The notes under the pieces: model-generated
Seen by the model: only the letters and a program-made list of their open reading frames with translations
What the model was told of the DNA's origin: nothing
Database searches by the model: none
Assembly: GCA_017455665.1 (NCBI GenBank)
Contig: JAFSZN010000004.1
Location: 1-58,149, forward strand
Source of the DNA: Lentisphaeria bacterium
GTDB taxonomy: Bacteria; Verrucomicrobiota; Lentisphaeria; Victivallales; UBA1829
DNA length: 58,149 nt
Reading direction: 5' to 3'
In this document: positions 1-58,149 of the stretch, piece by piece
Layout: each line of letters opens with the position of its first letter
How positions within the stretch are numbered: position 1 is the stretch's first letter
Program-made: the position numbers and the translations under genes

Positions 1-32
1 AGTAGTTTATCAAGAGGAAAGGCTTTTCAGTT

Positions 33-2000
33 ATGGCTAAATCGAAAAAACAATCCAGACAGTCCCGCGCTCCGCGCCGGGTCCTCTACAGCGGCGTCTT
101 CTCCGCCGCGGCCGCCGGCTTCGGCTTCGTGAAGGTCCCCGGCGACCCGACCCTCGAATTCTTCATCCCGCGCAAGTACACCGGGCACGCGCTCGACGGC
201 GACACGGTCGAGGTCGAGCAGATACCGGACGAACGCGACGCGACGTACTCGAAACGGAAATCCGGCCCGGTCGGCCGCATCGTGTCCGTGACCGGACGCA
301 ACCGCGAATTCGTGGTCGGCTGCCTGGACTCCCTGCACGAGATCCGCCCGCTCGACAAGCATCTGCCGGAGACCATCCGCGTGAACTCCGCGCCCCGCAA
401 CGCGAAGAAGGGCGACTGGGTGCAGGTGCGTCTGCTCGACGACGGCGCGAACCACACGGAACAACTCCGCGGCCATGTGGAGCGTTCGCTCGGGTCCGCG
501 GGCGACGTGGCGCACGACCTGAACGCCATCGCCGCCGAATTCGGCCTGCCGCCCGCCTACACCGCCGAGGACGAGGCGGAGGCGCTGAAGATCGCGCCGC
601 TGGAGATCGAACGCGAAGACCTTTCCTCTCTGTACACGCTCACGATCGACCCGGCTGACGCCCACGATTTCGACGACGCCATCTCCGTTCAGCCCGCGGC
701 GAAGGCGGGCGAGATCACGCTCGGCGTCCACATCGCCGACGTCGCGACCTGGATCCGCCCCGGCTCCAAGTTCGACAAGGCCGCCGCGTACCGCTCGTTC
801 TCCTCGTATCTCCCCGGCAAATTCCTGCCGATGCTTCCGAAGCCGCTCACCGCGAAGATCAGCCTCCGCGAAAAAGTCCTGTCCCCCGCCCACAGCGTGA
901 TCTTCACTGTGCGCCTCCGCGACGGAAAGATCCTCTCCTCGCGCCGCGTTCACTCGCTGGTGAAGGTGAACCGCCGCATGGACTACGACACCGTCCAGGC
1001 GTTTCTGAACGACCCTGCGAAGCGTCCGAAGGGCTGGACCAAGCAGGACGCGGAGAATGTCCAGCTCCTGCACAAGCTCGTGAAAAAGATGCGCGGCTGG
1101 CGCGCGAAGCACGAACAGTTCCTGTGGATCGACGTGCCGGAGATCCGCGTGCTCTGCGACGAGTCCACGCACGAGATCAAGGGACTCCTGCGCCGCATCC
1201 CGTGCGCCGCGGACGGCATCGTGGAGGAGTGCATGCTCGCCGCGAATTCCGCCGTGGCGAACGAGCTCATCGAACGCGGCGTCGGCGGGCTCTTCCGCAT
1301 CCACCCCGAACCCGATCCCGAGAAGCTCGCCGAGTTCGAAGGATTCGTCTCCGAGGCGTTCGGCGTCTCCACGGGCGACCTCTCGTCCGGCCGCGCCGCC
1401 TGCATGCACTTCCTCGAAAACATCCCGGACGACCACCGCAAGCCCGTGATCCTGTCGCGGTTCCTGCGTTCGATGGCGCGCGCCAGCTACAGCGAGAACC
1501 CGGAGCTTCACTTCGGCCTCGGCAAGACGCGCTATTCGCACTTCACCAGCCCGATCCGGCGGTATCCCGACCTGGCGCTCCACCAGCAGCTCCTCGCCCT
1601 CGACCTGAACAAGCGCCTCCGTTCCAAGCGCATGCTCGCGGAGATCGCCGTGCTGTGCTCGAAGAAGGAGGAGCGCAACGACAATGCGTTCTACGCCGCG
1701 AACGACCGCCTGAAGCTGCATTTCCTGAAGAACAGCGGTGCGCTGGAGAACACCACCATGTACGAGGCGATCATCCAGAAAGTCACCTCGTCCGGGCTGA
1801 TGTGCGAGATCCCCGAGCTGGGTATGCTTGGATTCGTGCCGACCTCGCGGTTCCGCGCGCCCGTCACGCGCCGCAATTCGCGCTATTCCTCGCGCATGGA
1901 GAGCGGCCACACCGGATACCGGCCCGGCGACTTCATCTACATCGCGCTGGACAGTATCGACCTCGTGCGCGGCCACGCGCAGTTCCGCCCCGTCATCTAA
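33..2000 (+). CDS. rnr: Ribonuclease R (RNB-family 3'-5' exoribonuclease)
   Basis: A processive 3'-5' exoribonuclease that degrades structured RNA in the cytoplasm. The 655 residues show an N-terminal cold-shock/OB region (about 18-140, with FGFVKVPGDPTLEFFIPRKY), then the RNB catalytic domain. Its active-site signature IDPADAHDFDDA lies near 208-219 and supplies the metal-binding aspartates. A C-terminal S1 domain follows (about 578-655, IIQKVTSSGLMCEIPELGML). The protein is shorter than E. coli RNase R (about 810) because it lacks the N-terminal helix-turn-helix and the long basic tail, so a general RNase II/R assignment is safe and the R subtype is likely. The start follows an AAGAGGAAAGG Shine-Dalgarno. 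The lipoprotein gene starts 27 bases after the stop and is probably co-transcribed. Confidence 0.93.
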   Translation: MAKSKKQSRQSRAPRRVLYSGVFSAAAAGFGFVKVPGDPTLEFFIPRKYTGHALDGDTVEVEQIPDERDATYSKRKSGPVGRIVSVTGRNREFVVGCLDSLHEIRPLDKHLPETIRVNSAPRNAKKGDWVQVRLLDDGANHTEQLRGHVERSLGSAGDVAHDLNAIAAEFGLPPAYTAEDEAEALKIAPLEIEREDLSSLYTLTIDPADAHDFDDAISVQPAAKAGEITLGVHIADVATWIRPGSKFDKAAAYRSFSSYLPGKFLPMLPKPLTAKISLREKVLSPAHSVIFTVRLRDGKILSSRRVHSLVKVNRRMDYDTVQAFLNDPAKRPKGWTKQDAENVQLLHKLVKKMRGWRAKHEQFLWIDVPEIRVLCDESTHEIKGLLRRIPCAADGIVEECMLAANSAVANELIERGVGGLFRIHPEPDPEKLAEFEGFVSEAFGVSTGDLSSGRAACMHFLENIPDDHRKPVILSRFLRSMARASYSENPELHFGLGKTRYSHFTSPIRRYPDLALHQQLLALDLNKRLRSKRMLAEIAVLCSKKEERNDNAFYAANDRLKLHFLKNSGALENTTMYEAIIQKVTSSGLMCEIPELGMLGFVPTSRFRAPVTRRNSRYSSRMESGHTGYRPGDFIYIALDSIDLVRGHAQFRPVI

Positions 2001-2027
2001 CCGCCATTCAAAAAAGGATTTCACAAT

Positions 2028-2681
2028 ATGAGACTTCCCCTTCGTTTCCTGCCCGCTGCCGTGTTCGGCATGGCTTTGCTGGCTTCCTGCAATACGACGA
2101 CCTTCACGGTGCCGAAGATCGGCACGCGCTTCGAGGAGAACAAGAAGTACCTGGAGTATGATACGTCGCTGAACACGTACATCATCCCGCTCGAACGGTA
2201 CGAGACGCTCAAGTACGATCATTTCGTCATCAATGTCCCGAAGGACGACGTGGTCGAGTATTATGCTCCCGTGAGCGCCAATTCCTCCAACTACGCCGAG
2301 TTTTCCGTGCGGAACCTTCCGGTCCAGACCGATTTCTTCGGACGCGCCATCTACGCCCAGAACATGGAGGGCTGGAAGAGCCTCGCCGACATCCAGAAGT
2401 TCTACAAGGAAAAGTACACGCCGGACAAGTACACCATCAGCCTCGAAACGCGCATCGCGAAGCACGACGGCTTCAACTGCGTGGAATACGACATCGTGGC
2501 GCGTCTGCCCGAGACCGGCAAGCTTGTGTCGGTGCACGGATTCTGCATGTTCGACCCGAAGACCACCAATTACATCTTCGACGTCGGGGCGGGGCGCACA
2601 GCCTATGAAAAGGACATCGACAACGATTTCCTGATCCGGGCGTCCGGCCTCTTCTTCGAGGCAGTGAAGTTCCGTCAGTGA
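2028..2681 (+). CDS. Hypothetical lipoprotein (lipobox LLASC)
   Basis: A 217-residue protein with a type II signal peptide: basic Arg-rich start, hydrophobic core, and lipobox LLASC with the lipidated cysteine at residue 21. Asn at +2 gives no inner-membrane retention signal, so an outer-membrane location is plausible (inference). The mature part is acidic and aromatic-rich with no motif I recognise; a stretch near residues 125-190 (YTISLETRIAKHDGFNCVEY) looks like beta strands. It lies just downstream of rnr on the same strand and is followed by a strong terminator, so the two form a short transcription unit. The function is unknown. Confidence 0.82.
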   Translation: MRLPLRFLPAAVFGMALLASCNTTTFTVPKIGTRFEENKKYLEYDTSLNTYIIPLERYETLKYDHFVINVPKDDVVEYYAPVSANSSNYAEFSVRNLPVQTDFFGRAIYAQNMEGWKSLADIQKFYKEKYTPDKYTISLETRIAKHDGFNCVEYDIVARLPETGKLVSVHGFCMFDPKTTNYIFDVGAGRTAYEKDIDNDFLIRASGLFFEAVKFRQ

Positions 2682-2716
2682 GCGGAAGCGTTTAACTCGT
2701 TTTCAGTAAAAGAACC

Positions 2717-2760
2717 GGGTGGTGCGGAGAAAGAATCCGCGCCGCCCGAAATGTTTTTTT
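2717..2760 (+). terminator. Rho-independent terminator after rnr-lipoprotein unit
   Basis: A 12-bp stem (2717-2728 with 2736-2747, two G-T wobbles) has a GAAAGAA loop and is followed by seven T at 2754-2760. The opposite side also has a T-rich stretch, so it may act weakly on convergent pyrF as well. Confidence 0.85.
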
Positions 2761-2791
2761 GTCGGTTCAGCCTGACTGAACTTGAGATCGT

Positions 2792-3613
2792 TCAGCCGCG
2801 GAACGCGTTGATGGCGTCGCGGAGCTTCAGCGCTTCGCGGCGGGCCGCCTCGGCGAAATCCTCGCCGTTCGAGGCGAAGATAATGCCGCGCGAGGAGTTG
2901 ATGACGAGTCCGGTCTTGTCCGCGGTCAGGCCGTTGCGGAGCACGCCCTCCAGGTCGCCGCCCTGCGCACCGATGCCCGGCACGAGCAGCGCCACGGAGT
3001 CGCCGACGCGCTTGCGGATCTCGCCGAGTTCGGCGGGACAGGTGGCCCCGGTCACGAGCAGGACGTTGTGATTGTAGTTCCACACGGTGGAGATGCGTTC
3101 GGCGAGATACTGGTAGAGCAGTTCGCCGTTCTGTAGCACGAGCTCCTGGATCTCCTTCGCGCCGCCGTTCGAGGTGCGGCAGAGGACCACGACGCCCTTG
3201 TCGGCGCAGTCGAGGAACGGCTTGATCGCGTCCATGCCCATGTACGGGTTCACGGTCACGGCGTCCGCCTGGTAGCGCTCGAACGCCTCGGAGACGTACA
3301 TGCGCGTGGTGTTGCCGATGTCCGCGCGCTTGGCGTCCAGGATGACCGGCACGGACGGCGCGACCTCGTGGATGTAGCGGATGGTCTCCGCGAGCTCGTC
3401 GTCGGCGTTCTGCGCGGCGTAGCAGGCGGCCTGCGGCTTATACGCGCAGACCAGGTCCTTCGTGGCGTCGATGATGGCCTTGTTGAACGCGAACACGGGC
3501 TTGTCGAGGCCGCGGACGCAGGCGGGGAGTTTGGCGGGGTCCGGGTCAAGCCCGACGCAGACCAGCGAATCGTTGTTGCGCCAGGCGGCGCGGAGTTTGT
3601 CGTAGAAGTTCAT
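2792..3613 (-). CDS. pyrF: Orotidine 5'-phosphate decarboxylase
   Basis: Decarboxylates OMP to UMP, the last step of de novo UMP synthesis. The 273-residue sequence is of the longer (type 2) PyrF class: CVGLDPDPAKLP at the N-terminus, FAFNKAIIDAT, the catalytic segment ILDAKRADIGNT (Asp-Lys-x-x-Asp core) and the phosphate-binding LLVPGIGAQGGDLEGVLRNG near the C-terminus. I chose the ATG at 3613 rather than the in-frame ATG four codons upstream, because GGAGA sits five bases before it and overlaps the upstream ATG. It follows the glycoside hydrolase gene on the same strand by 56 bases. No other pyrimidine gene is adjacent. Confidence 0.93.
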   Translation of the reverse strand: MNFYDKLRAAWRNNDSLVCVGLDPDPAKLPACVRGLDKPVFAFNKAIIDATKDLVCAYKPQAACYAAQNADDELAETIRYIHEVAPSVPVILDAKRADIGNTTRMYVSEAFERYQADAVTVNPYMGMDAIKPFLDCADKGVVVLCRTSNGGAKEIQELVLQNGELLYQYLAERISTVWNYNHNVLLVTGATCPAELGEIRKRVGDSVALLVPGIGAQGGDLEGVLRNGLTADKTGLVINSSRGIIFASNGEDFAEAARREALKLRDAINAFRG

Positions 3614-3669
3614 ATTTGTCTCCATATAGGTTATGTTGCCTTGAATCGTGTTGAAGCAGGGTTATAAAC

Positions 3670-5319
3670 TCATTTGTTCTTCACTTTCACCACGCGGATC
3701 GCGATGAATTCTTTTCCGGGGAGGTCGAGATGGAACCGTCCCTTCATGATCCCGCGGTCGTCGATGGTCATGTTCCACGTGTCGATCACCTCCACATGGT
3801 AGGACGCGTTCGGGTCGAGCTTGTTGAAGTCGCGGTATTTCGGCCGGTTGCGCCCGAAATAGAAGAGCATGTAATTGGGATTGCTCTCGGCGCAGGCGGC
3901 GAGGTCGTCCCATTCCTGTGTGGTGCGGCGGAGTCCGAGGCCGGGCGTCTGGTAGAGGATTTCCTTCAGAAATTTCAGGCGCGGCGCGCTGTCGCCCCAG
4001 AGTTTGCCGCCGTGGCTCCACCACAGGATGTCGTCGTGCCCCACGTAGGTCTCGCCGTGCGTGGCATAGCCGCCCCGGACGGTCGCCTCCCAGAAACGCC
4101 GCACGAGTTCAGGCCCGGCGATGTTGCCCCACATGTACGGGATGTCGCCCTCGTACTGGATTTCATCGAGCACGACCGGCTTGTTGTATTTGCCGCGGTA
4201 CTGGTCGGTGAGCTCGGCGCAGACGTAGAAATCCTGCCGCTGGATGCTGCAGTGCGTGATCCACGGCTTCGTGTAGTCGTAGAACGGCACGCAGTTGTGG
4301 ATGCTCCGCAGATGGTGGTACCAGTCCTTCTCCTGAATGAGCGCGGCGTAATGCTCCCAGTCGTCAGTCGTTTTCTCTTTCATGATGTCGTATTCGTTGG
4401 CGAAGCTCCACCAGACGTTCGCGTACGCGCTGTAGCGCGCCGCCATGTAGGTCAGGTAGAAGTCGTTCGCCTCGGCGGGCATCTTGCTGAATCCCCATTT
4501 GTCGTAGGGATGGAACAGGATCAGGTCGCACTCGATCCCGAGCTTGCCGAGCGTCTCGACCGCCTCGTCGATGCGCGCGAAGTACGCCGGATTCGGCTTC
4601 GTGTAATCCCAGTCGTACTCCTTTTCGCCGCCTTCCTTCCGCAGGAACGGGTACAGGTCGGGCTCCTTCTCGTTGAAGACATAGTGCTTCGGGAAGATGC
4701 AGAACCGGATTTTGTTGAAATAGCCTTTGGACAGCGTTTCGATCGTCTGCTTCCGGATTGCTTCCGGCTGGTTCAGCCATGCATAGCACGTTGTGCCGAC
4801 CGGATAGAACGGCGTGCCGTCCTCGTGGGCGAAATGGAACGTTTTTGCCGGATGTACCGGGCCGTGCATGCCGGGTTCCGGTTCCGTCACCTCGAAGCTG
4901 CCCCGGAGGTACCACTGCTCCTCTTCATTCTCGGAGCCATCCCGGAAGTCGACGACCGGGCCGATTGAGAATCTGTTTTTTCCCATCATCCTCGGCATGA
5001 ACCGTATGCGCCATTGATCGCCATCGCGGAATCCCTCGGCGATGCTGTCGATCACATCGCCGCGCATGATGCAACCTTCGATTCTTTCCGGGTCACCGGG
5101 AAAGCCGGTGATTTTCACCTCGTACATGCCCCACCGCGGCACGGATGCCGGAGCCTCGACCTGAGCCTTGACATCGGTTGCCGGCTCTGTGCCGAAGGTC
5201 CAATGCGGCGCTGGCGCGGCGGCATCGGTCCGAGGCGCGGCGGCCCCGCCCTGCGCGAACGCCTGTGCGGCGAAGAAAAGTCCGAAAAGCGAGAAAGCGA
5301 TGCGTCTGCGTGAGATCAT
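3670..5319 (-). CDS. Secreted glycoside hydrolase-like protein (DUF5060 / DUF4038 type)
   Basis: A 549-residue predicted exported carbohydrate-active enzyme. The signal peptide is MISRRRIAF then a hydrophobic core ending AQAFA-Q. It contains SRRRIAF, which resembles a Tat motif, although the core is hydrophobic enough for Sec. The mature protein starts with a small beta domain (about 45-125, DUF5060-like) and continues as a TIM-barrel-like DUF4038 domain. Candidate catalytic acids are Glu in WWSFANEYD (about 306) and Glu in VVLDEIQYEG (about 385). The C-terminal 100 residues look like the beta domain common to this group. Relatives include GH140-like apiosidases, but the substrate cannot be read from sequence. 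A start further upstream was rejected because the signal peptide and an AGGAG lie here. Confidence 0.82.
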   Translation of the reverse strand: MISRRRIAFSLFGLFFAAQAFAQGGAAAPRTDAAAPAPHWTFGTEPATDVKAQVEAPASVPRWGMYEVKITGFPGDPERIEGCIMRGDVIDSIAEGFRDGDQWRIRFMPRMMGKNRFSIGPVVDFRDGSENEEEQWYLRGSFEVTEPEPGMHGPVHPAKTFHFAHEDGTPFYPVGTTCYAWLNQPEAIRKQTIETLSKGYFNKIRFCIFPKHYVFNEKEPDLYPFLRKEGGEKEYDWDYTKPNPAYFARIDEAVETLGKLGIECDLILFHPYDKWGFSKMPAEANDFYLTYMAARYSAYANVWWSFANEYDIMKEKTTDDWEHYAALIQEKDWYHHLRSIHNCVPFYDYTKPWITHCSIQRQDFYVCAELTDQYRGKYNKPVVLDEIQYEGDIPYMWGNIAGPELVRRFWEATVRGGYATHGETYVGHDDILWWSHGGKLWGDSAPRLKFLKEILYQTPGLGLRRTTQEWDDLAACAESNPNYMLFYFGRNRPKYRDFNKLDPNASYHVEVIDTWNMTIDDRGIMKGRFHLDLPGKEFIAIRVVKVKNK

Positions 5320-5370
5320 GGTGAAACTGGCTCCTGTCTGGACGGATTGTTTGTGAAAAAGTCGTTTGTT

Positions 5371-5399
5371 ACTATACCCCCCGGCGGACACGTTTTCAA
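5371..5399 (-). promoter_or_regulatory. Sigma-70-type promoter for the glycoside hydrolase gene
   Basis: Read on the minus strand: TTGAAA (5399-5394), 17-base spacer, TATAGT (5376-5371), about 50 bases upstream of the chosen start at 5319. Confidence 0.55.
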
Positions 5400-5459
5400 G
5401 AAATGTCCCGTGTTTTTCACGAAATTGCCGGTAACTCGGGGAAACCTTTGTCCGCGGAC

Positions 5460-5487
5460 TTGCTTTTCCGTAGAAACAATGTAAATT
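5460..5487 (+). promoter_or_regulatory. Putative promoter for purQ
   Basis: TTGCTT (5460-5465), 16-base spacer, TAAATT (5482-5487), preceded by TG at the extended -10 position. It is 44 bases upstream of purQ and divergent from the hydrolase promoter. No purine riboswitch fold was recognised in the short leader. Confidence 0.45.
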
Positions 5488-5531
5488 ATAAGGTACTGTT
5501 TTTTTTATCCCACGATCGAAAGGCGGCAGAC

Positions 5532-6341
5532 ATGCGTAAACGCGAACAAGTCAAGGTACTGATCATCACCGGCGCAGGGTTGAACTGCGAAAAAGAGACG
5601 GCGGCGGCTTTCGCCTCCTGCGGCGCGACCGCGGAACAGGTCCATCTGAACGACCTCCTGGCCGGGAAACGCACGCTCGGCGAATTCCATATCCTCGCCC
5701 TGATCGGCGGATTCTCGTTCGGCGATCACCTCGGGTCCGGCACGGTCTTCGCGAACAAGCTGAAATTCAAGCTGACCGACGACCTCCGCAAGTTCGTGTC
5801 CGACGGCAAGCTCGTGATCGGCATCTGCAACGGATTCCAGACGCTCACACGCCTGGGGCTCGCGCCCGCGCTCGACGGCAAGTACCTCACGCAGCAGGCA
5901 GCCCTGACCGAGAACGACAGCGGCGTGTTCCGCGACGACTGGATCACGCTGAAGGCGGACCCGGAATCCCCGTGCGTCTTCACGCGCGGCATCGACGTGA
6001 TCCGCATGCCCATCCGCCACGGCGAAGGCAAGTTCGTCGCCGATCCCGACGTGCTGGCGAAGATCGAATCCCGCCACCTCGCCGCGGTCCGCTACTGCGC
6101 CGCCGACGGCTCGAAGGCGAAGGGATTCCCGGAGAACCCGAACGGCTCGCTGAACGACATCGCGGGCATCTGCGACGAGAGCGGCCGCATCTTCGGCCTC
6201 ATGCCGCACCCGGAAGCGTTCCTGTCCCCGTACAACGCCCCCGACTGGCAGAAGCAGAAGCTCGAAGGCAAACTCCCCGAGTGGGGCGAAGGCCGCGTGA
6301 TCTTCGAGAACGCCGTGGAATTCGCGGCTTCCTGCCTCTGA
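5532..6341 (+). CDS. purQ: Phosphoribosylformylglycinamidine synthase, glutaminase subunit
   Basis: Supplies ammonia from glutamine to the PurL synthase in purine synthesis. The 269 residues form a class I glutamine amidotransferase: ITGAGLNCEKETAAAF at the N-terminus, GGFSFGDHLGSG as oxyanion region, nucleophile Cys in IGICNGFQTL (about 95), and the His-Glu pair in MPHPEAF (about 231). It is longer than the Bacillus PurQ (about 227), as in the free-standing PurQ of several other phyla. The ATG at 5532 follows AAAGG at 8 bases; a longer frame upstream would run through the promoter. purC is nearby (6903), with rplU inserted between them; purL and purS are not in the window. Confidence 0.88.
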   Translation: MRKREQVKVLIITGAGLNCEKETAAAFASCGATAEQVHLNDLLAGKRTLGEFHILALIGGFSFGDHLGSGTVFANKLKFKLTDDLRKFVSDGKLVIGICNGFQTLTRLGLAPALDGKYLTQQAALTENDSGVFRDDWITLKADPESPCVFTRGIDVIRMPIRHGEGKFVADPDVLAKIESRHLAAVRYCAADGSKAKGFPENPNGSLNDIAGICDESGRIFGLMPHPEAFLSPYNAPDWQKQKLEGKLPEWGEGRVIFENAVEFAASCL

Positions 6342-6477
6342 TCCCGTAAGAAAGGACGCCCCGGAACGTCTCCCGATCTCCCTTTTTTCCGCCGCCGTCC
6401 GCCATCCCGCGTCTCCGCGAAAAGGCCGGAAAAACGGCGCAAACGGGTCATTTTTCGAAAAAAAAGAGGAAAATGAT

Positions 6478-6505
6478 TTGAAGATTTGGAAAATGGGGCT
6501 ATATT
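6478..6505 (+). promoter_or_regulatory. Promoter for rplU-purC
   Basis: TTGAAG (6478-6483), 16-base spacer, TATATT (6500-6505), 72 bases before the rplU start in an A/T-rich stretch (6460-6545) that contrasts with the GC-rich coding DNA. Confidence 0.55.
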
Positions 6506-6577
6506 AAATCGTTTATTTTTAGTCAAAAAGTCAAAAAAACAAAATCACACATACAACCGCAACCCGGAGAACAAGAC

Positions 6578-6886
6578 ATGTACGCAGTAATCAAAACCGG
6601 CGGCAAACAGCTGAAAGTCCAGGAACAGGACGTCGTTGCCGTCGAACGCATTGAAGGCGAAGTCGGCGCGAAGATCACGTTTGACGAAGTTCTGGCCAAG
6701 GGCGAAGGCGCGGACCTCACGGTCGGCACCCCGCTGCTCGACGGCGCCAAAGTCGAAGCCGAGATCGTGGAGCAGTTCCGCGGTCCGAAGCTGATCGCAT
6801 TCAAGATGAAACGCCGCAAAGGCTGCCGCAAACGCAAAGGCCACCGCCAGGAACTCACCCAGGTGAAGATCCTGTCGATCGCGTGA
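6578..6886 (+). CDS. rplU: 50S ribosomal protein bL21
   Basis: A 102-residue bL21 with the typical opening MYAVIKTGGKQLKVQEQD, the central GGTPLLDGAKVEAEIV region and the basic C-terminus FKMKRRKGCRKRKGHRQ that contacts 23S rRNA. Length and sequence match the family throughout. GGAG stands 11 bases before the ATG. In most bacteria rplU is followed by rpmA (bL27). Here the next gene, 16 bases on, is purC, and no bL27 gene exists anywhere in the window. Confidence 0.96.
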   Translation: MYAVIKTGGKQLKVQEQDVVAVERIEGEVGAKITFDEVLAKGEGADLTVGTPLLDGAKVEAEIVEQFRGPKLIAFKMKRRKGCRKRKGHRQELTQVKILSIA

Positions 6887-6902
6887 AAGTGACCCCGCCC
6901 TT

Positions 6903-7802
6903 ATGAAATATGACTCGAACGGAGCTCTGCTCGAAACCGATATTCCCGAACTCCCGCGACCCCATCGGGGTAAGGTGAGAGATGTTTACGACTTAGGGGA
7001 TTCCCTTTTATTCGTTGCGACCGACCGCATCAGCGCGTTTGACTGCGTGATGCCGAACGGCATCCCGGACAAGGGCCGCGTCCTGACCGCGATGTCGCTG
7101 TTCTGGTTCGATTATATTTCCTGGGCGCAGAATCATCTGCTCTGCTCCGAGGTCAGCGACTTCCCGAAAATGCTCCGGAAGTACGACAAGGACCTCGAAG
7201 GGCGCTCGATGATCGTGCGCAAGGTCAAGCCCATCCCGATGGAGTGCATCGTGCGCGGCTACCTGACGGGCAGCGCCTGGAAGGAATACAAGCGCTACGG
7301 CACCGTCGGCGGCTATGAAGTGCGCGACGACTACCGTCTGTCCGAGAAGCTCGACAAGGCGCTCTTCACACCCTCGACGAAAGCCGAGGAGGGCCACGAC
7401 GAAAACGTGACGTTCGAGGAAGCCTGCGAGCTGATCGGCGAAGAGAAGGCGGAGTGCCTCTCCGATTTCTCCCTCCGCATCTATAAGGACGCCGCCCAGC
7501 ACGCGGAACGCTGCGGGATCATCCTCGCGGACACCACGTTCGAGTTCGGCGAACTCGACGACGGCGAGATCATCCTGATCGACGAGGTCCTGACCCCGGA
7601 TTCCAGCCGCTTCTGGCCGAAAGCCGACTACGTGCTCGGCAGCAATCCGCCCAGCCTCGACAAGCAGTTCGTCCGCGACTACCTCGAATCCCTCGACTGG
7701 GACAAGACGCCTCCCGCGCCCGCCCTGCCGCAGGATGTGGTCGAGAAGACCCGCGAGAAGTATCTCGGCGCCCTCAGAGCGCTCAGCGGCCGTTCGTTAT
7801 AA
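6903..7802 (+). CDS. purC: Phosphoribosylaminoimidazole-succinocarboxamide synthase
   Basis: SAICAR synthetase: joins CAIR and aspartate using ATP in purine synthesis. The 299 residues have the ATP-binding opening RGKVRDVYDLGDSLLFVATDRISAFD, the substrate segment VECIVRGYLTGSAWKEY, and the metal-binding DGEIILIDEVLTPDSSRFW. This is the longer, eukaryote-like/proteobacterial PurC form (about 300) rather than the 240-residue Bacillus form. No good Shine-Dalgarno precedes the ATG and rplU ends only 16 bases upstream, so translation may be coupled to rplU. A terminator follows directly. Confidence 0.95.
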   Translation: MKYDSNGALLETDIPELPRPHRGKVRDVYDLGDSLLFVATDRISAFDCVMPNGIPDKGRVLTAMSLFWFDYISWAQNHLLCSEVSDFPKMLRKYDKDLEGRSMIVRKVKPIPMECIVRGYLTGSAWKEYKRYGTVGGYEVRDDYRLSEKLDKALFTPSTKAEEGHDENVTFEEACELIGEEKAECLSDFSLRIYKDAAQHAERCGIILADTTFEFGELDDGEIILIDEVLTPDSSRFWPKADYVLGSNPPSLDKQFVRDYLESLDWDKTPPAPALPQDVVEKTREKYLGALRALSGRSL

Positions 7803-7820
7803 GCACAGCATCGCTGTTTC

Positions 7821-7859
7821 CGGAGCCGGTGTCCCCGATTGACCCCGGCTCCGTTTTAT
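7821..7859 (+). terminator. Rho-independent terminator after purC
   Basis: A 9-bp perfect stem CGGAGCCGG (7821-7829) / CCGGCTCCG (7845-7853) has a 15-base loop and is followed by TTTTAT. It separates rplU-purC from the metX operon. Confidence 0.75.
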
Positions 7860-7919
7860 CTAAATCAGTTTGTCAGTCAGTTCGTTTTCTCCGCCCCGGC
7901 GGAGGGAAGGGAGTTCATC

Positions 7920-9068
7920 ATGGCACAGGAATCGTGCAGCAGTTCAGTCGGGATCGTACAGCCGTCCGACTATCTTTTCGAGGAAGAACTCCCCCTCGAC
8001 TGCGGACGCAGCCTGAAAGGCGTCGTGATCCGCTACGAGACCTACGGCAAACTCTCCCCCGAGGCGGACAACGCCGTCCTGGTCGAACACGCCCTTTCCG
8101 GCGACGCGCACCTGGCGGGGTATCATTCCCCCGAGGACAAAAAGCCCGGCTGGTGGGACGACATGGTCGGCCCCGGCAAGCCGTTCGACACCAATAAACT
8201 CTTCATCGTCTGCTCCAACATCATCGGCGGGTGTTCCGGTTCGACCGGCCCCCGCAGCATCGACCCGGACACCGGACGCCGCTACGACATGGATTTCCCG
8301 ATCATCACGATCGCGGACATGGTGCGCGCGCAGGAACGCCTGATGCGCCATCTCGGGATCAAAAAATGGTTTTGCGTGGCGGGCGGCTCCATGGGCGGCA
8401 TGCTGGCGCTCCAGTGGGGCGTCTCGTATCCCGAGGCGGTGAACGGCACGATCGCCATCGCCACCACGGCGCGCGTGTCCTCCCAGGGCATCTCGTTCAA
8501 CTGGGTCAGCCGCGAGGCGATCATGAACGACCAGCACTGGCTCGACGGCAACTACGAGGAGCAGCCCCAGCGCGGGCTGGCGACGGCGCGCATGCTCGCG
8601 CACATCACCTACCTGAGCGACGAGTCCATGAACCACAAGTTCGGGCGTGCACTTCAGAAATCGCCCGCGTCCAACTACGAGTTCGCGTTCTCGAAGGACT
8701 TCCGCATCGAAAGCTACCTGGCGCACCAGGGCTCGAAGTTCGTGGAGCGCTTCGACGCCAATTCCTACCTGTACATCACGCGTGCGATCGACTATTTCGA
8801 CCTCTCCGACTGCGCCGACGGCAACCTCGCCGGCGCGCTGAAGAGGGTCGAGACGCCGTTCCTCATCGTGTCCTTCTCCAGCGACTGGCTCTTCCCCGCC
8901 TACCAGTCCAAGGAGCTCGTCCGCGCGCTGCTCGACAACGGCAACGACGTGACCTACTGCAACATCCAGTCGTCGTACGGGCACGACGCGTTTCTGCTGG
9001 AGACGGAGTCGCTCGGTTCGCTGATCTCCAGCTACCTGACCAATCTGCCGTGGGAGCCGCCGGAATGA
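7920..9068 (+). CDS. metX: Homoserine O-acetyltransferase
   Basis: Acylates homoserine in methionine synthesis; an alpha/beta hydrolase fold. The 382 residues contain the family oxyanion region GGCSGSTGP, nucleophile Ser in CVAGGSMGGMLAL (about 155), Asp in VSFSSDWLFP and His in SYGHDAFLLE near the end. The ATG at 7920 has GGGAG about six bases upstream; translation from further upstream would overlap the terminator. Its stop overlaps the metW start (ATGA, 9065-9068), the arrangement seen in many proteobacteria. Whether the acyl donor is acetyl- or succinyl-CoA cannot be decided here. Confidence 0.94.
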   Translation: MAQESCSSSVGIVQPSDYLFEEELPLDCGRSLKGVVIRYETYGKLSPEADNAVLVEHALSGDAHLAGYHSPEDKKPGWWDDMVGPGKPFDTNKLFIVCSNIIGGCSGSTGPRSIDPDTGRRYDMDFPIITIADMVRAQERLMRHLGIKKWFCVAGGSMGGMLALQWGVSYPEAVNGTIAIATTARVSSQGISFNWVSREAIMNDQHWLDGNYEEQPQRGLATARMLAHITYLSDESMNHKFGRALQKSPASNYEFAFSKDFRIESYLAHQGSKFVERFDANSYLYITRAIDYFDLSDCADGNLAGALKRVETPFLIVSFSSDWLFPAYQSKELVRALLDNGNDVTYCNIQSSYGHDAFLLETESLGSLISSYLTNLPWEPPE

Positions 9069-9691
9069 ACGTGAAATTCAACAACAACGAAATCCAGCTC
9101 CAGCGTTCCGACCTCGCCGCCATCCGCGACATGATCCCGGAAGGCGCGCACATCCTGGACCTCGGCTGCGGATCCGGGCGGCTCCTGTACGCCCTGAAGA
9201 CGCTCAAGCACGCGAAGGTCATGGGCGTGGAGAATGACCAGCAGAAGATCCTCGAATGCGCCGCGCGCGGCATCCCGGTCATCCATGCCAGCCTCGACGC
9301 CGCCCTGACCGATTTCCGCGACAGCTCCTACGACTACGTGATCCTGAGCCGAACGATCCAGTCCGTGCAGCGCCCGGACATCATCCTGAACGAGATGCTC
9401 CGCATCGGCAACCGCGGCATCGTGTCCTACATGAACTTCGGGCACATCAACGCCCGCATCCAGATGCTCTTCGGGCACATGCCGGTGAACCGCAACCTGC
9501 CTCTGCCGTGGTACAACACCCCGACGATCCGCCCCGGCACGGCATCGGACTTCAAGGACCTCTGCAAGACGCTCGACATCAAGATCTGCCGCGAGATCCC
9601 GCTGACCAACGAGGGCGACTATCTGCGCCGTCTCGCCGTGCTCTGGCCCAACCTTTTCGCTTCCAACAGCATTTTCGTCATATCCAAGTGA
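9065..9691 (+). CDS. metW: MetW-family protein (methionine biosynthesis)
   Basis: A 208-residue methyltransferase-fold protein that accompanies MetX in methionine synthesis in many proteobacteria. It has an SAM-type glycine motif ILDLGCGSGRLLYAL, an acidic loop VMGVENDQ, and the MetW-typical segments VILSRTIQSVQRP and PLPWYNTPTIRP. The start codon overlaps the metX stop (ATGA), which implies translational coupling. The catalytic role of MetW is not clear from family knowledge; activation of MetX acyltransferase has been proposed. prmA follows after 10 bases. Confidence 0.92.
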   Translation: MNVKFNNNEIQLQRSDLAAIRDMIPEGAHILDLGCGSGRLLYALKTLKHAKVMGVENDQQKILECAARGIPVIHASLDAALTDFRDSSYDYVILSRTIQSVQRPDIILNEMLRIGNRGIVSYMNFGHINARIQMLFGHMPVNRNLPLPWYNTPTIRPGTASDFKDLCKTLDIKICREIPLTNEGDYLRRLAVLWPNLFASNSIFVISK

Positions 9692-9701
9692 GGACGCCAC
9701 C

Positions 9702-10607
9702 ATGAATCCCGCACCCGTCATCTACTGCGTTACGGTCGAAGATACCTCGGACAACCCGGAGGGCGCCGCCGAGCTCTTCAACGCGCTCGAACTCGATTTC
9801 AGCTCCTGGCGCGACGAGGAGACCAAGCACGTCCGCCACACCGTGTACTGCGCCGGCGAGGCGGAGGCCGCCGCGTTCTGCGAACGCCTGAAGTCCGAGC
9901 TCATCCCCATGTGGCGCGAGTTCGGCGTGGTGCTGGAGGACCCGCGCACGGCGGAGATCAAGAAGGAAGACTGGGCGGAATCCTGGAAGATCCACTTCAA
10001 AACCATGGTCATCTCCCCGCGCATCGTGGTGCGTCCCTCCTGGGAAAAATACACGCCCGAACCCGGCCAGCACGTCATCGTGCTCGACCCCGGCATGAGC
10101 TTCGGCACGGGCCAGCACGCCACCACGAAATCCTGCATCGCCGCCATCGACCGTTTCGCGGCGGAATTCCCCGCCGGACGGACGCCGTCCTTCCTGGACG
10201 CTGGCTGCGGCTCAGGCATCCTCGCCATCGCGGCGCACGCGCTCGGCTGCGCCCCGGTCGACGCGTTCGACATCGACCCGGATGTGATCCCGATCGCCCG
10301 CGAGAACGCGCAGATCAACGGCGTACCGGACTCCGAGCTCGCGCTGAGCGTTTCCTCCCTGCTCGATTTCAAGCCGGGCAGGACCTATGACATCGTGGCG
10401 GCGAACATCCTCTCCACCGCGCTCATCGAAGGCCGCGAGCACCTCGTTTCGCTGGTCAGGCCCGGCGGAATCCTGATCCTCGCGGGCATTCTCACTACGG
10501 AATACCCCACTGTTCGCGACGCCTTCGCCGCCCTCGGCTGCGTCGAACTCGGCAACTCCACGGAACGCGAATGGACCGGCGGAAGTTTCCGCGTGCCCGC
10601 GTCCTGA
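9702..10607 (+). CDS. prmA: Ribosomal protein L11 methyltransferase
   Basis: SAM-dependent methyltransferase that modifies ribosomal protein uL11. The 301 residues have an N-terminal substrate-recognition domain (about 1-95) and a Rossmann domain with the family hallmark LDPGMSFGTGQHATT, motif I FLDAGCGSGILAIAA, acidic VDAFDIDP and the catalytic-loop variant IVAANILSTALIE. This matches PrmA in length and order. A Shine-Dalgarno GAGGA lies before the ATG. It is the third gene of a metX-metW-prmA unit, and the membrane glycosyltransferase-like gene begins 16 bases later. Confidence 0.93.
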   Translation: MNPAPVIYCVTVEDTSDNPEGAAELFNALELDFSSWRDEETKHVRHTVYCAGEAEAAAFCERLKSELIPMWREFGVVLEDPRTAEIKKEDWAESWKIHFKTMVISPRIVVRPSWEKYTPEPGQHVIVLDPGMSFGTGQHATTKSCIAAIDRFAAEFPAGRTPSFLDAGCGSGILAIAAHALGCAPVDAFDIDPDVIPIARENAQINGVPDSELALSVSSLLDFKPGRTYDIVAANILSTALIEGREHLVSLVRPGGILILAGILTTEYPTVRDAFAALGCVELGNSTEREWTGGSFRVPAS

Positions 10608-10623
10608 TCTCTCTTTCCGCGCC

Positions 10624-13596
10624 ATGAACCGGGGTATCGCAGAGGACGGGCGGACGGAACCGGAGCGGGACGGCGTTCCCGTGTCCGCAGATGTTTCCGC
10701 ATCCGCGCCCGGCGAAGCGTCCGTGTCCATGCCGTCTTCCGCGCGGCGCAAGATCTCCCTCATCCTTTTCTTCACCGCGCTCGTTTTCTGCGCGTGGTTC
10801 TTCCATGTCGGGCACGTGAACCAGATCGCGCGCTTCGACGCGGTCTCCGCCTTCTTCGAGAACACCGGCGACGACGCGCACACGTTCCGCATCGACCGCT
10901 ATCTGTACTCCGAGGGACGGCAGATGAACACCTCCGACTGGTCGGAGTACGGCGGGCATTACTACTCGAACAAATCGCCCGGCACGACCTGGTTCGGCGT
11001 GGCGCTGCTCGCGCCGGTCTATCCGCTCGAACGCCGCATCTGCCCGGACGGCGACGGCATTTCCCCGCGCGCGGAGATCTTCAACGCGTGGTATCTGAAC
11101 TTCATGCTGGGCGTGCTGCCGACGGCGTTTTCCGTGCTGGCTCTCGTCGGGATCCTGCTGAAACTCGGCGCGAGCGAGGCGCGGGCGTATCCCGGCGCGC
11201 TGCTGATCGTGCTCGGCACGGCAGTGTTCCCGTTCGCCACCACCATGATGGCGCACTCCACCGTGGCGGCGTGCCTGGTGTTCAGCCTGTGGTCGTACCT
11301 GCGCGGCGGGAAATGGTCTCTCTTCGCGAGCGGGGCGTGGTTCGGCGCGGCGGTCCTGTTCGATTATTCCGCCGGGCTGCTCCTGCCGCTGGCGCTGGTC
11401 GGTGTCGCGTGGCGTGACAAAGCCCGCGTCTGGCAGTTCGCCGCGGGCGGCATCCCGTTCGCCGTGCTCTACTGCGTCTATAACGCGATGTGCTTCGGCG
11501 GACCGTTCTCGTTCGCCGCGCAGTACATCAATCCGGTCTACCGCACCGAGGGCGACGCCGCGGGCGGTCTGCTCGCCCTGCCGAACGCCTGGCTGATCCT
11601 GGAACTCCTCTTCGGCGCGCGGCGCGGCGTGCTGATCTCATCGCCGTTTTTCTTCTTCGCCATCCCGGGGTTCGTTTTCCTCTGGAAACAGGGCGGCATA
11701 AAGCGCGGCGTGGCGCTGCTGTCCGCGCTGTCGTTCGCGGCGCTCCTGCTGATGAACGCGTCGTTCAACGGCTGGCATTCGGGCGCGAGCTTCACGGCGC
11801 GCTACATCGTCCCGGTGTTCCCGCTGATCGGGATCCTGGCGGTCATGGCTCCGCTGAAACCGGGCTGGCGCCGCTGGCTGTTCATCCTGCTGGCGGCGGT
11901 CTCCCTGCTGAACATGTTCGCCGTGGCGGCGTACACCGTGACGCCGCCGGAAAATGATCCGTCGCCGATCTATATCACCTCTTACCGGCATCTGTTCGAC
12001 AACGCCCCGCCGACAATCCTGATGGCGCAGCTGGGGCTTCAGGCGCTGCGCCCGGACGCCGCCGAACTGCGCGACGCCGCGCGATTCACGATCGGAAGCC
12101 TCGCCGGGCTCTCCTACGGCGCGTCGCGGGCGGTGATCTTCCTCGCCGGACTTGCCGCATGGGCATTGACCATAACGATTCTTTTTAACTCTGCCCCGAA
12201 GTGTAACCCGGCGGACAGGATCTCCACGGAGGCAATGCTGGGCTTCGCTCCGATAGAGAGGATCGACATCCGTTCTTTTCTGTTCAAGCGCCAGGTCGGA
12301 CTGTGGGGCGTGCTTGCGTGCTGTGCCGCGGCGGCCGCGCTGCTTCTGCCGGGAGACATCCCGTTCACGTACGGGGCCGAGCTTCAGGTCCATAAGACGG
12401 CGCTTGACGCGGTCGAGGCGCACACGTTCGCGAATCCGTTCGGCAAATGGGGGCTTTCGGCGCTGTGTTACCAGATGCTCTACCTCATCACGAAGGACAT
12501 CGTTTTCCTCGCGTTTCTGAAGACCGCGCTGTCGCTCGCCGCGTGTTTCCTGCTGCTGAACGACGCCGCGAAACGCGCCAAGCTGTCCGCGCCGCTCCTC
12601 TTCCTGTTCGCCGCCGCGTCGCCGTATCTTCTGCTCGCGCACAGATCCCTGCGCGGGGATTCCCTGCTGCTTTCGGCGGGCGCGTTCGTGCTGTATGCGC
12701 TGGTCCGCCTCGCGGAAAAGGACGGCGGATCCCCCTGGAAACGCGTCGTGCTCCTGCTCGTTTCGCTCCTGGTGTTCGGGCTGCTCTGGCTCCGGACGCC
12801 CGCCGGACAGATCCCGCTTCGGGGACCGTTCGCCGTGCTTCAGACCACGTTCGGCGGATTTGCCGGGGTATTCCACCCCGAGCTGAGCAATATCGACCGC
12901 GACGCGAGCGCGTTTCTTGCGTTCATGACCGTGATTTCGGTCGTGTTCATGGGCGCTCTGCTCCTGACCGGAACCGTGCTCGTGTTCGTCCGGCGCGACC
13001 GTGCCGGGATCGTCTCCTGCGTGCTGGTCCTGCTCGCCTCGCTCGCGTTCCTCGCGTTCAAAAAGCCGTACCACCCGTTCCATTCTCTCTCCGCCGCGCC
13101 GTTCGCCGCGTACCTGGAAACGACGGGCGCGTCGTGGTTCCTGACGGGACGGCCCGCGCGCGCCGCGAAGGTCGTGCTCGGCGTGTACTTCGCGCTATGC
13201 CTCTGCGGATGGCTGGTGTTCCTCGGCGTGGTCCACCGCGACGCCGGAAACCGCGCGGAGACGTTCGGCGTGACGCTGACCGAACAGCAGGCGGGCGCGG
13301 TCCGCATCAATTCCGAGCTCCGCCGTTACGCGCCCGGCCCGATCGCGATCTCTGCCCGCAACGACGCCGAACGGCGCATCGGGCAAAGCGTCGGCTGGTT
13401 CGCCGCGCTCGACCGTCTCCGCGCCCCATACATCCAGCTGCCGAACGCCGATCCCGCGCCCGGATTCTTCGTCGGCTACCGCGACGGCACGCGCGCGCCG
13501 ACCGGATATCTGCGGATTCTGACCCGGTTCCGGGACGACGGGACGAAGCTCGGCAAGCTGCCGAAAGTCCCCGCCGACGCGACGCCCGCCGACTGA
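10624..13596 (+). CDS. Large polytopic membrane protein, GT-C glycosyltransferase-like
   Basis: A 990-residue inner-membrane protein with many hydrophobic helices. The N-terminal 40 residues are hydrophilic. The first half has the pattern of ArnT/PMT-like GT-C transferases: a first periplasmic loop rich in acidic and aromatic residues (RIDRYLYSEGRQMNTSDW, then GGHYYSNKSPGTTWFG) followed by repeated helices. A linker near 515-560 lacks strong helices, and a second helical half follows (560-930) with another loop starting DIPFTYGAELQVHK and ending in a hydrophilic tail. It could be one long transferase or a fusion of two membrane modules. Donor and acceptor are unknown; polyprenyl-phosphate sugars would be usual (inference). 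Close spacing suggests read-through from prmA. Confidence 0.65.
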   Translation: MNRGIAEDGRTEPERDGVPVSADVSASAPGEASVSMPSSARRKISLILFFTALVFCAWFFHVGHVNQIARFDAVSAFFENTGDDAHTFRIDRYLYSEGRQMNTSDWSEYGGHYYSNKSPGTTWFGVALLAPVYPLERRICPDGDGISPRAEIFNAWYLNFMLGVLPTAFSVLALVGILLKLGASEARAYPGALLIVLGTAVFPFATTMMAHSTVAACLVFSLWSYLRGGKWSLFASGAWFGAAVLFDYSAGLLLPLALVGVAWRDKARVWQFAAGGIPFAVLYCVYNAMCFGGPFSFAAQYINPVYRTEGDAAGGLLALPNAWLILELLFGARRGVLISSPFFFFAIPGFVFLWKQGGIKRGVALLSALSFAALLLMNASFNGWHSGASFTARYIVPVFPLIGILAVMAPLKPGWRRWLFILLAAVSLLNMFAVAAYTVTPPENDPSPIYITSYRHLFDNAPPTILMAQLGLQALRPDAAELRDAARFTIGSLAGLSYGASRAVIFLAGLAAWALTITILFNSAPKCNPADRISTEAMLGFAPIERIDIRSFLFKRQVGLWGVLACCAAAAALLLPGDIPFTYGAELQVHKTALDAVEAHTFANPFGKWGLSALCYQMLYLITKDIVFLAFLKTALSLAACFLLLNDAAKRAKLSAPLLFLFAAASPYLLLAHRSLRGDSLLLSAGAFVLYALVRLAEKDGGSPWKRVVLLLVSLLVFGLLWLRTPAGQIPLRGPFAVLQTTFGGFAGVFHPELSNIDRDASAFLAFMTVISVVFMGALLLTGTVLVFVRRDRAGIVSCVLVLLASLAFLAFKKPYHPFHSLSAAPFAAYLETTGASWFLTGRPARAAKVVLGVYFALCLCGWLVFLGVVHRDAGNRAETFGVTLTEQQAGAVRINSELRRYAPGPIAISARNDAERRIGQSVGWFAALDRLRAPYIQLPNADPAPGFFVGYRDGTRAPTGYLRILTRFRDDGTKLGKLPKVPADATPAD

Positions 13597-13655
13597 CGCA
13601 CCGCCGGGAAACGCCACCTATATGGAAAAAAGTACGCTCTTTTTTCCGAAAACGC

Positions 13656-13683
13656 TTGAAAATTAGGCGGCGGGATGTAAATT
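13656..13683 (+). promoter_or_regulatory. Promoter for tatA-tatC-polyferredoxin
   Basis: TTGAAA (13656-13661), 16-base spacer, TAAATT (13678-13683) with TG one base upstream of the -10. It starts the 97-base leader of tatA. Confidence 0.55.
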
Positions 13684-13779
13684 AAGAGAAACGCGGACGC
13701 GCGCGGCTCCGCTTCATGCCGGGTTCCGCCGCATCCGTACTCAAATCCGTTCAACTTTTTTGCTTTTTGGAGGCATCTT

Positions 13780-14031
13780 ATGCATTTGGGACCCATGGAA
13801 ATCGCGCTGATCATCGTCGTACTGGTTCTGCTTTTCGGCGCCAGAAAGATCCCGGAACTCGCGCGTTCCCTCGGCCGCGCCTCCCAGGAATACAAGAAGG
13901 CGAAGGAGGATTTCCTCAAAGAGGTGAACCAGCCCGCCGAGGACGTGAAGGACGCCGTCGAGGATAAGTCCGCCCCGGCGGTCGCCGCCGCCGAAAAGGA
14001 CGGCAAAGACTCCGGTTCCGCGCAGTCCTGA
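13780..14031 (+). CDS. tatA: Sec-independent (Tat) translocase subunit TatA/E
   Basis: Pore-forming subunit of the twin-arginine translocase. The 83 residues show a short N-terminal membrane helix (MEIALIIVVLVLLFGA), the FGARKIPELARSLG hinge and amphipathic helix, and a charged, Ala/Lys-rich tail. This is the standard TatA/TatE layout. GGAGG sits six bases before the ATG. No separate tatB is present, so this is a minimal TatA-TatC system and TatA is probably bifunctional, as in many bacteria. Confidence 0.94.
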   Translation: MHLGPMEIALIIVVLVLLFGARKIPELARSLGRASQEYKKAKEDFLKEVNQPAEDVKDAVEDKSAPAVAAAEKDGKDSGSAQS

Positions 14032-14075
14032 CGCGTCCGGACGCGTCTCCATTCACGCGGGAAGGAAGCCGGAAG

Positions 14076-14831
14076 ATGGCGGAACCCGAAGGACCCGAAG
14101 TCCAGAGCGGCGTTCTGGAGCATATCGACGCCCTGCGCCTGACGCTCCTGAAGACCGTCGTGACGTATGTCGTGTTCTGCATCCCGTGCTGGTTCCTGTC
14201 CGAGTTCCTCCTGAACTATCTCCTGGCGCACGCGGTCCCCGAGGGGTTCACCATCCACTATTTCACGCTGCTGGAACCCTTCTTCGCCCGGATCAAGCTC
14301 ATGCTGACCGTGGCGGCGATGATGTCCCTGCCGTTCACGCTGTACTACATCTGGCAGTTCGTCGCGCCCGCCCTGCACGACAACGAGAAGAAGTTCATCC
14401 GTCCGCTCGTCGCGTCGTCGTTCCTGCTCGCCTGCGCGGGCACGGCGGCGGCGTATTTCTTCCTGATGCCGTGCGTGATCGCGTTTTCCCTGTCGTTCTC
14501 CGGGCCGAACATGGACGCCGTGATCGGGGTGGAAAGCTTCATCTCGATGCTGCTGATCCTGGTCATCGCGGGCGCGCTGCTCTTCCAGTTCCCGGTGGTG
14601 CTCTTCACGCTCCTCACGCTCGGCGTCATCGACGTGGAGTCCATGCGCAAACGCCGTCCCGCCGTGATCGTCGGCATCCTGATCCTGGCGGGATTCCTGA
14701 CCCCGCCCGACGTGGTGAGCCAGGTCGCGCTCGCGCTCCCCGCCTGGCTCTTCTACGAGCTCAGCATCCTGATCTTTTCGCATTACAAGAAGCCGGACCG
14801 CTCCGGCGCCGAAGCCAAACACGAGGCATGA
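14076..14831 (+). CDS. tatC: Sec-independent (Tat) translocase subunit TatC
   Basis: Receptor subunit of the twin-arginine translocase, six membrane helices. The 251 residues show the N-terminal motif LEHIDALRLTLLKTVV, the first periplasmic loop with FTIHYFTLLEPFFARIK, and the second cytoplasmic loop PFTLYYIWQFVAPALHDNEKK. The usual Glu of the HLxELR motif is Ala here (HIDALR), whereas the loop glutamate (DNEKK) is kept. Both positions are known signal-peptide contacts in E. coli TatC, so the first is a notable substitution. AAGGAAG stands seven bases before the ATG. The polyferredoxin follows after 4 bases. Confidence 0.94.
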   Translation: MAEPEGPEVQSGVLEHIDALRLTLLKTVVTYVVFCIPCWFLSEFLLNYLLAHAVPEGFTIHYFTLLEPFFARIKLMLTVAAMMSLPFTLYYIWQFVAPALHDNEKKFIRPLVASSFLLACAGTAAAYFFLMPCVIAFSLSFSGPNMDAVIGVESFISMLLILVIAGALLFQFPVVLFTLLTLGVIDVESMRKRRPAVIVGILILAGFLTPPDVVSQVALALPAWLFYELSILIFSHYKKPDRSGAEAKHEA

Positions 14832-14835
14832 CACC

Positions 14836-16599
14836 ATGAAGCAGAAACACCTGAAATATGTCCGCATCGCCGCCGCAGCCGTAATGTTCGTCCTGTTCGC
14901 CGCGGTCGCCGTCGGGTTCCGCCCGCTTGACGCGATCCTCGTCACGCAGTTCGGGCCGGGACTCCTGCGCCTGACGTCCGGGTTGTTCCTCGGCACGCTC
15001 GCCGCCGTCGTGCTCATCGCGGCCGCTACGCTCCTTTTCGGGCGCATCTACTGTTCCGTGCTGTGCCCGCTCGGCATCCTCCAGGACGGCATCGCGTTCC
15101 TCACGCACTGGAAGAAATGGAAGGCGAACCGCTACAGTTTCGTCGACACGCGTCCGGTGAAATACGGCGTGTTCCTCGCGGTCGTCGTGCTCGCGCTCGC
15201 GGGCGTGATGCTGCCGCTGATCGCGCTTCTGCCGTCGTCCAATTTCTTCACGATCGTCTCGAACGTGTTTCTGCGGATTTTCAGCTCGGCCGACCCGGAA
15301 ATGGCGGGCGCTCCGGCGGGCGTCGTCCAGCACCATTTCCCCGCGGGATATTTCTCCGTGAACCCGCCCGCGGCGGCGTTTTTCTTCTCGCTCGGCGTCT
15401 TCCTCGTCGTGGCGGCGCTCGCGGCGTGGCGCGGCAGGATTTACTGCAATACGCTGTGCCCGGTCGGCGCGGTGCTGTCCCTGCTGGGACGCGCCCCGCT
15501 GTGGCGGATTACGCTGTCGCAGGACATGTGCGTGTGCTGCGGGATGTGCGAGGCCGCGTGCAAGGGCGGCGCGATCAACGCGAAAAAGAAAAGCGTACTC
15601 GCCGAAAACTGTGTCCTGTGCTTCAATTGCATCGGGGCGTGCAAACGCGGCGGGGTGAAGCTGGAATTCCGCCCGAAGGACGCGCCGAAGTTCAGTTTGT
15701 CACGGCGGCATTTCATCGGCGCGGCGGGTGGTGTCGTGGCGGGCGCGGGAGCCGTCCTGATCGCCCGCAGGCTCGAAAAATCCCTGCCGCCCAAACCGTC
15801 GCGCGAACCCGCCATGCCGCCCGGCGCGGGCAATGCCAGGCACTTTCACGAGAAGTGCGTGGGCTGCGGCGTCTGCATCCGCGAATGCGAGGGCCGCGTG
15901 CTCGCGCCGTCCGTTTCACAGTACGGATTGAGCGGATTCATGCAGCCCGTGCTGGATTATTCGCGCGGGTCGTGCGTCTACACGTGCAATCACTGCTCGA
16001 ACGTGTGTCCGGCGGGCGCGCTCCTGCCGCTCACGCTCGAGGTCAAGCAGACTACGCGCATCGGTCTGGCGTCCGTGGATGCGAATGCGTGCGTGGGGTG
16101 CGGCATCTGCGCCTCGAAATGCCCCGCGCACGCGATCACCGTGACTCAGCAGAACGGAAAGAGACTGGCGTCCGTGAGCCCGGACTACTGCATCGGCTGC
16201 GGCGTATGCGAAGACGTCTGCCCGCTGCCGGATGCTCCCGCGATCACCGTTTCGGGCGTTTCCGAACAGATCCGCGTGAAGGCTCCCGAAGTTCGGAACG
16301 AACCCGAAAATGCCGAACAGGATCCTGAAAACGGGCAGAACCCCGACGTTGAACAGAAAGCCGACGGCGTACAGTCCGCCGAAAACGAACAGAGTTCCGC
16401 TGCCTCGTCCAAGCCGGTCGCCGTACCGGTCCCCGAACTCTGCGTGGGCTGCGGCCTCTGCTCCGAGGAATGCCCCGTTTCCGCGATCACCATGGTCGAC
16501 GGACTCCCGAGTGTGAACGCGGATGCGTGCGTGGGCTGCGGACTCTGCTCGGAGGCGTGTCCCGCGCCGGACGGACCCGCGATCGTGGTTCAAGGATAA
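14836..16599 (+). CDS. Membrane polyferredoxin with internal twin-arginine motif (NapH/NapG-like fusion)
   Basis: A 587-residue iron-sulfur electron-transfer protein. Residues 1-240 form a NapH/NosR-like membrane domain with two CxxxCP motifs (YCSVLCPLGILQD, YCNTLCPVGAVLS). Two 4Fe-4S quartets follow (CVCCGMCEAAC, CVLCFNCIGAC). At 289-295 comes SRRHFIG and a hydrophobic stretch AAGGVVAGAGAVLIA, an internal Tat-type signal/anchor. Six more cysteine clusters follow, mostly CxxCxxCxxxCP, with an acidic Glu/Asn/Gln-rich linker (about 480-530) before the last two. I infer a multi-span Sec-inserted N-terminus and a Tat-exported ferredoxin tail, encoded next to tatAC. Redox partners are not in the window, so its pathway is unknown. 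Confidence 0.85.
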   Translation: MKQKHLKYVRIAAAAVMFVLFAAVAVGFRPLDAILVTQFGPGLLRLTSGLFLGTLAAVVLIAAATLLFGRIYCSVLCPLGILQDGIAFLTHWKKWKANRYSFVDTRPVKYGVFLAVVVLALAGVMLPLIALLPSSNFFTIVSNVFLRIFSSADPEMAGAPAGVVQHHFPAGYFSVNPPAAAFFFSLGVFLVVAALAAWRGRIYCNTLCPVGAVLSLLGRAPLWRITLSQDMCVCCGMCEAACKGGAINAKKKSVLAENCVLCFNCIGACKRGGVKLEFRPKDAPKFSLSRRHFIGAAGGVVAGAGAVLIARRLEKSLPPKPSREPAMPPGAGNARHFHEKCVGCGVCIRECEGRVLAPSVSQYGLSGFMQPVLDYSRGSCVYTCNHCSNVCPAGALLPLTLEVKQTTRIGLASVDANACVGCGICASKCPAHAITVTQQNGKRLASVSPDYCIGCGVCEDVCPLPDAPAITVSGVSEQIRVKAPEVRNEPENAEQDPENGQNPDVEQKADGVQSAENEQSSAASSKPVAVPVPELCVGCGLCSEECPVSAITMVDGLPSVNADACVGCGLCSEACPAPDGPAIVVQG

Positions 16600-16623
16600 T
16601 CAGGCTGGATTCCGCTTACCTTT

Positions 16624-17118
16624 TTACCGGCAGTATTTTCCCAGTACGTCGCGCCACGCCGCGAGTTTCTCCTCGAACGTGTAGCGGGCGGCGGCCGGGC
16701 TGGTGGACGGCAGGCGCACCGCCGGGACCGGGAGACGCGGGAAGAATTTCCGCAGGCAGTTGAACGACGCGGAGCCGTTGCAGCAGATCAGCTCGATCTT
16801 CGGACAGCGCGCCAGCAACCCGGGGATGTCGTTCGGTTCCGGCGACCGGATCGCCGTGTCGAGGCTCCCCTCGCGTTCGCATTCGCACAGCACATCCCAC
16901 AGCGCCACGCCCGCCTCGCGCAGCTTCGCGAGGCGTTCCTCGTAGGGCAAATCCGGCACAAAATGAAACAGCGTCCCCATAAGACGCCAGAAGATGTTGT
17001 GCGGGAACGCGTAGTATTGCTGCCGGCGGAGCGATTCGCCGCCGGGCATGGAGCCGAGGATCAGGACGCGCGCGTCGGGCGATTCGCTCGGCGGGAAGGA
17101 ACGGCAGAGGTCGGGCAC
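16624..17118 (-). CDS. DNA-deoxyinosine glycosylase-like protein (uracil-DNA glycosylase superfamily)
   Basis: A 164-residue base-excision repair enzyme of the UDG superfamily. It has LILGSMPGGESLRRQQYYA as the first active-site motif, PHNIFWRLMG, and a C-terminal RLPSTSPAAAR segment matching the motif II (STSPA) of the hypoxanthine-specific family 6 group. Asn after YYAFPH, rather than the Asp/Tyr pair of Ung, agrees with that group, where hypoxanthine removal has been described. It is convergent with the polyferredoxin gene (25 bases) and 33 bases downstream of the Bax-inhibitor gene. Confidence 0.8.
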   Translation of the reverse strand: MPDLCRSFPPSESPDARVLILGSMPGGESLRRQQYYAFPHNIFWRLMGTLFHFVPDLPYEERLAKLREAGVALWDVLCECEREGSLDTAIRSPEPNDIPGLLARCPKIELICCNGSASFNCLRKFFPRLPVPAVRLPSTSPAAARYTFEEKLAAWRDVLGKYCR

Positions 17119-17151
17119 GGGGGAGCCTGATTCCGGTTCGGAGTTCAGCCG

Positions 17152-17901
17152 TCAGCGTCTGCGTCCGAAGATGCGGAGCAGCATGAGGAAGAGGTTGATG
17201 AAGTCGAGGTAGAGGCTCAGCGCGAAGATGATCGCCACCTTGCGCATGGCGTCCGACTGCGCCTCTTCGCCGTTCGCCTCGCCGACCATGCGCATCTTCT
17301 GGGTGTCCCAGGCGGTGAGCCCGACGAAGACCGCGACGCCGACGTAGCTCAGGATGTAGTCGAGCATGGCGCTGTGCAGGAAGAAGTTCACGATCGAGGC
17401 GATCAGGATGCCGATGAGGCCCATGAAGCAGTAGGAGCCGACCGTGTCGAGCTTCATCCCGGTCACATAGCCGAACGTGCTGGTGGCGGCAAACATGAGC
17501 GCGCAGGAGCCGAACGCCAGGAAGATGCTCGTCTGCGTATAGACGAGGAAGATCGGGCTGAGCGTGAGGCCGTTCAGGGCGGAGTATGCGATGAAGATCG
17601 CGCCCGCGACCGGGGCCGACATCTTGCGGATGGCCGCCGAGAGGACGATGACGAGCACGAGTTCGACGATCATCAGGGGCAGGGCGAGCGCCATCGTCTT
17701 TTTGAACGCCGCTTCGCCGAGCTGCGTGATGCCCCAGGCGATGACCGTGGTGATCATGAGGCCGCAGAACATCCAGTTGTAGACGCGGTTGACGAAGACG
17801 CGCGCGCCCGCCTCCTGGTCCATCGGGAGAGCGTCGTCGCGTTCGATGGTGCGGTAGTCGCCGTAAGATTTGCGGTAGTCGTTTCTTTCGCTTTGATTCA
17901 T
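17152..17901 (-). CDS. Bax inhibitor-1 / YccA family membrane protein
   Basis: A 249-residue integral membrane protein with a hydrophilic N-terminus (about 40 residues) and seven hydrophobic stretches, matching the BI-1/YbhL/YccA family: VYNWMFCGLMITTVIAW, a central AYSALNGLTLSP, FGYVTGMKLDTVG and the C-terminal GLTAWDTQKMR with the conserved aspartate, ending in YLDFINLFLMLLRIFG. Family members are linked to calcium leak and membrane-protease control, but no specific role can be read here. The Shine-Dalgarno is AAAGGA. A palindromic repeat lies directly upstream of it. Confidence 0.9.
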   Translation of the reverse strand: MNQSERNDYRKSYGDYRTIERDDALPMDQEAGARVFVNRVYNWMFCGLMITTVIAWGITQLGEAAFKKTMALALPLMIVELVLVIVLSAAIRKMSAPVAGAIFIAYSALNGLTLSPIFLVYTQTSIFLAFGSCALMFAATSTFGYVTGMKLDTVGSYCFMGLIGILIASIVNFFLHSAMLDYILSYVGVAVFVGLTAWDTQKMRMVGEANGEEAQSDAMRKVAIIFALSLYLDFINLFLMLLRIFGRRR

Positions 17902-17964
17902 GGCTGTATTTCCTTTCCGTAAAACTGTATCATTAGACAGTCCGTATTCGTTTTTTGTTCCGTG

Positions 17965-18011
17965 GGAGGCGATGCCTCCACTGTGGGAGTGCCGAGCTGA
18001 CGCTTCGGCAC
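17965..18011. repeat. REP-like palindromic repeat, copy A
   Basis: Two adjacent hairpins: GGAGGC/GCCTCC (17965-17979) and GTGCCGA/TCGGCAC with loop GCTGACGCT (17989-18011). It lies between the kdsD stop and the start of the Bax-inhibitor gene. Copies B (25879-25923) and C (54812-54886) share the layout and the GCTG(A)CGCT loop while the stems vary with base-pair compensation. Confidence 0.7.
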
Positions 18012-18022
18012 GGAAAGCTGGC

Positions 18023-19009
18023 TCACATTATTTTGAAGCGCGGCAGATCCTGAATGTCGATCAGGCCGACCACCTTGCGGGCGTCGTCGACCACGATGAT
18101 GTCGTCGATGTGGCGGCGTTCGAGGATGCGCAGGGCTTCGATGGCGAGGGCGTCCTGCCTCACGCATTCCGGGTGGGGCGTCATGACCTCGCGGACCTTC
18201 CGCGTGAGGATGGAGAGGTCGCTGTCGATGCGGCGGCGGAAATCGCCGTCGGTGAAGATGCCGAGCAGCGTGCCGTCCGGGTCCGCCACGATCGCGCAGC
18301 CGCAGCGCGCCGCGGTCATGTGCAGGAGCGCAGACTTCACGTCGTCGTCCGGAGCGACGATCGCGACGTGTTCGCCGGTGCGCATCAGGTCGCCGATGCG
18401 GAGCGTCACGGCGCGTCCGATGGCGCCGCCGGGGTGCCGCATGCCGTAGTCCTCCTTCGTGAAATTGCGCGCCTCGAGCAGGACCATGGCGAGGGCGTCG
18501 CCGACGGCGAGCTGGGTCGTGGACGTGGTGGTCGGGGCGAGGTTGAAGGGGCAGGCTTCGCGTTCGACGTGGGCCACGACCACGATGTCGGAGAGCTGGG
18601 CGAGCGAGGAATCCGGCACGCCCGTGATGCACGCCACGGGGACGCCGAGGCGTTTCGCGGGCACGATGATGCGCGTGAGCTCGTTCGTCTCGCCGCTGTA
18701 GCTCAGCGCGAGCATCAGGTCGCCGTCCTGGAGCACGCCCAGGTCGCCGTGCATGGCTTCCACGGGGTGCATGAAGATCGACGGCGAACCTGTGCTGGAC
18801 AGCGTGGCGGCGATCTTCCGTCCGACGTGTCCGCTCTTGCCGACGCCCGTCACCACGATCTTGCCGTTGCGGTCCAGCGTGTCCATGCAGGCGGAAACGA
18901 GCTTGACGAACCCGTCGCCGAGCTGGTCGCGCACCGCGGCGAGTCCTTCGATTTCGATGTCGAACACCTGCCGCGCTTTTTCGATCACGGCCTTTGCGTC
19001 CATTTCCAT
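18023..19009 (-). CDS. kdsD: Arabinose-5-phosphate isomerase (Kdo synthesis)
   Basis: Interconverts ribulose-5-phosphate and arabinose-5-phosphate, the first step to Kdo of LPS. The 328 residues hold an SIS domain (about 30-165; VTGVGKSGHVGRKIAATLSS, HGDLGVLQDGDLMLALSYSG, conserved TTTSTTQLAVGDALA) and two CBS domains (about 205-262 and 270-325; IDDIIVVDDARKVVGLID). The order and length are those of KdsD/GutQ. GGGGA lies seven bases before the ATG. With lpxK and the LptF/G permease it shows that the cell makes LPS. Confidence 0.94.
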   Translation of the reverse strand: MEMDAKAVIEKARQVFDIEIEGLAAVRDQLGDGFVKLVSACMDTLDRNGKIVVTGVGKSGHVGRKIAATLSSTGSPSIFMHPVEAMHGDLGVLQDGDLMLALSYSGETNELTRIIVPAKRLGVPVACITGVPDSSLAQLSDIVVVAHVEREACPFNLAPTTTSTTQLAVGDALAMVLLEARNFTKEDYGMRHPGGAIGRAVTLRIGDLMRTGEHVAIVAPDDDVKSALLHMTAARCGCAIVADPDGTLLGIFTDGDFRRRIDSDLSILTRKVREVMTPHPECVRQDALAIEALRILERRHIDDIIVVDDARKVVGLIDIQDLPRFKIM

Positions 19010-19053
19010 AGTCGTTTCCCCTGGTTTGCGTTTTGCGTTTTTGTCATCTTTTC

Positions 19054-19081
19054 AATATACATGGCGAACGGAAAAACGCAA
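19054..19081 (-). promoter_or_regulatory. Promoter for kdsD
   Basis: On the minus strand: TTGCGT (19081-19076), 16-base spacer, TATATT (19059-19054), 44 bases upstream of the kdsD start. Confidence 0.5.
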
Positions 19082-19138
19082 GTATTCTTTGCTTTTTTTT
19101 ACGAAGATTTCCCGCGCGTGACATGCCCGCGAGGCAAG

Positions 19139-19173
19139 GAAAAGCCCCCGAACCGGGATCCGGAACGGGGGCA
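19139..19173 (-). terminator. Terminator after the giant surface-protein gene
   Basis: Hairpin GCCCCCG/CGGGGGC with inner CCGG/CCGG pairs (19145-19173), followed on the minus strand by TTTTCCTT. It is 58 bases past the stop. Confidence 0.65.
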
Positions 19174-19231
19174 ATGCTCTTTGCCGTTTGCCCAGGCGAA
19201 GCCGGACACTGTATCGGCGCCGCCTGCGGCG

Positions 19232-22200
19232 TCAGGCGAGGTTGGCGAGGTTCGACCAGGTGGTGAGCTGCTTGTCGTTGATCTGCCAGTAGCCGGCGAG
19301 ACCGGAGATGTCGCTGCACCAGGCGATGTCGTCCGTGCCGTCGCCGTTGAAGTCGCCGACGCCGACGAGCTTCCATTCGTCGGTGTTCACGGCGCTGAGG
19401 ATGGACCACGAGCTGAGCCAGCCGTTTTCGACGCCCCAGATGCCGACCACGCCGACGTCGTTGATCATGGCGATGTCGTTGCAGCCGTCGTTGTTGAAGT
19501 CGCCGGAGCAGAGGTAATTCCACTCCTGCGGATTGGCGACGCTGACCATGCGCCAGTCGACCGGGTCGTCCACGATCCAGGTGCAGTACGCGTTGTAGGT
19601 CTGCTGGTCGTCGCCGACGAAGCTGTTCCGCCAGAGCATGTCGCACTTGCCGTCGGCGTTGTAGTCGCCGGTCGCGATGCATTCCCATTCGGCGGAATAG
19701 CCGTTGATGAGTGTCCACGTCACGCCGCTTTCCCAGTAGCCGAGCAGGCCGACCGTGTCGGATGCGCCCGTCGGGTTGGCGATCAGAACGTCATCCGAGC
19801 CGTTGCCGTTGAAGTCGCCGGTGCCGAGGATGTCCCAGCCCGCGCTCTTGAAGTTCAGGACCTGCGCGACGAACGTGCCGTCCGTCTGCGTCATTTCGCC
19901 GACCACATAGCCTTCGCCGTTGATCCGCAGGAAGTCGTCCTGTCCGTCGGCGTTGAAGTCGCCGATGCCAGAGATCATCCAGCTCGGATCGACCGCGAGG
20001 CCGTTGCCCCACGGAGTGCCGTCCACGTAGATCGCGGCGAAGGAACCATTGTCCGTGCTGACGACGGTCGCCATCTGGTCCGCCGAGCCGCCGTTGAAAT
20101 TGCCGGTGAGGAAGTCCGGGAGGTCGATTCTCGGGATGTAGCCGTTCGTGACGACGAACTGGCCGCCCGCGACGGCTTCGGACGCGTTTCCGGCGTAGTC
20201 GAGCGCCGTGACGGTCCAGTTCCAGGTGCCGGAGACCATTTCATCGAGCACGAGGTTCGTGCCCGGCGTGAACTCGGTCAGGACTCCGAGCTCGCCGTCC
20301 ATCCAGTAGGAGACGTTGAATCCGCAGACGCCCGCGTAGTCGTCGGTGGAGTCGGTCCAGCTCAGGGTCACGGTCGATTCATCGACTGCCGAAGCGAGGT
20401 CGGCTGCCACGGTCGGAGCCTTGTAATCAATGTTGCTGACCGTGTACGACGCGACGTCGGAGACGACGCCGTCTGCATCGGTGCCGCGGAAGAAGTATGT
20501 CGCGTTGACCTCTGCCGCAAAGACGTAGCCATCAAGCATTTTCCAGTCCTCGCCGTTGTAGCTGTATTCCGTCGAGACGACTTCCTTCGAGAAGTCCAGG
20601 GTCAGGTTGACAGCCTCCGCATTGGTGAATGTCACGCAGTCGGCGGTGACGGTCGGAGCCTCGAACCATGCGGTCGGGGCGATTTCGGATTCCACCGTGA
20701 ACACGAGGTCGAAGTCGATGACGCCGTCGTCGCGTTCGATCCGGTTCGCGGTCAGTCCGTAGCTGAATCCCGACGGCGCATTGCCTGCGAAGTGGGACAT
20801 GAATTCGATCTGATATGTGTCATCCGGATACCACACGGTCGTGAAGTAACTTTCGAAGTAGCCGTAGTCGGATCCGTCGGTGCCCAGCACGGTGAAGTAC
20901 ATGTACCCGGTTTCATTGTAGGCGTTGTGCGCCAGGACGTAAGAACCCGCCGCCTGGTTCGTGCTGTCGACGGTGATCGTGTACTTCGGGCTGCCCTGGA
21001 CCTTTTTGAAGTCGCTGAGGCGGGCGCCGTCCAGCGCGTCCTTCGTGGTGAGATTGAAGTCGACGACGCCTCCGGAGCTGACATTGATGGTTCCGCCGTC
21101 ACTGGCGATGTCCATCCTGCCGGTGACCTTGCCGCCGGAGCTGACACAGACATAGCTGCTGTTCACCATGTTGAAGCCGTCGAGAGTGCCGCCTTTATTA
21201 ACGTAGACGTCCGCACCGCCGCCGTAGTAGTACTCGCTTTCCTCATTATCGGGATCCGCCACCACGCCGAGATGGGCGTTCCTGAGAATCGAGCCGGATG
21301 ACACGTAAACGGTGGTGTCGACCGTGATGTTTTCGGCGGTGCCGCCGTTCTGCAGATACAGTGAGCCGTATTGGAAGAAGGAGTCGATGACTTTTCCGCC
21401 GCTGGTGATCGTCGTCTGGTCGTTCTGGCCGCCGGTCTGGTAGCCGGAGAGGACGCCGCCCGTGACGGAGAAGGGCTTCAGGTCGACCGCGCCGTTGATG
21501 ATAATGGTGGTGGCACCGACTGTCAGATCGACGAAGTCGTCGGTGTTGAGCCTGAGCCCGCTGATGATGACTCCGTCCTCGAATCCCGCGTGTCCGCCGT
21601 GTGCCGGACGCTTGAAGTAGCGGGTCATGTCGATGTTCGTCCCGAGCGCGCCGGAGTGGAAGTCGACGATGGACATGCCCATGCCGCCGCCGCTCGTCCA
21701 GAAGTCGCGCACGATGCCGCCGTCGTACACGTCCAGGACACCCTGTTTCATGAAATTGCTGCTGGCGATCGTGTTCCTGTGAACCGTGACGTCGCCGTTC
21801 AGCGTCATGCCGGAGAAGGTGTTCGAGGTGAACGTATGTGTTCCGAACGGAACGTCTCTCCAGTCGTCCTCAAGATAGACGGCGCCGCCATTTTCCGTGA
21901 TATTCAAAGTGTTGGCGCTTCCGCCCGCGGAAATCATGGCGCCGTTGTTGACCACGACATTCTCCACTGTGCCGTCAAGCATAAAGATCGTTGTATTGTT
22001 CAGCGTGGCGTCTGCGAAATAGCCGTCGGCCATTTTGAAATCGACGCCGCCGGAAACGCCGCTCACGACCGTCTCGCTGGTCATGTACACGGTGAGCGGA
22101 GAATCCGCATCGAGGTTCATGCCGGTGACCCGTGCGCCCGCGCTGACACGCAGGGACGCGCCCATCATGACTTCCTCCGTGACCCATTCGCCCGATTCCG

Positions 22201-23638
22201 GTTCCCACGGCACGCCGGTGTATACCTCGGAGGTGACGGGGACCGCGACGCCGGTCACGCCGTTGACGACCGCATCTTTTTCGACAGCGAAATAAGTCGC
22301 GCTCAAGGTCAGGTTTGTGACGGTTGCGCCCGCCGAAGCGGAACCGCTGCCGAATTCCTGCGTGACGTTGGCGGCGGTGCCGCCGCTCATGATGTTCAGG
22401 CTGGCATACCTGAACGTGGCGTCGGAGGTGACGCCGTTGTTGACCGTGAAATCGGCTCCGTTGTACGAGCCGGAGATCACAGTGTCCGGCGCGATGTCGA
22501 ATTGGAAGAACGTATGGTAATGATCGGAGAGTTCCGGGATGGTCGCGACGATCCCGGTGGCGGTGCCGCCGCTGTAGACGTTGATGTGGCCAGCGGAGAC
22601 TTGCGCATATCCGTATTCGTCCCGTCCGTCTTCGTCGTATCCGATCGTATAGCCGGCGACGAGGCCGCCGCTGTAGACAGTAAGGCCGCCCGCGAGCGCC
22701 GTGATGTCGGTCGCCGTGGTGCCGGAGTGGACCGTGCCGTAGGTGTAGTTGTTATAGGTCAGTCCGCTGAAAGTGTTGGACAGGAAAGTGACGGGGAAGA
22801 GGATGCCGGAGATGTAGGTCTGGGATTCGTAATCGTATCTTGAGCCGGATCCGACATAAACGTTGCCGCCGTTTTCGATGACGTTCTGCGCGCCGATGCC
22901 GGTGAGGTCTTCCGGCGCGCCGTACCAGCTGAATCCGGCGCTGAAAAAGCCGCCGTAGTTCACGGTCACGCCGTCCGCCAGGCCCTCGGTCTGGTAGAAG
23001 GAGCCGCCGCTGTTCACGACGGTGTCCTTCGCGTATGCGCCGGAAATGCTGAGCTGGCCCTGTTTGTCAACGACGGTGCCGGACACCTCGCCGCCGTAGG
23101 AGACGAACAGGTGTCCGTTGTCCGCGATCGTGACGTCGCTTGCCACGGCGCCCTGCATGACGTAGATGTCGCCGCCGTTCGTCACGGTCGCACCCTTGAT
23201 CGTCCCTCTATAGTTGGAAAGGAAACCGGTTTCGCTCACAACAGCATTGTAGACAGTGCCGCCGTAAATGTCGAAGTGTCCGCCGCTCTGCACGACCGTA
23301 TCGGACGCTATGCCGTCCTGCATCGTGAAATAGCCGCCAGAATTCACCCTGGTCAAGGTCGCGGTGCCAAAATTGAGCCACAGATATGCGCTGCCGTAAG
23401 AGCCGCGTCCGGTCAGGTCGGTGTCGACGATCCTGCCGCCGTTGTTCACATACATCTCGCAGCTGCCGCTCACCGTGTTCTTTTCCGCGAGGCTGTCCGA
23501 ATCCGTAACGGTCATCGAACCGCCGGTGACGAGGGTTTCGTTCGTGGTGCCGCCGGATACCAGGATGGAATCGTAGTAATCTCCGATGCTGAGGCCGGAA
23601 CTGACCTCGCCCGCCGTAACGACATAATTTAGGCTCAT
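19232..23638 (-). CDS. Giant AIDA-repeat / FG-GAP surface protein
   Basis: A 1468-residue repetitive protein. Residues 1 to about 870 are AIDA-type beta-solenoid repeats (GGT/NGG-rich turns such as VSGGTTNETLVTGGSMTV), as in adhesin passenger domains. A beta region (about 875-960) and two Ig/Fn3-like domains (about 985-1160) follow. The last 300 residues are FG-GAP/VCBS-like blades with six acidic loops (GDFNADGQDD, GDFNGNGSDD, GDYNADGKCD, GDFNNDGCND, GDFNGDGTDD and a GNFNGG variant) likely to bind calcium. There is no N-terminal signal peptide: MSLNYVVTAGEVSS starts straight into the repeats, with a perfect AGGAG five bases before the ATG. There is no autotransporter barrel, so type I-like export is the best guess. 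An adhesin or polysaccharide-binding role is inferred. Confidence 0.78.
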   Translation of the reverse strand: MSLNYVVTAGEVSSGLSIGDYYDSILVSGGTTNETLVTGGSMTVTDSDSLAEKNTVSGSCEMYVNNGGRIVDTDLTGRGSYGSAYLWLNFGTATLTRVNSGGYFTMQDGIASDTVVQSGGHFDIYGGTVYNAVVSETGFLSNYRGTIKGATVTNGGDIYVMQGAVASDVTIADNGHLFVSYGGEVSGTVVDKQGQLSISGAYAKDTVVNSGGSFYQTEGLADGVTVNYGGFFSAGFSWYGAPEDLTGIGAQNVIENGGNVYVGSGSRYDYESQTYISGILFPVTFLSNTFSGLTYNNYTYGTVHSGTTATDITALAGGLTVYSGGLVAGYTIGYDEDGRDEYGYAQVSAGHINVYSGGTATGIVATIPELSDHYHTFFQFDIAPDTVISGSYNGADFTVNNGVTSDATFRYASLNIMSGGTAANVTQEFGSGSASAGATVTNLTLSATYFAVEKDAVVNGVTGVAVPVTSEVYTGVPWEPESGEWVTEEVMMGASLRVSAGARVTGMNLDADSPLTVYMTSETVVSGVSGGVDFKMADGYFADATLNNTTIFMLDGTVENVVVNNGAMISAGGSANTLNITENGGAVYLEDDWRDVPFGTHTFTSNTFSGMTLNGDVTVHRNTIASSNFMKQGVLDVYDGGIVRDFWTSGGGMGMSIVDFHSGALGTNIDMTRYFKRPAHGGHAGFEDGVIISGLRLNTDDFVDLTVGATTIIINGAVDLKPFSVTGGVLSGYQTGGQNDQTTITSGGKVIDSFFQYGSLYLQNGGTAENITVDTTVYVSSGSILRNAHLGVVADPDNEESEYYYGGGADVYVNKGGTLDGFNMVNSSYVCVSSGGKVTGRMDIASDGGTINVSSGGVVDFNLTTKDALDGARLSDFKKVQGSPKYTITVDSTNQAAGSYVLAHNAYNETGYMYFTVLGTDGSDYGYFESYFTTVWYPDDTYQIEFMSHFAGNAPSGFSYGLTANRIERDDGVIDFDLVFTVESEIAPTAWFEAPTVTADCVTFTNAEAVNLTLDFSKEVVSTEYSYNGEDWKMLDGYVFAAEVNATYFFRGTDADGVVSDVASYTVSNIDYKAPTVAADLASAVDESTVTLSWTDSTDDYAGVCGFNVSYWMDGELGVLTEFTPGTNLVLDEMVSGTWNWTVTALDYAGNASEAVAGGQFVVTNGYIPRIDLPDFLTGNFNGGSADQMATVVSTDNGSFAAIYVDGTPWGNGLAVDPSWMISGIGDFNADGQDDFLRINGEGYVVGEMTQTDGTFVAQVLNFKSAGWDILGTGDFNGNGSDDVLIANPTGASDTVGLLGYWESGVTWTLINGYSAEWECIATGDYNADGKCDMLWRNSFVGDDQQTYNAYCTWIVDDPVDWRMVSVANPQEWNYLCSGDFNNDGCNDIAMINDVGVVGIWGVENGWLSSWSILSAVNTDEWKLVGVGDFNGDGTDDIAWCSDISGLAGYWQINDKQLTTWSNLANLA

Positions 23639-23835
23639 TTTGGCTCCTTGGTGAAGGTGTTTTGAGTAGATGGAAAGTTGAAAACACCTATACAGTAGCA
23701 TTCCTATTTTATAATGCAAGCGCTTTTTTGCTTTTTATTTCTATTTTTTTTGAAAAAACAGTGTATTGCTCTTAAAAAAGCAAAGAATTGTTTTGAAAGC
23801 GTTTTGACCTCGAAAAGACGATGCTGCCCCCCCCC

Positions 23836-23868
23836 AAAAAAAAGACCGCCGGACGGATGGTCCGGCGG
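23836..23868 (-). terminator. Strong terminator after the GH27 gene
   Basis: A 9-bp perfect stem CCGCCGGAC/GTCCGGCGG (23846-23854 with 23860-23868) has a 5-base loop and is followed on the minus strand by eight T, then a run of nine G (a C9-A8 tract on the plus strand, 23827-23843). Confidence 0.88.
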
Positions 23869-23938
23869 CCGCTGCATGCAGAGCCGTTGTCGTGCGCCGT
23901 TTACGCGATCGCACGATGCGATGCCGTGCTTTTCATGC

Positions 23939-25723
23939 TTATTCCACGGGGGTGATCCTGTAGAGGCCCGCGGCGTGGCATTTCAGCACCTTGGAGAAGG
24001 AGTCGTCGAAGGTGCCGAGGTCCTTCTGCGCCCAGAGGTCGCGGACGCGGGCGCGCTTGCCGATGCCGAGGTCGGAGAAGTTCACGGTGACTTCGCCCTC
24101 TTCCTTCGCCTCAGCACCGAACGCTTCGTCGGTGAGGACGAGGAATTCGACCGTGCCGCCCCGGTTCTCCGCGTCGTCGGCGAGGACGCCGCGCGCGGTG
24201 ACGGTGTTGTAGCCTTCGGGACGGTCGTATATGATGACGGAGACGGCGTGCGTGCCGATGCCGTCGATGCGGCGTCCGTCGGAGGTCAGGCCGACGCGGG
24301 TGGCGCCCCAGCCCTGCTGGGCGCTCTTCCATTTCAGCTCGGTGAGCTTCTTGGAGCCGGCGGGACCGGAGATGACGGGTTCCAGCCAGGCGGCGTGGTC
24401 CCAGTTGTTGGTGTCGCCGCCGTCGGTGACCGCGAGCGCGAACGCCTTGGAGCCGCTGATGTCGGCCTTGACCTGTGCTTCGCGTTCGCCGTCGCCGCCG
24501 ATGCGGATGCTGCGGTATTTCGCCTTCAGGAAGTCGACCTCGCGGCTGCCGGGCGTGGAGGCGTTGAAGAGCGCGACGTACTTGTCCTTGCTGCCGGGGA
24601 TGTCGGCGGCCCAGACGATGAGGTCGCCCTTGTTCGAGATCTGGCGGTTGTTCGTGCTGTGCTGGTTGACGGCGAGGACCTCCTTGTTCGTGAGGAGCTT
24701 CACGGTCCATTCGTCGTTGTCGAACTTGGTCATGTCCGCGCCGAGCATGAGCGGGGAGCGGGCGATGCACCAGAGGGACATGCAGGTGACCTGTTCGTCA
24801 TGCGTGAACCGGGTGGGGCGGCGGAACTCGATGATGCCGAACGGGAGCATGTCGGCGTCGGGGTATGCGCCCTCGATGCGGTACGGGGTCCACTTGTCGA
24901 GCCTGCCGAACATGCCGTAGAGGGGATCCCAGCGGTCCCAGAAGTCGTCGGAGACGCGCCACATGTTGGCGAAGCGGTTCACGTGCGCGCCCTTCGCGAC
25001 GGGGGTGTCGCCGGGGGAGAGGCTGAAGACGATCGGGCGGCCGGTCTTGTCGATCGCCTTGCGCATCGCCTCGATCTCAAGCTGCTGGACGCGGTCGTAG
25101 GGACGGGAGATGTCGTCGACCTTGATGAAGTCGATGCCCCAGGAGGCGTAGAGTTCGAAGACGGAGTCGTAGTATTCCTGCGCGCCGGGCTTGTTCATGT
25201 CGACGCCGTACATGTCCGGGTTCCACGCGCAGGTGCTGCGGGTGTTCGCGATGTCCTGGGCGCGGTAGCTGGTGCCCTTGACCGGGGTGTTCTGCCGGAC
25301 CGCCTGCTTCGGAATGCCGCGCATGAGGTGGATGCCGAACTTGAGGCCCTTCGCGTGGACGTAGTCGGCGAGCGGCTTGAAGCCCTTGCCGTCGACGGAG
25401 GACGGGAACTTGTTGGGGGCGGGGAGCAGGCGTCCGAATTCGTCCATGGAGAGGACGGCGTCGCGTCTGTAGCCGTGTCCCTGGGAACCGCCCTCGTACC
25501 ACTGGATGTCGACCACGAAGTATTCCCAGCCGGCGTCCTTCAGGTATTTTTCCTGCGCGTCGGCCTGGGCGCGGGCGATCTCGTCGGTGATGGTCGTGCC
25601 GAAGCAGTCCCAGCTGTTCCAGCCCATCGGCGGGGATTTCGCCCATTCGTGGAAGTCCGCGGACGCCGCGGCGGCCGTAGCAAAAATCGCACTGGCGCAA
25701 AGTGTTTTCATCATGGTGGTCAT
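23939..25723 (-). CDS. Secreted alpha-galactosidase-like glycoside hydrolase, GH27
   Basis: A 594-residue exported enzyme expected to remove terminal alpha-linked galactose. The signal peptide (MTTMMKTLCASAIFATAAAASA-D) precedes the GH27 opening WAKSPPMGWNSWDCFG. The nucleophile aspartate is in FIKVDDI (about 198) and the acid/base Asp is in the segment VSDDFWDRWDPLYG (about 258). The barrel is followed by a C-terminal beta domain and, near 430-560, an NPCBM-like insert (GGDTNNWDHAAWLEP, SDGRRIDGIGTHAVS) that may bind carbohydrate. Actual substrate and linkage are not visible. An AAAGG lies six bases before the start. Confidence 0.9.
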   Translation of the reverse strand: MTTMMKTLCASAIFATAAAASADFHEWAKSPPMGWNSWDCFGTTITDEIARAQADAQEKYLKDAGWEYFVVDIQWYEGGSQGHGYRRDAVLSMDEFGRLLPAPNKFPSSVDGKGFKPLADYVHAKGLKFGIHLMRGIPKQAVRQNTPVKGTSYRAQDIANTRSTCAWNPDMYGVDMNKPGAQEYYDSVFELYASWGIDFIKVDDISRPYDRVQQLEIEAMRKAIDKTGRPIVFSLSPGDTPVAKGAHVNRFANMWRVSDDFWDRWDPLYGMFGRLDKWTPYRIEGAYPDADMLPFGIIEFRRPTRFTHDEQVTCMSLWCIARSPLMLGADMTKFDNDEWTVKLLTNKEVLAVNQHSTNNRQISNKGDLIVWAADIPGSKDKYVALFNASTPGSREVDFLKAKYRSIRIGGDGEREAQVKADISGSKAFALAVTDGGDTNNWDHAAWLEPVISGPAGSKKLTELKWKSAQQGWGATRVGLTSDGRRIDGIGTHAVSVIIYDRPEGYNTVTARGVLADDAENRGGTVEFLVLTDEAFGAEAKEEGEVTVNFSDLGIGKRARVRDLWAQKDLGTFDDSFSKVLKCHAAGLYRITPVE

Positions 25724-25774
25724 AACTTGCCTTTCTGTGTTGCTGTAAGGTGGTAAAGACTGTTTTTATAGTCT

Positions 25775-25801
25775 AATATACACGTTTTTTCGAGAAAGCA
25801 A
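25775..25801 (-). promoter_or_regulatory. Putative promoter for the GH27 gene
   Basis: On the minus strand: TTGCTT (25801-25796), 15-base spacer, TATATT (25780-25775). The spacer is short, but the -10 equals that of other promoters here. Confidence 0.4.
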
Positions 25802-25836
25802 ATCGTTTTCCGGAAAAAAGAATATACTTTTTGTGC

Positions 25837-25868
25837 AAAAAAGCCCCGCCTTTGAACAGGCAGGGCTT
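25837..25868 (-). terminator. Terminator after phoH gene
   Basis: Stem AAGCCC-GCC / GGC-GGGCTT with one mismatch (25841-25850 with 25859-25868) and an 8-base loop, followed on the minus strand by TTTTTT. It lies beyond palindromic repeat copy B. Confidence 0.75.
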
Positions 25869-25878
25869 AATTAACGTT

Positions 25879-25923
25879 CACCGCAAGCGGTGTTGTATTA
25901 GTGCCGGGCTGACGCTCCGGCAC
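25879..25923. repeat. REP-like palindromic repeat, copy B
   Basis: Hairpins CACCGC/GCGGTG (25879-25892) and GTGCCGG/CCGGCAC with loop GCTGACGCT (25901-25923), just after the phoH-family stop. The layout is that of copies A and C. Confidence 0.7.
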
Positions 25924-25937
25924 GGGGGAGGTGAGGA

Positions 25938-27266
25938 TTAAAGGTGTTCGGCGGCGGCCGCGGCGAGCGGACTGCGTTCGCTCTTCCTCAGCGTGATGTG
26001 CCCGTGGAGGTCGATGGATTTGAGATGCTCGACGAGGTAGGAGAGGCCGTTGCTGGAGGCGTCCAGGTAGGGATTGTCGATCTGGGCGGGGTCGCCGGTG
26101 AGGATCATCTTGGAGCCCATGCCGGCGCGGCTGACGATGGTCTTGACCTCGTGCGGCGTGAGGTTCTGCGCCTCGTCCACGATGATGAACTGGTTCGGGA
26201 TGCTGCGTCCGCGGATGTAGGTCAGGGCTTCGAGCTCGAGCTGGTGGTTGCGGCGCATGTCGTCGAGGCGGCGGCGCACGGTCTGCTGGTCCTTCTTGCC
26301 GCCGTTCTGCAGGAGGAATTCGAGGTTGTCGTAGATGGGCTGCATCCAGACGCCGAGCTTTTCGTCCTTGCCGCCGGGCATGTAGCCGATGTCCTTGCCC
26401 ATCGGCACGATCGGACGGCTCACGAGGATGCGTTCGTACAGGTTGTTGTTGATCGCCTGTTCGACGGCGGCGGCGAGCGCGAGGAGGGTCTTGCCGCTGC
26501 CCGCCTGGCCGACCAGCGAAACGACCTGGATGTCGGGATCGGTGAGCAGGATCAGCGCCATGCGCTGTTCGAGGCTGCGCGGCGTGATGCCGCCAACGTG
26601 TTCGCCCGCGCCGTCCGGGAGGACCTCGATGCGGCCGTGGCGGCACCAGCCGACGGTAGTGTGATGCTCGTTCGCCGTGTCCGAGAAGAGCACGAATTCG
26701 TTCGGGTAGACCGTGAGGTCCTTCGGGATCTCGATGAAGCCGTCGCGGTGGAACTGCGTCATGAGGTCGGCGTCGCACGGGAGCGTGAGCACGCCGGAGT
26801 AGAGTTCGTCGCTGTTGACCTGCTCGCACTCGAAATCCTCCACGGGGATGCCCAGCGCGTCGGCCTTCAGGCGCAGGTTCAGGTCCTTGGTGATGAAGAT
26901 CACGGGTCGCTTTTTCTGGTCCATGAGCATCTTCGCCACGTTCAGGATGCGGTTGTCCGGCACATGCATGTCGGAGCTGTCCGAGAGACGTCCTTCGCTG
27001 ACGATAACGCGCAGGCTGCCGCACTTGTCGGGATCCGAAGAATTGTCGAGCGGGACTCCCTTCGCGAGGGAGCCTTTCTGGCGGAGCGCGTCGATCTGGC
27101 GGATCGCCTGGCGGGTGTTGCGGCCGAGTTCATCCTGATTGCGTTTGAACTTGTCCAGCTCCTCGATCACGGTCATGGGGATGACGACTTCGTTGTCCTC
27201 AAATGAGTTCAGCGACTGCGCGCTGTGGAGGATGACGTTCGTATCGAGCACGTACGTTTTTTTCAT
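25938..27266 (-). CDS. PIN-domain / PhoH-like ATPase (PhoH2-type)
   Basis: A 442-residue fusion: an N-terminal PIN-type nuclease domain (about 1-150; YVLDTNVILHSAQSL, EELDKFKRN, DNRILNVA and ITKDLNLRLKA supply the acidic residues) joined to a C-terminal PhoH ATPase (about 225-440; Walker A LVGQAGSGKTLLAL, Walker B FIIVDEAQNLTP, then TGDPAQIDNPY). This is the PhoH2/YlaK architecture, where an RNA helicase/RNase activity has been described for mycobacterial members. AAAGGA lies 9 bases before the ATG. No antitoxin partner gene is adjacent. Confidence 0.92.
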   Translation of the reverse strand: MKKTYVLDTNVILHSAQSLNSFEDNEVVIPMTVIEELDKFKRNQDELGRNTRQAIRQIDALRQKGSLAKGVPLDNSSDPDKCGSLRVIVSEGRLSDSSDMHVPDNRILNVAKMLMDQKKRPVIFITKDLNLRLKADALGIPVEDFECEQVNSDELYSGVLTLPCDADLMTQFHRDGFIEIPKDLTVYPNEFVLFSDTANEHHTTVGWCRHGRIEVLPDGAGEHVGGITPRSLEQRMALILLTDPDIQVVSLVGQAGSGKTLLALAAAVEQAINNNLYERILVSRPIVPMGKDIGYMPGGKDEKLGVWMQPIYDNLEFLLQNGGKKDQQTVRRRLDDMRRNHQLELEALTYIRGRSIPNQFIIVDEAQNLTPHEVKTIVSRAGMGSKMILTGDPAQIDNPYLDASSNGLSYLVEHLKSIDLHGHITLRKSERSPLAAAAAEHL

Positions 27267-27484
27267 TCGCGGGATCCTTTCTGTTGAACGGAGACAATAA
27301 AAGATTTGTTTCAACATACTGTTTCCCCGATTTGAGGAAAAGTCAAGCCGTTTTCGTGAAAAAACGCGAAAAAATCGGAGAAAAACGGATGGTGACGGAC
27401 TGAAAACGGGAAATGAACGGCGCGGCGGGCGCATTTCCGCTCTGATTTGTGCGGCTTTTTGCGCGGATGGGAATGTGCCTGTTT

Positions 27485-28375
27485 TCAGGCGAAAAGCTCC
27501 GCGAATTTCCGGCAGATGCGGCCGGGCGTGACCTCGTTTTCCGCGCGGTCGCAATGCACCTCCGATTGCACGGATATGAGGCGCGGACAGGCGGCAAGCT
27601 TCGCGAGGATGGCGCGCCAGTCGACCGTGCCGGACCCGGGCAGGGCGTGGGCGTCGCGGTAGCCGTCGTTGTCGTGCAGATGCGCGGTCACGACGTGCGG
27701 CGCGAGCCTGCCGAGCGCGTCCGGGTATTCGACCACATGTCCATCCCAGATCTCCTTCATGACGGCGCAGTAAAGTTCCTGGCGTTTGCCGGGCGCGGGC
27801 GCCATGACGTTCGCGTGTCCGGCGTCGTAGCAGCAGCCGAGCGCGGGCGAGTTGAAATGCTCCAGCAGGAACAGCACCTCGTCGGGCGTGTTCGGCGGCT
27901 CGAAACTGTTCTCCACGGCGATCACGACGCCGAGTTTTTCGGCGTGCGGGACGAGTTCGTCGAGCGTGCGGAGCGCGGCCTCGCGGAGTTTCGGGATCGG
28001 CATGCGGAACCGGTTGTACTGTCCCGCGCCGATGTGGATCGTGTACGTGCGGCATCCGGTCTCCGAGGCGTAGCAGAGCGCGCGTTTGTGCCCTTCGATC
28101 ATCGGACCGCGCCGCCCCTCGAACACGCACGAGAGGTCCCAGTGCGGACCGTTCGGCGCGTGCACCTCGAAGAGCTTCATGCCCGCGTCGCGGACCATCT
28201 CCAGCAGGTCGAGGTAGAAAACATGGTCCTCGAGGATGCGCTCCATCCATTCCTGCACGATCACGAGGCGGTCCGCGCCGTGGTCGCGGAAATCGGCCAT
28301 GACGGACCGGTAGAGTTCGCGGGAGACGAAACGCCAGGGATAGAAGAAGGTAACGGGATGGCCGGAGAACTGCAT
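27485..28375 (-). CDS. Sugar phosphate isomerase/epimerase-like TIM-barrel protein
   Basis: A 296-residue protein of the xylose-isomerase-like TIM-barrel (AP endonuclease 2) superfamily. It shows LFEVHAPNGPHWDLS, YTIHIGAGQYNRFR, GVVIAVENSF (metal Glu), CYDAGHANVM (Asp/His pair), VTAHLHDNDGYRDAH and LISVQSEVH (last Glu), the usual sequence of metal ligands. The ATG at 28375 gives a normal length for the family; the Shine-Dalgarno is weak, and longer in-frame translation would cross the ppdK terminator. The substrate cannot be deduced. Confidence 0.8.
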   Translation of the reverse strand: MQFSGHPVTFFYPWRFVSRELYRSVMADFRDHGADRLVIVQEWMERILEDHVFYLDLLEMVRDAGMKLFEVHAPNGPHWDLSCVFEGRRGPMIEGHKRALCYASETGCRTYTIHIGAGQYNRFRMPIPKLREAALRTLDELVPHAEKLGVVIAVENSFEPPNTPDEVLFLLEHFNSPALGCCYDAGHANVMAPAPGKRQELYCAVMKEIWDGHVVEYPDALGRLAPHVVTAHLHDNDGYRDAHALPGSGTVDWRAILAKLAACPRLISVQSEVHCDRAENEVTPGRICRKFAELFA

Positions 28376-28422
28376 GGGAAGGGGTTGTTTAAGGATTGTT
28401 ATTCGGGGCAGGGTGCTGAGAT

Positions 28423-28457
28423 GAAAACGGGGCGCCCGCTGTTGGTCAGGCGCCCCG
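28423..28457 (-). terminator. Terminator after ppdK
   Basis: A 9-bp perfect stem CGGGGCGCC (28428-28436) / GGCGCCCCG (28449-28457) has a 12-base loop and is followed on the minus strand by TTTTC. Confidence 0.7.
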
Positions 28458-28478
28458 GTATGATCCGAAAGGAACGGA

Positions 28479-31244
28479 TTATTTCCGTTTCGCCTTCTTC
28501 GCGGCCTTGGCGGCCAGCTCGGACTTGATGGCGGCCTGCGCTGCGGCAAGGCGTGCGATGGGCACGCGGTAGGCGCTGCAGGAGACGTAGGAGAGACCGA
28601 CTTCGTGGCAGAATTCCACGGACTTCGGTTCGCCGCCCTGTTCGCCGCAGATGCCCGCCTTCAGGTTCTTGCGCGTGGCGCGTCCGGCCTCGACAGCGTG
28701 GCGGATCATCCAGCCGACGCCGTCGCGGTCGATGGTCTGGAAGGGATCGGCGGGGATGATGTCCTTGTCGAGGTATTCGCCGATGAAGCTGCCGATGTCG
28801 TCGCGGGAGAATCCGAACGTCATCTGGGTGAGGTCGTTGGTGCCGAAGGAGAAGAATTCGGCTTCCTCGGCCATCTTGCCTGCGAGGATGGCGGCGCGCG
28901 GGATCTCGATCATGGTGCCGACCATGTAGTCGAACTTCTTGATCTTGTTCTTCTTCGCGACTTCCGCGGCGACCTGCTCGATGACCTTCTTCTGGTCCTT
29001 GAGCTCGTTCGGATCGCAGGTCACGGGGATCATCATTTCGACGTGGCAGGGCTTCTTGTCCTTGAGCATGATCTCGGAGGCGGCCTCGAAGATGGCGCGC
29101 GCCTGCATGGCGGTGATCTCGGGATAGGTGACGCCGAGGCGGACGCCGCGGTGGCCCATCATCGGATTGCTTTCCTTCAGGGCGTCGGCGCGCTTCAGGA
29201 ATTCCGCGTGGGAGATGCCGATGGACTTGGCGAGCTCAAGCTGCTGTTCCTTCGTGTGGGGCACGAACTCGTGCAGCGGCGGATCGAGGAAGCGGACGGT
29301 CACCGGGAGGCCTTCCATCGCCTTCATGGTGGCGAGGACGTCCTTCTTGACGTAGGGGAAGAGCTCGTTGAGCGCCTTGACGCGTTCTTCGGGCGTGCTG
29401 CTGAGGATCATCTTGCGGAGTGCGAAGAGCGGCTTCTCGTTGCCGCCGTAGAACATGTGCTCGGTGCGGAAGAGTCCGATACCTTCGGCTCCGAACGCGC
29501 GCGCCTTGGCGGCGTCTTCGGCGGTGTCGGCATTGGCGCGGACGCCGAGCTTTTTGAACTTGTCGACGAGCTTCATGAACTTCTTGAGCTGTTCGTTTTC
29601 GCTGGAGTCGACGGTCTTCAGCGCGCCGGCGTACACATAGCCGCGGGTGCCGTTCAGGCTGAGCATGTCGCCTTCCTTGAAGGTCTGCTTGCCGATCTTG
29701 AGGGTCTTCTTGACCTCGTCGACCTGGATGTCGGCGGCGCCGACGATGCAGCACTTGCCCCAGCCGCGGCAGACGAGCGCCGCGTGGCTGGTCATGCCGC
29801 CGCGGGCGGTGAGGATGCCGGTGGCGGCGCGCATGCCGTCGACGTCTTCCGGATTGGTCTCTTCACGGACCATGATGCAGGCGAGTTTCTTCTTGTGGCA
29901 CGCCATGGCGTCTTCGGAATTGAAGACGATGCGTCCGACCGCGCCGCCGGGACCGGCGGGGAGGCCCTTCACGATGACCTTGGCGGCCTTTTCGGCCTTC
30001 TGGTCGAGGATCGGGTGGAGGAGTTCGTCGAGCTGGGACGGAGCGACGCGCATGACGGCGGTCTTCTCGTCGATGAGCTTTTCCTTGAGCATGTCCATCG
30101 CCATGTTGAGGGCGGCGGTGCCGGTGCGCTTGCCGACGCGGCACTGGAGCATGAAGAGCTGCTTGTCCTGGATGGTGAACTCGATGTCGAGCATGTCGTG
30201 GTAGTGGTGCTCGAGCTTGTTGCGGATGCCGACGAGCTCCTTGTAGGTCTTCGGGAGCATCTCCTGCATGGAGGTCAGGTGCTTGTTCTGCTCGTTCTTG
30301 GTCTCGTCGTTCAGCGGGAACGGGGTGCGGGTGCCGGCGACGACGTCTTCGCCCTGGGCGTTGATGAGCCATTCGCCGTAGAACTTGTTGTCGCCGGTGG
30401 CGGGGTCGCGGGTGAACGCGACGCCGGTGGCGGAGGTGTCGCCCATGTTGCCGAAGACCATGCTCTGGACGTTGACGGCGGTGCCCCAGTCGTCCGGAAT
30501 GCCCTCGATGCGGCGGTAGGAGACGGCCTTCTTGCCGTTCCAGCTCTTGAAGACGGCGCCGATCGCGCCCTGGAGCTGAAGCATGGGATCGTCGGGGAAT
30601 TCGCGCTTGAGGACTTTTTTGATGCGGACTTTGAAGTCCTTGCAGAGTTTCTTCAGGTCGGCGACGGAGAGGTCGGTGTCGCTCTTGTAGCCTTTCGCCT
30701 TCTTCAGGTCGTCGAGCATGGCGTCGAGCTGCTTGCGGATGGCGCAGCCCTCGGCGGGCTCAATGCCCTCGGCCTTTTCCATGACGACGTCGGAGTACAT
30801 CATGATGAGGCGGCGGTAGGCGTCGTAGACGAAGCGTTCGTTGCCGCCCGTGCGCTTCACGAGGCCGGGGATCGTGCTGGTGGCGAGGCCGACGTTCAGG
30901 ACGGTCTCCATCATGCCGGGCATGGACTTGCGAGCGCCGGAACGGCAGGAGACGAGCAGCGGGTTGTCCTTGTCGCCGTACTTCATCTTCATGACTTTTT
31001 CGACCTGTGCGAGAGCAGTCTTGACCTGGGCGTCGAGGCCGGCGGGATTCTTCTGGCCGTTCGCGAAATAATCGACGCAGCATTCGGTGGTGATGGTGAA
31101 TCCGGCGGGAACGGGGAGACCGAGTTTGGCCATTTCGGCGAGGTTGGCGCCTTTGCCGCCGAGCAGTTCATTCATGGAAGCGTCGCCGTCGCTCATGCCT
31201 TTTCCGAACAGGTAGACGTACTTTTTCGCGGAAGATTTCTTCAT
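28479..31244 (-). CDS. ppdK: Pyruvate, phosphate dikinase
   Basis: Interconverts PEP + AMP + PPi and pyruvate + ATP + Pi, used for PPi-linked glycolysis or for gluconeogenesis in anaerobes. The 921 residues follow the three-domain order: N-terminal nucleotide-binding domain (MNELLGGKGANLAEMAKLGLPVPAGF, SCRSGARKSMPGMMETVLNVGL), the phosphohistidine domain with catalytic His in TARGGMTSHAALVCRGWGK (about 485), and the C-terminal PEP/pyruvate barrel with FLDPPLHEFVP, MIEIPRAA, SFGTNDLTQM and the catalytic Cys in VSCSAYRVP (about 890). This is full length for the family (about 880). GAAAGGA precedes the start. Confidence 0.97.
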   Translation of the reverse strand: MKKSSAKKYVYLFGKGMSDGDASMNELLGGKGANLAEMAKLGLPVPAGFTITTECCVDYFANGQKNPAGLDAQVKTALAQVEKVMKMKYGDKDNPLLVSCRSGARKSMPGMMETVLNVGLATSTIPGLVKRTGGNERFVYDAYRRLIMMYSDVVMEKAEGIEPAEGCAIRKQLDAMLDDLKKAKGYKSDTDLSVADLKKLCKDFKVRIKKVLKREFPDDPMLQLQGAIGAVFKSWNGKKAVSYRRIEGIPDDWGTAVNVQSMVFGNMGDTSATGVAFTRDPATGDNKFYGEWLINAQGEDVVAGTRTPFPLNDETKNEQNKHLTSMQEMLPKTYKELVGIRNKLEHHYHDMLDIEFTIQDKQLFMLQCRVGKRTGTAALNMAMDMLKEKLIDEKTAVMRVAPSQLDELLHPILDQKAEKAAKVIVKGLPAGPGGAVGRIVFNSEDAMACHKKKLACIMVREETNPEDVDGMRAATGILTARGGMTSHAALVCRGWGKCCIVGAADIQVDEVKKTLKIGKQTFKEGDMLSLNGTRGYVYAGALKTVDSSENEQLKKFMKLVDKFKKLGVRANADTAEDAAKARAFGAEGIGLFRTEHMFYGGNEKPLFALRKMILSSTPEERVKALNELFPYVKKDVLATMKAMEGLPVTVRFLDPPLHEFVPHTKEQQLELAKSIGISHAEFLKRADALKESNPMMGHRGVRLGVTYPEITAMQARAIFEAASEIMLKDKKPCHVEMMIPVTCDPNELKDQKKVIEQVAAEVAKKNKIKKFDYMVGTMIEIPRAAILAGKMAEEAEFFSFGTNDLTQMTFGFSRDDIGSFIGEYLDKDIIPADPFQTIDRDGVGWMIRHAVEAGRATRKNLKAGICGEQGGEPKSVEFCHEVGLSYVSCSAYRVPIARLAAAQAAIKSELAAKAAKKAKRK

Positions 31245-31321
31245 GCGAAATCCTTTCTAGCAGTTGTTTTGCGTTTTTTTCTAGCGTGTTTTTTTGTGTC
31301 GATTGTGGAGATTAACCATTT

Positions 31322-31349
31322 AATATACAGTTTTTTCCTAAAAAATCAA
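31322..31349 (-). promoter_or_regulatory. Promoter for ppdK
   Basis: On the minus strand: TTGATT (31349-31344), 16-base spacer, TATATT (31327-31322), about 78 bases upstream of the start in an A/T-rich gap. Confidence 0.55.
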
Positions 31350-31436
31350 GCAATTTCTTTATAGAATGTAAAAGAAAGCGCCGGAAAAACCGTTTTTTGT
31401 CTTGTCCGGAGCTTTTCCGCCGCGTCCGCGTCCCGC

Positions 31437-32612
31437 TCACAGAAAGCAGATGCGCGTGATGCACTGGTCGAAGTTTTCCTGGCCGCTGAGGATGTCGATC
31501 TCGATGCGGAGGAAGAGGAACGGGAGGTCGCGGCGGTCGAGGCGCGGCATGCGTACGGCGTCCTTCTCCGTGGTCAGGATGTACTCGGCGCCGGCGGCCT
31601 TGGCGCTGTTCACGAAGTCGATCATTTCCTGCTGGCTGTAGCGGTGATGGTCGGCGAAATGGCGTTCGAGCACGATCTCGCCGCCGTGCTGGGTCAGGAA
31701 GGCGTTGAAGCTGGCGGGATTCGCAATGGCGGAGAGGGAGGCGATCTTCAGCCCTTTGAGCATGTCAAGCGAGAAACGGACACCGCGGTCGAATACGTCC
31801 TCCAGGTATTTCGGGCGGTGGCAGCACTCGATGATCTCGGCACGGCGGTTGTGGCGGCGCATGAAGTCCTTCAGGTGGCGCAGGCGCGGCGAGGCGTCGG
31901 ATTTCGTGAGGAAGATGTAGTCGGCGCGGCGGATGTTCTTGATGGGTTCGCGGAGCAGGCCGCGCGGGAGGACGTGGTGGTTGCCGAACGGGCAGGTGGA
32001 GTCGACGAGCAGGATGTTCAGGTGGGGGCGCAGTCCGAGGTACTGGAAGCCGTCGTCGAGGATGAGCGTGTCGGTGTGATACTCCTCGATGGCGTAGAGG
32101 CCGGATTTCACGCGGTCCTTGTCGACCAGGACGACCACGTCTTTCAGGTTCGTCGCGAGCATGTACGGCTCGTCGCCCGCGGAAAGCGAGTTCAGGAGCA
32201 GGTCTTTTCCGTTGGAGACGACGCGCGGCGGGATGACCATGCGACGCGAGGTGAATTTGCCGCGAAGCTTTTCCAGGAACGAACGGTTGTCGCGGCTGCG
32301 GTATCCGCGGCTCAGGACGGCGACGCGGCGGCCCTTCCGGCTCAGCGTCTTGGCGAAGATCTCGACGACCGGGGTCTTGCCCGTGCCGCCGCATGTGAGG
32401 TTGCCGATGCTGACCACCAGGCATCCGATGGAGTGGTTGCGGATCACGCGGTTTTCGTAGAGCCAGAGGCGGAACTGGACGGCGCGGCGGTAGAACCGGG
32501 ACGCCATGAACAGAAATCCGTATGTGACGCGGTCGAAGGAGCCGCGGCGTTTCTCCTGGATGATCTCGATGAAATACTGCTCCAGGTTTTCTCCGATTTC
32601 GTGAAACGTCAT
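31437..32612 (-). CDS. lpxK: Tetraacyldisaccharide 4'-kinase
   Basis: Phosphorylates the lipid A precursor at the 4' position, at the inner membrane. The 391 residues have the characteristic Walker [15 protein letters not shown] (about 67-80), [10 protein letters not shown], a [11 protein letters not shown] metal/substrate motif (about 190) and the C-terminal [13 protein letters not shown] and LTTEKDAVR segments of LpxK. An N-terminal amphipathic stretch ([20 protein letters not shown]) fits membrane association. The start ATG overlaps the stop of the upstream WecA-like gene (ATGA), so the two are translationally coupled. Confidence 0.94.
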
Positions 32613-34690
32613 AATCCGAGTCCGGGATCGTCCTGTTCGTCCGGATCTTCCTCTTCAACGACGGGGTTGATTGCCTTGCTCTGCAGCATGTTGAAAAAGT
32701 CCAGGTCGGCGGGATATTCCTGCGACAGGAACATGGTCAGGCGGACGTTGTGTTCGCGGGCGAACGTGCGGACCTTGTCGATGGATTCGTTGGAAATGTT
32801 GACCGTGGTGAGGACGATGGTGTCGAAGGGCTTTTTCTTGTACAGCTTTTCCAGGTCGTCGCTGGTGCCGAGCACGCGGAATCCGTAGACGTTCAGTTTC
32901 TGGAGCGAGGGATCCTCGTCCACGATGCCGAGGATGTGGAACGGGCAGGAGAGGTGGCGGCTGCTGTACAGGTTGTTGATGTACATGCGGCAGCCCAGTC
33001 CGCCGCCGTAGATGACGGTGTTGTGCTGGCTTGCCTCCGGCGAATTCTTCAGGTAGTAGGACCGGATGGCGAAGGATTCGAAGAAGTGGAGCAGGAATCG
33101 CTCCGTGATGATGGCGGCGAACGTGAAAGACGTCTGAAGCAGGAAAATGATCACGACCATGCGTTTTGAGAGCCCGACAAGGACCCAGTCTTTCATGGCG
33201 AAGACGTTCAGGAGGATGAAGGAGATGCACGCGGCCAGGAAAAGGAGTTTCAACAGACGGAAATAGCGGTCGATGCCGGCGCGCAGCCAGTACGTGCGGT
33301 AGATGCCGGAGAAGATCAGGACCAGGAAGTACGGCACGACCATGATGAGGAACATATAAAGGTTGTAGGTCGCCCGGACAGGTTTCTGCAGAAGCGCGTA
33401 GATCAGGAAGAACGACACCGTCACCATGAGGAAGTCGATCAGCGGATGCGCGGCGGTGAGGATAAAGGATTTGCGCGGGAAGCGGACGCCCTGCGTTACC
33501 ACGCTCATGGATGCGAGAAGCTCGATGTTCGCGAGGCGGAGTGTAAAAAACACGCCGATGATGACCAGGAGGAACGCGAGCGCGGGCATGCTGCGCCCGA
33601 TGAACGTCAGCGCGATGGCTCCGAGCGAGAAGACGACGGAGATCGCGTACATCAGCAGGACGGCGCGACTGGTCTTGTTGTGGGATTCACGCAGAAGCCT
33701 GTGGTGCAGGTGGTCCTGGTCCGCGTCCATCACGCCGCTTTCATTCTTGAGTACGGATTTCAGCTCGATCCGTCCGGTCGAGTCGATGCCGTGTTCCAGC
33801 TCGGCCACGGCTTCAGCGTCGTTGAGGTTTTCCTTCAGCATGTGGACGCCGAACCGTCTGACGCTGCGCCGCCAGATCGCGAGGATCACGTCGAAGATCG
33901 GCACGCCGATGGCGACCAGCGGGACCAGCAGGGCGGCGACAGTGACGGCGGGCCGCGAACACTGGTCCATGCTCGTCATGGCGAAGAAAAGCCCGAGGAA
34001 CATGCTGCCCGTGTCGCCCATGAAAATGCGCGCGGGAGAGAAGTTGAAGACCAGGAATCCGAGGCAGGCACCGCAGAACGTGAAGAGCAGGATCACCATC
34101 GGAAGATTGCCTCCGCTGAGCAGGATCCATGTCGCGATGCAGATGGAGGAAATAGACGCCAGGCCGGCGGCGAGTCCGTCCAGGCCGTCGATCAGATTGA
34201 ACGCGTTCACGATGCCGATCGTCCAGCAGACCGTCACGATCAGCGCGACGTACCATGGGAGCGTATAGTCGAAAACCGTCCGGATGCCGCCGCCCAGGAA
34301 ATACAGCGTGACGCCCGCCGCGATGTGGAGCATGAGCTTGATTATGCTCGGCATGTCGAAACGGTCGTCGTACAGTCCGGTGAAGAAAAGGATGACGGAT
34401 GCGCCGCCCAGGGCGATCAGGAACTGTCCGACGTTCTGGTCCGCAAGCTTCGTGAAATCTCCGCCGCAGAGTTTTGCGGCATAGAGCATGATGGAGAACC
34501 AGAACGCGAGGATAAAACCGACTCCGCCCGCGCGCGGAACAGGCTTCTTGTGGATGTGTCTGCCTTTCGGAATATCCATATATCCGAGGTGCGGCAGCAC
34601 CGTGATGCAGATGCGGGTCAGGATCATGGAGACGGCGAACGCCGCCAGCGGATAAATGGAATTGGCTATCAAATGTTTCAGTGTTTCCAT
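32609..34690 (-). CDS. WecA-like glycosyl-phosphotransferase fused to a WbpM-like membrane/Rossmann module
   Basis: A 693-residue inner-membrane protein. Residues 1 to about 330 form a polyprenyl-phosphate glycosyl-1-phosphate transferase (MraY/WecA family) with DIPKGRHIHKKPVPRAGG, the catalytic DD in LYDDRFDMP (about 107), NAFNLIDGLDGLAAG (about 161) and FMGDTGSMFLG (about 222). A second set of helices (about 340-530) leads into a Rossmann-type region (about 550-670: TVIYGGGLGCRMYINNL, HILGIVDEDP, DTIVLTTVNIS) like the N-terminal half of WbpM/PglF-type dehydratases, without their catalytic SDR domain. It probably starts a surface glycan. The acidic tail is EEEDPDEQDDP. Confidence 0.85.
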   Translation of the reverse strand: METLKHLIANSIYPLAAFAVSMILTRICITVLPHLGYMDIPKGRHIHKKPVPRAGGVGFILAFWFSIMLYAAKLCGGDFTKLADQNVGQFLIALGGASVILFFTGLYDDRFDMPSIIKLMLHIAAGVTLYFLGGGIRTVFDYTLPWYVALIVTVCWTIGIVNAFNLIDGLDGLAAGLASISSICIATWILLSGGNLPMVILLFTFCGACLGFLVFNFSPARIFMGDTGSMFLGLFFAMTSMDQCSRPAVTVAALLVPLVAIGVPIFDVILAIWRRSVRRFGVHMLKENLNDAEAVAELEHGIDSTGRIELKSVLKNESGVMDADQDHLHHRLLRESHNKTSRAVLLMYAISVVFSLGAIALTFIGRSMPALAFLLVIIGVFFTLRLANIELLASMSVVTQGVRFPRKSFILTAAHPLIDFLMVTVSFFLIYALLQKPVRATYNLYMFLIMVVPYFLVLIFSGIYRTYWLRAGIDRYFRLLKLLFLAACISFILLNVFAMKDWVLVGLSKRMVVIIFLLQTSFTFAAIITERFLLHFFESFAIRSYYLKNSPEASQHNTVIYGGGLGCRMYINNLYSSRHLSCPFHILGIVDEDPSLQKLNVYGFRVLGTSDDLEKLYKKKPFDTIVLTTVNISNESIDKVRTFAREHNVRLTMFLSQEYPADLDFFNMLQSKAINPVVEEEDPDEQDDPGLGL

Positions 34691-34846
34691 AACACGGACG
34701 TTTCCTTCGATTCAATTGTTTTGCCGGCACGATGCCAGAAAAAAGGCGGTTTGCGTCGTGCGGCGTCCCTGACTGGCGGACAAAAGAGTTTCTCCCGTCC
34801 CGGACGGATCGTGCGCTGCGCGGGATGGAAGAACCGCAATCAAAAT

Positions 34847-34875
34847 AATATAATACTTCTTCCTTCCATTTTCAA
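34847..34875 (-). promoter_or_regulatory. Promoter for the WecA-like gene and lpxK
   Basis: On the minus strand: TTGAAA (34875-34870), 17-base spacer, TATATT (34852-34847). It is back to back with the nptA-type promoter, only 8 bases away between the two -35 boxes. Confidence 0.6.
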
Positions 34876-34883
34876 GGCGATAC

Positions 34884-34912
34884 TTGATTTTTGCGATAAC
34901 GAGTGTTATATT
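34884..34912 (+). promoter_or_regulatory. Promoter for the Na/Pi symporter fusion gene
   Basis: TTGATT (34884-34889), 17-base spacer, TATATT (34907-34912), 32 bases before the start codon. It is divergent from the WecA-like gene promoter. Confidence 0.6.
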
Positions 34913-34944
34913 ATTTGAAATTTCAATTCAGCTGAAGGTCCTAT

Positions 34945-37521
34945 ATGAGATTTGCATCCGGTATCGTTTCTCTTCTGCTGTCGTTTCTTCTGGCCGCGGT
35001 CTTTTCCGCATGCGACAGTTCATCCGAAGGCCCTCACAAGATCGGCCGTCTTGATGTCGTCTACGGCACCGACCAGTGCACCATTCCCGGAGAGGAATTC
35101 GAGCGCGATGTCCGCGTGGAAGTGCGCGGGATGACGGACGACGATTCCTCCGGCTCCGCCAAACAGCGCCTGCTTGCCGGGGAGCCGGTGAGATTCGAAG
35201 CCGCCGAAGGGTCCGACCTGGAGATCACGCAGATCTCGGAGGAGACCGACGTCGTCGGCGTGGTCCGCGCGAAGATCAAAGCCGGCCACAAAGTCGGCGA
35301 CAACTACGTCAAGATCACGCCTCTGAACGATCCCGACAAGTCCGTCCTCGTCCGCATGACCGTCGGTGCGAAGATCGAAAACGCCGAACGGCAGGGGATG
35401 ACGAACGAGGTCATGGGCGAACCTCTCGTGATCAAGGTGGTCGACGCCGACGGCAATCCCGTCGAAAACGCCCCGGTCTTTTTCAGCGTGAAATCCGCCC
35501 CGCGCAGCAAGTCCCAGCCGAAAGTCCTCACGCCGGAAGTCCGGACCGACAAAAACGGCCTGGCGCAGACGTTCGTCCGGCTTGGCGGGGAGACCGGCGA
35601 ATACCATTTCTCCATCGAAGTAGCGGATTCCGAGCACGGCATCTACATCCGCGCGCTCGACGCCCGCATGCTCGGCATCGACATGTTCTCCGTCTGCATG
35701 AGCATGGTCGGCGGCATCGCGTTCCTGATCTTCGGTGTGTTGCGACTGAGCCGCGGCCTCCAGAACATCGCGGGCGAGAAGATGCAGCACGTACTCCAGT
35801 TCTTCTCGAAAAACTCGGTCCTGGGCGTGATCGCCGGCGCGTTTGTCACCGCGGTCATCCAGTCCAGCTCTGCTACAACCATCATGGTGCTCGGCTTCAT
35901 CAACGCCGGTCTGCTGAACCTGGTGCAGGCAATCGGCATCATCTTCGGCGCGAATATCGGCACGACAGTAACCGCGCAGCTGATTTCGTTCAATCTCAGC
36001 GGTATTTCATTGCCCGCCATTACATTGGGGTTGATTCTCACCTTCTCCAAAAAACGTAATATACGTGGTTGGGGCAACGCCATCTTCGGGTTCGGCATGC
36101 TTTTCTTCGGCATGAATATGATGAGCACGCAGATGAGCATCCTCGGCACGTTCCCGTCCTTCCTCCACCTCTTCTCCCTGATCGACTGCGCGCCGAAGAC
36201 GCCCGACGGGTTCATGCCGCTTCTGCCGATCCTCGGCGCGATCGGGATCGGCATGGTCGCGGTCTTTATCGTTCATGCCAGTTCGGCGGTCATCGGCATC
36301 ATTCTGGCGCTGTCCGCGGCCGGGCTCGTCAACTTCTATACCGCGGTCCCGCTCCTGATCGGCACGAACATCGGCACTACGGTTAACGCGTGGCTTGTTT
36401 CACTCACTGCCAACCGTGTGGCGAAGCAGGCCGCGCTCGCGCACTTCCTGTTCAACTTCTTCGGCGCGGTCCTGATGGTCGTGCTGCTGTATATCCCCGT
36501 CGGCGAGGCGAGAACGCCGTTCTTCCTGTACATCGTGAACGCCATCACGCCGGGCGACGCGTTCGCCGCGGTGCCGCAGAACCTGGAACGCCACATCGCC
36601 ATGGCGCACACGATCTTCAACGTCCTCACGGTTCTCGCCATCATGCCCCTGCTGAAGCCATTTGCTCACCTCTGCGAAACGCTCATCCCGGGCGACAAGA
36701 CCAAGCCGGTCAGCACGCGCACGCTGGAACCCCTGCTGCTCCGCACGCCCGCCATGGCCATCGAGCAGTCCATCATTGAGATCCGCAAGATGGTCGAGCT
36801 GTCCTGGAGCATGATCGACCGCGCGGTCAACCACCATTTCCGTGCCGCGCACGTCGACGAGACCGAGTTCGAACAGCTGGAGGCCGATGAACAGCAGGTC
36901 GACAAGATGCAGTCCGACATTACGAACTACCTTGTGCAGATCACGCGCCAGCACCTTTCCAATCCGCAGTCCAACCTGATCCCGCTACTCATGCACTGCA
37001 CCAACGACGCGGAGCGCATCGCCGACCACACGGCAAACATCATGCGCCTCACGAAACGCCTCTCCAAGGTCGACACCAAGCTCTCCGACGTCGCGCAGGA
37101 GAACCTCAATTCCCTCTGGGATCTCCTGTCCTCGCAGGCGGAGAACGTCAAGCTCGCGCTCTCGCACAAGCACGAAGAAAACGAAGCCGGCATCCGGTCG
37201 GCGATCGAGGGCGAACGCAAGCTGAACAAACTCGCGCACAAGTACGAGAAGAACATCAAGGCGTTGATGGCGGAGCAGGCACGCGAACAGCAGGAGGCCG
37301 CGCACGTCGCCAGCGACGCCGAGGCAAACGAACGCGAGATCAACGAGCTCGCCAAGCAGTACGAACAGGTCCACGTGGAGCGCCGCAACAAAGGCGAATG
37401 CGCCGTCGACGCCAACGTGATCTTCATCGAAATGCTCTGGGAGCTTGAACGGATCGGCGACCACCTCGTCAACATCGCCCAGCGCGCCCCCGAAATGCGG
37501 AAATTCTACATCAATATCTGA
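34945..37521 (+). CDS. Na+/phosphate symporter-type protein with N-terminal lipoprotein/Ig-like domain and C-terminal PhoU domain
   Basis: An 858-residue three-part protein. It opens with a lipoprotein signal, FSAC with lipid Cys23 and Asp at +2. About 210 residues with a Big_1-like beta domain follow (GEPLVIKVVDADGNPVENAPVFF, then TDKNGLAQTFVRLGG). Residues about 240-590 are the NptA-type membrane core, with the duplicated signatures AVIQSSSATTIMVLGF and HASSAVIGIILALSA plus FGANIGTTVTAQ and IGTNIGTTVNAW. The last 250 residues are a helical PhoU-like domain (LIPLLMHCTNDAERIADH and IEMLWELERIGDHLVNIA). It imports phosphate or senses its flux (family knowledge). AAGG precedes the ATG. A DUF2062 gene follows after 19 bases. 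Confidence 0.88.
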   Translation: MRFASGIVSLLLSFLLAAVFSACDSSSEGPHKIGRLDVVYGTDQCTIPGEEFERDVRVEVRGMTDDDSSGSAKQRLLAGEPVRFEAAEGSDLEITQISEETDVVGVVRAKIKAGHKVGDNYVKITPLNDPDKSVLVRMTVGAKIENAERQGMTNEVMGEPLVIKVVDADGNPVENAPVFFSVKSAPRSKSQPKVLTPEVRTDKNGLAQTFVRLGGETGEYHFSIEVADSEHGIYIRALDARMLGIDMFSVCMSMVGGIAFLIFGVLRLSRGLQNIAGEKMQHVLQFFSKNSVLGVIAGAFVTAVIQSSSATTIMVLGFINAGLLNLVQAIGIIFGANIGTTVTAQLISFNLSGISLPAITLGLILTFSKKRNIRGWGNAIFGFGMLFFGMNMMSTQMSILGTFPSFLHLFSLIDCAPKTPDGFMPLLPILGAIGIGMVAVFIVHASSAVIGIILALSAAGLVNFYTAVPLLIGTNIGTTVNAWLVSLTANRVAKQAALAHFLFNFFGAVLMVVLLYIPVGEARTPFFLYIVNAITPGDAFAAVPQNLERHIAMAHTIFNVLTVLAIMPLLKPFAHLCETLIPGDKTKPVSTRTLEPLLLRTPAMAIEQSIIEIRKMVELSWSMIDRAVNHHFRAAHVDETEFEQLEADEQQVDKMQSDITNYLVQITRQHLSNPQSNLIPLLMHCTNDAERIADHTANIMRLTKRLSKVDTKLSDVAQENLNSLWDLLSSQAENVKLALSHKHEENEAGIRSAIEGERKLNKLAHKYEKNIKALMAEQAREQQEAAHVASDAEANEREINELAKQYEQVHVERRNKGECAVDANVIFIEMLWELERIGDHLVNIAQRAPEMRKFYINI

Positions 37522-37540
37522 AAACGGGGAAGGTTTCGGG

Positions 37541-38107
37541 ATGAGTGTCGGTCATTGGTTCAAGAAGAAATGGCGGAAGTTCTATCTGAAGATCGTCCGC
37601 GAGAAAGCTTCGCCCGAGTACATCGCGCGCGGCTGGAGCATCGGCATGTTCTTCGGATGCCTCATCCCCATCGGCGGCCAGCTCATCTGCTCCATCCCGG
37701 CGGCGTTCCTGCTGAAAGGCAGCAAGATCGGCGCCGTCCTCGGCACGTTCATCACGAACCAGATCACGGTGTTTTTCATCTATCCCGTGCAGTGCTACGC
37801 CGGGGCGAAGCTGATCGGACTGGACCTCTCCTACGCGGACATCAAGCTCAAGCTCAAGGATATCGTGAGCGCGTCGAGCTTTTCCGAATTTGTTTCCGCG
37901 ACGAAGAGCCTTGCCGGAGACCTGACGGTCGCTTTCTTCGTCGGCGGCGCGATCATGGCGCTCGTTCTCACCCCGATCACGTACTATGCCGTGAAGAAGA
38001 TGGTCATCGGCTACCGGATCCAGGTCGAAAAACGCCGCCGGAAACGCCTTGCGGCGCTTCGGGCGCGTGTTCAGGCGAAACACGGCCGCGATGCGGAAAA
38101 CGCCTGA
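37541..38107 (+). CDS. DUF2062 family membrane protein
   Basis: A 188-residue small membrane protein with DUF2062 features: a basic N-terminus (WFKKKWRKFYLKIVR), SPEYIARGWSIGMFFGCLIPIGGQ, then PAAFLLKGSKIGAVLGTFITN and two further helices, ending in a very basic tail (KRRRKRLAALRARVQAK). The function of DUF2062 proteins is not established; some are found beside glycosyltransferases. GGAAGG is seven bases before this ATG, which is why I prefer it over an upstream in-frame start inside the preceding gene. Confidence 0.82.
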   Translation: MSVGHWFKKKWRKFYLKIVREKASPEYIARGWSIGMFFGCLIPIGGQLICSIPAAFLLKGSKIGAVLGTFITNQITVFFIYPVQCYAGAKLIGLDLSYADIKLKLKDIVSASSFSEFVSATKSLAGDLTVAFFVGGAIMALVLTPITYYAVKKMVIGYRIQVEKRRRKRLAALRARVQAKHGRDAENA

Positions 38108-38153
38108 TTCTCCCGAAAAAACACGGAAAATCGGAAAAAAACGCAATTCCCGC

Positions 38154-38181
38154 TTGAAAAAAACGTCCGGCATGCTATTTT
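38154..38181 (+). promoter_or_regulatory. Promoter for tRNA-Glu
   Basis: TTGAAA (38154-38159), 16-base spacer, TATTTT (38176-38181), 26 bases before the tRNA 5' end. Confidence 0.5.
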
Positions 38182-38207
38182 AAATACATACTTTTTTTCC
38201 GAGGTGC

Positions 38208-38283
38208 GTCCCTATCGTCTAGAGGCCTAGGACACCAGGTTTTCATCCTGGTAACACGGGTTCGAATCCCGTTGGGGATGCCA
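38208..38283 (+). tRNA. tRNA-Glu (anticodon TTC)
   Basis: A complete 76-base cloverleaf. The acceptor GTCCCTA pairs with TGGGGAT through G-T wobbles. The anticodon arm CCAGG-TTTTCAT-CCTGG carries TTC, and the T arm ACGGG-TTCGAAT-CCCGT is standard. The D-loop CGTCTAGAGGCCTAGGAC is as in E. coli tRNA-Glu. The 3' CCA is encoded. TTTTTG follows the CCA, and the amidohydrolase gene begins 35 bases later. Confidence 0.98.
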
Positions 38284-38318
38284 TTTTTGTATCCGGATGC
38301 CTTGTCCTGGAGAGTGCC

Positions 38319-39104
38319 GTGAAATACTTTGACGTCCATTGCCATGTGTTCCCCGACAGCGTCGCGCCGAAAGTCGTCGCGTCCCTCGAGTCGTACTATC
38401 ACGAACCGTGGCGCAGAAAAGGCACGGTCGCCGACCTCCACGAATCCCTCGAGGACGCCCATATCGACAAGGCGGTGTTCCTCGCGTCCGCGACGCGTCC
38501 CGACCAGGTGCAGAACCTTAATAATTACCTCGCGTCCCTGCTCGGCCCGAAGGTCATCTGCCTCGGTTCGCTTCATCCCGACTACGCGGACTGCAAAGGC
38601 GAGCTCACGCGCATGAAGGAGATCGGGCTGACGGGCCTGAAATTCCACCCCGATTTCCAGAAGCTCTACATCGACGAACCGAGGATGATGCACCTGTACG
38701 AGCTGATTCCGCCGGACATGCCGATCCTGTTCCACGTCGGCGACGTCCGCAGCGACTATTCCTCCCCGAAACGCCTCGCGAACGTGCTGGACCATTTTCC
38801 GCACCTCAAAAACATCATCGCGGCGCACATGGGCGGCTACAGCGTCTGGGACGAATCCTGGAAGCACCTTGTCGGGCGCGACGTCTGGTTCGACACTTCC
38901 AGCACGTTCTTCCGCCTGCCGCCGCACGAGGTCACGCGCATGATCCTCGCGCACGGCGTCGACCGCGTTCTCTGGGCGACGGACTATCCCGCGCTGTCCC
39001 ACCGCGACGGCATCGCCGAGGCGCGCACGCTGGACCTCACGGAAGCCCAGTTCGAGCAGATCTTCTACAAGAACGCGGAGCGCCTGTTCGGGGTGACGCT
39101 CTGA
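38319..39104 (+). CDS. Amidohydrolase family metal-dependent hydrolase
   Basis: A 261-residue TIM-barrel hydrolase (amidohydrolase 2-like) with ordered metal ligands: the HxH motif FDVHCHVFPD at the N-terminus, GLKFHPDFQ, FHVGDVRSD, IAAHMGGYS and the final aspartate in LWATDYPALSH. The C-terminus FYKNAERLFGV is typical. It starts with GTG, with GGAGA seven bases upstream. The substrate is unknown; such proteins range from decarboxylases to lactonases. It follows tRNA-Glu closely and may share its transcript. Confidence 0.82.
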   Translation: MKYFDVHCHVFPDSVAPKVVASLESYYHEPWRRKGTVADLHESLEDAHIDKAVFLASATRPDQVQNLNNYLASLLGPKVICLGSLHPDYADCKGELTRMKEIGLTGLKFHPDFQKLYIDEPRMMHLYELIPPDMPILFHVGDVRSDYSSPKRLANVLDHFPHLKNIIAAHMGGYSVWDESWKHLVGRDVWFDTSSTFFRLPPHEVTRMILAHGVDRVLWATDYPALSHRDGIAEARTLDLTEAQFEQIFYKNAERLFGVTL

Positions 39105-39126
39105 GGCGGGGCAGGGGGGATCCGGC

Positions 39127-39783
39127 ATGGAGATTCAGACGTTGTCCAGAGGCAGACGCCTTCTGCTGCTCTACTGCTCTTTTTTCCGCATCACCGCGCT
39201 CGTGGTCGGCGGCGGCCTCGCCATGCTGCCCGTCATCGAGGAGATATTTGTCGTCAAACGCAAACTCCTGACGCGCGAGGAGCTGCTGGACATGACCGCG
39301 CTCACGCAGACGGTCCCCGGCATCATCGCGATCAATTCAGCCGTGTACATCGGCATGAAGGTCGCGGGCGTGCCCGGCGCGATCGCCGCCGCCGCGGGAG
39401 CCGTCACGCCGCCCTTCACGGTCATCCTTGTCATCGCCTCGCTCTTCCCCCATCTCGACCCGAAAAACCGTTATCTGCTCGGCGTGTTCGCCGGGATCCG
39501 CGCCGCCGTGACCGGCATGATCCTCGTCACCGGATGCCGGATGTTCCGCCGGACCGTGAAGAGCCCGCTGGAAACCGCCGTGGTGCTGGTCTTCTTCGTG
39601 CTCGCGATCATGAAGGTGAGTCCCGCGCTGCTGATCCTCGCCGCCGTGCCGTTCGGCTGGTGCTATGTATGGTGGCAGACGCGACGCCTGGCGCGGGCGG
39701 AACTGGCGAAAGGAGAGCCTTCAAATGTCTCCGCCGAATCCGCTTCCGAATCCCGCAGGAATGAGGAGGACGGCAAATGCTGA
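39127..39783 (+). CDS. Chromate transporter family protein, half 1
   Basis: A 218-residue membrane protein of the CHR (chromate transporter) family, short-chain type. The N-terminal signature is LLYCSFFRITALVVGGGLAM with VKRKLLTREELLDMTALTQTVPG, then GVPGAIAAAAGAVTPPFT. Several hydrophobic segments and a hydrophilic tail follow. It overlaps the next half by seven bases, so the two are made together and probably form a heterodimer, as in other paired short CHR systems. Chromate is the named substrate of the family; the natural anion here could differ. Confidence 0.88.
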   Translation: MEIQTLSRGRRLLLLYCSFFRITALVVGGGLAMLPVIEEIFVVKRKLLTREELLDMTALTQTVPGIIAINSAVYIGMKVAGVPGAIAAAAGAVTPPFTVILVIASLFPHLDPKNRYLLGVFAGIRAAVTGMILVTGCRMFRRTVKSPLETAVVLVFFVLAIMKVSPALLILAAVPFGWCYVWWQTRRLARAELAKGEPSNVSAESASESRRNEEDGKC

Positions 39784-40388
39784 ACCACTGCGTCATTCTC
39801 TTCTTCCAGTTCTGCAAGTTCTCCGTGCTGTGCTTCGGCGGCGGCTACATGCTGATTCCGCTGCTCACGGCGGAATACGTCGACCGGGAACAGGTCCTCA
39901 CGATGAGCGAATTCGGCAACCTGTGCTCCGTGGCGCAGGTCACGCCTGGCCCGGTCGGCCTGAACACCGCGACCTACGTCGGGTACGTGAACGAAGGCTT
40001 CTTCGGGGCGCTGGCGGCCTCGCTGGGGCTGATCGTGCCGACGGTCCTGATCGGGTGCTCCGCGGCGGCGGGCATCAACCGCTGGAAGGACACGTTCCTC
40101 GTGAAAGGCATGCTGAAGGGGACGCGTCTGGCGGCGGTGGCGCTCATCATGTTCGCCGTGACCATCTTCCTCGGGATGTCGGTCTTCACGCAGACGATCC
40201 CGTGGGAGGCGTTCGGCGCGCTCTTCAGGCTCGAATGCCCCGTCCTGCCCGAAGGGTTCCGCGTTTCCCCGGCGGGCGTCCTGATCTGCGGCGCGACGAT
40301 CGCGCTGATGCTGAAGACGAAGGTGCCGACCACGGCGCTCCTGCTCGGCTCGGCCGCCGCTGGCGCGCTACTCTCCGCGTGGTTCTGA
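39777..40388 (+). CDS. Chromate transporter family protein, half 2
   Basis: A 203-residue partner half of the CHR transporter. It has FFQFCKFSVLCFGGGYMLIPLL, ...EYVDREQVLTMSEFGNLCSVAQVTPGPVG, then a VGYVNEGFFGALAASLGLIVPT loop-helix. The pattern mirrors half 1 with its own GGG and PGP motifs but differs in detail, as expected for antiparallel partners. The ATG lies inside the end of half 1 (7-base overlap), which indicates coupling. Confidence 0.88.
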   Translation: MLNHCVILFFQFCKFSVLCFGGGYMLIPLLTAEYVDREQVLTMSEFGNLCSVAQVTPGPVGLNTATYVGYVNEGFFGALAASLGLIVPTVLIGCSAAAGINRWKDTFLVKGMLKGTRLAAVALIMFAVTIFLGMSVFTQTIPWEAFGALFRLECPVLPEGFRVSPAGVLICGATIALMLKTKVPTTALLLGSAAAGALLSAWF

Positions 40389-40452
40389 CGCGGGAACGCG
40401 GAAAGAACGCGCAAAAAACGCAAAAAAGGCTGAAAGAAATCGCGAAATTGAT

Positions 40453-40481
40453 TTGAAAATCGCGGGAAGAGGCTGTATATT
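40453..40481 (+). promoter_or_regulatory. Promoter for the rpsP operon
   Basis: TTGAAA (40453-40458), 17-base spacer, TATATT (40476-40481) with TG upstream of the -10. A leader of about 100 bases precedes rpsP. Confidence 0.65.
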
Positions 40482-40589
40482 AATTGACTTTTATATCGCA
40501 TTGAGTCACGCGCAGTGCGGTAAGCGAACAAAGCGTGAGCGTCGAACGACGCAGTCGAACCCACTGGTAAAGACAAAGGAAAAACCGTT

Positions 40590-40895
40590 ATGGTAAAGAT
40601 CAGACTGAAACGAACTGGCGGAAAGAACTGGATCAGCTTCCGTATCGTCGTCTGCGACATCCGTGCGCAGCGCGACGGCCGCATGCTGGAAGAGCTTGGC
40701 TACTACGATCCCCGCCGCAGCGATGAGAAACTCGACGTCGCCCGCCTCGAATACTGGGTCGGCAACGGCGCGATCATGAGCGAGACCGTGAAGGACATCT
40801 ACGACCGCGCGAAAGCCGGCAAGTCCAAGCAGTACGGCCAGCCCGATCCCTACACGAAGAAAAAGACGTTCAAGAAGGGCGAGGAGAAGGCGTAA
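40590..40895 (+). CDS. rpsP: 30S ribosomal protein bS16
   Basis: A 101-residue bS16: VKIRLKRTGGKNWISFRIVVCD, RDGRMLEELGYYDPR, the ARLEYWVGNGAIMSETV segment and a Lys-rich tail. AAAGGA precedes the ATG. It heads a classic small-subunit/tRNA-modification operon. Confidence 0.96.
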   Translation: MVKIRLKRTGGKNWISFRIVVCDIRAQRDGRMLEELGYYDPRRSDEKLDVARLEYWVGNGAIMSETVKDIYDRAKAGKSKQYGQPDPYTKKKTFKKGEEKA

Positions 40896-40931
40896 GTCCG
40901 ACCTCCGCCCGTGCAACACGGGAGAACTGCC

Positions 40932-41297
40932 GTGTCTATATTTGATATTTTCGGCAAACTGTTCGGCGGGAAGGAAGAGGCGGAAGCCAAGCCCTCCGCG
41001 CCTGCAGCCAGAACGACCGCCGATCCGTCTTCCCAGCAGAACCTCGAAGATTTCGTGCTGTACATCTCGAAGAAGCTCGTGGACTACCCCGACGAAGTGA
41101 AGGTCCGCACGGCTTCCGCCGAGAACGGAAGCGTGATCCAGATCACGTGCCGCCCGGGCGACCGGGGCAAGATCATCGGCAAAAGCGGTAAAACGATCAT
41201 GGCGCTTCGCGCTCTCGTCTCCGGCGCCGCCGGGCGCACGAAAGGCCGCGTGAGCGTCGAGGTCCTGGACGATGAGGTCGAGGCGGCAGGAGCCTGA
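40932..41297 (+). CDS. khpA: KH-domain RNA-binding protein KhpA
   Basis: A 121-residue protein with a single KH domain in its last 75 residues: VLYISKKLVDYPDEV, then RPGDRGKIIGKSGKTIMALRALV with the GxxG loop (GKSG) and a C-terminal VSVEVLDDE. KhpA of other bacteria is about 80 residues; here an extra N-terminal 40 (MSIFDIFGKLFGGKEE, Ala/Pro-rich) is added. It starts with GTG, GGGAG being 7 bases upstream. It lies between rpsP and trmD, where rimM would be expected beside it. Confidence 0.9.
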   Translation: MSIFDIFGKLFGGKEEAEAKPSAPAARTTADPSSQQNLEDFVLYISKKLVDYPDEVKVRTASAENGSVIQITCRPGDRGKIIGKSGKTIMALRALVSGAAGRTKGRVSVEVLDDEVEAAGA

Positions 41298-41298
41298 C

Positions 41299-41982
41299 GT
41301 GGCGCTGCGAATCGACATCATCACACTGTTTCCCGAGATATTCTTCGGCCCGCTGGCGAGCAGCATCACCGGCAGGGCGATGCGGGAAAACAAGGTCGAA
41401 ATCCGTGCGGTCGACCTGCGCGATTTTACGCACGACCGGAGAAAGACCGTCGACGACAAACCGTTCGGCGGCGGACCCGGGATGCTGATGAAAGTTGAGC
41501 CGCTTTTCGAAGCGGTGAGTTCTTTGAAACAGGACGGGACGAAGGTCATCCTGACCGGACCCGCGGGCGGGCGCTTCACGCAGAAGACAGCCCACGCGCT
41601 TTCCGGCGAACAGCACTTGATCTTCATCTGCGGACACTACGAAGGCGTCGATCAGCGCGTCCGCGACCTGCTGGTCGACATGGAGCTGTCCATCGGGGAC
41701 TACATCCTCACGAACGGCAACCTGGCGGCGATGGTCATGGTCGACGCGATCGTCCGGCTGCTGCCGGGCGTGCTCGGCGACGACGAATCCGCCGTGCAGG
41801 AGTCGTTCGAGAACGGCCTCCTCGAGTATCCGCAGTACACCCAGCCCGTCGAATTTCACGGCATGAAGGTCCCGGACGTGCTCCTGTCCGGGGATCATGC
41901 CAGAATCGGACAATGGCGCCGCGCCGAATCCATGAACACGACGCTCCTTGTCCGTCCGGACCTGATCAACGACAAAAATTAA
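41299..41982 (+). CDS. trmD: tRNA (guanine-37-N1)-methyltransferase
   Basis: SpoU-TrmD (SPOUT) methyltransferase that makes m1G37 and prevents +1 frameshifting. The 227 residues have RIDIITLFPEIF at the start, DDKPFGGGPGMLMK, the knot segments FICGHYEGVDQRV and SIGDYILTNGNLAAM, and LLPGVLGDDESAVQESF. I chose GTG at 41299, one base after the khpA stop, because AGGAG lies six bases upstream. Confidence 0.96.
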   Translation: MALRIDIITLFPEIFFGPLASSITGRAMRENKVEIRAVDLRDFTHDRRKTVDDKPFGGGPGMLMKVEPLFEAVSSLKQDGTKVILTGPAGGRFTQKTAHALSGEQHLIFICGHYEGVDQRVRDLLVDMELSIGDYILTNGNLAAMVMVDAIVRLLPGVLGDDESAVQESFENGLLEYPQYTQPVEFHGMKVPDVLLSGDHARIGQWRRAESMNTTLLVRPDLINDKN

Positions 41983-42000
41983 CATAATGGAGGTAACACC

Positions 42001-42378
42001 ATGAACATCATTGACAAGATCGAAAAGGCGCAGTGCAAGGCTTCTGTGCCTGACTTCAATATCGGGGACACCGTCAAGGTTTCCACCAAGATCATTGAAG
42101 GCACCACCGAACGCATCCAGAATTTCACCGGCGTCGTCATCGCGCGCAAGAATTCCGGCATCCGCGAAACGTTCACCGTCCGCCGCTTCCAGAACGGCTA
42201 CGGCGTCGAACGCGTGTTCCCGATCCACAGCCCGCGCATCGACGCGATCACCGTGGAGCGTCACGGCCATGTCCGCCGCGCGAAACTCTACTACCTGCGC
42301 GACAAGATCGGCAAAGCCGCCCGCGTCAAAGAGAAAAAGTACTTCGGACCCGCGGCGTCCGCCGAAGCCGCGAAATAA
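42001..42378 (+). CDS. rplS: 50S ribosomal protein bL19
   Basis: A 125-residue bL19: [15 protein letters not shown], then [24 protein letters not shown], ending [25 protein letters not shown] lies 7 bases before the ATG. rnhB starts 13 bases after the stop. Confidence 0.96.
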
Positions 42379-42391
42379 TCCTGCTTTCCGC

Positions 42392-43054
42392 ATGGATTAT
42401 CTTCCCGGTAATTCCGAACTCCTCGTCCACGAACTCAAGTGGGACGGGGAGTTTTCTTTTATCGCCGGGGTCGACGAGGCCGGACGCGGCTGCTGCGCCG
42501 GACCGGTCTGCGCCGCCGCGGTCATCTTCACGGACCGGAGCCGCATCCCCGCCGGAGTCAACGACTCCAAGCAGCTCACGCACAAACAGCGCATGGAGCT
42601 GCGCGAGGCGATCCTCGCCGAACCCTCCGCGCTTACGTCCGTCGCCATGGTCGACCAGGACGAGATCGACCGCACGGACATCCTCCGCGCCACCTGGCTC
42701 GCCATGCGACGCGCCGTCCTGGGCCTGCCGCGTCCCGCCGATTTCGTGCTCGTCGACGGCAATCCGGTGCAGGGGCTGCCCGTCCCCTCGGAGAACATCG
42801 TGAAGGGCGACGCGAAGTCCGCCAGCATCGCCGCCGCGAGCATCCTCGCCAAGACCTCCCGCGACCTCTTCATGATGGAGGCGGCGAAACAGTATCCGCA
42901 GTATCAGTTCGAAGTCCACAAGGGCTACTGCACCAGACTCCACACGGACCTCATCCGCAAATACGGCCCGTGCCCGCTCCACCGCAAGACCTTCGAGCCG
43001 GTCCGCTCCATCTTGAACCCGCCCGACGCCGTCCAGGGCGAATTCCAGTTCTGA
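42392..43054 (+). CDS. rnhB: Ribonuclease HII
   Basis: Removes ribonucleotides from DNA-RNA hybrids. The 220 residues have the type II hallmark AGVDEAGRGCCAGPVCAAAV (catalytic Asp and Glu), NDSKQLTHKQR, the FVLVDGN aspartate and the KGDAKSASIAAASILAKTSRD helix with the fourth acidic residue, plus HKGYCTRLHTD at the C-terminus. The ATG has no obvious Shine-Dalgarno and lies close behind rplS, so translational coupling is likely. It ends the operon, which closes at the terminator below. Confidence 0.95.
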   Translation: MDYLPGNSELLVHELKWDGEFSFIAGVDEAGRGCCAGPVCAAAVIFTDRSRIPAGVNDSKQLTHKQRMELREAILAEPSALTSVAMVDQDEIDRTDILRATWLAMRRAVLGLPRPADFVLVDGNPVQGLPVPSENIVKGDAKSASIAAASILAKTSRDLFMMEAAKQYPQYQFEVHKGYCTRLHTDLIRKYGPCPLHRKTFEPVRSILNPPDAVQGEFQF

Positions 43055-43070
43055 GGACGTCCCGGATTTC

Positions 43071-43110
43071 ACAAATACAGGTCCTGCAGGTCCTGTTTTG
43101 TACTTTTTTT
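43071..43110 (+). terminator. Terminator after rnhB
   Basis: Stem ACAGG/CCTGT (43077-43081 with 43092-43096), extended by imperfect A/T pairs, with TCCTGCAGGT in the loop, followed by a seven-T run near 43104-43110. Confidence 0.6.
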
Positions 43111-43119
43111 CTTTTTCAC

Positions 43120-43148
43120 TTGTATTTTTCGCGGACAGGTGTTATTGT
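43120..43148 (+). promoter_or_regulatory. Promoter for the Sel1-repeat gene
   Basis: TTGTAT (43120-43125), 17-base spacer, TATTGT (43143-43148), 59 bases before the start codon. Confidence 0.45.
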
Positions 43149-43206
43149 ATATTGTAATTTGACGAAACTTTTCTTTTTTTTTGCAACACAAGAAAGGACC
43201 CGAACC

Positions 43207-44880
43207 ATGAAAAACCGTCTTCGCTTTTTTTCCGTTTTCGCCGGATGTTTCACTCTTCTTCTGATCGGGACGGCGTTCGTCGTCCGCGCGGATGAGAAGG
43301 ACGACCTCGAAAAACAAAGGAGAGACGAGCTTAAGAGGGTCGAAGCAATGCTCAAGGCGCAGATCGACGCGCTGATCGCGAAGGAGGCGGATCCGAACGA
43401 CGCGAAGTCGATCTACGAGCTCGGCGTCCGCTATCTGAAAGAAGAAAAGGATCCTCTTGTCGGATGGGACCTGTTCCAGCGGGCCGCCGAAATGGGCAAT
43501 GCCGAAGCTCGGTACGCGCTCGGCATGGAGTACCTCGAGCATATTCAGGAGATCCTGCCCCGCGCCGCGGCGAAGGCGGAGGGCGCCAAGTGGCTTGAGA
43601 AGGCCGCCGAACAGGGGCATGTCGGAGCGCAGCTGGCGCTCGCGAAGTGCTACTCGACGGGCAAAGGCGTGAAAAAGGATGAGGCGAAAGCGTTCGAAAT
43701 CTACCGGAAGGCGGCGGATGCCGGCAGCGCGGAAGCGATGTACGAACTCCGCGATTTTTATAATCTTGGCTGGGGCGGCGTGACGGTCGACAGGGCCAAG
43801 GCGGCGGAACTGCTCCGCAAGTCCGCGGAAAAAGGCTATGTCGAAGCGCAGAGGTCGTTGGGGCTTGTCTGTCAGCACGGATACAACACCCCCATCGATC
43901 TGCCGGAGGCAGTCAAATGGTACACTCTGGCCGCGGCGCAGGGCGATTCCAGCTCGAAAGCGTATCTCGAACAGCTGAAGGACGTCATCCCCCTGCTGGA
44001 ACCGGCGGAAAATGGCGACGCCGAAACGCAGTACAAACTTGCCCATTATATTGCCGATCACGACGAGATCGGAACTATCTCCGGCCATTCGCGTTCGGAC
44101 GCGATCCGGAAATGGCTGCTCAAGGCGGCGGAGAACGGGCATCCCGCCGCGCAGCTCGAACTGGCGGAGTCGTACGCTTATTTCGAAAATGGCAACTGGT
44201 GGATTGCGGGGGTCAATGATTTCGCCGAGGCCGCCAAATGGTACCGGAAGGCGGCGGACCAGGGGGATCCCATGGCGCAGGGGATGCTCGGCTGGCTCTA
44301 CGCGACCGGACGCGGCGTGGACAAGGATTTGAAAGCCGCTGTCGAATGGTTCCGCAAGGCCGCGGAGCAGGGCAACGCCGAAGCGCAGTTCGGCATGGGC
44401 CTCAGCATCCGGGACGACTGGCTGGAACCTTACCGGGAGGACCGGGACTGGAAAACGGTCCTCGACTGGTACATCAAAGCGGCGGAGAGCGGCATGAAGC
44501 ATGAACTGCCCGAACTGGAGAACAAAAGAGACTACACCGGGCTGCAGTGCAAGATCGCCTACATGTACCGGAACCGGAACAACTACATCCGGCACTGCAG
44601 GGAGAATCATATCCGGTTTGACGAGTCCGAGCCTGTGGACCAATACCCCGCCGAGGTCGTCAAATGGTTCCGGAAAGCCGCCGAGGCGGGCGATGACGAG
44701 GGGCATTTCGAACTTGTCGAACTTGCCGCCGAACAGGACAGCGAGGCGGCGAAGGACGCGCTCCGCCAGCTCGCGGAGAACGGTGACGGATACGCGCGGA
44801 GCGTCGTGAAGGAACACGGCTGGGACAAGCCGGAACAGGCTGGATCGGAACGGAAGGAAGCGTCGCCCGACGGGGAATGA
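43207..44880 (+). CDS. Exported Sel1-like (TPR) repeat protein
   Basis: A 557-residue protein with a Sec signal peptide (MKNRLRFFSVFAGC, core, VVRA) and about twelve Sel1-type helical repeats: short AAExGxAxAQxxLG-like units such as AAEMGNAEARYALGMEYLE, WLEKAAEQGHVGAQLALAKC and WFRKAAEQGNAEAQFGMGL. Such solenoids mediate protein contacts, in some bacteria linked to secretion or regulation, but no partner is visible. It is monocistronic, with its own promoter and terminator, and is followed by an LRR protein gene with a similar promoter. Confidence 0.85.
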   Translation: MKNRLRFFSVFAGCFTLLLIGTAFVVRADEKDDLEKQRRDELKRVEAMLKAQIDALIAKEADPNDAKSIYELGVRYLKEEKDPLVGWDLFQRAAEMGNAEARYALGMEYLEHIQEILPRAAAKAEGAKWLEKAAEQGHVGAQLALAKCYSTGKGVKKDEAKAFEIYRKAADAGSAEAMYELRDFYNLGWGGVTVDRAKAAELLRKSAEKGYVEAQRSLGLVCQHGYNTPIDLPEAVKWYTLAAAQGDSSSKAYLEQLKDVIPLLEPAENGDAETQYKLAHYIADHDEIGTISGHSRSDAIRKWLLKAAENGHPAAQLELAESYAYFENGNWWIAGVNDFAEAAKWYRKAADQGDPMAQGMLGWLYATGRGVDKDLKAAVEWFRKAAEQGNAEAQFGMGLSIRDDWLEPYREDRDWKTVLDWYIKAAESGMKHELPELENKRDYTGLQCKIAYMYRNRNNYIRHCRENHIRFDESEPVDQYPAEVVKWFRKAAEAGDDEGHFELVELAAEQDSEAAKDALRQLAENGDGYARSVVKEHGWDKPEQAGSERKEASPDGE

Positions 44881-44917
44881 CGTTTCCCCGATTCCTTCCC
44901 GGTCATAAAAACAGTCG

Positions 44918-44955
44918 CGGCACGCATCACACTTTGGCGATACGTGCCGTTCTTT
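44918..44955 (+). terminator. Putative terminator after the Sel1-repeat gene
   Basis: A 7-bp stem CGGCACG/CGTGCCG (44918-44924 with 44943-44949) has an 18-base loop and is followed by TTCTTT. It is weaker than the other terminators in the window. Confidence 0.45.
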
Positions 44956-45024
44956 CGCGTCGGCGGCAGGGATTCCGCCGGGCATTGACGCGCGGAAAAA
45001 CACTTCCTTTTTTTAGAAAAACAC

Positions 45025-45053
45025 TTGACAATCCGGGGAAAAGGATGTATTGT
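45025..45053 (+). promoter_or_regulatory. Promoter for the LRR gene
   Basis: Consensus TTGACA (45025-45030), 17-base spacer, TATTGT (45048-45053), about 110 bases before the ATG. It is the best -35 box in the window. Confidence 0.6.
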
Positions 45054-45164
45054 CTTTTTGCTGGACAACCCGAAGCCCCGCGAGAGATGGCCGCTGCGTC
45101 CGGCGGCGGGAAGAAACAAGCAGGTATCGCGGGCCGCACAACGGAAAAAAAGAAGGACGCCACG

Positions 45165-47255
45165 ATGAAAGATGAAAATAATATGCCGCGCGTGTCGATC
45201 ATCGACCGGTTGAGGCCGGTCGCCGCGATCCTTCTGCCGATGCTGGTGCTGTACGTGCTGTTTTGGGCGTTCACGCAGCACATGTACTACTACGCCGTCC
45301 CGGCGGGGACGACGGTCGTCGACGCGTCCGTGATCGAAACGTATTCGCCGCTGGGGAAATACATCGACGGGCTGAAGTGGACGAAGACGCATAAGTGGAT
45401 CAAGCCGTACCTGCCGTACCGGCATTACATCATCCCGGACGGCGCGACGGAGATCGCCGAGAATGCGTTCCGGGGCCACAAGGTCGTTGTCAGCGTCCGG
45501 ATCCCGGACAGCGTCACGAAGATCGCGTCACGGGCGTTTCAGGACTGCGAGAGACTGGAGTCCGTCACCCTGTCGGACGGTCTCACGGAGATCCCTGCAA
45601 GCGTCTTTTCGGGATGCGCCTCCCTGGTGTCCGTCCGGATCCCGGACAGCGTGAAGAAGATCGGCGACAACGCATTCGAGAAGTGTTCCTCGTTGCGGTC
45701 GGTCGACCTCCCGGACGGCGTGAAGACGATCGACTACTGCGCGTTCGAGAAGTGTACCTCGTTGCGTTCGGTCGGCCTCCCGGACAGCCTGGAGACCATC
45801 AGGTTCGGCTTGTTCCGTGATTGCGCCAACCTGAAGAGCATCCGGATCCCCGATCAAGTAAAGTCCTTGGAAGACTGCGCGTTCGAGCATTGCGCCGGGC
45901 TGAAAAGCGTCCGGCTCCCGGACAGCCTGGAGAAGATCGGCGACCACGCGTTTTTGGGGTGCACCTCCCTGCGCGAGCTGGAGATCCCCGACAGTGTGCT
46001 CTGGATCGAGTTCGAAGCATTCCAGGACTGCACCGGCCTGGAGGAGGTCCGGCTGCCCGCCTCGCTGGGGCGGTCCGAACCGGTCAGCGTCTTCAGGGAG
46101 CCTCCGTCGTTCCAGGGGATGCCGGAGGTGATATGGGAGACTTACGCGAGCATGGGGCTGCATCATGGTCTCTTTAAGGGCTGCACCTCGCTGAAAAAGG
46201 TCGTGGTCCCGGAGGGGATCCAGTATATCGAATACGATGTCTTTTCCGGCTGCACGGCGCTGAAGGAGGTCAATCTCCCGGACAGCTTGACGAAGATCGA
46301 ATATCACGCGTTCCGGGACTGCCGCAGCCTGCCGCCCGTGACCATCGGGAAGAACGTGAATCGCATCGAAGGCGGCGCGTTCTCCGGGAGCGGCTGCCGC
46401 CTCTCGGTCCCGGACGACCACCCGCTGTACACGGTCGAGGACGGCGTTTTCTATTCCAAAGACGGCAAAACGCTGTTGGTCTGCGCCTCGGAACCCGCCG
46501 CGCCGTTTGTCGTCCCGCCGCGCGTGCGGGAGATCGCGCCAAAGGCGTTCGAGCATTGCGCGAGCCTGACGGACATCCGTCTGCCGGAGGGGGTGGAAAC
46601 GGTCCCCGCGGGGTGTTTCAGGGGGTGTGCCGGACTGATACACGTCGGACTGCCGGACACGCTGACGAAGATCGATGTGTACGCGTTCGGGGAGTGCACC
46701 GCACTGAAACAGATCGAACTGCCGCAATCGCTGAAGGAAATCGGCGCGAGCGTGTTCGAATGGGGCGCGGTCATGCCGGAAATCGTGATCCCGCCGGGCG
46801 TGACGAAGCTCAGCGAAAACGCGTTTTTCTGCAGCTACGTGGAGTCGGTCCGGCTTCCGCCCGGTATGAAGACGATCCCCAAAGAGGCGTTCCGGCAGTG
46901 TATGTCCCTGAAGGAGATCGTCATTCCGGACGGCGTGACGAAGATCGAAGACAGGGCGTTTTTTGCCTGCTCCAAAATGGAACGCGTTACGCTCCCGGAC
47001 AGCCTGAAGGAGATCGGCGAGGAGGCGTTCGCCCAGTGCGAAGAGCTGAAACGCATCACCATCCCGGACAGCGTCACGAAGATCGGTCCGAAGGCGTTTC
47101 GCAGCTGCTGGACCCTGGGAGAGGTCGAGCTGCCGGACGGCGCGGCGGATATCGACGAAACGGCATTCGAAGCTACGCCCTATCGGAACAGAAAAAAGAC
47201 TCCGGCGAAACAGGAGCGTGTTCCCGAGGACCCGGATGAGCTGTTTTTTGAATAG
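45165..47255 (+). CDS. Membrane-anchored leucine-rich repeat protein (BspA/LRR_5 type)
   Basis: A 696-residue protein. An N-terminal hydrophilic stretch and one membrane helix (AAILLPMLVLYVLFWAF, about 19-36) are followed by more than 20 BspA-type LRR_5 units of 20-25 residues, e.g. IPDSVTKIASRAFQDCERLE and LPDSLKEIGEEAFAQCEEL. Each has a C-x-x-L core and an IPDxVTxIxxxAF strand. The tail is acidic and hydrophilic. LRR_5 proteins are often cell-surface or extracellular binding proteins; here the N-terminal helix would anchor the LRR solenoid outside the inner membrane. AAGGA precedes the ATG. Confidence 0.85.
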   Translation: MKDENNMPRVSIIDRLRPVAAILLPMLVLYVLFWAFTQHMYYYAVPAGTTVVDASVIETYSPLGKYIDGLKWTKTHKWIKPYLPYRHYIIPDGATEIAENAFRGHKVVVSVRIPDSVTKIASRAFQDCERLESVTLSDGLTEIPASVFSGCASLVSVRIPDSVKKIGDNAFEKCSSLRSVDLPDGVKTIDYCAFEKCTSLRSVGLPDSLETIRFGLFRDCANLKSIRIPDQVKSLEDCAFEHCAGLKSVRLPDSLEKIGDHAFLGCTSLRELEIPDSVLWIEFEAFQDCTGLEEVRLPASLGRSEPVSVFREPPSFQGMPEVIWETYASMGLHHGLFKGCTSLKKVVVPEGIQYIEYDVFSGCTALKEVNLPDSLTKIEYHAFRDCRSLPPVTIGKNVNRIEGGAFSGSGCRLSVPDDHPLYTVEDGVFYSKDGKTLLVCASEPAAPFVVPPRVREIAPKAFEHCASLTDIRLPEGVETVPAGCFRGCAGLIHVGLPDTLTKIDVYAFGECTALKQIELPQSLKEIGASVFEWGAVMPEIVIPPGVTKLSENAFFCSYVESVRLPPGMKTIPKEAFRQCMSLKEIVIPDGVTKIEDRAFFACSKMERVTLPDSLKEIGEEAFAQCEELKRITIPDSVTKIGPKAFRSCWTLGEVELPDGAADIDETAFEATPYRNRKKTPAKQERVPEDPDELFFE

Positions 47256-47285
47256 CGCTCCGCCGCGCGAGAGTCCCCCTGCCGG

Positions 47286-47299
47286 GCGTTTTGAAACGC
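47286..47299. terminator. Possible bidirectional terminator between LRR gene and exbD
   Basis: Small hairpin GCGTTT/AAACGC with a two-base loop, followed by GTTTTGCTTG on the plus strand. It is the only candidate structure in the convergent gap 47256-47318. Confidence 0.35.
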
Positions 47300-47318
47300 G
47301 TTTTGCTTGAATCCGGGG

Positions 47319-47741
47319 TTACCGGGTGTTGTACTGTTCGTCGTAGGTACGGACGGCGACGTTGTGGAGGCCGCGGAAGGAGCAGAGGTCGAGGATTTCG
47401 ACGACGCGGCTGAACGCGACCGCCTTGTCGCAGTCCACGCGGATGCGGCGGTCCTGGTTCTCCTCGGAGAGCTCCAGCAGGATCTGGTGGAGCTCGGAGA
47501 TCGTGACCGGCCTGCCGTTGTAGAACACCATTTTCTCCTTGTTGACGCCGATGACCATGGTGTCGTTGTCCGGCGGGACGTCGAGCGAGGACGTGGAGAC
47601 GGGCAGGTCGATGTCGATGTCGCGGTTTTCCTTCTTGGCGACCGTGGTGATCAGGAAAAAGATGAGGAGGAGGAAGACGCAGTCGATCAGCGAAGACATG
47701 CCGATCTCGAGCTTATCCTCCGATGAACGTCTGATGCGCAT
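47319..47741 (-). CDS. exbD: ExbD/TolR family protein (second copy in the operon)
   Basis: A 140-residue biopolymer-transport protein. It has a short basic cytoplasmic N-terminus (MRIRRSSEDKLEIGMSSL), one membrane helix beginning with the proton-conducting aspartate (LIDCVFLLLIFFLITTV), and a periplasmic domain ending RVVEILDLCSFRGLHNVAVR. It is the last gene of the exbD-coiled-coil-exbB-exbD operon, 24 bases after exbB. The presence of two different ExbD proteins suggests a heteromeric stator plug. Confidence 0.92.
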   Translation of the reverse strand: MRIRRSSEDKLEIGMSSLIDCVFLLLIFFLITTVAKKENRDIDIDLPVSTSSLDVPPDNDTMVIGVNKEKMVFYNGRPVTISELHQILLELSEENQDRRIRVDCDKAVAFSRVVEILDLCSFRGLHNVAVRTYDEQYNTR

Positions 47742-47765
47742 GTGCGGCGGTCCCGTGGTTCTGCG

Positions 47766-48512
47766 TTACTTCTTCTGCGCGTCCAGCGCGGCGAACATGG
47801 CCTCGAGGTTTTCCTCGATGGCGAGTTCGGCGATGGAGAGTTTCTGCTTCAGGTAGTGGTACGCGCCGAGGGCGGGGATGGCGAGCACGAGGCCCATGTC
47901 GGTTGTGATGAGCGCCTTGCTGATGGAGTCGGCGAGGAGCGCGGCGTCGCCGGTGTCGCCGAGGATGGCGACCTTGGAGAACGCCTCGATCATGCCGATC
48001 ACGGTGCCGAGCAGACCGAGCATCGGCGCCATGGTGGCGATGATCGCCAGCGGATAACTGCGCTGTCTGTGGCGTTCGATCGCGCGGGCGGCGGCGTCCG
48101 CCACGGCGGTCTGGAGACGGGCTTCGTCCATGCCGGGATGATCCACGATGTACGCGCCGGCGTCGGCGAGGATGCTGGGCTTCGCCTCGGCTTCCTTGCG
48201 GATCGCGTCGGCGTCATCCTTCGCGATGGCGTCGGCGAAGAAATCGGCATAGTAGGCGGGCGCGAGGTGTTTTTTGCGCATGCGGATGAGGCGTTCAACG
48301 AGGAATCCGATGGCGGCGGCGCTGAGGAGCAGGAGCACGGCGGAGGTCATGCCGCCGTTGATGATCTCCTGGATCCAGTCGATCGTCATTTCATCGGCGG
48401 GCTCGGAGGCGGTTTCCGCAACGGTTTCGGCGGCGTTCTGGGCGGCAAGGAATCCGGGGAGGCAGAAGAGCGCCGCGGCGGAGAGGATCGAAGCACGGAT
48501 GGGAAGTTTCAT
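47766..48512 (-). CDS. exbB: ExbB/TolQ/MotA family proton channel
   Basis: A 248-residue member of the ExbB family with an N-terminal signal peptide (MKLPIRASILSAAALFC..FLAAQ) and a short periplasmic stretch before the first helix (TSAVLLLLSAAAIGFLVERL). The signature region IIATMAPMLGLLGTVIGMIEAF and SKALITTDMGLVLAIPALGAY form the second and third helices. It couples proton flow to ExbD and the energy transducer (family knowledge). The start at 48512 has AAAGG six bases upstream. Confidence 0.93.
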   Translation of the reverse strand: MKLPIRASILSAAALFCLPGFLAAQNAAETVAETASEPADEMTIDWIQEIINGGMTSAVLLLLSAAAIGFLVERLIRMRKKHLAPAYYADFFADAIAKDDADAIRKEAEAKPSILADAGAYIVDHPGMDEARLQTAVADAAARAIERHRQRSYPLAIIATMAPMLGLLGTVIGMIEAFSKVAILGDTGDAALLADSISKALITTDMGLVLAIPALGAYHYLKQKLSIAELAIEENLEAMFAALDAQKK

Positions 48513-48560
48513 GGAGAACCTTTCGTAGTTTTTTATGTTATTCATATTTCGTGATAAACA

Positions 48561-51422
48561 TCAGGGGAGTCTGCGGCGCGCGGAGGGCGTCGAGGGAGCG
48601 GCGTCAGGGCGGGCGGTCTGCGTCTGAGGGGCGTTGCGGCGCTGTTCGGCGGCGCGTTTCGCGGCGGCCGCGGCGGCGGGGGTCTCCTCGCGGACCATGA
48701 CGAACGAGAACTGGCATTCGTCGGGCCCGTTTTCCACGCAGAAGAGGATGGTGTTCCAGCCCTTGCGGAAGTGGATGTGGACGATGTTTTCGTGGAGGCC
48801 CCAGGTGCTCAGCTCGTCGTCGAACCAGACCTGCTCGCCGTTGATCCAGAGGACGCTGGCGTCGTCGGATCCGATCATGGCGAGGACGTCGGTATCCTCC
48901 TCGAAATGAACGTCGGTATAGGCGTAGTAGATCGCGTTGTCCATCTTGTCCGGCGTGCGGATGCAGGTCGTGTCGGTCTGAACGTAGCGCCAGCGGAGGC
49001 GAATGGGCTTCTGCGTGACCGGGTCGATCTTGCCGTCATACTCGGCGTCGAGGTCGATCCTGGTCTCGGGCTCCCGTTTCACGCGGTCCGCGATGTGCGT
49101 GAACCTGCTGCCGTCGTATTTGCCTTCCCACGGGCCGATCACGTACCAGGAGTCGATGAAGACGAATCCGTGGCGGGCGGCGTTTTTGCTGACGCGTCGT
49201 CCGGGGACGGATTCCGCGATGATGGCGTAGTCGGCGGGCTCGGAGGCGATGCGCTTGCTGTCGGAGTTGCCGACGGGGCTGTAATAGTAGCCGCCGAACT
49301 CGAAGTCGAAGTCGCCGCGGAACGCGATGCCGCCTCCGCCGTAGGCGCCGCGGTTGTTGCCGAAGCTGGAACCGTTTCCGTTGCCCTGACCCTGGCTCTG
49401 GCCTTGTCCCTGGCTTTGTCCCTGGCCCTGCTGTCCGGCGCGCTCCACGCCCTCGCGGCCCATCCGGCCGAGCTGGCGCATCATGTCGGCGAGACTGCCC
49501 TGTCCCTGGCCCTGGCGGCCGCCCTGCATGCCGGCCTGCTGGTTGCGCATGGCGCGCTGCTGGATGGCGGAGAAGAGGCGTTCGGCGGAGAGCGGGAGGT
49601 TGATGCCCGCCATGCGCGCGAGGCTGTTCGCGCGGGACGAAAGCGAATCGGCGGCGTCCTGGAGCGCGGTCATCTGTTCGAGCGCGCGGAGGAGCTGTTC
49701 CTTGGTCATGTACTGTCCGCCGCCCTGCGAACCGCCCTGTCCCTGTCCGTCGCCCTGTTCGCCGTTCTGTCCCTGCTGCCCGCCCTGCTGGCTCGCGTTC
49801 TGCGATTCGCTCTGCGGATCGTTCCTGAGCGCTTCGAGGAGCTTGCGGAGGTACTGTTCGGCCTCGACCGTGGTGAATTCGTCGCGGTAACGGCCTTCCA
49901 TCGCCTTGTCGAGGAAGCTTTCGGCGTCGGCGTCCATCGCCTTGGCGGCCTCCTGGATGTCGGCGAATTCCGGATCGATGTTATAAATCCACTCGGACAG
50001 CTTCGAGCTGATCTCGTTGCGGTGGTTCAGCGCGGCCAGGTAGGCGGTGTTCGCGAGGTCCGGAAGCTTGCGCTGGACGGTCGTGTTCGTGTCCTTGAGC
50101 TGACGGTCGAATCCCTGCATGTCGCGGGACGCGGTCTGCAGGAACGAGAGGTCCTGCCGCGCGGTGTCGGTGTCGTTTGCCTCGACGGCTTTCCTGATCG
50201 CCTCGTAGGCGCGCTGCGCCTGCTCCATCGTGTGCTTCGCGTTCTCGTCGACCTCGTTCACCAGATAAATCTCGAAGGACGGCACGTCGTATTCGAAATC
50301 GTAATCGTAAACATCATCGTCATAGACGACCGCCGGCCCGATGATGCCGGGTCTGGGGAGGGTGCGCTGACGGCGCGGACGGTTCTTGCGTTCCTCTTCC
50401 GCCTTCTTGATGCGTTCGCGGCTTTCCTCGGCGGTCTTCTTCGCCTGCTCGTAGGCTTCCTGCGTGAGGCGCAGCACCTCTTCGGCGGCGTCGAGGATCT
50501 TCTGCGGATCCTCGGCTGCGCCGTCGTTCTGCGCCAGGTCGCGCGAGAAATGCTCCATGGAGGTCTGGTCCATGTTTTTGTTGATGGAGTCCATCGACCG
50601 GATGGCGTTCTGGTAGGCGTTCAGCTCGGCGTACTTCGTATCGAGCTGTTCCTCCTTCGCCGCCATGAAGTCCTTCAGCTGCTGGAGCGTGGCGTCGACG
50701 GGCGGCATTTCGGGCGGGGTGTTCATGATGCCGATGTCGTATACGCCGGACATGTCGCCGCTGAGGATGGAGTCGATCATGCGTTCGAGTTCGAGCGACT
50801 GCCATTCGGCGGTGGCGGAGTCGACGCCGTAGTCGAGGTAGCTGGACGGGTTCGCGCGGAACTTTTCGCTGTTCGCCTTCATGGTCTCCAGCTGGCCGCG
50901 GAAGACGGGGATCAGGTCGTCGCCCGGATGCTGTTTCAGCTGCTGGCGGATGTCGCCGGCGATGCGCGCGTTCTCCGTGAACGGCACGACATAATCGAAT
51001 TCGTTGGACAGGTTTTCGGCGAGGTCGAACAGGCGTTCGTACGCCTCCTCCATCGGGTCGCGCAGTTCGGAGTAGATCTCCTTCAGTTCCTCCTTGCGCT
51101 CCTCCATCTTCTCAAGGGTCTCCTCGACCTCCTCCAGTTTCTTGCGGATCTCCTTTTCCTTGCGTTTCTGGACGCGGTCGCGGATCTTCTTGAGTTCGGC
51201 GGGCGGGGCTTCCTTCTTGATCTTCTCGGGGTCGTTCTTGTGGGCTTCGCGCTTCGCCTCGTTCTCCTGTTTCTGCTTCATCGCCTCTTCGAGCGAATAC
51301 CGGCTGTAGCGGATGAAATCGAGCTGCCAGGCTGCGACGATCGCGCCGAGGTAGCAGAGGAGCGTGAGGCCCCAGATGATGGCCGTCGTGCGGCCGGACT
51401 GCATTGTTCGTTTGCTTTTCAT
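48561..51422 (-). CDS. 953-residue membrane-anchored coiled-coil protein in the ExbB/ExbD operon
   Basis: I recognise no named family. Layout: a short cytoplasmic start, one membrane helix (about 13-32, AIIWGLTLLCYLGAIVAAW), a highly charged helical/coiled-coil stretch (about 43-130, Lys/Glu-rich), more helical regions to about 540, Gln/Gly-rich low-complexity linkers (about 540-566 and 662-695), and a C-terminal beta-sandwich (about 745-912) with GSDDASVLWINGEQVWFDDE and FRKGWNTILFCVENGPDE, like carbohydrate-binding beta domains. An Ala/Pro/Arg-rich tail follows. Topology and operon position suggest an energy transducer analogous to TonB/TolA, but this is inference and no TonB C-terminal domain is seen. 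GAGG lies eight bases before the ATG. Confidence 0.75.
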   Translation of the reverse strand: MKSKRTMQSGRTTAIIWGLTLLCYLGAIVAAWQLDFIRYSRYSLEEAMKQKQENEAKREAHKNDPEKIKKEAPPAELKKIRDRVQKRKEKEIRKKLEEVEETLEKMEERKEELKEIYSELRDPMEEAYERLFDLAENLSNEFDYVVPFTENARIAGDIRQQLKQHPGDDLIPVFRGQLETMKANSEKFRANPSSYLDYGVDSATAEWQSLELERMIDSILSGDMSGVYDIGIMNTPPEMPPVDATLQQLKDFMAAKEEQLDTKYAELNAYQNAIRSMDSINKNMDQTSMEHFSRDLAQNDGAAEDPQKILDAAEEVLRLTQEAYEQAKKTAEESRERIKKAEEERKNRPRRQRTLPRPGIIGPAVVYDDDVYDYDFEYDVPSFEIYLVNEVDENAKHTMEQAQRAYEAIRKAVEANDTDTARQDLSFLQTASRDMQGFDRQLKDTNTTVQRKLPDLANTAYLAALNHRNEISSKLSEWIYNIDPEFADIQEAAKAMDADAESFLDKAMEGRYRDEFTTVEAEQYLRKLLEALRNDPQSESQNASQQGGQQGQNGEQGDGQGQGGSQGGGQYMTKEQLLRALEQMTALQDAADSLSSRANSLARMAGINLPLSAERLFSAIQQRAMRNQQAGMQGGRQGQGQGSLADMMRQLGRMGREGVERAGQQGQGQSQGQGQSQGQGNGNGSSFGNNRGAYGGGGIAFRGDFDFEFGGYYYSPVGNSDSKRIASEPADYAIIAESVPGRRVSKNAARHGFVFIDSWYVIGPWEGKYDGSRFTHIADRVKREPETRIDLDAEYDGKIDPVTQKPIRLRWRYVQTDTTCIRTPDKMDNAIYYAYTDVHFEEDTDVLAMIGSDDASVLWINGEQVWFDDELSTWGLHENIVHIHFRKGWNTILFCVENGPDECQFSFVMVREETPAAAAAAKRAAEQRRNAPQTQTARPDAAPSTPSARRRLP

Positions 51423-51437
51423 GTCAGTGCCTCGCTT

Positions 51438-51917
51438 TTAATCCGATGAACCGGGGATGTAGAACCGGGATTCGCGGTAGTCGCGCATGCGGACGTCGAC
51501 CTTGTTCAGATGGTTGATCTGGAGCTTGTCGAGCATGTCGATCACGGTCTGGAACTCGACGTCGGGGTCGGCGTACAGGCGCACGTTGATCTCCTCGCCC
51601 GCGCCCTGCGTCATGCGGCCCAGGTTCTCCACGAACTTGTCCACGTCGCCGATGACCCGGAAATCCGGGCGTCCATCCTGCAGGCGGCGTTCCGCCGAGT
51701 AGTAGCGGCCGTCCTTGCCGATCGCGAGGATCACGCGGCGCGCGTCCATGCGTTCGGAGATGGTCACGTCGGGGTCCGGGACCTCGATGGGGATCTGTTT
51801 TTCGAGCTTCTTCATCATGGTGGTGATGAGGAAGAAGATGAGGAGAAGGAAGACGCAGTCGATGAGGGGCGACATTTCGAGCGTGACGTCGTCATCGTCT
51901 TTTTTTCGGATTCTCAT
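51438..51917 (-). CDS. exbD: ExbD/TolR family protein (first gene of operon)
   Basis: A 159-residue ExbD homologue: charged start (MRIRKKDDDDVTLEMSPL), helix with the conserved Asp (LIDCVFLLLIFFLITTMM), and a periplasmic domain about 20 residues longer than that of the downstream copy, ending MLDKLQINHLNKVDVRMRDY. The stop lies 15 bases before the start of the coiled-coil gene. A TATAAT (51964-51959 on the minus strand) lies upstream without a convincing -35, so a nonstandard or activator-dependent promoter is possible. Confidence 0.92.
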   Translation of the reverse strand: MRIRKKDDDDVTLEMSPLIDCVFLLLIFFLITTMMKKLEKQIPIEVPDPDVTISERMDARRVILAIGKDGRYYSAERRLQDGRPDFRVIGDVDKFVENLGRMTQGAGEEINVRLYADPDVEFQTVIDMLDKLQINHLNKVDVRMRDYRESRFYIPGSSD

Positions 51918-52059
51918 ATTCGGTCAAATCAAGGTTGCTGGTCGGTTCTGAAAACTGGATTATAGGCATTAGACGTGCGAGGCACCCGTTTTCTTAGCGC
52001 CGTTTCTCTTTTTTTTCCGGGGATGGAGCAATTTTCAGGCAAATCGCTGGCGAATGACA

Positions 52060-52095
52060 ATGAAAAGAGCGGGAGCTGGCTGCGGCTTCCGCTCT
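52060..52095 (-). terminator. Terminator after the esterase, related to the palindromic repeat
   Basis: Stem AGAGCGG/CCGCTCT (52066-52072 with 52089-52095) plus inner AGC/GCT, with loop TGGCTGCG like repeat copy C. It is followed on the minus strand by TTTTC. Counted as a possible copy D of the dispersed palindrome. Confidence 0.55.
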
Positions 52096-52113
52096 GAAAA
52101 CTTGCTGAAGCGA

Positions 52114-52146
52114 CCGGGGAGATTCATGGAATCGGAGTCTCCCCGG
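52114..52146. repeat. Intergenic hairpin CCGGGGAGA/TCTCCCCGG
   Basis: A 9-bp perfect stem (52114-52122 with 52138-52146) encloses a second alternative hairpin GATTC/GAATC. It lies between the esterase stop and the terminator. No T tract follows in either direction, so it is probably a structural part of the repeat rather than a terminator. Confidence 0.55.
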
Positions 52147-52162
52147 AATGCCGGATTGGTTG

Positions 52163-53248
52163 TTATTCCGCGTCGGTTTTCTCTTCGCCTTCAGCGGGCT
52201 CGACGGATTCGAGCGCCTGCCACTCGCGCTGTTTCGCCTGCTCCTCGGCGTTCGGGAACGCGGAGATGAAGCCGTCGCCGGGCTTGGATCCTTTCGGACG
52301 GGGACCGCCGTTGAAGCCGAAGCCTTTTTCATACTGGTCGGCGGTGACGGGGCCGACGGGCTGGATGCCGAGCTTGATGTCGGACTGCTTGCCGCGGACC
52401 TGGGAGAAAAGCCATTTCCATGTATTCGGGTTGGAATACGCTCTGTCCCAGCAGTTGTGGCCGACGCCGAAGAACTCGCGCAGATAGACGTTCGTGTTGC
52501 CTGCCGCCCTCATGGTGATGAACATCCAGCGGGCGAGCTGGGGCGGGACGGTCGTGTCGTCGCTGCCGTGGAAGATCAGGACGGGCAGGTCTTTCATCTT
52601 TTCGGCGCGGTTCGGGTCGCTGCCGCCGCAGCACGGGATGCCGGCGGCGAAGATGTCGGTGCCGTAGCGCGCCAGGAGGTCCCAGCAGCCGTAGCCGCCC
52701 ATGGAGAGGCCGGTCACATAAACGCGGTCCTTGTCGGCGTCAAACTCTTCGATCTTCTTTTCGATCAGTACGGGGATCATGCCGAGCGCCTGGTAGGGTT
52801 CCTCCATGAGGTCGCCCATGGCGCCGCCGCGGTGCAGCGGGGCCCAGACCTGGTCGCTCGGGCATTCCGGCGCGAGCACGATGACTTTGTGCTTGCCATC
52901 ACGCATCTGCTTCACGATCTCGGGCACGGCGAGACGGAGCTGCGCGAGGTTTTCCTCGCCGCGTTCGCCGAAACCGTGCAGGAAGACGAGGATCGAGAAA
53001 TCGCCGGGCTCGTCCGCGTTGTACACGCCCTGGCAGTAACGCAGTTCGCCGTTGCAGTTTTTCAGGACTTCCTGCTTCATTTCCAGCGCGTTCAGCGTCC
53101 GGATCTCGTTGGCGAATCTCTGCTGGATCTGTTCGGAGGGTTCCTCCATCGGGGAGATGACGGCGGTTTTCAGGGCGGGATCGGAGGAGCAGGCGGCTCC
53201 GATGGCGGCGAGGGCGGCGCATCCGAGCACGAGCAAATGTTTTTTCAT
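52163..53248 (-). CDS. Lipoprotein alpha/beta-hydrolase (esterase/dienelactone hydrolase-like)
   Basis: A 361-residue lipoprotein with signal MKKHLLVLGCAALAAIGAAC (lipid Cys20). It is an alpha/beta hydrolase with FLHGFGERGEENL (oxyanion), nucleophile Ser in TGLSMGGYGCWDL (about 181), Asp in IFHGSDDTTVP and His in FGVGHNCWDRAY. It resembles PHB-depolymerase/feruloyl esterase-like proteins attached to the cell surface, probably acting on glycan esters (inference). GAAAGGA precedes the ATG. The C-terminal 60 residues are hydrophilic and disordered-looking (EGEEKTDAE). Confidence 0.85.
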   Translation of the reverse strand: MKKHLLVLGCAALAAIGAACSSDPALKTAVISPMEEPSEQIQQRFANEIRTLNALEMKQEVLKNCNGELRYCQGVYNADEPGDFSILVFLHGFGERGEENLAQLRLAVPEIVKQMRDGKHKVIVLAPECPSDQVWAPLHRGGAMGDLMEEPYQALGMIPVLIEKKIEEFDADKDRVYVTGLSMGGYGCWDLLARYGTDIFAAGIPCCGGSDPNRAEKMKDLPVLIFHGSDDTTVPPQLARWMFITMRAAGNTNVYLREFFGVGHNCWDRAYSNPNTWKWLFSQVRGKQSDIKLGIQPVGPVTADQYEKGFGFNGGPRPKGSKPGDGFISAFPNAEEQAKQREWQALESVEPAEGEEKTDAE

Positions 53249-53290
53249 GGCAGTAAGTCCTTTCGGTGTTTTTGCATATTTTCTCAATTA

Positions 53291-53318
53291 AATATACAGC
53301 GCATTTTGTGAAAATCAA
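53291..53318 (-). promoter_or_regulatory. Promoter for the esterase gene
   Basis: On the minus strand: TTGATT (53318-53313), 16-base spacer, TATATT (53296-53291), 43 bases upstream of the start. Confidence 0.6.
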
Positions 53319-53389
53319 TTCTTATGCGTCTTTTTTCCCGCTTTTTCCTTTTTTTCGGCATTTGCTCCTGCTTTCCGCGCGTCCGGCAT

Positions 53390-53417
53390 TTGAAAAGCCG
53401 GTTTTTTGTGCTATTGT
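53390..53417 (+). promoter_or_regulatory. Promoter for the potassium channel gene
   Basis: TTGAAA (53390-53395), 16-base spacer, TATTGT (53412-53417), 71 bases before the ATG. Confidence 0.45.
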
Positions 53418-53488
53418 ACGGGGTAAGAAAGATTTTTCATCCCGCCGCGCGCCAGCCCGGCATCCCTCCTCCCAGGAAGCCTCCCGCC

Positions 53489-54400
53489 ATGAATCCATAC
53501 CAGCACATCAAACAAAGCGTTTTCAAGGTGATCCAGCCGTCCGCCGCCACATCCGGCCGCTGGCGCATCGCCAGCAGTGTTTTCGACGGCATGATCCTGA
53601 CGCTGATCGTCTTCAGCGTCCTCTCGGTCTTCATCTGCACCTTCACGATCCCGGACTGGCTCTTCCGCATCCTGATCCGCATCGAGTTCGTCTCCATCAT
53701 CATCTTCACGGCGGAGTACGCACTGCGCATCTGGACGGCGAACCTGCTGTACCCCGAGCTCGACCCCGTCCGCGCACGCATCCGCTACATCACCTCGCCC
53801 ATGGCGATCATCGACCTCATTTCGATCCTGCCGTTCATCCTGCCCATCCTCCACACCTACAACCTCGTCGGCGTCCGGGTGTTCCGCCTGGTCCGGCTGC
53901 TCCGCATCTTCAAGCTCAACCGCTACTCAGACGCGCTCGCCGCCATCGGCGAAGTCTTCCGCAGCAAGTCCCAGCAGATGATCGCCTCCGTCTTCTTCGT
54001 CTCCATGATCCTCATCCTCGCCTCGCTGCTGATCTACTACGCCGAACACGATGCCCAGCCCGACCAGTTCGCCAACGCGTTTTCCGGGCTCTGGTGGGCG
54101 GTCGCCACGCTGACCTCCGTCGGCTACGGCGACATCTACCCGATCACGCCGCTCGGACGCGTCCTCGGCGCGATCATCGCCATCCTCGGCATCGGCATGG
54201 TCGCCGTCCCGACCAGCATCCTCAGCGCCGGTTTTATGGAGACCCTGGAGAAACGCACGTCCGACCATACGGAACCGGGAAAGGAAAAAGACGGAAGATC
54301 ATCCGCGCAGGAGGGACCTCATCCGCACGCCGTTCCGAAGGACGATGCGTTCGAGCCGCCGCAATACTGTCCGCACTGCGGGAAAAAACTCTTCCCGTAA
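53489..54400 (+). CDS. Voltage-gated-type potassium channel
   Basis: A 303-residue six-helix cation channel. It has four helices with an Arg-rich S4 (RVFRLVRLLRIFKLNRY, about 130-146), then pore helix and K+ selectivity filter TLTSVGYGDIYP (about 208-218) and S6 (AIIAILGIGMVAVPTSILSAG). The hydrophilic C-terminus ends with a lone CxxC (YCPHCGKKLFP, Cys294 and Cys297), half of a zinc ribbon. It resembles prokaryotic KvAP-like channels, but voltage dependence is inferred. AGGAAG precedes the ATG. Confidence 0.9.
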   Translation: MNPYQHIKQSVFKVIQPSAATSGRWRIASSVFDGMILTLIVFSVLSVFICTFTIPDWLFRILIRIEFVSIIIFTAEYALRIWTANLLYPELDPVRARIRYITSPMAIIDLISILPFILPILHTYNLVGVRVFRLVRLLRIFKLNRYSDALAAIGEVFRSKSQQMIASVFFVSMILILASLLIYYAEHDAQPDQFANAFSGLWWAVATLTSVGYGDIYPITPLGRVLGAIIAILGIGMVAVPTSILSAGFMETLEKRTSDHTEPGKEKDGRSSAQEGPHPHAVPKDDAFEPPQYCPHCGKKLFP

Positions 54401-54424
54401 ACCCGCCTTGCCCCGCCTCGAACC

Positions 54425-54781
54425 ATGCAGAACGACGACACAGATTTCCAGGCGCAGGAAAAACGTCAGGCAAAAAGCTGTCTTTTCGTTTTCCTGACCG
54501 TCATGCTTATCCTGTTTTCCCTTGTCATCGCGGCCGCGGCCGGCGTTATCGTCCTGGACTCCATCATGCTCAGAGGCGAGGAGCACACCTTGTCCTGGCG
54601 CGTGAAACGCTACAAGGTGGCGGCTCAGTTCATCTGGTACGATTTCAAGGAGAATGTCTCCAAAGTGTTCTCGCAGGAAACGCAGAGCGTTTCGTGCCCC
54701 GTCGAACCCCCGGAGCCCGAATCGGAGCCCGAACCGGGAACGGAATCCGAGCCCGAATCGGAACCCGGTTCCGGGCTGTAA
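54425..54781 (+). CDS. Small single-span membrane protein with Pro/Glu-rich tail
   Basis: An 118-residue hypothetical protein: a hydrophilic N-terminus (MQNDDTDFQAQEKRQAK), one membrane helix (about 20-45, CLFVFLTVMLILFSLVI), then an outer or periplasmic segment ending in EPESEPEPGTESEP repeats that look low-complexity and may be rich in slippage. It starts 24 bases after the potassium channel stop on the same strand and may be co-expressed. No function is recognised. Confidence 0.55.
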   Translation: MQNDDTDFQAQEKRQAKSCLFVFLTVMLILFSLVIAAAAGVIVLDSIMLRGEEHTLSWRVKRYKVAAQFIWYDFKENVSKVFSQETQSVSCPVEPPEPESEPEPGTESEPESEPGSGL

Positions 54782-54813
54782 GAAAAAAAGAAGCCCTCCG
54801 TTTGACGGGAGGG
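54782..54813 (-). terminator. Terminator after thrC
   Basis: Hairpin CCCTCCG/CGGGAGGG with one bulged base (54794-54800 with 54806-54813), followed on the minus strand by CTTCTTTTTTTCTT. It abuts palindromic repeat copy C. Confidence 0.75.
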
Positions 54814-54886
54814 AGACGGAGTCTCCACTGCAGTTGTGCCTGGCTGCGCTCAAGCACAGGAAGACGAAGTCTTCGCCGCAGTGGAG
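54812..54886. repeat. REP-like palindromic repeat, copy C (cruciform)
   Basis: Hairpins GGAGAC/GTCTCC (54812-54826), TGTGC/GCACA with inner TG/CA pairs (54835-54858) and GAAGAC/GTCTTC (54860-54874) are enclosed by a long stem CTCCACTGC (54823-54831) / GCAGTGGAG (54878-54886). It lies between thrC and its terminator and includes the GCTGCGCT loop of the family. Confidence 0.75.
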
Positions 54887-54904
54887 TATGGATCTGTTTT
54901 CTTC

Positions 54905-56197
54905 TCAGTCGCCGAGCGCCTTGCGGACGGCGTCGAGCGTGGCGGGGATCACGACGGGTTTGTTGGCGAAGGTGCCGCGGATGCCGTAGTGGTCCATGAG
55001 CGTGTCCTGGTGATAGCCGACGACGGCGTCCGGGTCCTTCAGGATGTTTCCGGTGAGGATGCCGACGACCTTTTCATCGGGTCCGATCACGCCGCTGTCG
55101 CGGAGCTTCTTTGCGCCGGCGAGCGAGCAGCAGGAGGCGGGTTCCGCGCCGATCCCGGCGGCGTCGAGCTTCGCCTTGGCGTCCATGATCTCCTGCTCGG
55201 TGACCTGTTCGACCACGCCGTTGCTCCAGGTGACGGCGCGCATGCTCTTCGGCCAGGAGACGGGGTTGCCGATCTTGATGGCTGTGGCGATCGTCTCCGG
55301 GTTCTTCACGGGCTTGAACTCGGTGTGGTTCTTCCACATGGTGTAGAGCGGGTTCGCGCCTTCCGCCTGGATGACGGCGATGCGCGGGACCTTGGAGATG
55401 ATGCCGAGTTCGTGAAGCTCCATGAGCGCCTTGCCGAGCGCGCTGTTGTTGCCGAGGTTGCCGCCGGGGATGACGAACCAGTCGGGCACCTGCCAGTCGA
55501 GCTGCTGGAGCGTTTCGATGCAGATGGCTTTCTGGCCTTCGATGCGGTACGGGTTGATGGAGTTCAGCAGGTAGATGTTGAGCTCGCGGCAGACGTCCTG
55601 GACCAGCGCCATGGCGTCGTCGAAATTGCCCTGGATCTGGAGCGTGCGTCCGTTGTAGGCGAGCGCCTGGGCGAGCTTGCCGTAGGCGATCTTGCCTTCC
55701 GGGATGAAGATCACGGCGCGCATGCCGGCGACGGCGGCGTAGGACGCCATGCTCGCGCTGGTGTTGCCGGTGCTGGCGCAGGCGACGCTTTTCGCGCCGA
55801 GCCTGCGTGCCGCGCTGGCGCCGCAGGTCATGCCGCGGTCCTTGAAGCTGCCGGTCGGATTTTCGCCCTCGTGCTTGAACCAGAGGTCGGAGAGACCCGC
55901 CCATTTTCCGGCGGACCCGGCGGGATAGAGGCGGGTGTTGCCTTCCTGGCGGGTCACGATCATCTCGTCCGGGACGGACAGGATGAGCTCGCGGTAGCGC
56001 CAGACGCCGGAGGATTCGACGCCGCGCTTGAGGCCCCAGCGGGAATCCCAGAGCTTGCGGAGTTCTTCGCCGTCGATTTTGGAGAGGTCGCGCTTGACGT
56101 CGAGGATGCCGCCGCAGTCGCACTTGTAACGGAGATCCCAGGGATCGTAGGTTTTGCCGCAGCTGACGCATTCGAGATACATTTCGGGAGATTTCAT
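54905..56197 (-). CDS. thrC: Threonine synthase
   Basis: PLP enzyme making threonine from O-phosphohomoserine. The 430 residues begin with a zinc-ribbon-like Cys set (C10xxC13, C26xC28), as in some threonine synthases. The PLP lysine is in NPTGSFKDRGMT (about 119), phosphate-binding ASTGNTSASMASYAA follows, and then VIPGGNLGNNSALGKAL and AEGANPLYTMWKN. It is four bases downstream of the permease gene. AGGAAG precedes the ATG. Confidence 0.95.
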   Translation of the reverse strand: MKSPEMYLECVSCGKTYDPWDLRYKCDCGGILDVKRDLSKIDGEELRKLWDSRWGLKRGVESSGVWRYRELILSVPDEMIVTRQEGNTRLYPAGSAGKWAGLSDLWFKHEGENPTGSFKDRGMTCGASAARRLGAKSVACASTGNTSASMASYAAVAGMRAVIFIPEGKIAYGKLAQALAYNGRTLQIQGNFDDAMALVQDVCRELNIYLLNSINPYRIEGQKAICIETLQQLDWQVPDWFVIPGGNLGNNSALGKALMELHELGIISKVPRIAVIQAEGANPLYTMWKNHTEFKPVKNPETIATAIKIGNPVSWPKSMRAVTWSNGVVEQVTEQEIMDAKAKLDAAGIGAEPASCCSLAGAKKLRDSGVIGPDEKVVGILTGNILKDPDAVVGYHQDTLMDHYGIRGTFANKPVVIPATLDAVRKALGD

Positions 56198-56201
56198 GGA
56201 A

Positions 56202-57323
56202 TCACTTCCTTGCGATTTTTGTAAGATAGATGACGCCGAAAAGCTGGAAGAGCAAAGGCGGGATCCAGACGACGTACTGGGGATACAGATTGGGGTGGTT
56301 GCGGAGCGCGTCGGAGACGAGCACGCCGCCGTAGTAAAGCGCGCCGAGGGCGACGCTCAGGCACAGGCCGATGGACGTCTCGCGGCGGCTGGTGCGGATC
56401 GCCAGCGGCATGCCGAGCATCATGAACGCGATGGGCGCCAGCGCCAGGGCGATGCGCTGGTTGATCTCGACGTTGATCGCCGTCGCGTCGACGCCCGCGG
56501 CGTCCATGCCTCGTTTCAGGTAGATCGCGAGGCGGGCGAACAGGCTCTTGTAAGGCAGATACTTGTCCTTGATGAAGACGTCTTTCTGGTTGTAGCGGTC
56601 GCCGAACGGGACATGTAGCTCGATGGATTCGCTGAAGGAATGTTCTTTGCGGCGGTCCTTCCCGGTCCCTTCCACGGTCTCAAGCAGCGCGTCGTAAAGG
56701 GTCACGGTCAGCACCTGCGTGGCGGGCTCCACCGTGATCACGCCGTGCGAGGCGAGGATGTCCTGTTTGGTCGTGCCGTCCTTCTCCGGCACATAGATCT
56801 GCACGCCGTAGATGCGGTCTTCGCCGCCCGAGGATTCCTTTCCGTCGATGAAGATCGTGAGGCTGCCGAGCTGGACGGGGATGCCGGGCGTGAAGAACGA
56901 CAGCGGCGAGTTCGCGGCCGCGCTTTTCACCAGGTCGCGCGCTTCGCCGAGCGACGGCGGGCCGACCTGAAGCTGAAGCCAGAGGCAGAGGCAGGACAGC
57001 AGGAACGAGGAGACGATGATCGGGGAGATGATCTGCAGGATGGAGATGCCGCATGCGCGCATGGCGGTGATCTCGTTGTCTGCCGACATGCGCCCGAACA
57101 CAAGCATGATGGAAACGAGCGCCGCCCAGGGGATGGAAAACGCCAGCGCCATGGGCATGCCGAGCAGAAGGAATTTTCCGGCGATCAGCGGAGAAACGCC
57201 CTCGCTGATGTATTCGATGACTTTCATGAGGTTGGCGCCGGTCATGGCGAAGGTCAGGACCACGATCGCCATGGAGAATGTCGCCAGAAAGTTTTTTGTA
57301 ACGTACCAGTTGAGAATAAACAT
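56202..57323 (-). CDS. LptF/LptG family permease (LPS transport)
   Basis: A 373-residue YjgP/YjgQ-family permease of the LptBFG ABC transporter that extracts LPS from the inner membrane. It has three N-terminal helices (NWYVTKNFLATFSMAIVVLT, MPMALAFSIPWAALVSIMLVFGRM with DNEITAMRACGIS), a large periplasmic beta-jellyroll domain (about 125-260) and three C-terminal helices starting INQRIALALAPIAFMMLGMPLA. It cannot be assigned to F or G by sequence alone, and the partner gene is not in the window. The start at 57323 follows GGGAT. Confidence 0.9.
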   Translation of the reverse strand: MFILNWYVTKNFLATFSMAIVVLTFAMTGANLMKVIEYISEGVSPLIAGKFLLLGMPMALAFSIPWAALVSIMLVFGRMSADNEITAMRACGISILQIISPIIVSSFLLSCLCLWLQLQVGPPSLGEARDLVKSAAANSPLSFFTPGIPVQLGSLTIFIDGKESSGGEDRIYGVQIYVPEKDGTTKQDILASHGVITVEPATQVLTVTLYDALLETVEGTGKDRRKEHSFSESIELHVPFGDRYNQKDVFIKDKYLPYKSLFARLAIYLKRGMDAAGVDATAINVEINQRIALALAPIAFMMLGMPLAIRTSRRETSIGLCLSVALGALYYGGVLVSDALRNHPNLYPQYVVWIPPLLFQLFGVIYLTKIARK

Positions 57324-57357
57324 AAGGTATCCCGTTTCAACAAGGTGATAATTTAAT

Positions 57358-57386
57358 AATATAGCACGCCCGGCGCCGGGAATCAA
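57358..57386 (-). promoter_or_regulatory. Promoter for the Lpt permease-thrC operon, with palindromic spacer
   Basis: On the minus strand: TTGATT (57386-57381), 17-base spacer, TATATT (57363-57358). The spacer holds a perfect 12-base palindrome CCCGGCGCCGGG (57369-57380), placed where a repressor or architectural protein could act. Confidence 0.6.
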
Positions 57387-57600
57387 ACTCTTTTTGCATT
57401 TTTTTGCCGGGGATTTGAGAAACGGCATGCTTATGTTTCCGCCGGACCCGGGATTTGTTCAGGTTCCTTTCGTTTCTTCGGCGGCGGGGCAGGGCGGGGG
57501 CGACGGGCGTCCGGCCGTGTTCGCCGGATGTTTCCCGGCTTCCCGGCGAGGCTTCGGGCGCTTCGGACCGAAAAAAAACGGAAAAAAAACGTTTTTGAGG
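57387..57600. other. Intergenic gap without gene
   Basis: The 404 bases between the permease start (57323) and frr (57728) hold two divergent promoters and, between them, a GC-rich middle (57430-57565) with no credible coding frame or Shine-Dalgarno. A polyA stretch (57570-57590) precedes the frr promoter. Nothing else was recognised. Confidence 0.6.
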
Positions 57601-57629
57601 TTGATTATTTTCAAAAGGGGTAGTATAGT
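57601..57629 (+). promoter_or_regulatory. Promoter for frr
   Basis: TTGATT (57601-57606), 17-base spacer, TATAGT (57624-57629), 99 bases before the ATG. Confidence 0.6.
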
Positions 57630-57727
57630 GTTGGCAGAAACAAATAACATCTGTCTTTGCGCACGGCGGAATCAGCCGGCGGACGCCGGGACGGCAAACG
57701 AACTTGCGACAGGAAGGAGCAACAAAA

Positions 57728-58149
57728 ATGAACGAAATGAGCAATCTTCTCGACGAACTCGAAGAACGCATGATGAAGTCGGAAGAATCCATGAAGCACG
57801 ATTTTTCCGCCATCCGCACCGGAAAGGCGTCGACCGCGCTCGTCGAGCCGATCACGATCGAATACTACGGCACGCAGACCAAACTGCGCGACGTGGCGGG
57901 CATCTCCACGCCCGACGCGCGCACCATCTCCATCCAGCCGTGGGACAAGTCCGCGCTCGCGAAGATCGAAAAGGCCATCATCGCCTCCAACATCGGCATC
58001 ACGCCCCTCAACGACGGCAAAGTCATCCGTCTGCCCATCCCCCCGCTCTCCGGCGAACGCCGCCAGCAGCTCACCAAGCAGGTGAAGGCGCGCTGCGAGG
58101 AAGCGAAGGTCTCCGTGCGCAACATCCGCCGCGACGGCAACGAGACCGC
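57728..58149 (+). CDS. frr: Ribosome recycling factor (partial, right edge)
   Basis: RRF dissociates the post-termination ribosome together with EF-G. The first 140 of about 185 residues are present: LLDELEERMMKSEESMKHDFSA, IRTGKASTALVEPITIEYYG, then the QPWDKSALAKIEKAI and LPIPPLSGERRQQLTKQ motifs. GGAAGGAG stands before the ATG. The reading frame is open at 58149 and the C-terminus lies outside the window. In many bacteria frr follows pyrH, rpsB and tsf; here none is upstream and frr has its own promoter. Confidence 0.95.
   Translation, partial: MNEMSNLLDELEERMMKSEESMKHDFSAIRTGKASTALVEPITIEYYGTQTKLRDVAGISTPDARTISIQPWDKSALAKIEKAIIASNIGITPLNDGKVIRLPIPPLSGERRQQLTKQVKARCEEAKVSVRNIRRDGNET

Follow-up and report, generated by a model that had tools for sequence, protein, structure and literature searches.

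Few trans-envelope machines powered by motors of the ExbBD type have been characterised, namely Ton, Tol, Gld/Por, Agl and Mot. Among them, the AglRQS motor of Myxococcus is built from one TolQ-type and two TolR-type subunits. The role of the transmembrane (TM) histidine and of the ExbD dimer is a long-standing question in the Ton/Tol field. Cryo-EM structures of TonB and TolA show that a Ser-His pair contacts ExbB/TolQ (PMC12215075). The nearest described system to the one reported here is that of the vWA-tipped transducers of 2025. These are anchored in the inner membrane by a TM helix of the SHLS type, which a linker joins to a globular tip unrelated to that of TonB or TolA; the tip is a von Willebrand A (Rossmann) domain and a TPR gene lies alongside (Williams-Jones et al., 2025; PMC12204202).

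The family described here follows the same logic as the vWA transducers, with an anchor, a linker and a globular tip on a motor, but it ends in a beta-sandwich of the PA14 kind, lacks a linked TPR gene and, in most members with two ExbDs, has lost the histidine. PA14, jelly-roll, lectin and Lentisphaerae are not mentioned in the main text of PMC12204202. With TonB-ExbB-ExbD the family shares the ExbB/ExbD motor, the linker and a globular C-terminal domain, and its one-ExbD class also the single TM helix with Ser-x3-His. The class to which our locus belongs differs from TonB in having two ExbD lineages and a long helical arm, and in lacking a TonB_C domain and, throughout the genus, a receptor. 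TolQ-TolR-TolA has a helical periplasmic arm in common with the family, and its motor genes come from one superfamily with those described here. The family is real, its members are probably PMF-driven transducers, and we found no description of it in the open literature searched, where no paper joins a PA14 domain with ExbB, ExbD and TolR.

The window, i.e. the whole stretch of DNA that was analysed, comprises 58,149 nucleotides from a Lentisphaeria bacterium. Positions 47319-51917 (minus strand) form a compact operon in the order exbD1 - 953-aa protein - exbB - exbD2, with spacers of 15, 15 and 24 bp in gene order. An earlier note, made from the sequence alone, had reported two ExbD genes, an ExbB gene and a middle protein of 953 residues here; all of them are present on the minus strand where it had placed them. 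The genes of the operon and the gene upstream of it are:

51438..51917, minus strand: exbD1, 159 aa (Pfam ExbD, E=2.2e-19), with the proton-pathway Asp20 within ...SPLIDCVFLLLIFFLITT...

48561..51422, minus strand: gene of the proposed transducer, 953 aa, with TM helix, helical arm, Gln/Gly linker and PA14-like C-terminal domain

47766..48545, minus strand: exbB, 259 aa (Pfam MotA_ExbB, E=1e-26), with a signal-peptide-like N-terminus

47319..47741, minus strand: exbD2, 140 aa (Pfam ExbD, E=2e-26), with Asp20 within ...SSLIDCVFLLLIFFLITT...

52163..53248, minus strand: alpha/beta-hydrolase (esterase-like) gene with a lipoprotein-like signal, a possible accessory gene, 245 bp from the operon

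The motor proteins belong to the ExbB/TolQ and ExbD/TolR families with Pfam scores above the cut-offs. The TM aspartate Asp20 is kept in both ExbDs and the pore threonine motifs are kept in ExbB (GLLGTV and TTxxGL, here TTDMGL); therefore the motor, judged by its family, should be proton-competent. The operon is present in all 13 genomes of the genus, in which the 12 other transducer orthologues are 55-98% identical to that of the window, and every complete contig shows the gene order of the window. Among named genomes, rumen Lentisphaeria MAGs are the nearest. Directly upstream, the hydrolase gene is found in all genus members except the most distant one (G006). It is the only near-constant same-strand neighbour; outside the genus it is not linked. 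Scans for promoters and terminators were uninformative: four promoter-like sites were returned where 1.1 are expected, of which one (53318-53291) immediately precedes the hydrolase gene, and terminators were no more numerous than in shuffles.

Further genes surround the operon in the window. An lptF-type gene (Pfam) lies near it. Convergent with exbD2 (44877-47255, plus strand) lies the gene of a BspA-type leucine-rich-repeat protein that has a TM helix at its N-terminus; in the other genus members that were read, this gene does not adjoin the operon. At 19232-23638 (minus strand) a 1468-aa repetitive, secreted-looking protein with GG..NETLVTGGSMTV-type repeats is encoded; some genus members (L038, L043) have relatives of it directly next to their exb operon. 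No polysaccharide locus is located in the operon's own neighbourhood.

The 953-aa protein can be divided as follows:

51324..51386, minus strand: N-terminal TM helix, residues about 13-33, the sole TM helix (hydropathy, motif scan, alignment)

50385..51320, minus strand: charged helical/coiled-coil arm, residues 35-346 (AF2 secondary structure, low confidence)

49824..50276, minus strand: second helical region, residues 383-533 (AF2, local pLDDT mostly about 80-90)

49242..49817, minus strand: Gln/Gly-rich, mostly disordered linker, residues 536-727 (pLDDT <50 over most of it)

48687..49220, minus strand: PA14/CBM-like beta-sandwich, residues 735-912 (AF2 pLDDT 88.8, pTM 0.87)

48861..48866, minus strand: Asp853-Asp854, invariant in 54/54 aligned domains

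The full-length AF2 model has a pLDDT of 62 and thus low confidence. As it is poor as a tertiary model, only its secondary structure was used and no tertiary claims are made from it. Helices span residue 10 to about 543, charged ones up to about 346 and further ones from 383, with ~480 residues being helical, and in this model the beta-rich domain covers residues 738-911. The arm consists to 39% of K/R/E/D (residues 35-350), the linker to 39% of Q+G (residues 536-727), and a short Pro/Ala/Arg tail follows the C-terminal domain. Hydropathy, AF2 and composition agree with the earlier description of one N-terminal membrane helix, a long charged coiled coil and Gln/Gly linkers. The length of 953 aa is confirmed as well, but its excess over TonB, which had been pointed out as an oddity, does not define the family, the members of which range from about 430 to 1050 aa. 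The window TM helix carries T20-x3-Y24 at the position of Ser-x3-His in TonB and TolA (S20-x3-Y24 in L074). A D-box after the TM helix is not claimed, the post-TM segments not being a clean fit to the published pattern.

Pfam contains no family matching the 953-aa protein, and NCBIfam, PHROGs, PADLOC and PDB sequence searches gave nothing usable; the PADLOC models (Zorya and other defence systems) did not match at E<=1e-3. Family and sequence searches are thus in line with the view that the protein does not belong to a known unrelated family. The protein is not a TonB: no TonB_C domain was found by Pfam or NCBIfam, the tip is a PA14-like sandwich, and receptors are absent from the genus. The TonB-dependent receptor barrel PF00593 was missing in 13/13 genus genomes and was found in the positive controls; the TonB_C matches in the genus are weak and located away from the operon. 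No outer-membrane receptor gene was seen beside the operon either, so that the earlier note was right about the missing domain and about the missing receptor. TolA was rejected as identity too, since a TolA/TonB-like tip and linkage to tolB or pal are both lacking.

The tip was modelled with AF2 as a domain on its own, using an alignment of 54 homologues, and the model is almost all beta. Its best Foldseek matches in the PDB are carbohydrate-associated beta-sandwiches: PA14 enzymes of GH3/GH31, Epa1/Cea1 adhesins, CBM35/36/6 and the lectin MpPA14 (E about 1e-4 to 1e-3, TM-score about 0.3-0.46). PA14, GLEYA and F5/8-type-C proteins were matched in the viral library. Model and matches bear out the carbohydrate-binding-like beta-sandwich that had been proposed for the C-terminus, and they rule out a vWA-fold tip. 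PDB profile matches of the tip to beta-propellers are spurious, spanning about 30 residues. Pfam PA14 (PF07691) does not match the window protein at the curated score and matches 14 of the 54 homologues weakly (best E 4.6e-4). With PA14 lectins (MpPA14, Epa/Flo adhesins) and CBM35 the tip shares the beta-sandwich fold class and an adjacent Asp-Asp pair, at a sequence identity of about 10% and a TM-score of about 0.44. Unlike these proteins, it is fused to a motor-linked membrane arm, and its sugar binding is putative. PA14-like folds are found also in protein-binding proteins. The invariant pair Asp853-Asp854 is the same dipeptide as in the DcisD Ca2+/sugar motif of PA14 lectins, where two consecutive aspartates with a cis peptide hold the sugar-contacting Ca2+ (PMC8092209; PMC6308950). 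Fold and dipeptide make glycan binding by the tip a good lead; due to the low TM-scores, about 0.4-0.5 for the best structural matches, and the weak Pfam PA14 matches it is a lead rather than a result.

To follow the family, about 85,000 species genomes were scanned once with the patterns [ST]WY[VI]IGP[WF] and W[IL]NG[EKQ][QDL]VW. Because these patterns came from the tip only, linkage to exb genes was not built into the scan. Eighty tip loci were kept. In 73 of them exbB and exbD adjoin, four have exbD only and lie at contig ends, and in three without exb genes the ORF runs off the contig. Altogether, the tip gene is linked to exb genes in 77/80 loci, the remaining three being cut by contig ends; together with the order and identity kept throughout the genus, this is far beyond chance. 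The hosts belong to at least seven phyla: Verrucomicrobiota, Lentisphaerota, Kiritimatiellota, Planctomycetota, Bacteroidota (Bacteroides, Paraprevotella, Sphingobacterium, Salegentibacter, Sunxiuqinia), Burkholderiales (Massilia, Duganella), a Nitrospirota and a KSB1. Conservation of the linkage in relatives, as the earlier note would have it, was thus tested and holds far beyond Lentisphaerota. The usual order is exbB-exbD-exbD-transducer or exbB-exbD-transducer, and the window order D1-T-B-D2 is a derived rearrangement of B-D1-D2-T. Among the distant loci no non-exb neighbour (TPR, receptor, lipoprotein) recurs across taxa, so that the cassette seems to need no further gene. In the broad phylum to which the window belongs, 22 of 289 genomes match the domain profile at E<=1e-38 (next best match 3e-26), which makes the module patchy, unlike a housekeeping system. 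All five loci read for close homologues (E<=1e-38) are exb-linked; none of the five read for distant domain homologues (E about 1e-14 to 1e-26) is, and these look like secreted proteins.

Some loci show variants. In Massilia and Kiritimatiellae (L126, L132, L136, L137) one exbB-exbD pair is followed by two transducer genes in tandem, and two loci (L150, L151) have the order exbB-transducer-exbD. In L154 (3349-5226) a signal-peptide-like N-terminus replaces the TM anchor of a tip-bearing protein, which is encoded 1.3 kb downstream of exbB-exbD.

The loci fall into two classes that differ in the TM helix. In counts that are inflated by related copies, above all the 12 genus members, and are given without a test statistic, the histidine is present in 23/23 intact transducers of one-exbD loci (21 as Ser-x3-His, two as Ala-x3-His), and Ser-x3-His in 5/46 transducers of two-exbD loci (four planctomycete, one Nitrospirota). 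Many two-exbD transducers have Gln, Asn, Glu or Tyr at the histidine position; that of the window has Thr-x3-Tyr. In the ExbD tree, ExbD1 of the window groups with the first ExbDs of two-ExbD loci (support 100/99) and ExbD2 with the second ones (84/89). The proteins of one-ExbD loci fall outside both lineages, except for L109, where the gene caller merged the pair. The tip tree places the two-ExbD transducers in one clade (100/99, all bootstraps), separate from the exb-free domain relatives. In these phylogenies ExbD1 and ExbD2 are separate ancient lineages. Taken together, the trees suggest one exbD duplication, with the pair kept since, that accompanies the frequent loss of the histidine. 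The pair in this class would be heteromeric and asymmetric. For the heteromeric stator proposed by the earlier note, the tree adds an ancient and always paired ExbD1/ExbD2 split; the heterodimer itself we infer.

We regard the operon as a self-contained Exb/Tol-type PMF machine with the 953-aa protein as force transducer, with a probability of about 75%. The energy-transducer reading given earlier survives the two refutation tests that were run: there is no match to an unrelated family and the exb linkage is conserved. In addition, SxxxH is present in the one-ExbD members. In such a machine an ExbB pentamer, as expected from the family, would enclose a proton-conducting pair made up of ExbD1 and ExbD2, probably in one copy each. 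The TM helix of the transducer would dock on ExbB like those of TonB and TolA; with the histidine replaced by Tyr in the window, it is not certain that docking uses the known contact. The periplasm would be spanned by the helical arm and the flexible Gln/Gly linker, the PA14-like beta-sandwich would grip a partner located at the outer membrane or cell wall, and proton flow would pull or shift this partner. Complex formation, force direction and partner are inferred. If the protein is a transducer, an outer-membrane protein is the partner with somewhat less than even odds, a glycan (a polysaccharide taken up or held, or an envelope glycan) is a slightly less probable partner, and anything else would be unexpected. 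A more far-reaching proposal appears doubtful to us. It states that the tip is calcium-dependent and acts directly on glycans, as a distinct cross-phylum class, and that an obligate ExbD1-ExbD2 heterodimer makes the two-ExbD motor asymmetric and replaces the role of the TonB/TolA histidine, holding and orienting the transducer instead of the ExbB-His contact.

What the machine does can be read in several ways. The tip might bind glycan chains or an outer-membrane carrier while the motor draws glycans across the outer membrane or periplasm, in lineages without SusCD/TonB receptors or with both. The PA14/CBM fold with its invariant DD, the lack of TonB-dependent receptors in the genus and the esterase-like lipoprotein gene upstream are consistent with such a polysaccharide capture, as are pectin/arabinan-type enzyme genes at distant two-ExbD loci. 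Their 85 flanking genes include GH43 (five), GH28 (three), GH88 (two), DUF2264 (two), LacI (four) and rhamnogalacturonase/pectate-lyase-like matches (three), where a single protein may be counted under several models; in 84 control genes taken from module-bearing genomes none of these families reached two, with three sulfatases and single GH2/GH31/GH42 matches. This apparent enrichment is no more than suggestive, because the control is small, unmatched and mostly from one genome. Moreover, several loci are surrounded by housekeeping genes (Massilia), linked transport genes are lacking, and the tip faces the periplasm and would meet glycans only past the outer membrane. We treat polysaccharide uptake as a tentative possibility. 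The PA14-like fold could as well bind peptidoglycan sugars, and a tip bound to peptidoglycan or to an outer-membrane protein would allow a constriction or tethering role as in Tol-Pal, with the motor holding the outer membrane to the cell or redistributing a lipoprotein. The TolA-like topology of helical arm and globular tip on an exb/tol motor and the lptF-type gene nearby in the window would fit. However, the genome contains a separate Tol-like set on another contig (tolQ, tolR and a TolA-like 323-aa protein with a C-terminal TonB_2 domain). The family also differs from Tol-Pal in its tip fold, in the lack of linked TolB, Pal or CpoB genes and in its patchy occurrence in the 289 phylum genomes, and we consider this role unlikely.

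Two further readings concern the design of the machine. One ExbB-type and two different ExbD/TolR-type proteins correspond to the composition of AglRQS, and long coiled-coil arms would suit a moving linker, which could connect the motor to a moving adhesin or track as in the surface-motility or secretion motors AglRQS and GldLM. Yet no glt, agl, gld or por gene is conserved beside the modules, and at the distant loci neither agl/glt linkage nor any conserved neighbour besides the exb genes was found. The one-ExbD sisters share the transducer, so that the design can do without an ExbD pair. Rumen bacteria and Bacteroides, which are not known as gliders, are among the hosts, and we know of no counterpart of the PA14-tipped transducer in AglRQS. 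This reading is very improbable. It is hardly less improbable that the middle protein shares the operon without being a transducer, and serves as a scaffold or other structural protein or as a third subunit of a plug-like kind. The window TM helix without the canonical histidine would agree with this, but N-terminal TM helix, C-terminal tip and motor adjacency are kept across phyla, the sister class keeps SxxxH, and tips and ExbDs split into the same two classes. These findings favour the force transducer.

As such, the PA14-tipped family would add an ExbBD-type machine with a tip of its own. Its culturable hosts Bacteroides, Paraprevotella, Cerasicoccus and Massilia make direct testing possible. 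The one-ExbD class, with the histidine kept, and the two-ExbD class, with the histidine mostly lost, provide a natural contrast on the roles of histidine and ExbD dimer in force transmission. If the tip binds glycans, the family may be relevant to the way in which large polysaccharides are dealt with in the PVC group and in rumen anaerobes that lack TonB receptors.

The genome of the window has nine matches to the ExbD domain, despite having no PF00593, and an OmpA-domain gene is located elsewhere in it. In the genus a second, diverged module occurs, consisting of exbB (415 aa), two exbD genes and a transducer of about 540 aa. In the window's own genome it lies on contig C14 (L047, 8214-11912) in the order exbB-exbD-exbD-transducer. 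In the trees, both ExbDs and the tip of this module fall within Bacteroidota homologues, with which its ExbB shares a long N-terminal extension (in Bacteroides, some 200 residues precede the first TM helix). This suggests that the module may have been acquired from Bacteroidota in the rumen. Two more sets were seen. On C138 (L054, 6212-12420) a 1167-aa TPR protein, a 274-aa protein, exbB, exbD and exbD are encoded without an adjacent transducer, which resembles the TPR-tolQ-tolR-tolR arrangement described for vWA transducers. On C159 (L055, 2446-7133) a 933-aa TPR-like protein, exbB and exbD are encoded together with a 262-aa protein that has a TM helix at its N-terminus, matches no Pfam family and might be a further type of transducer.
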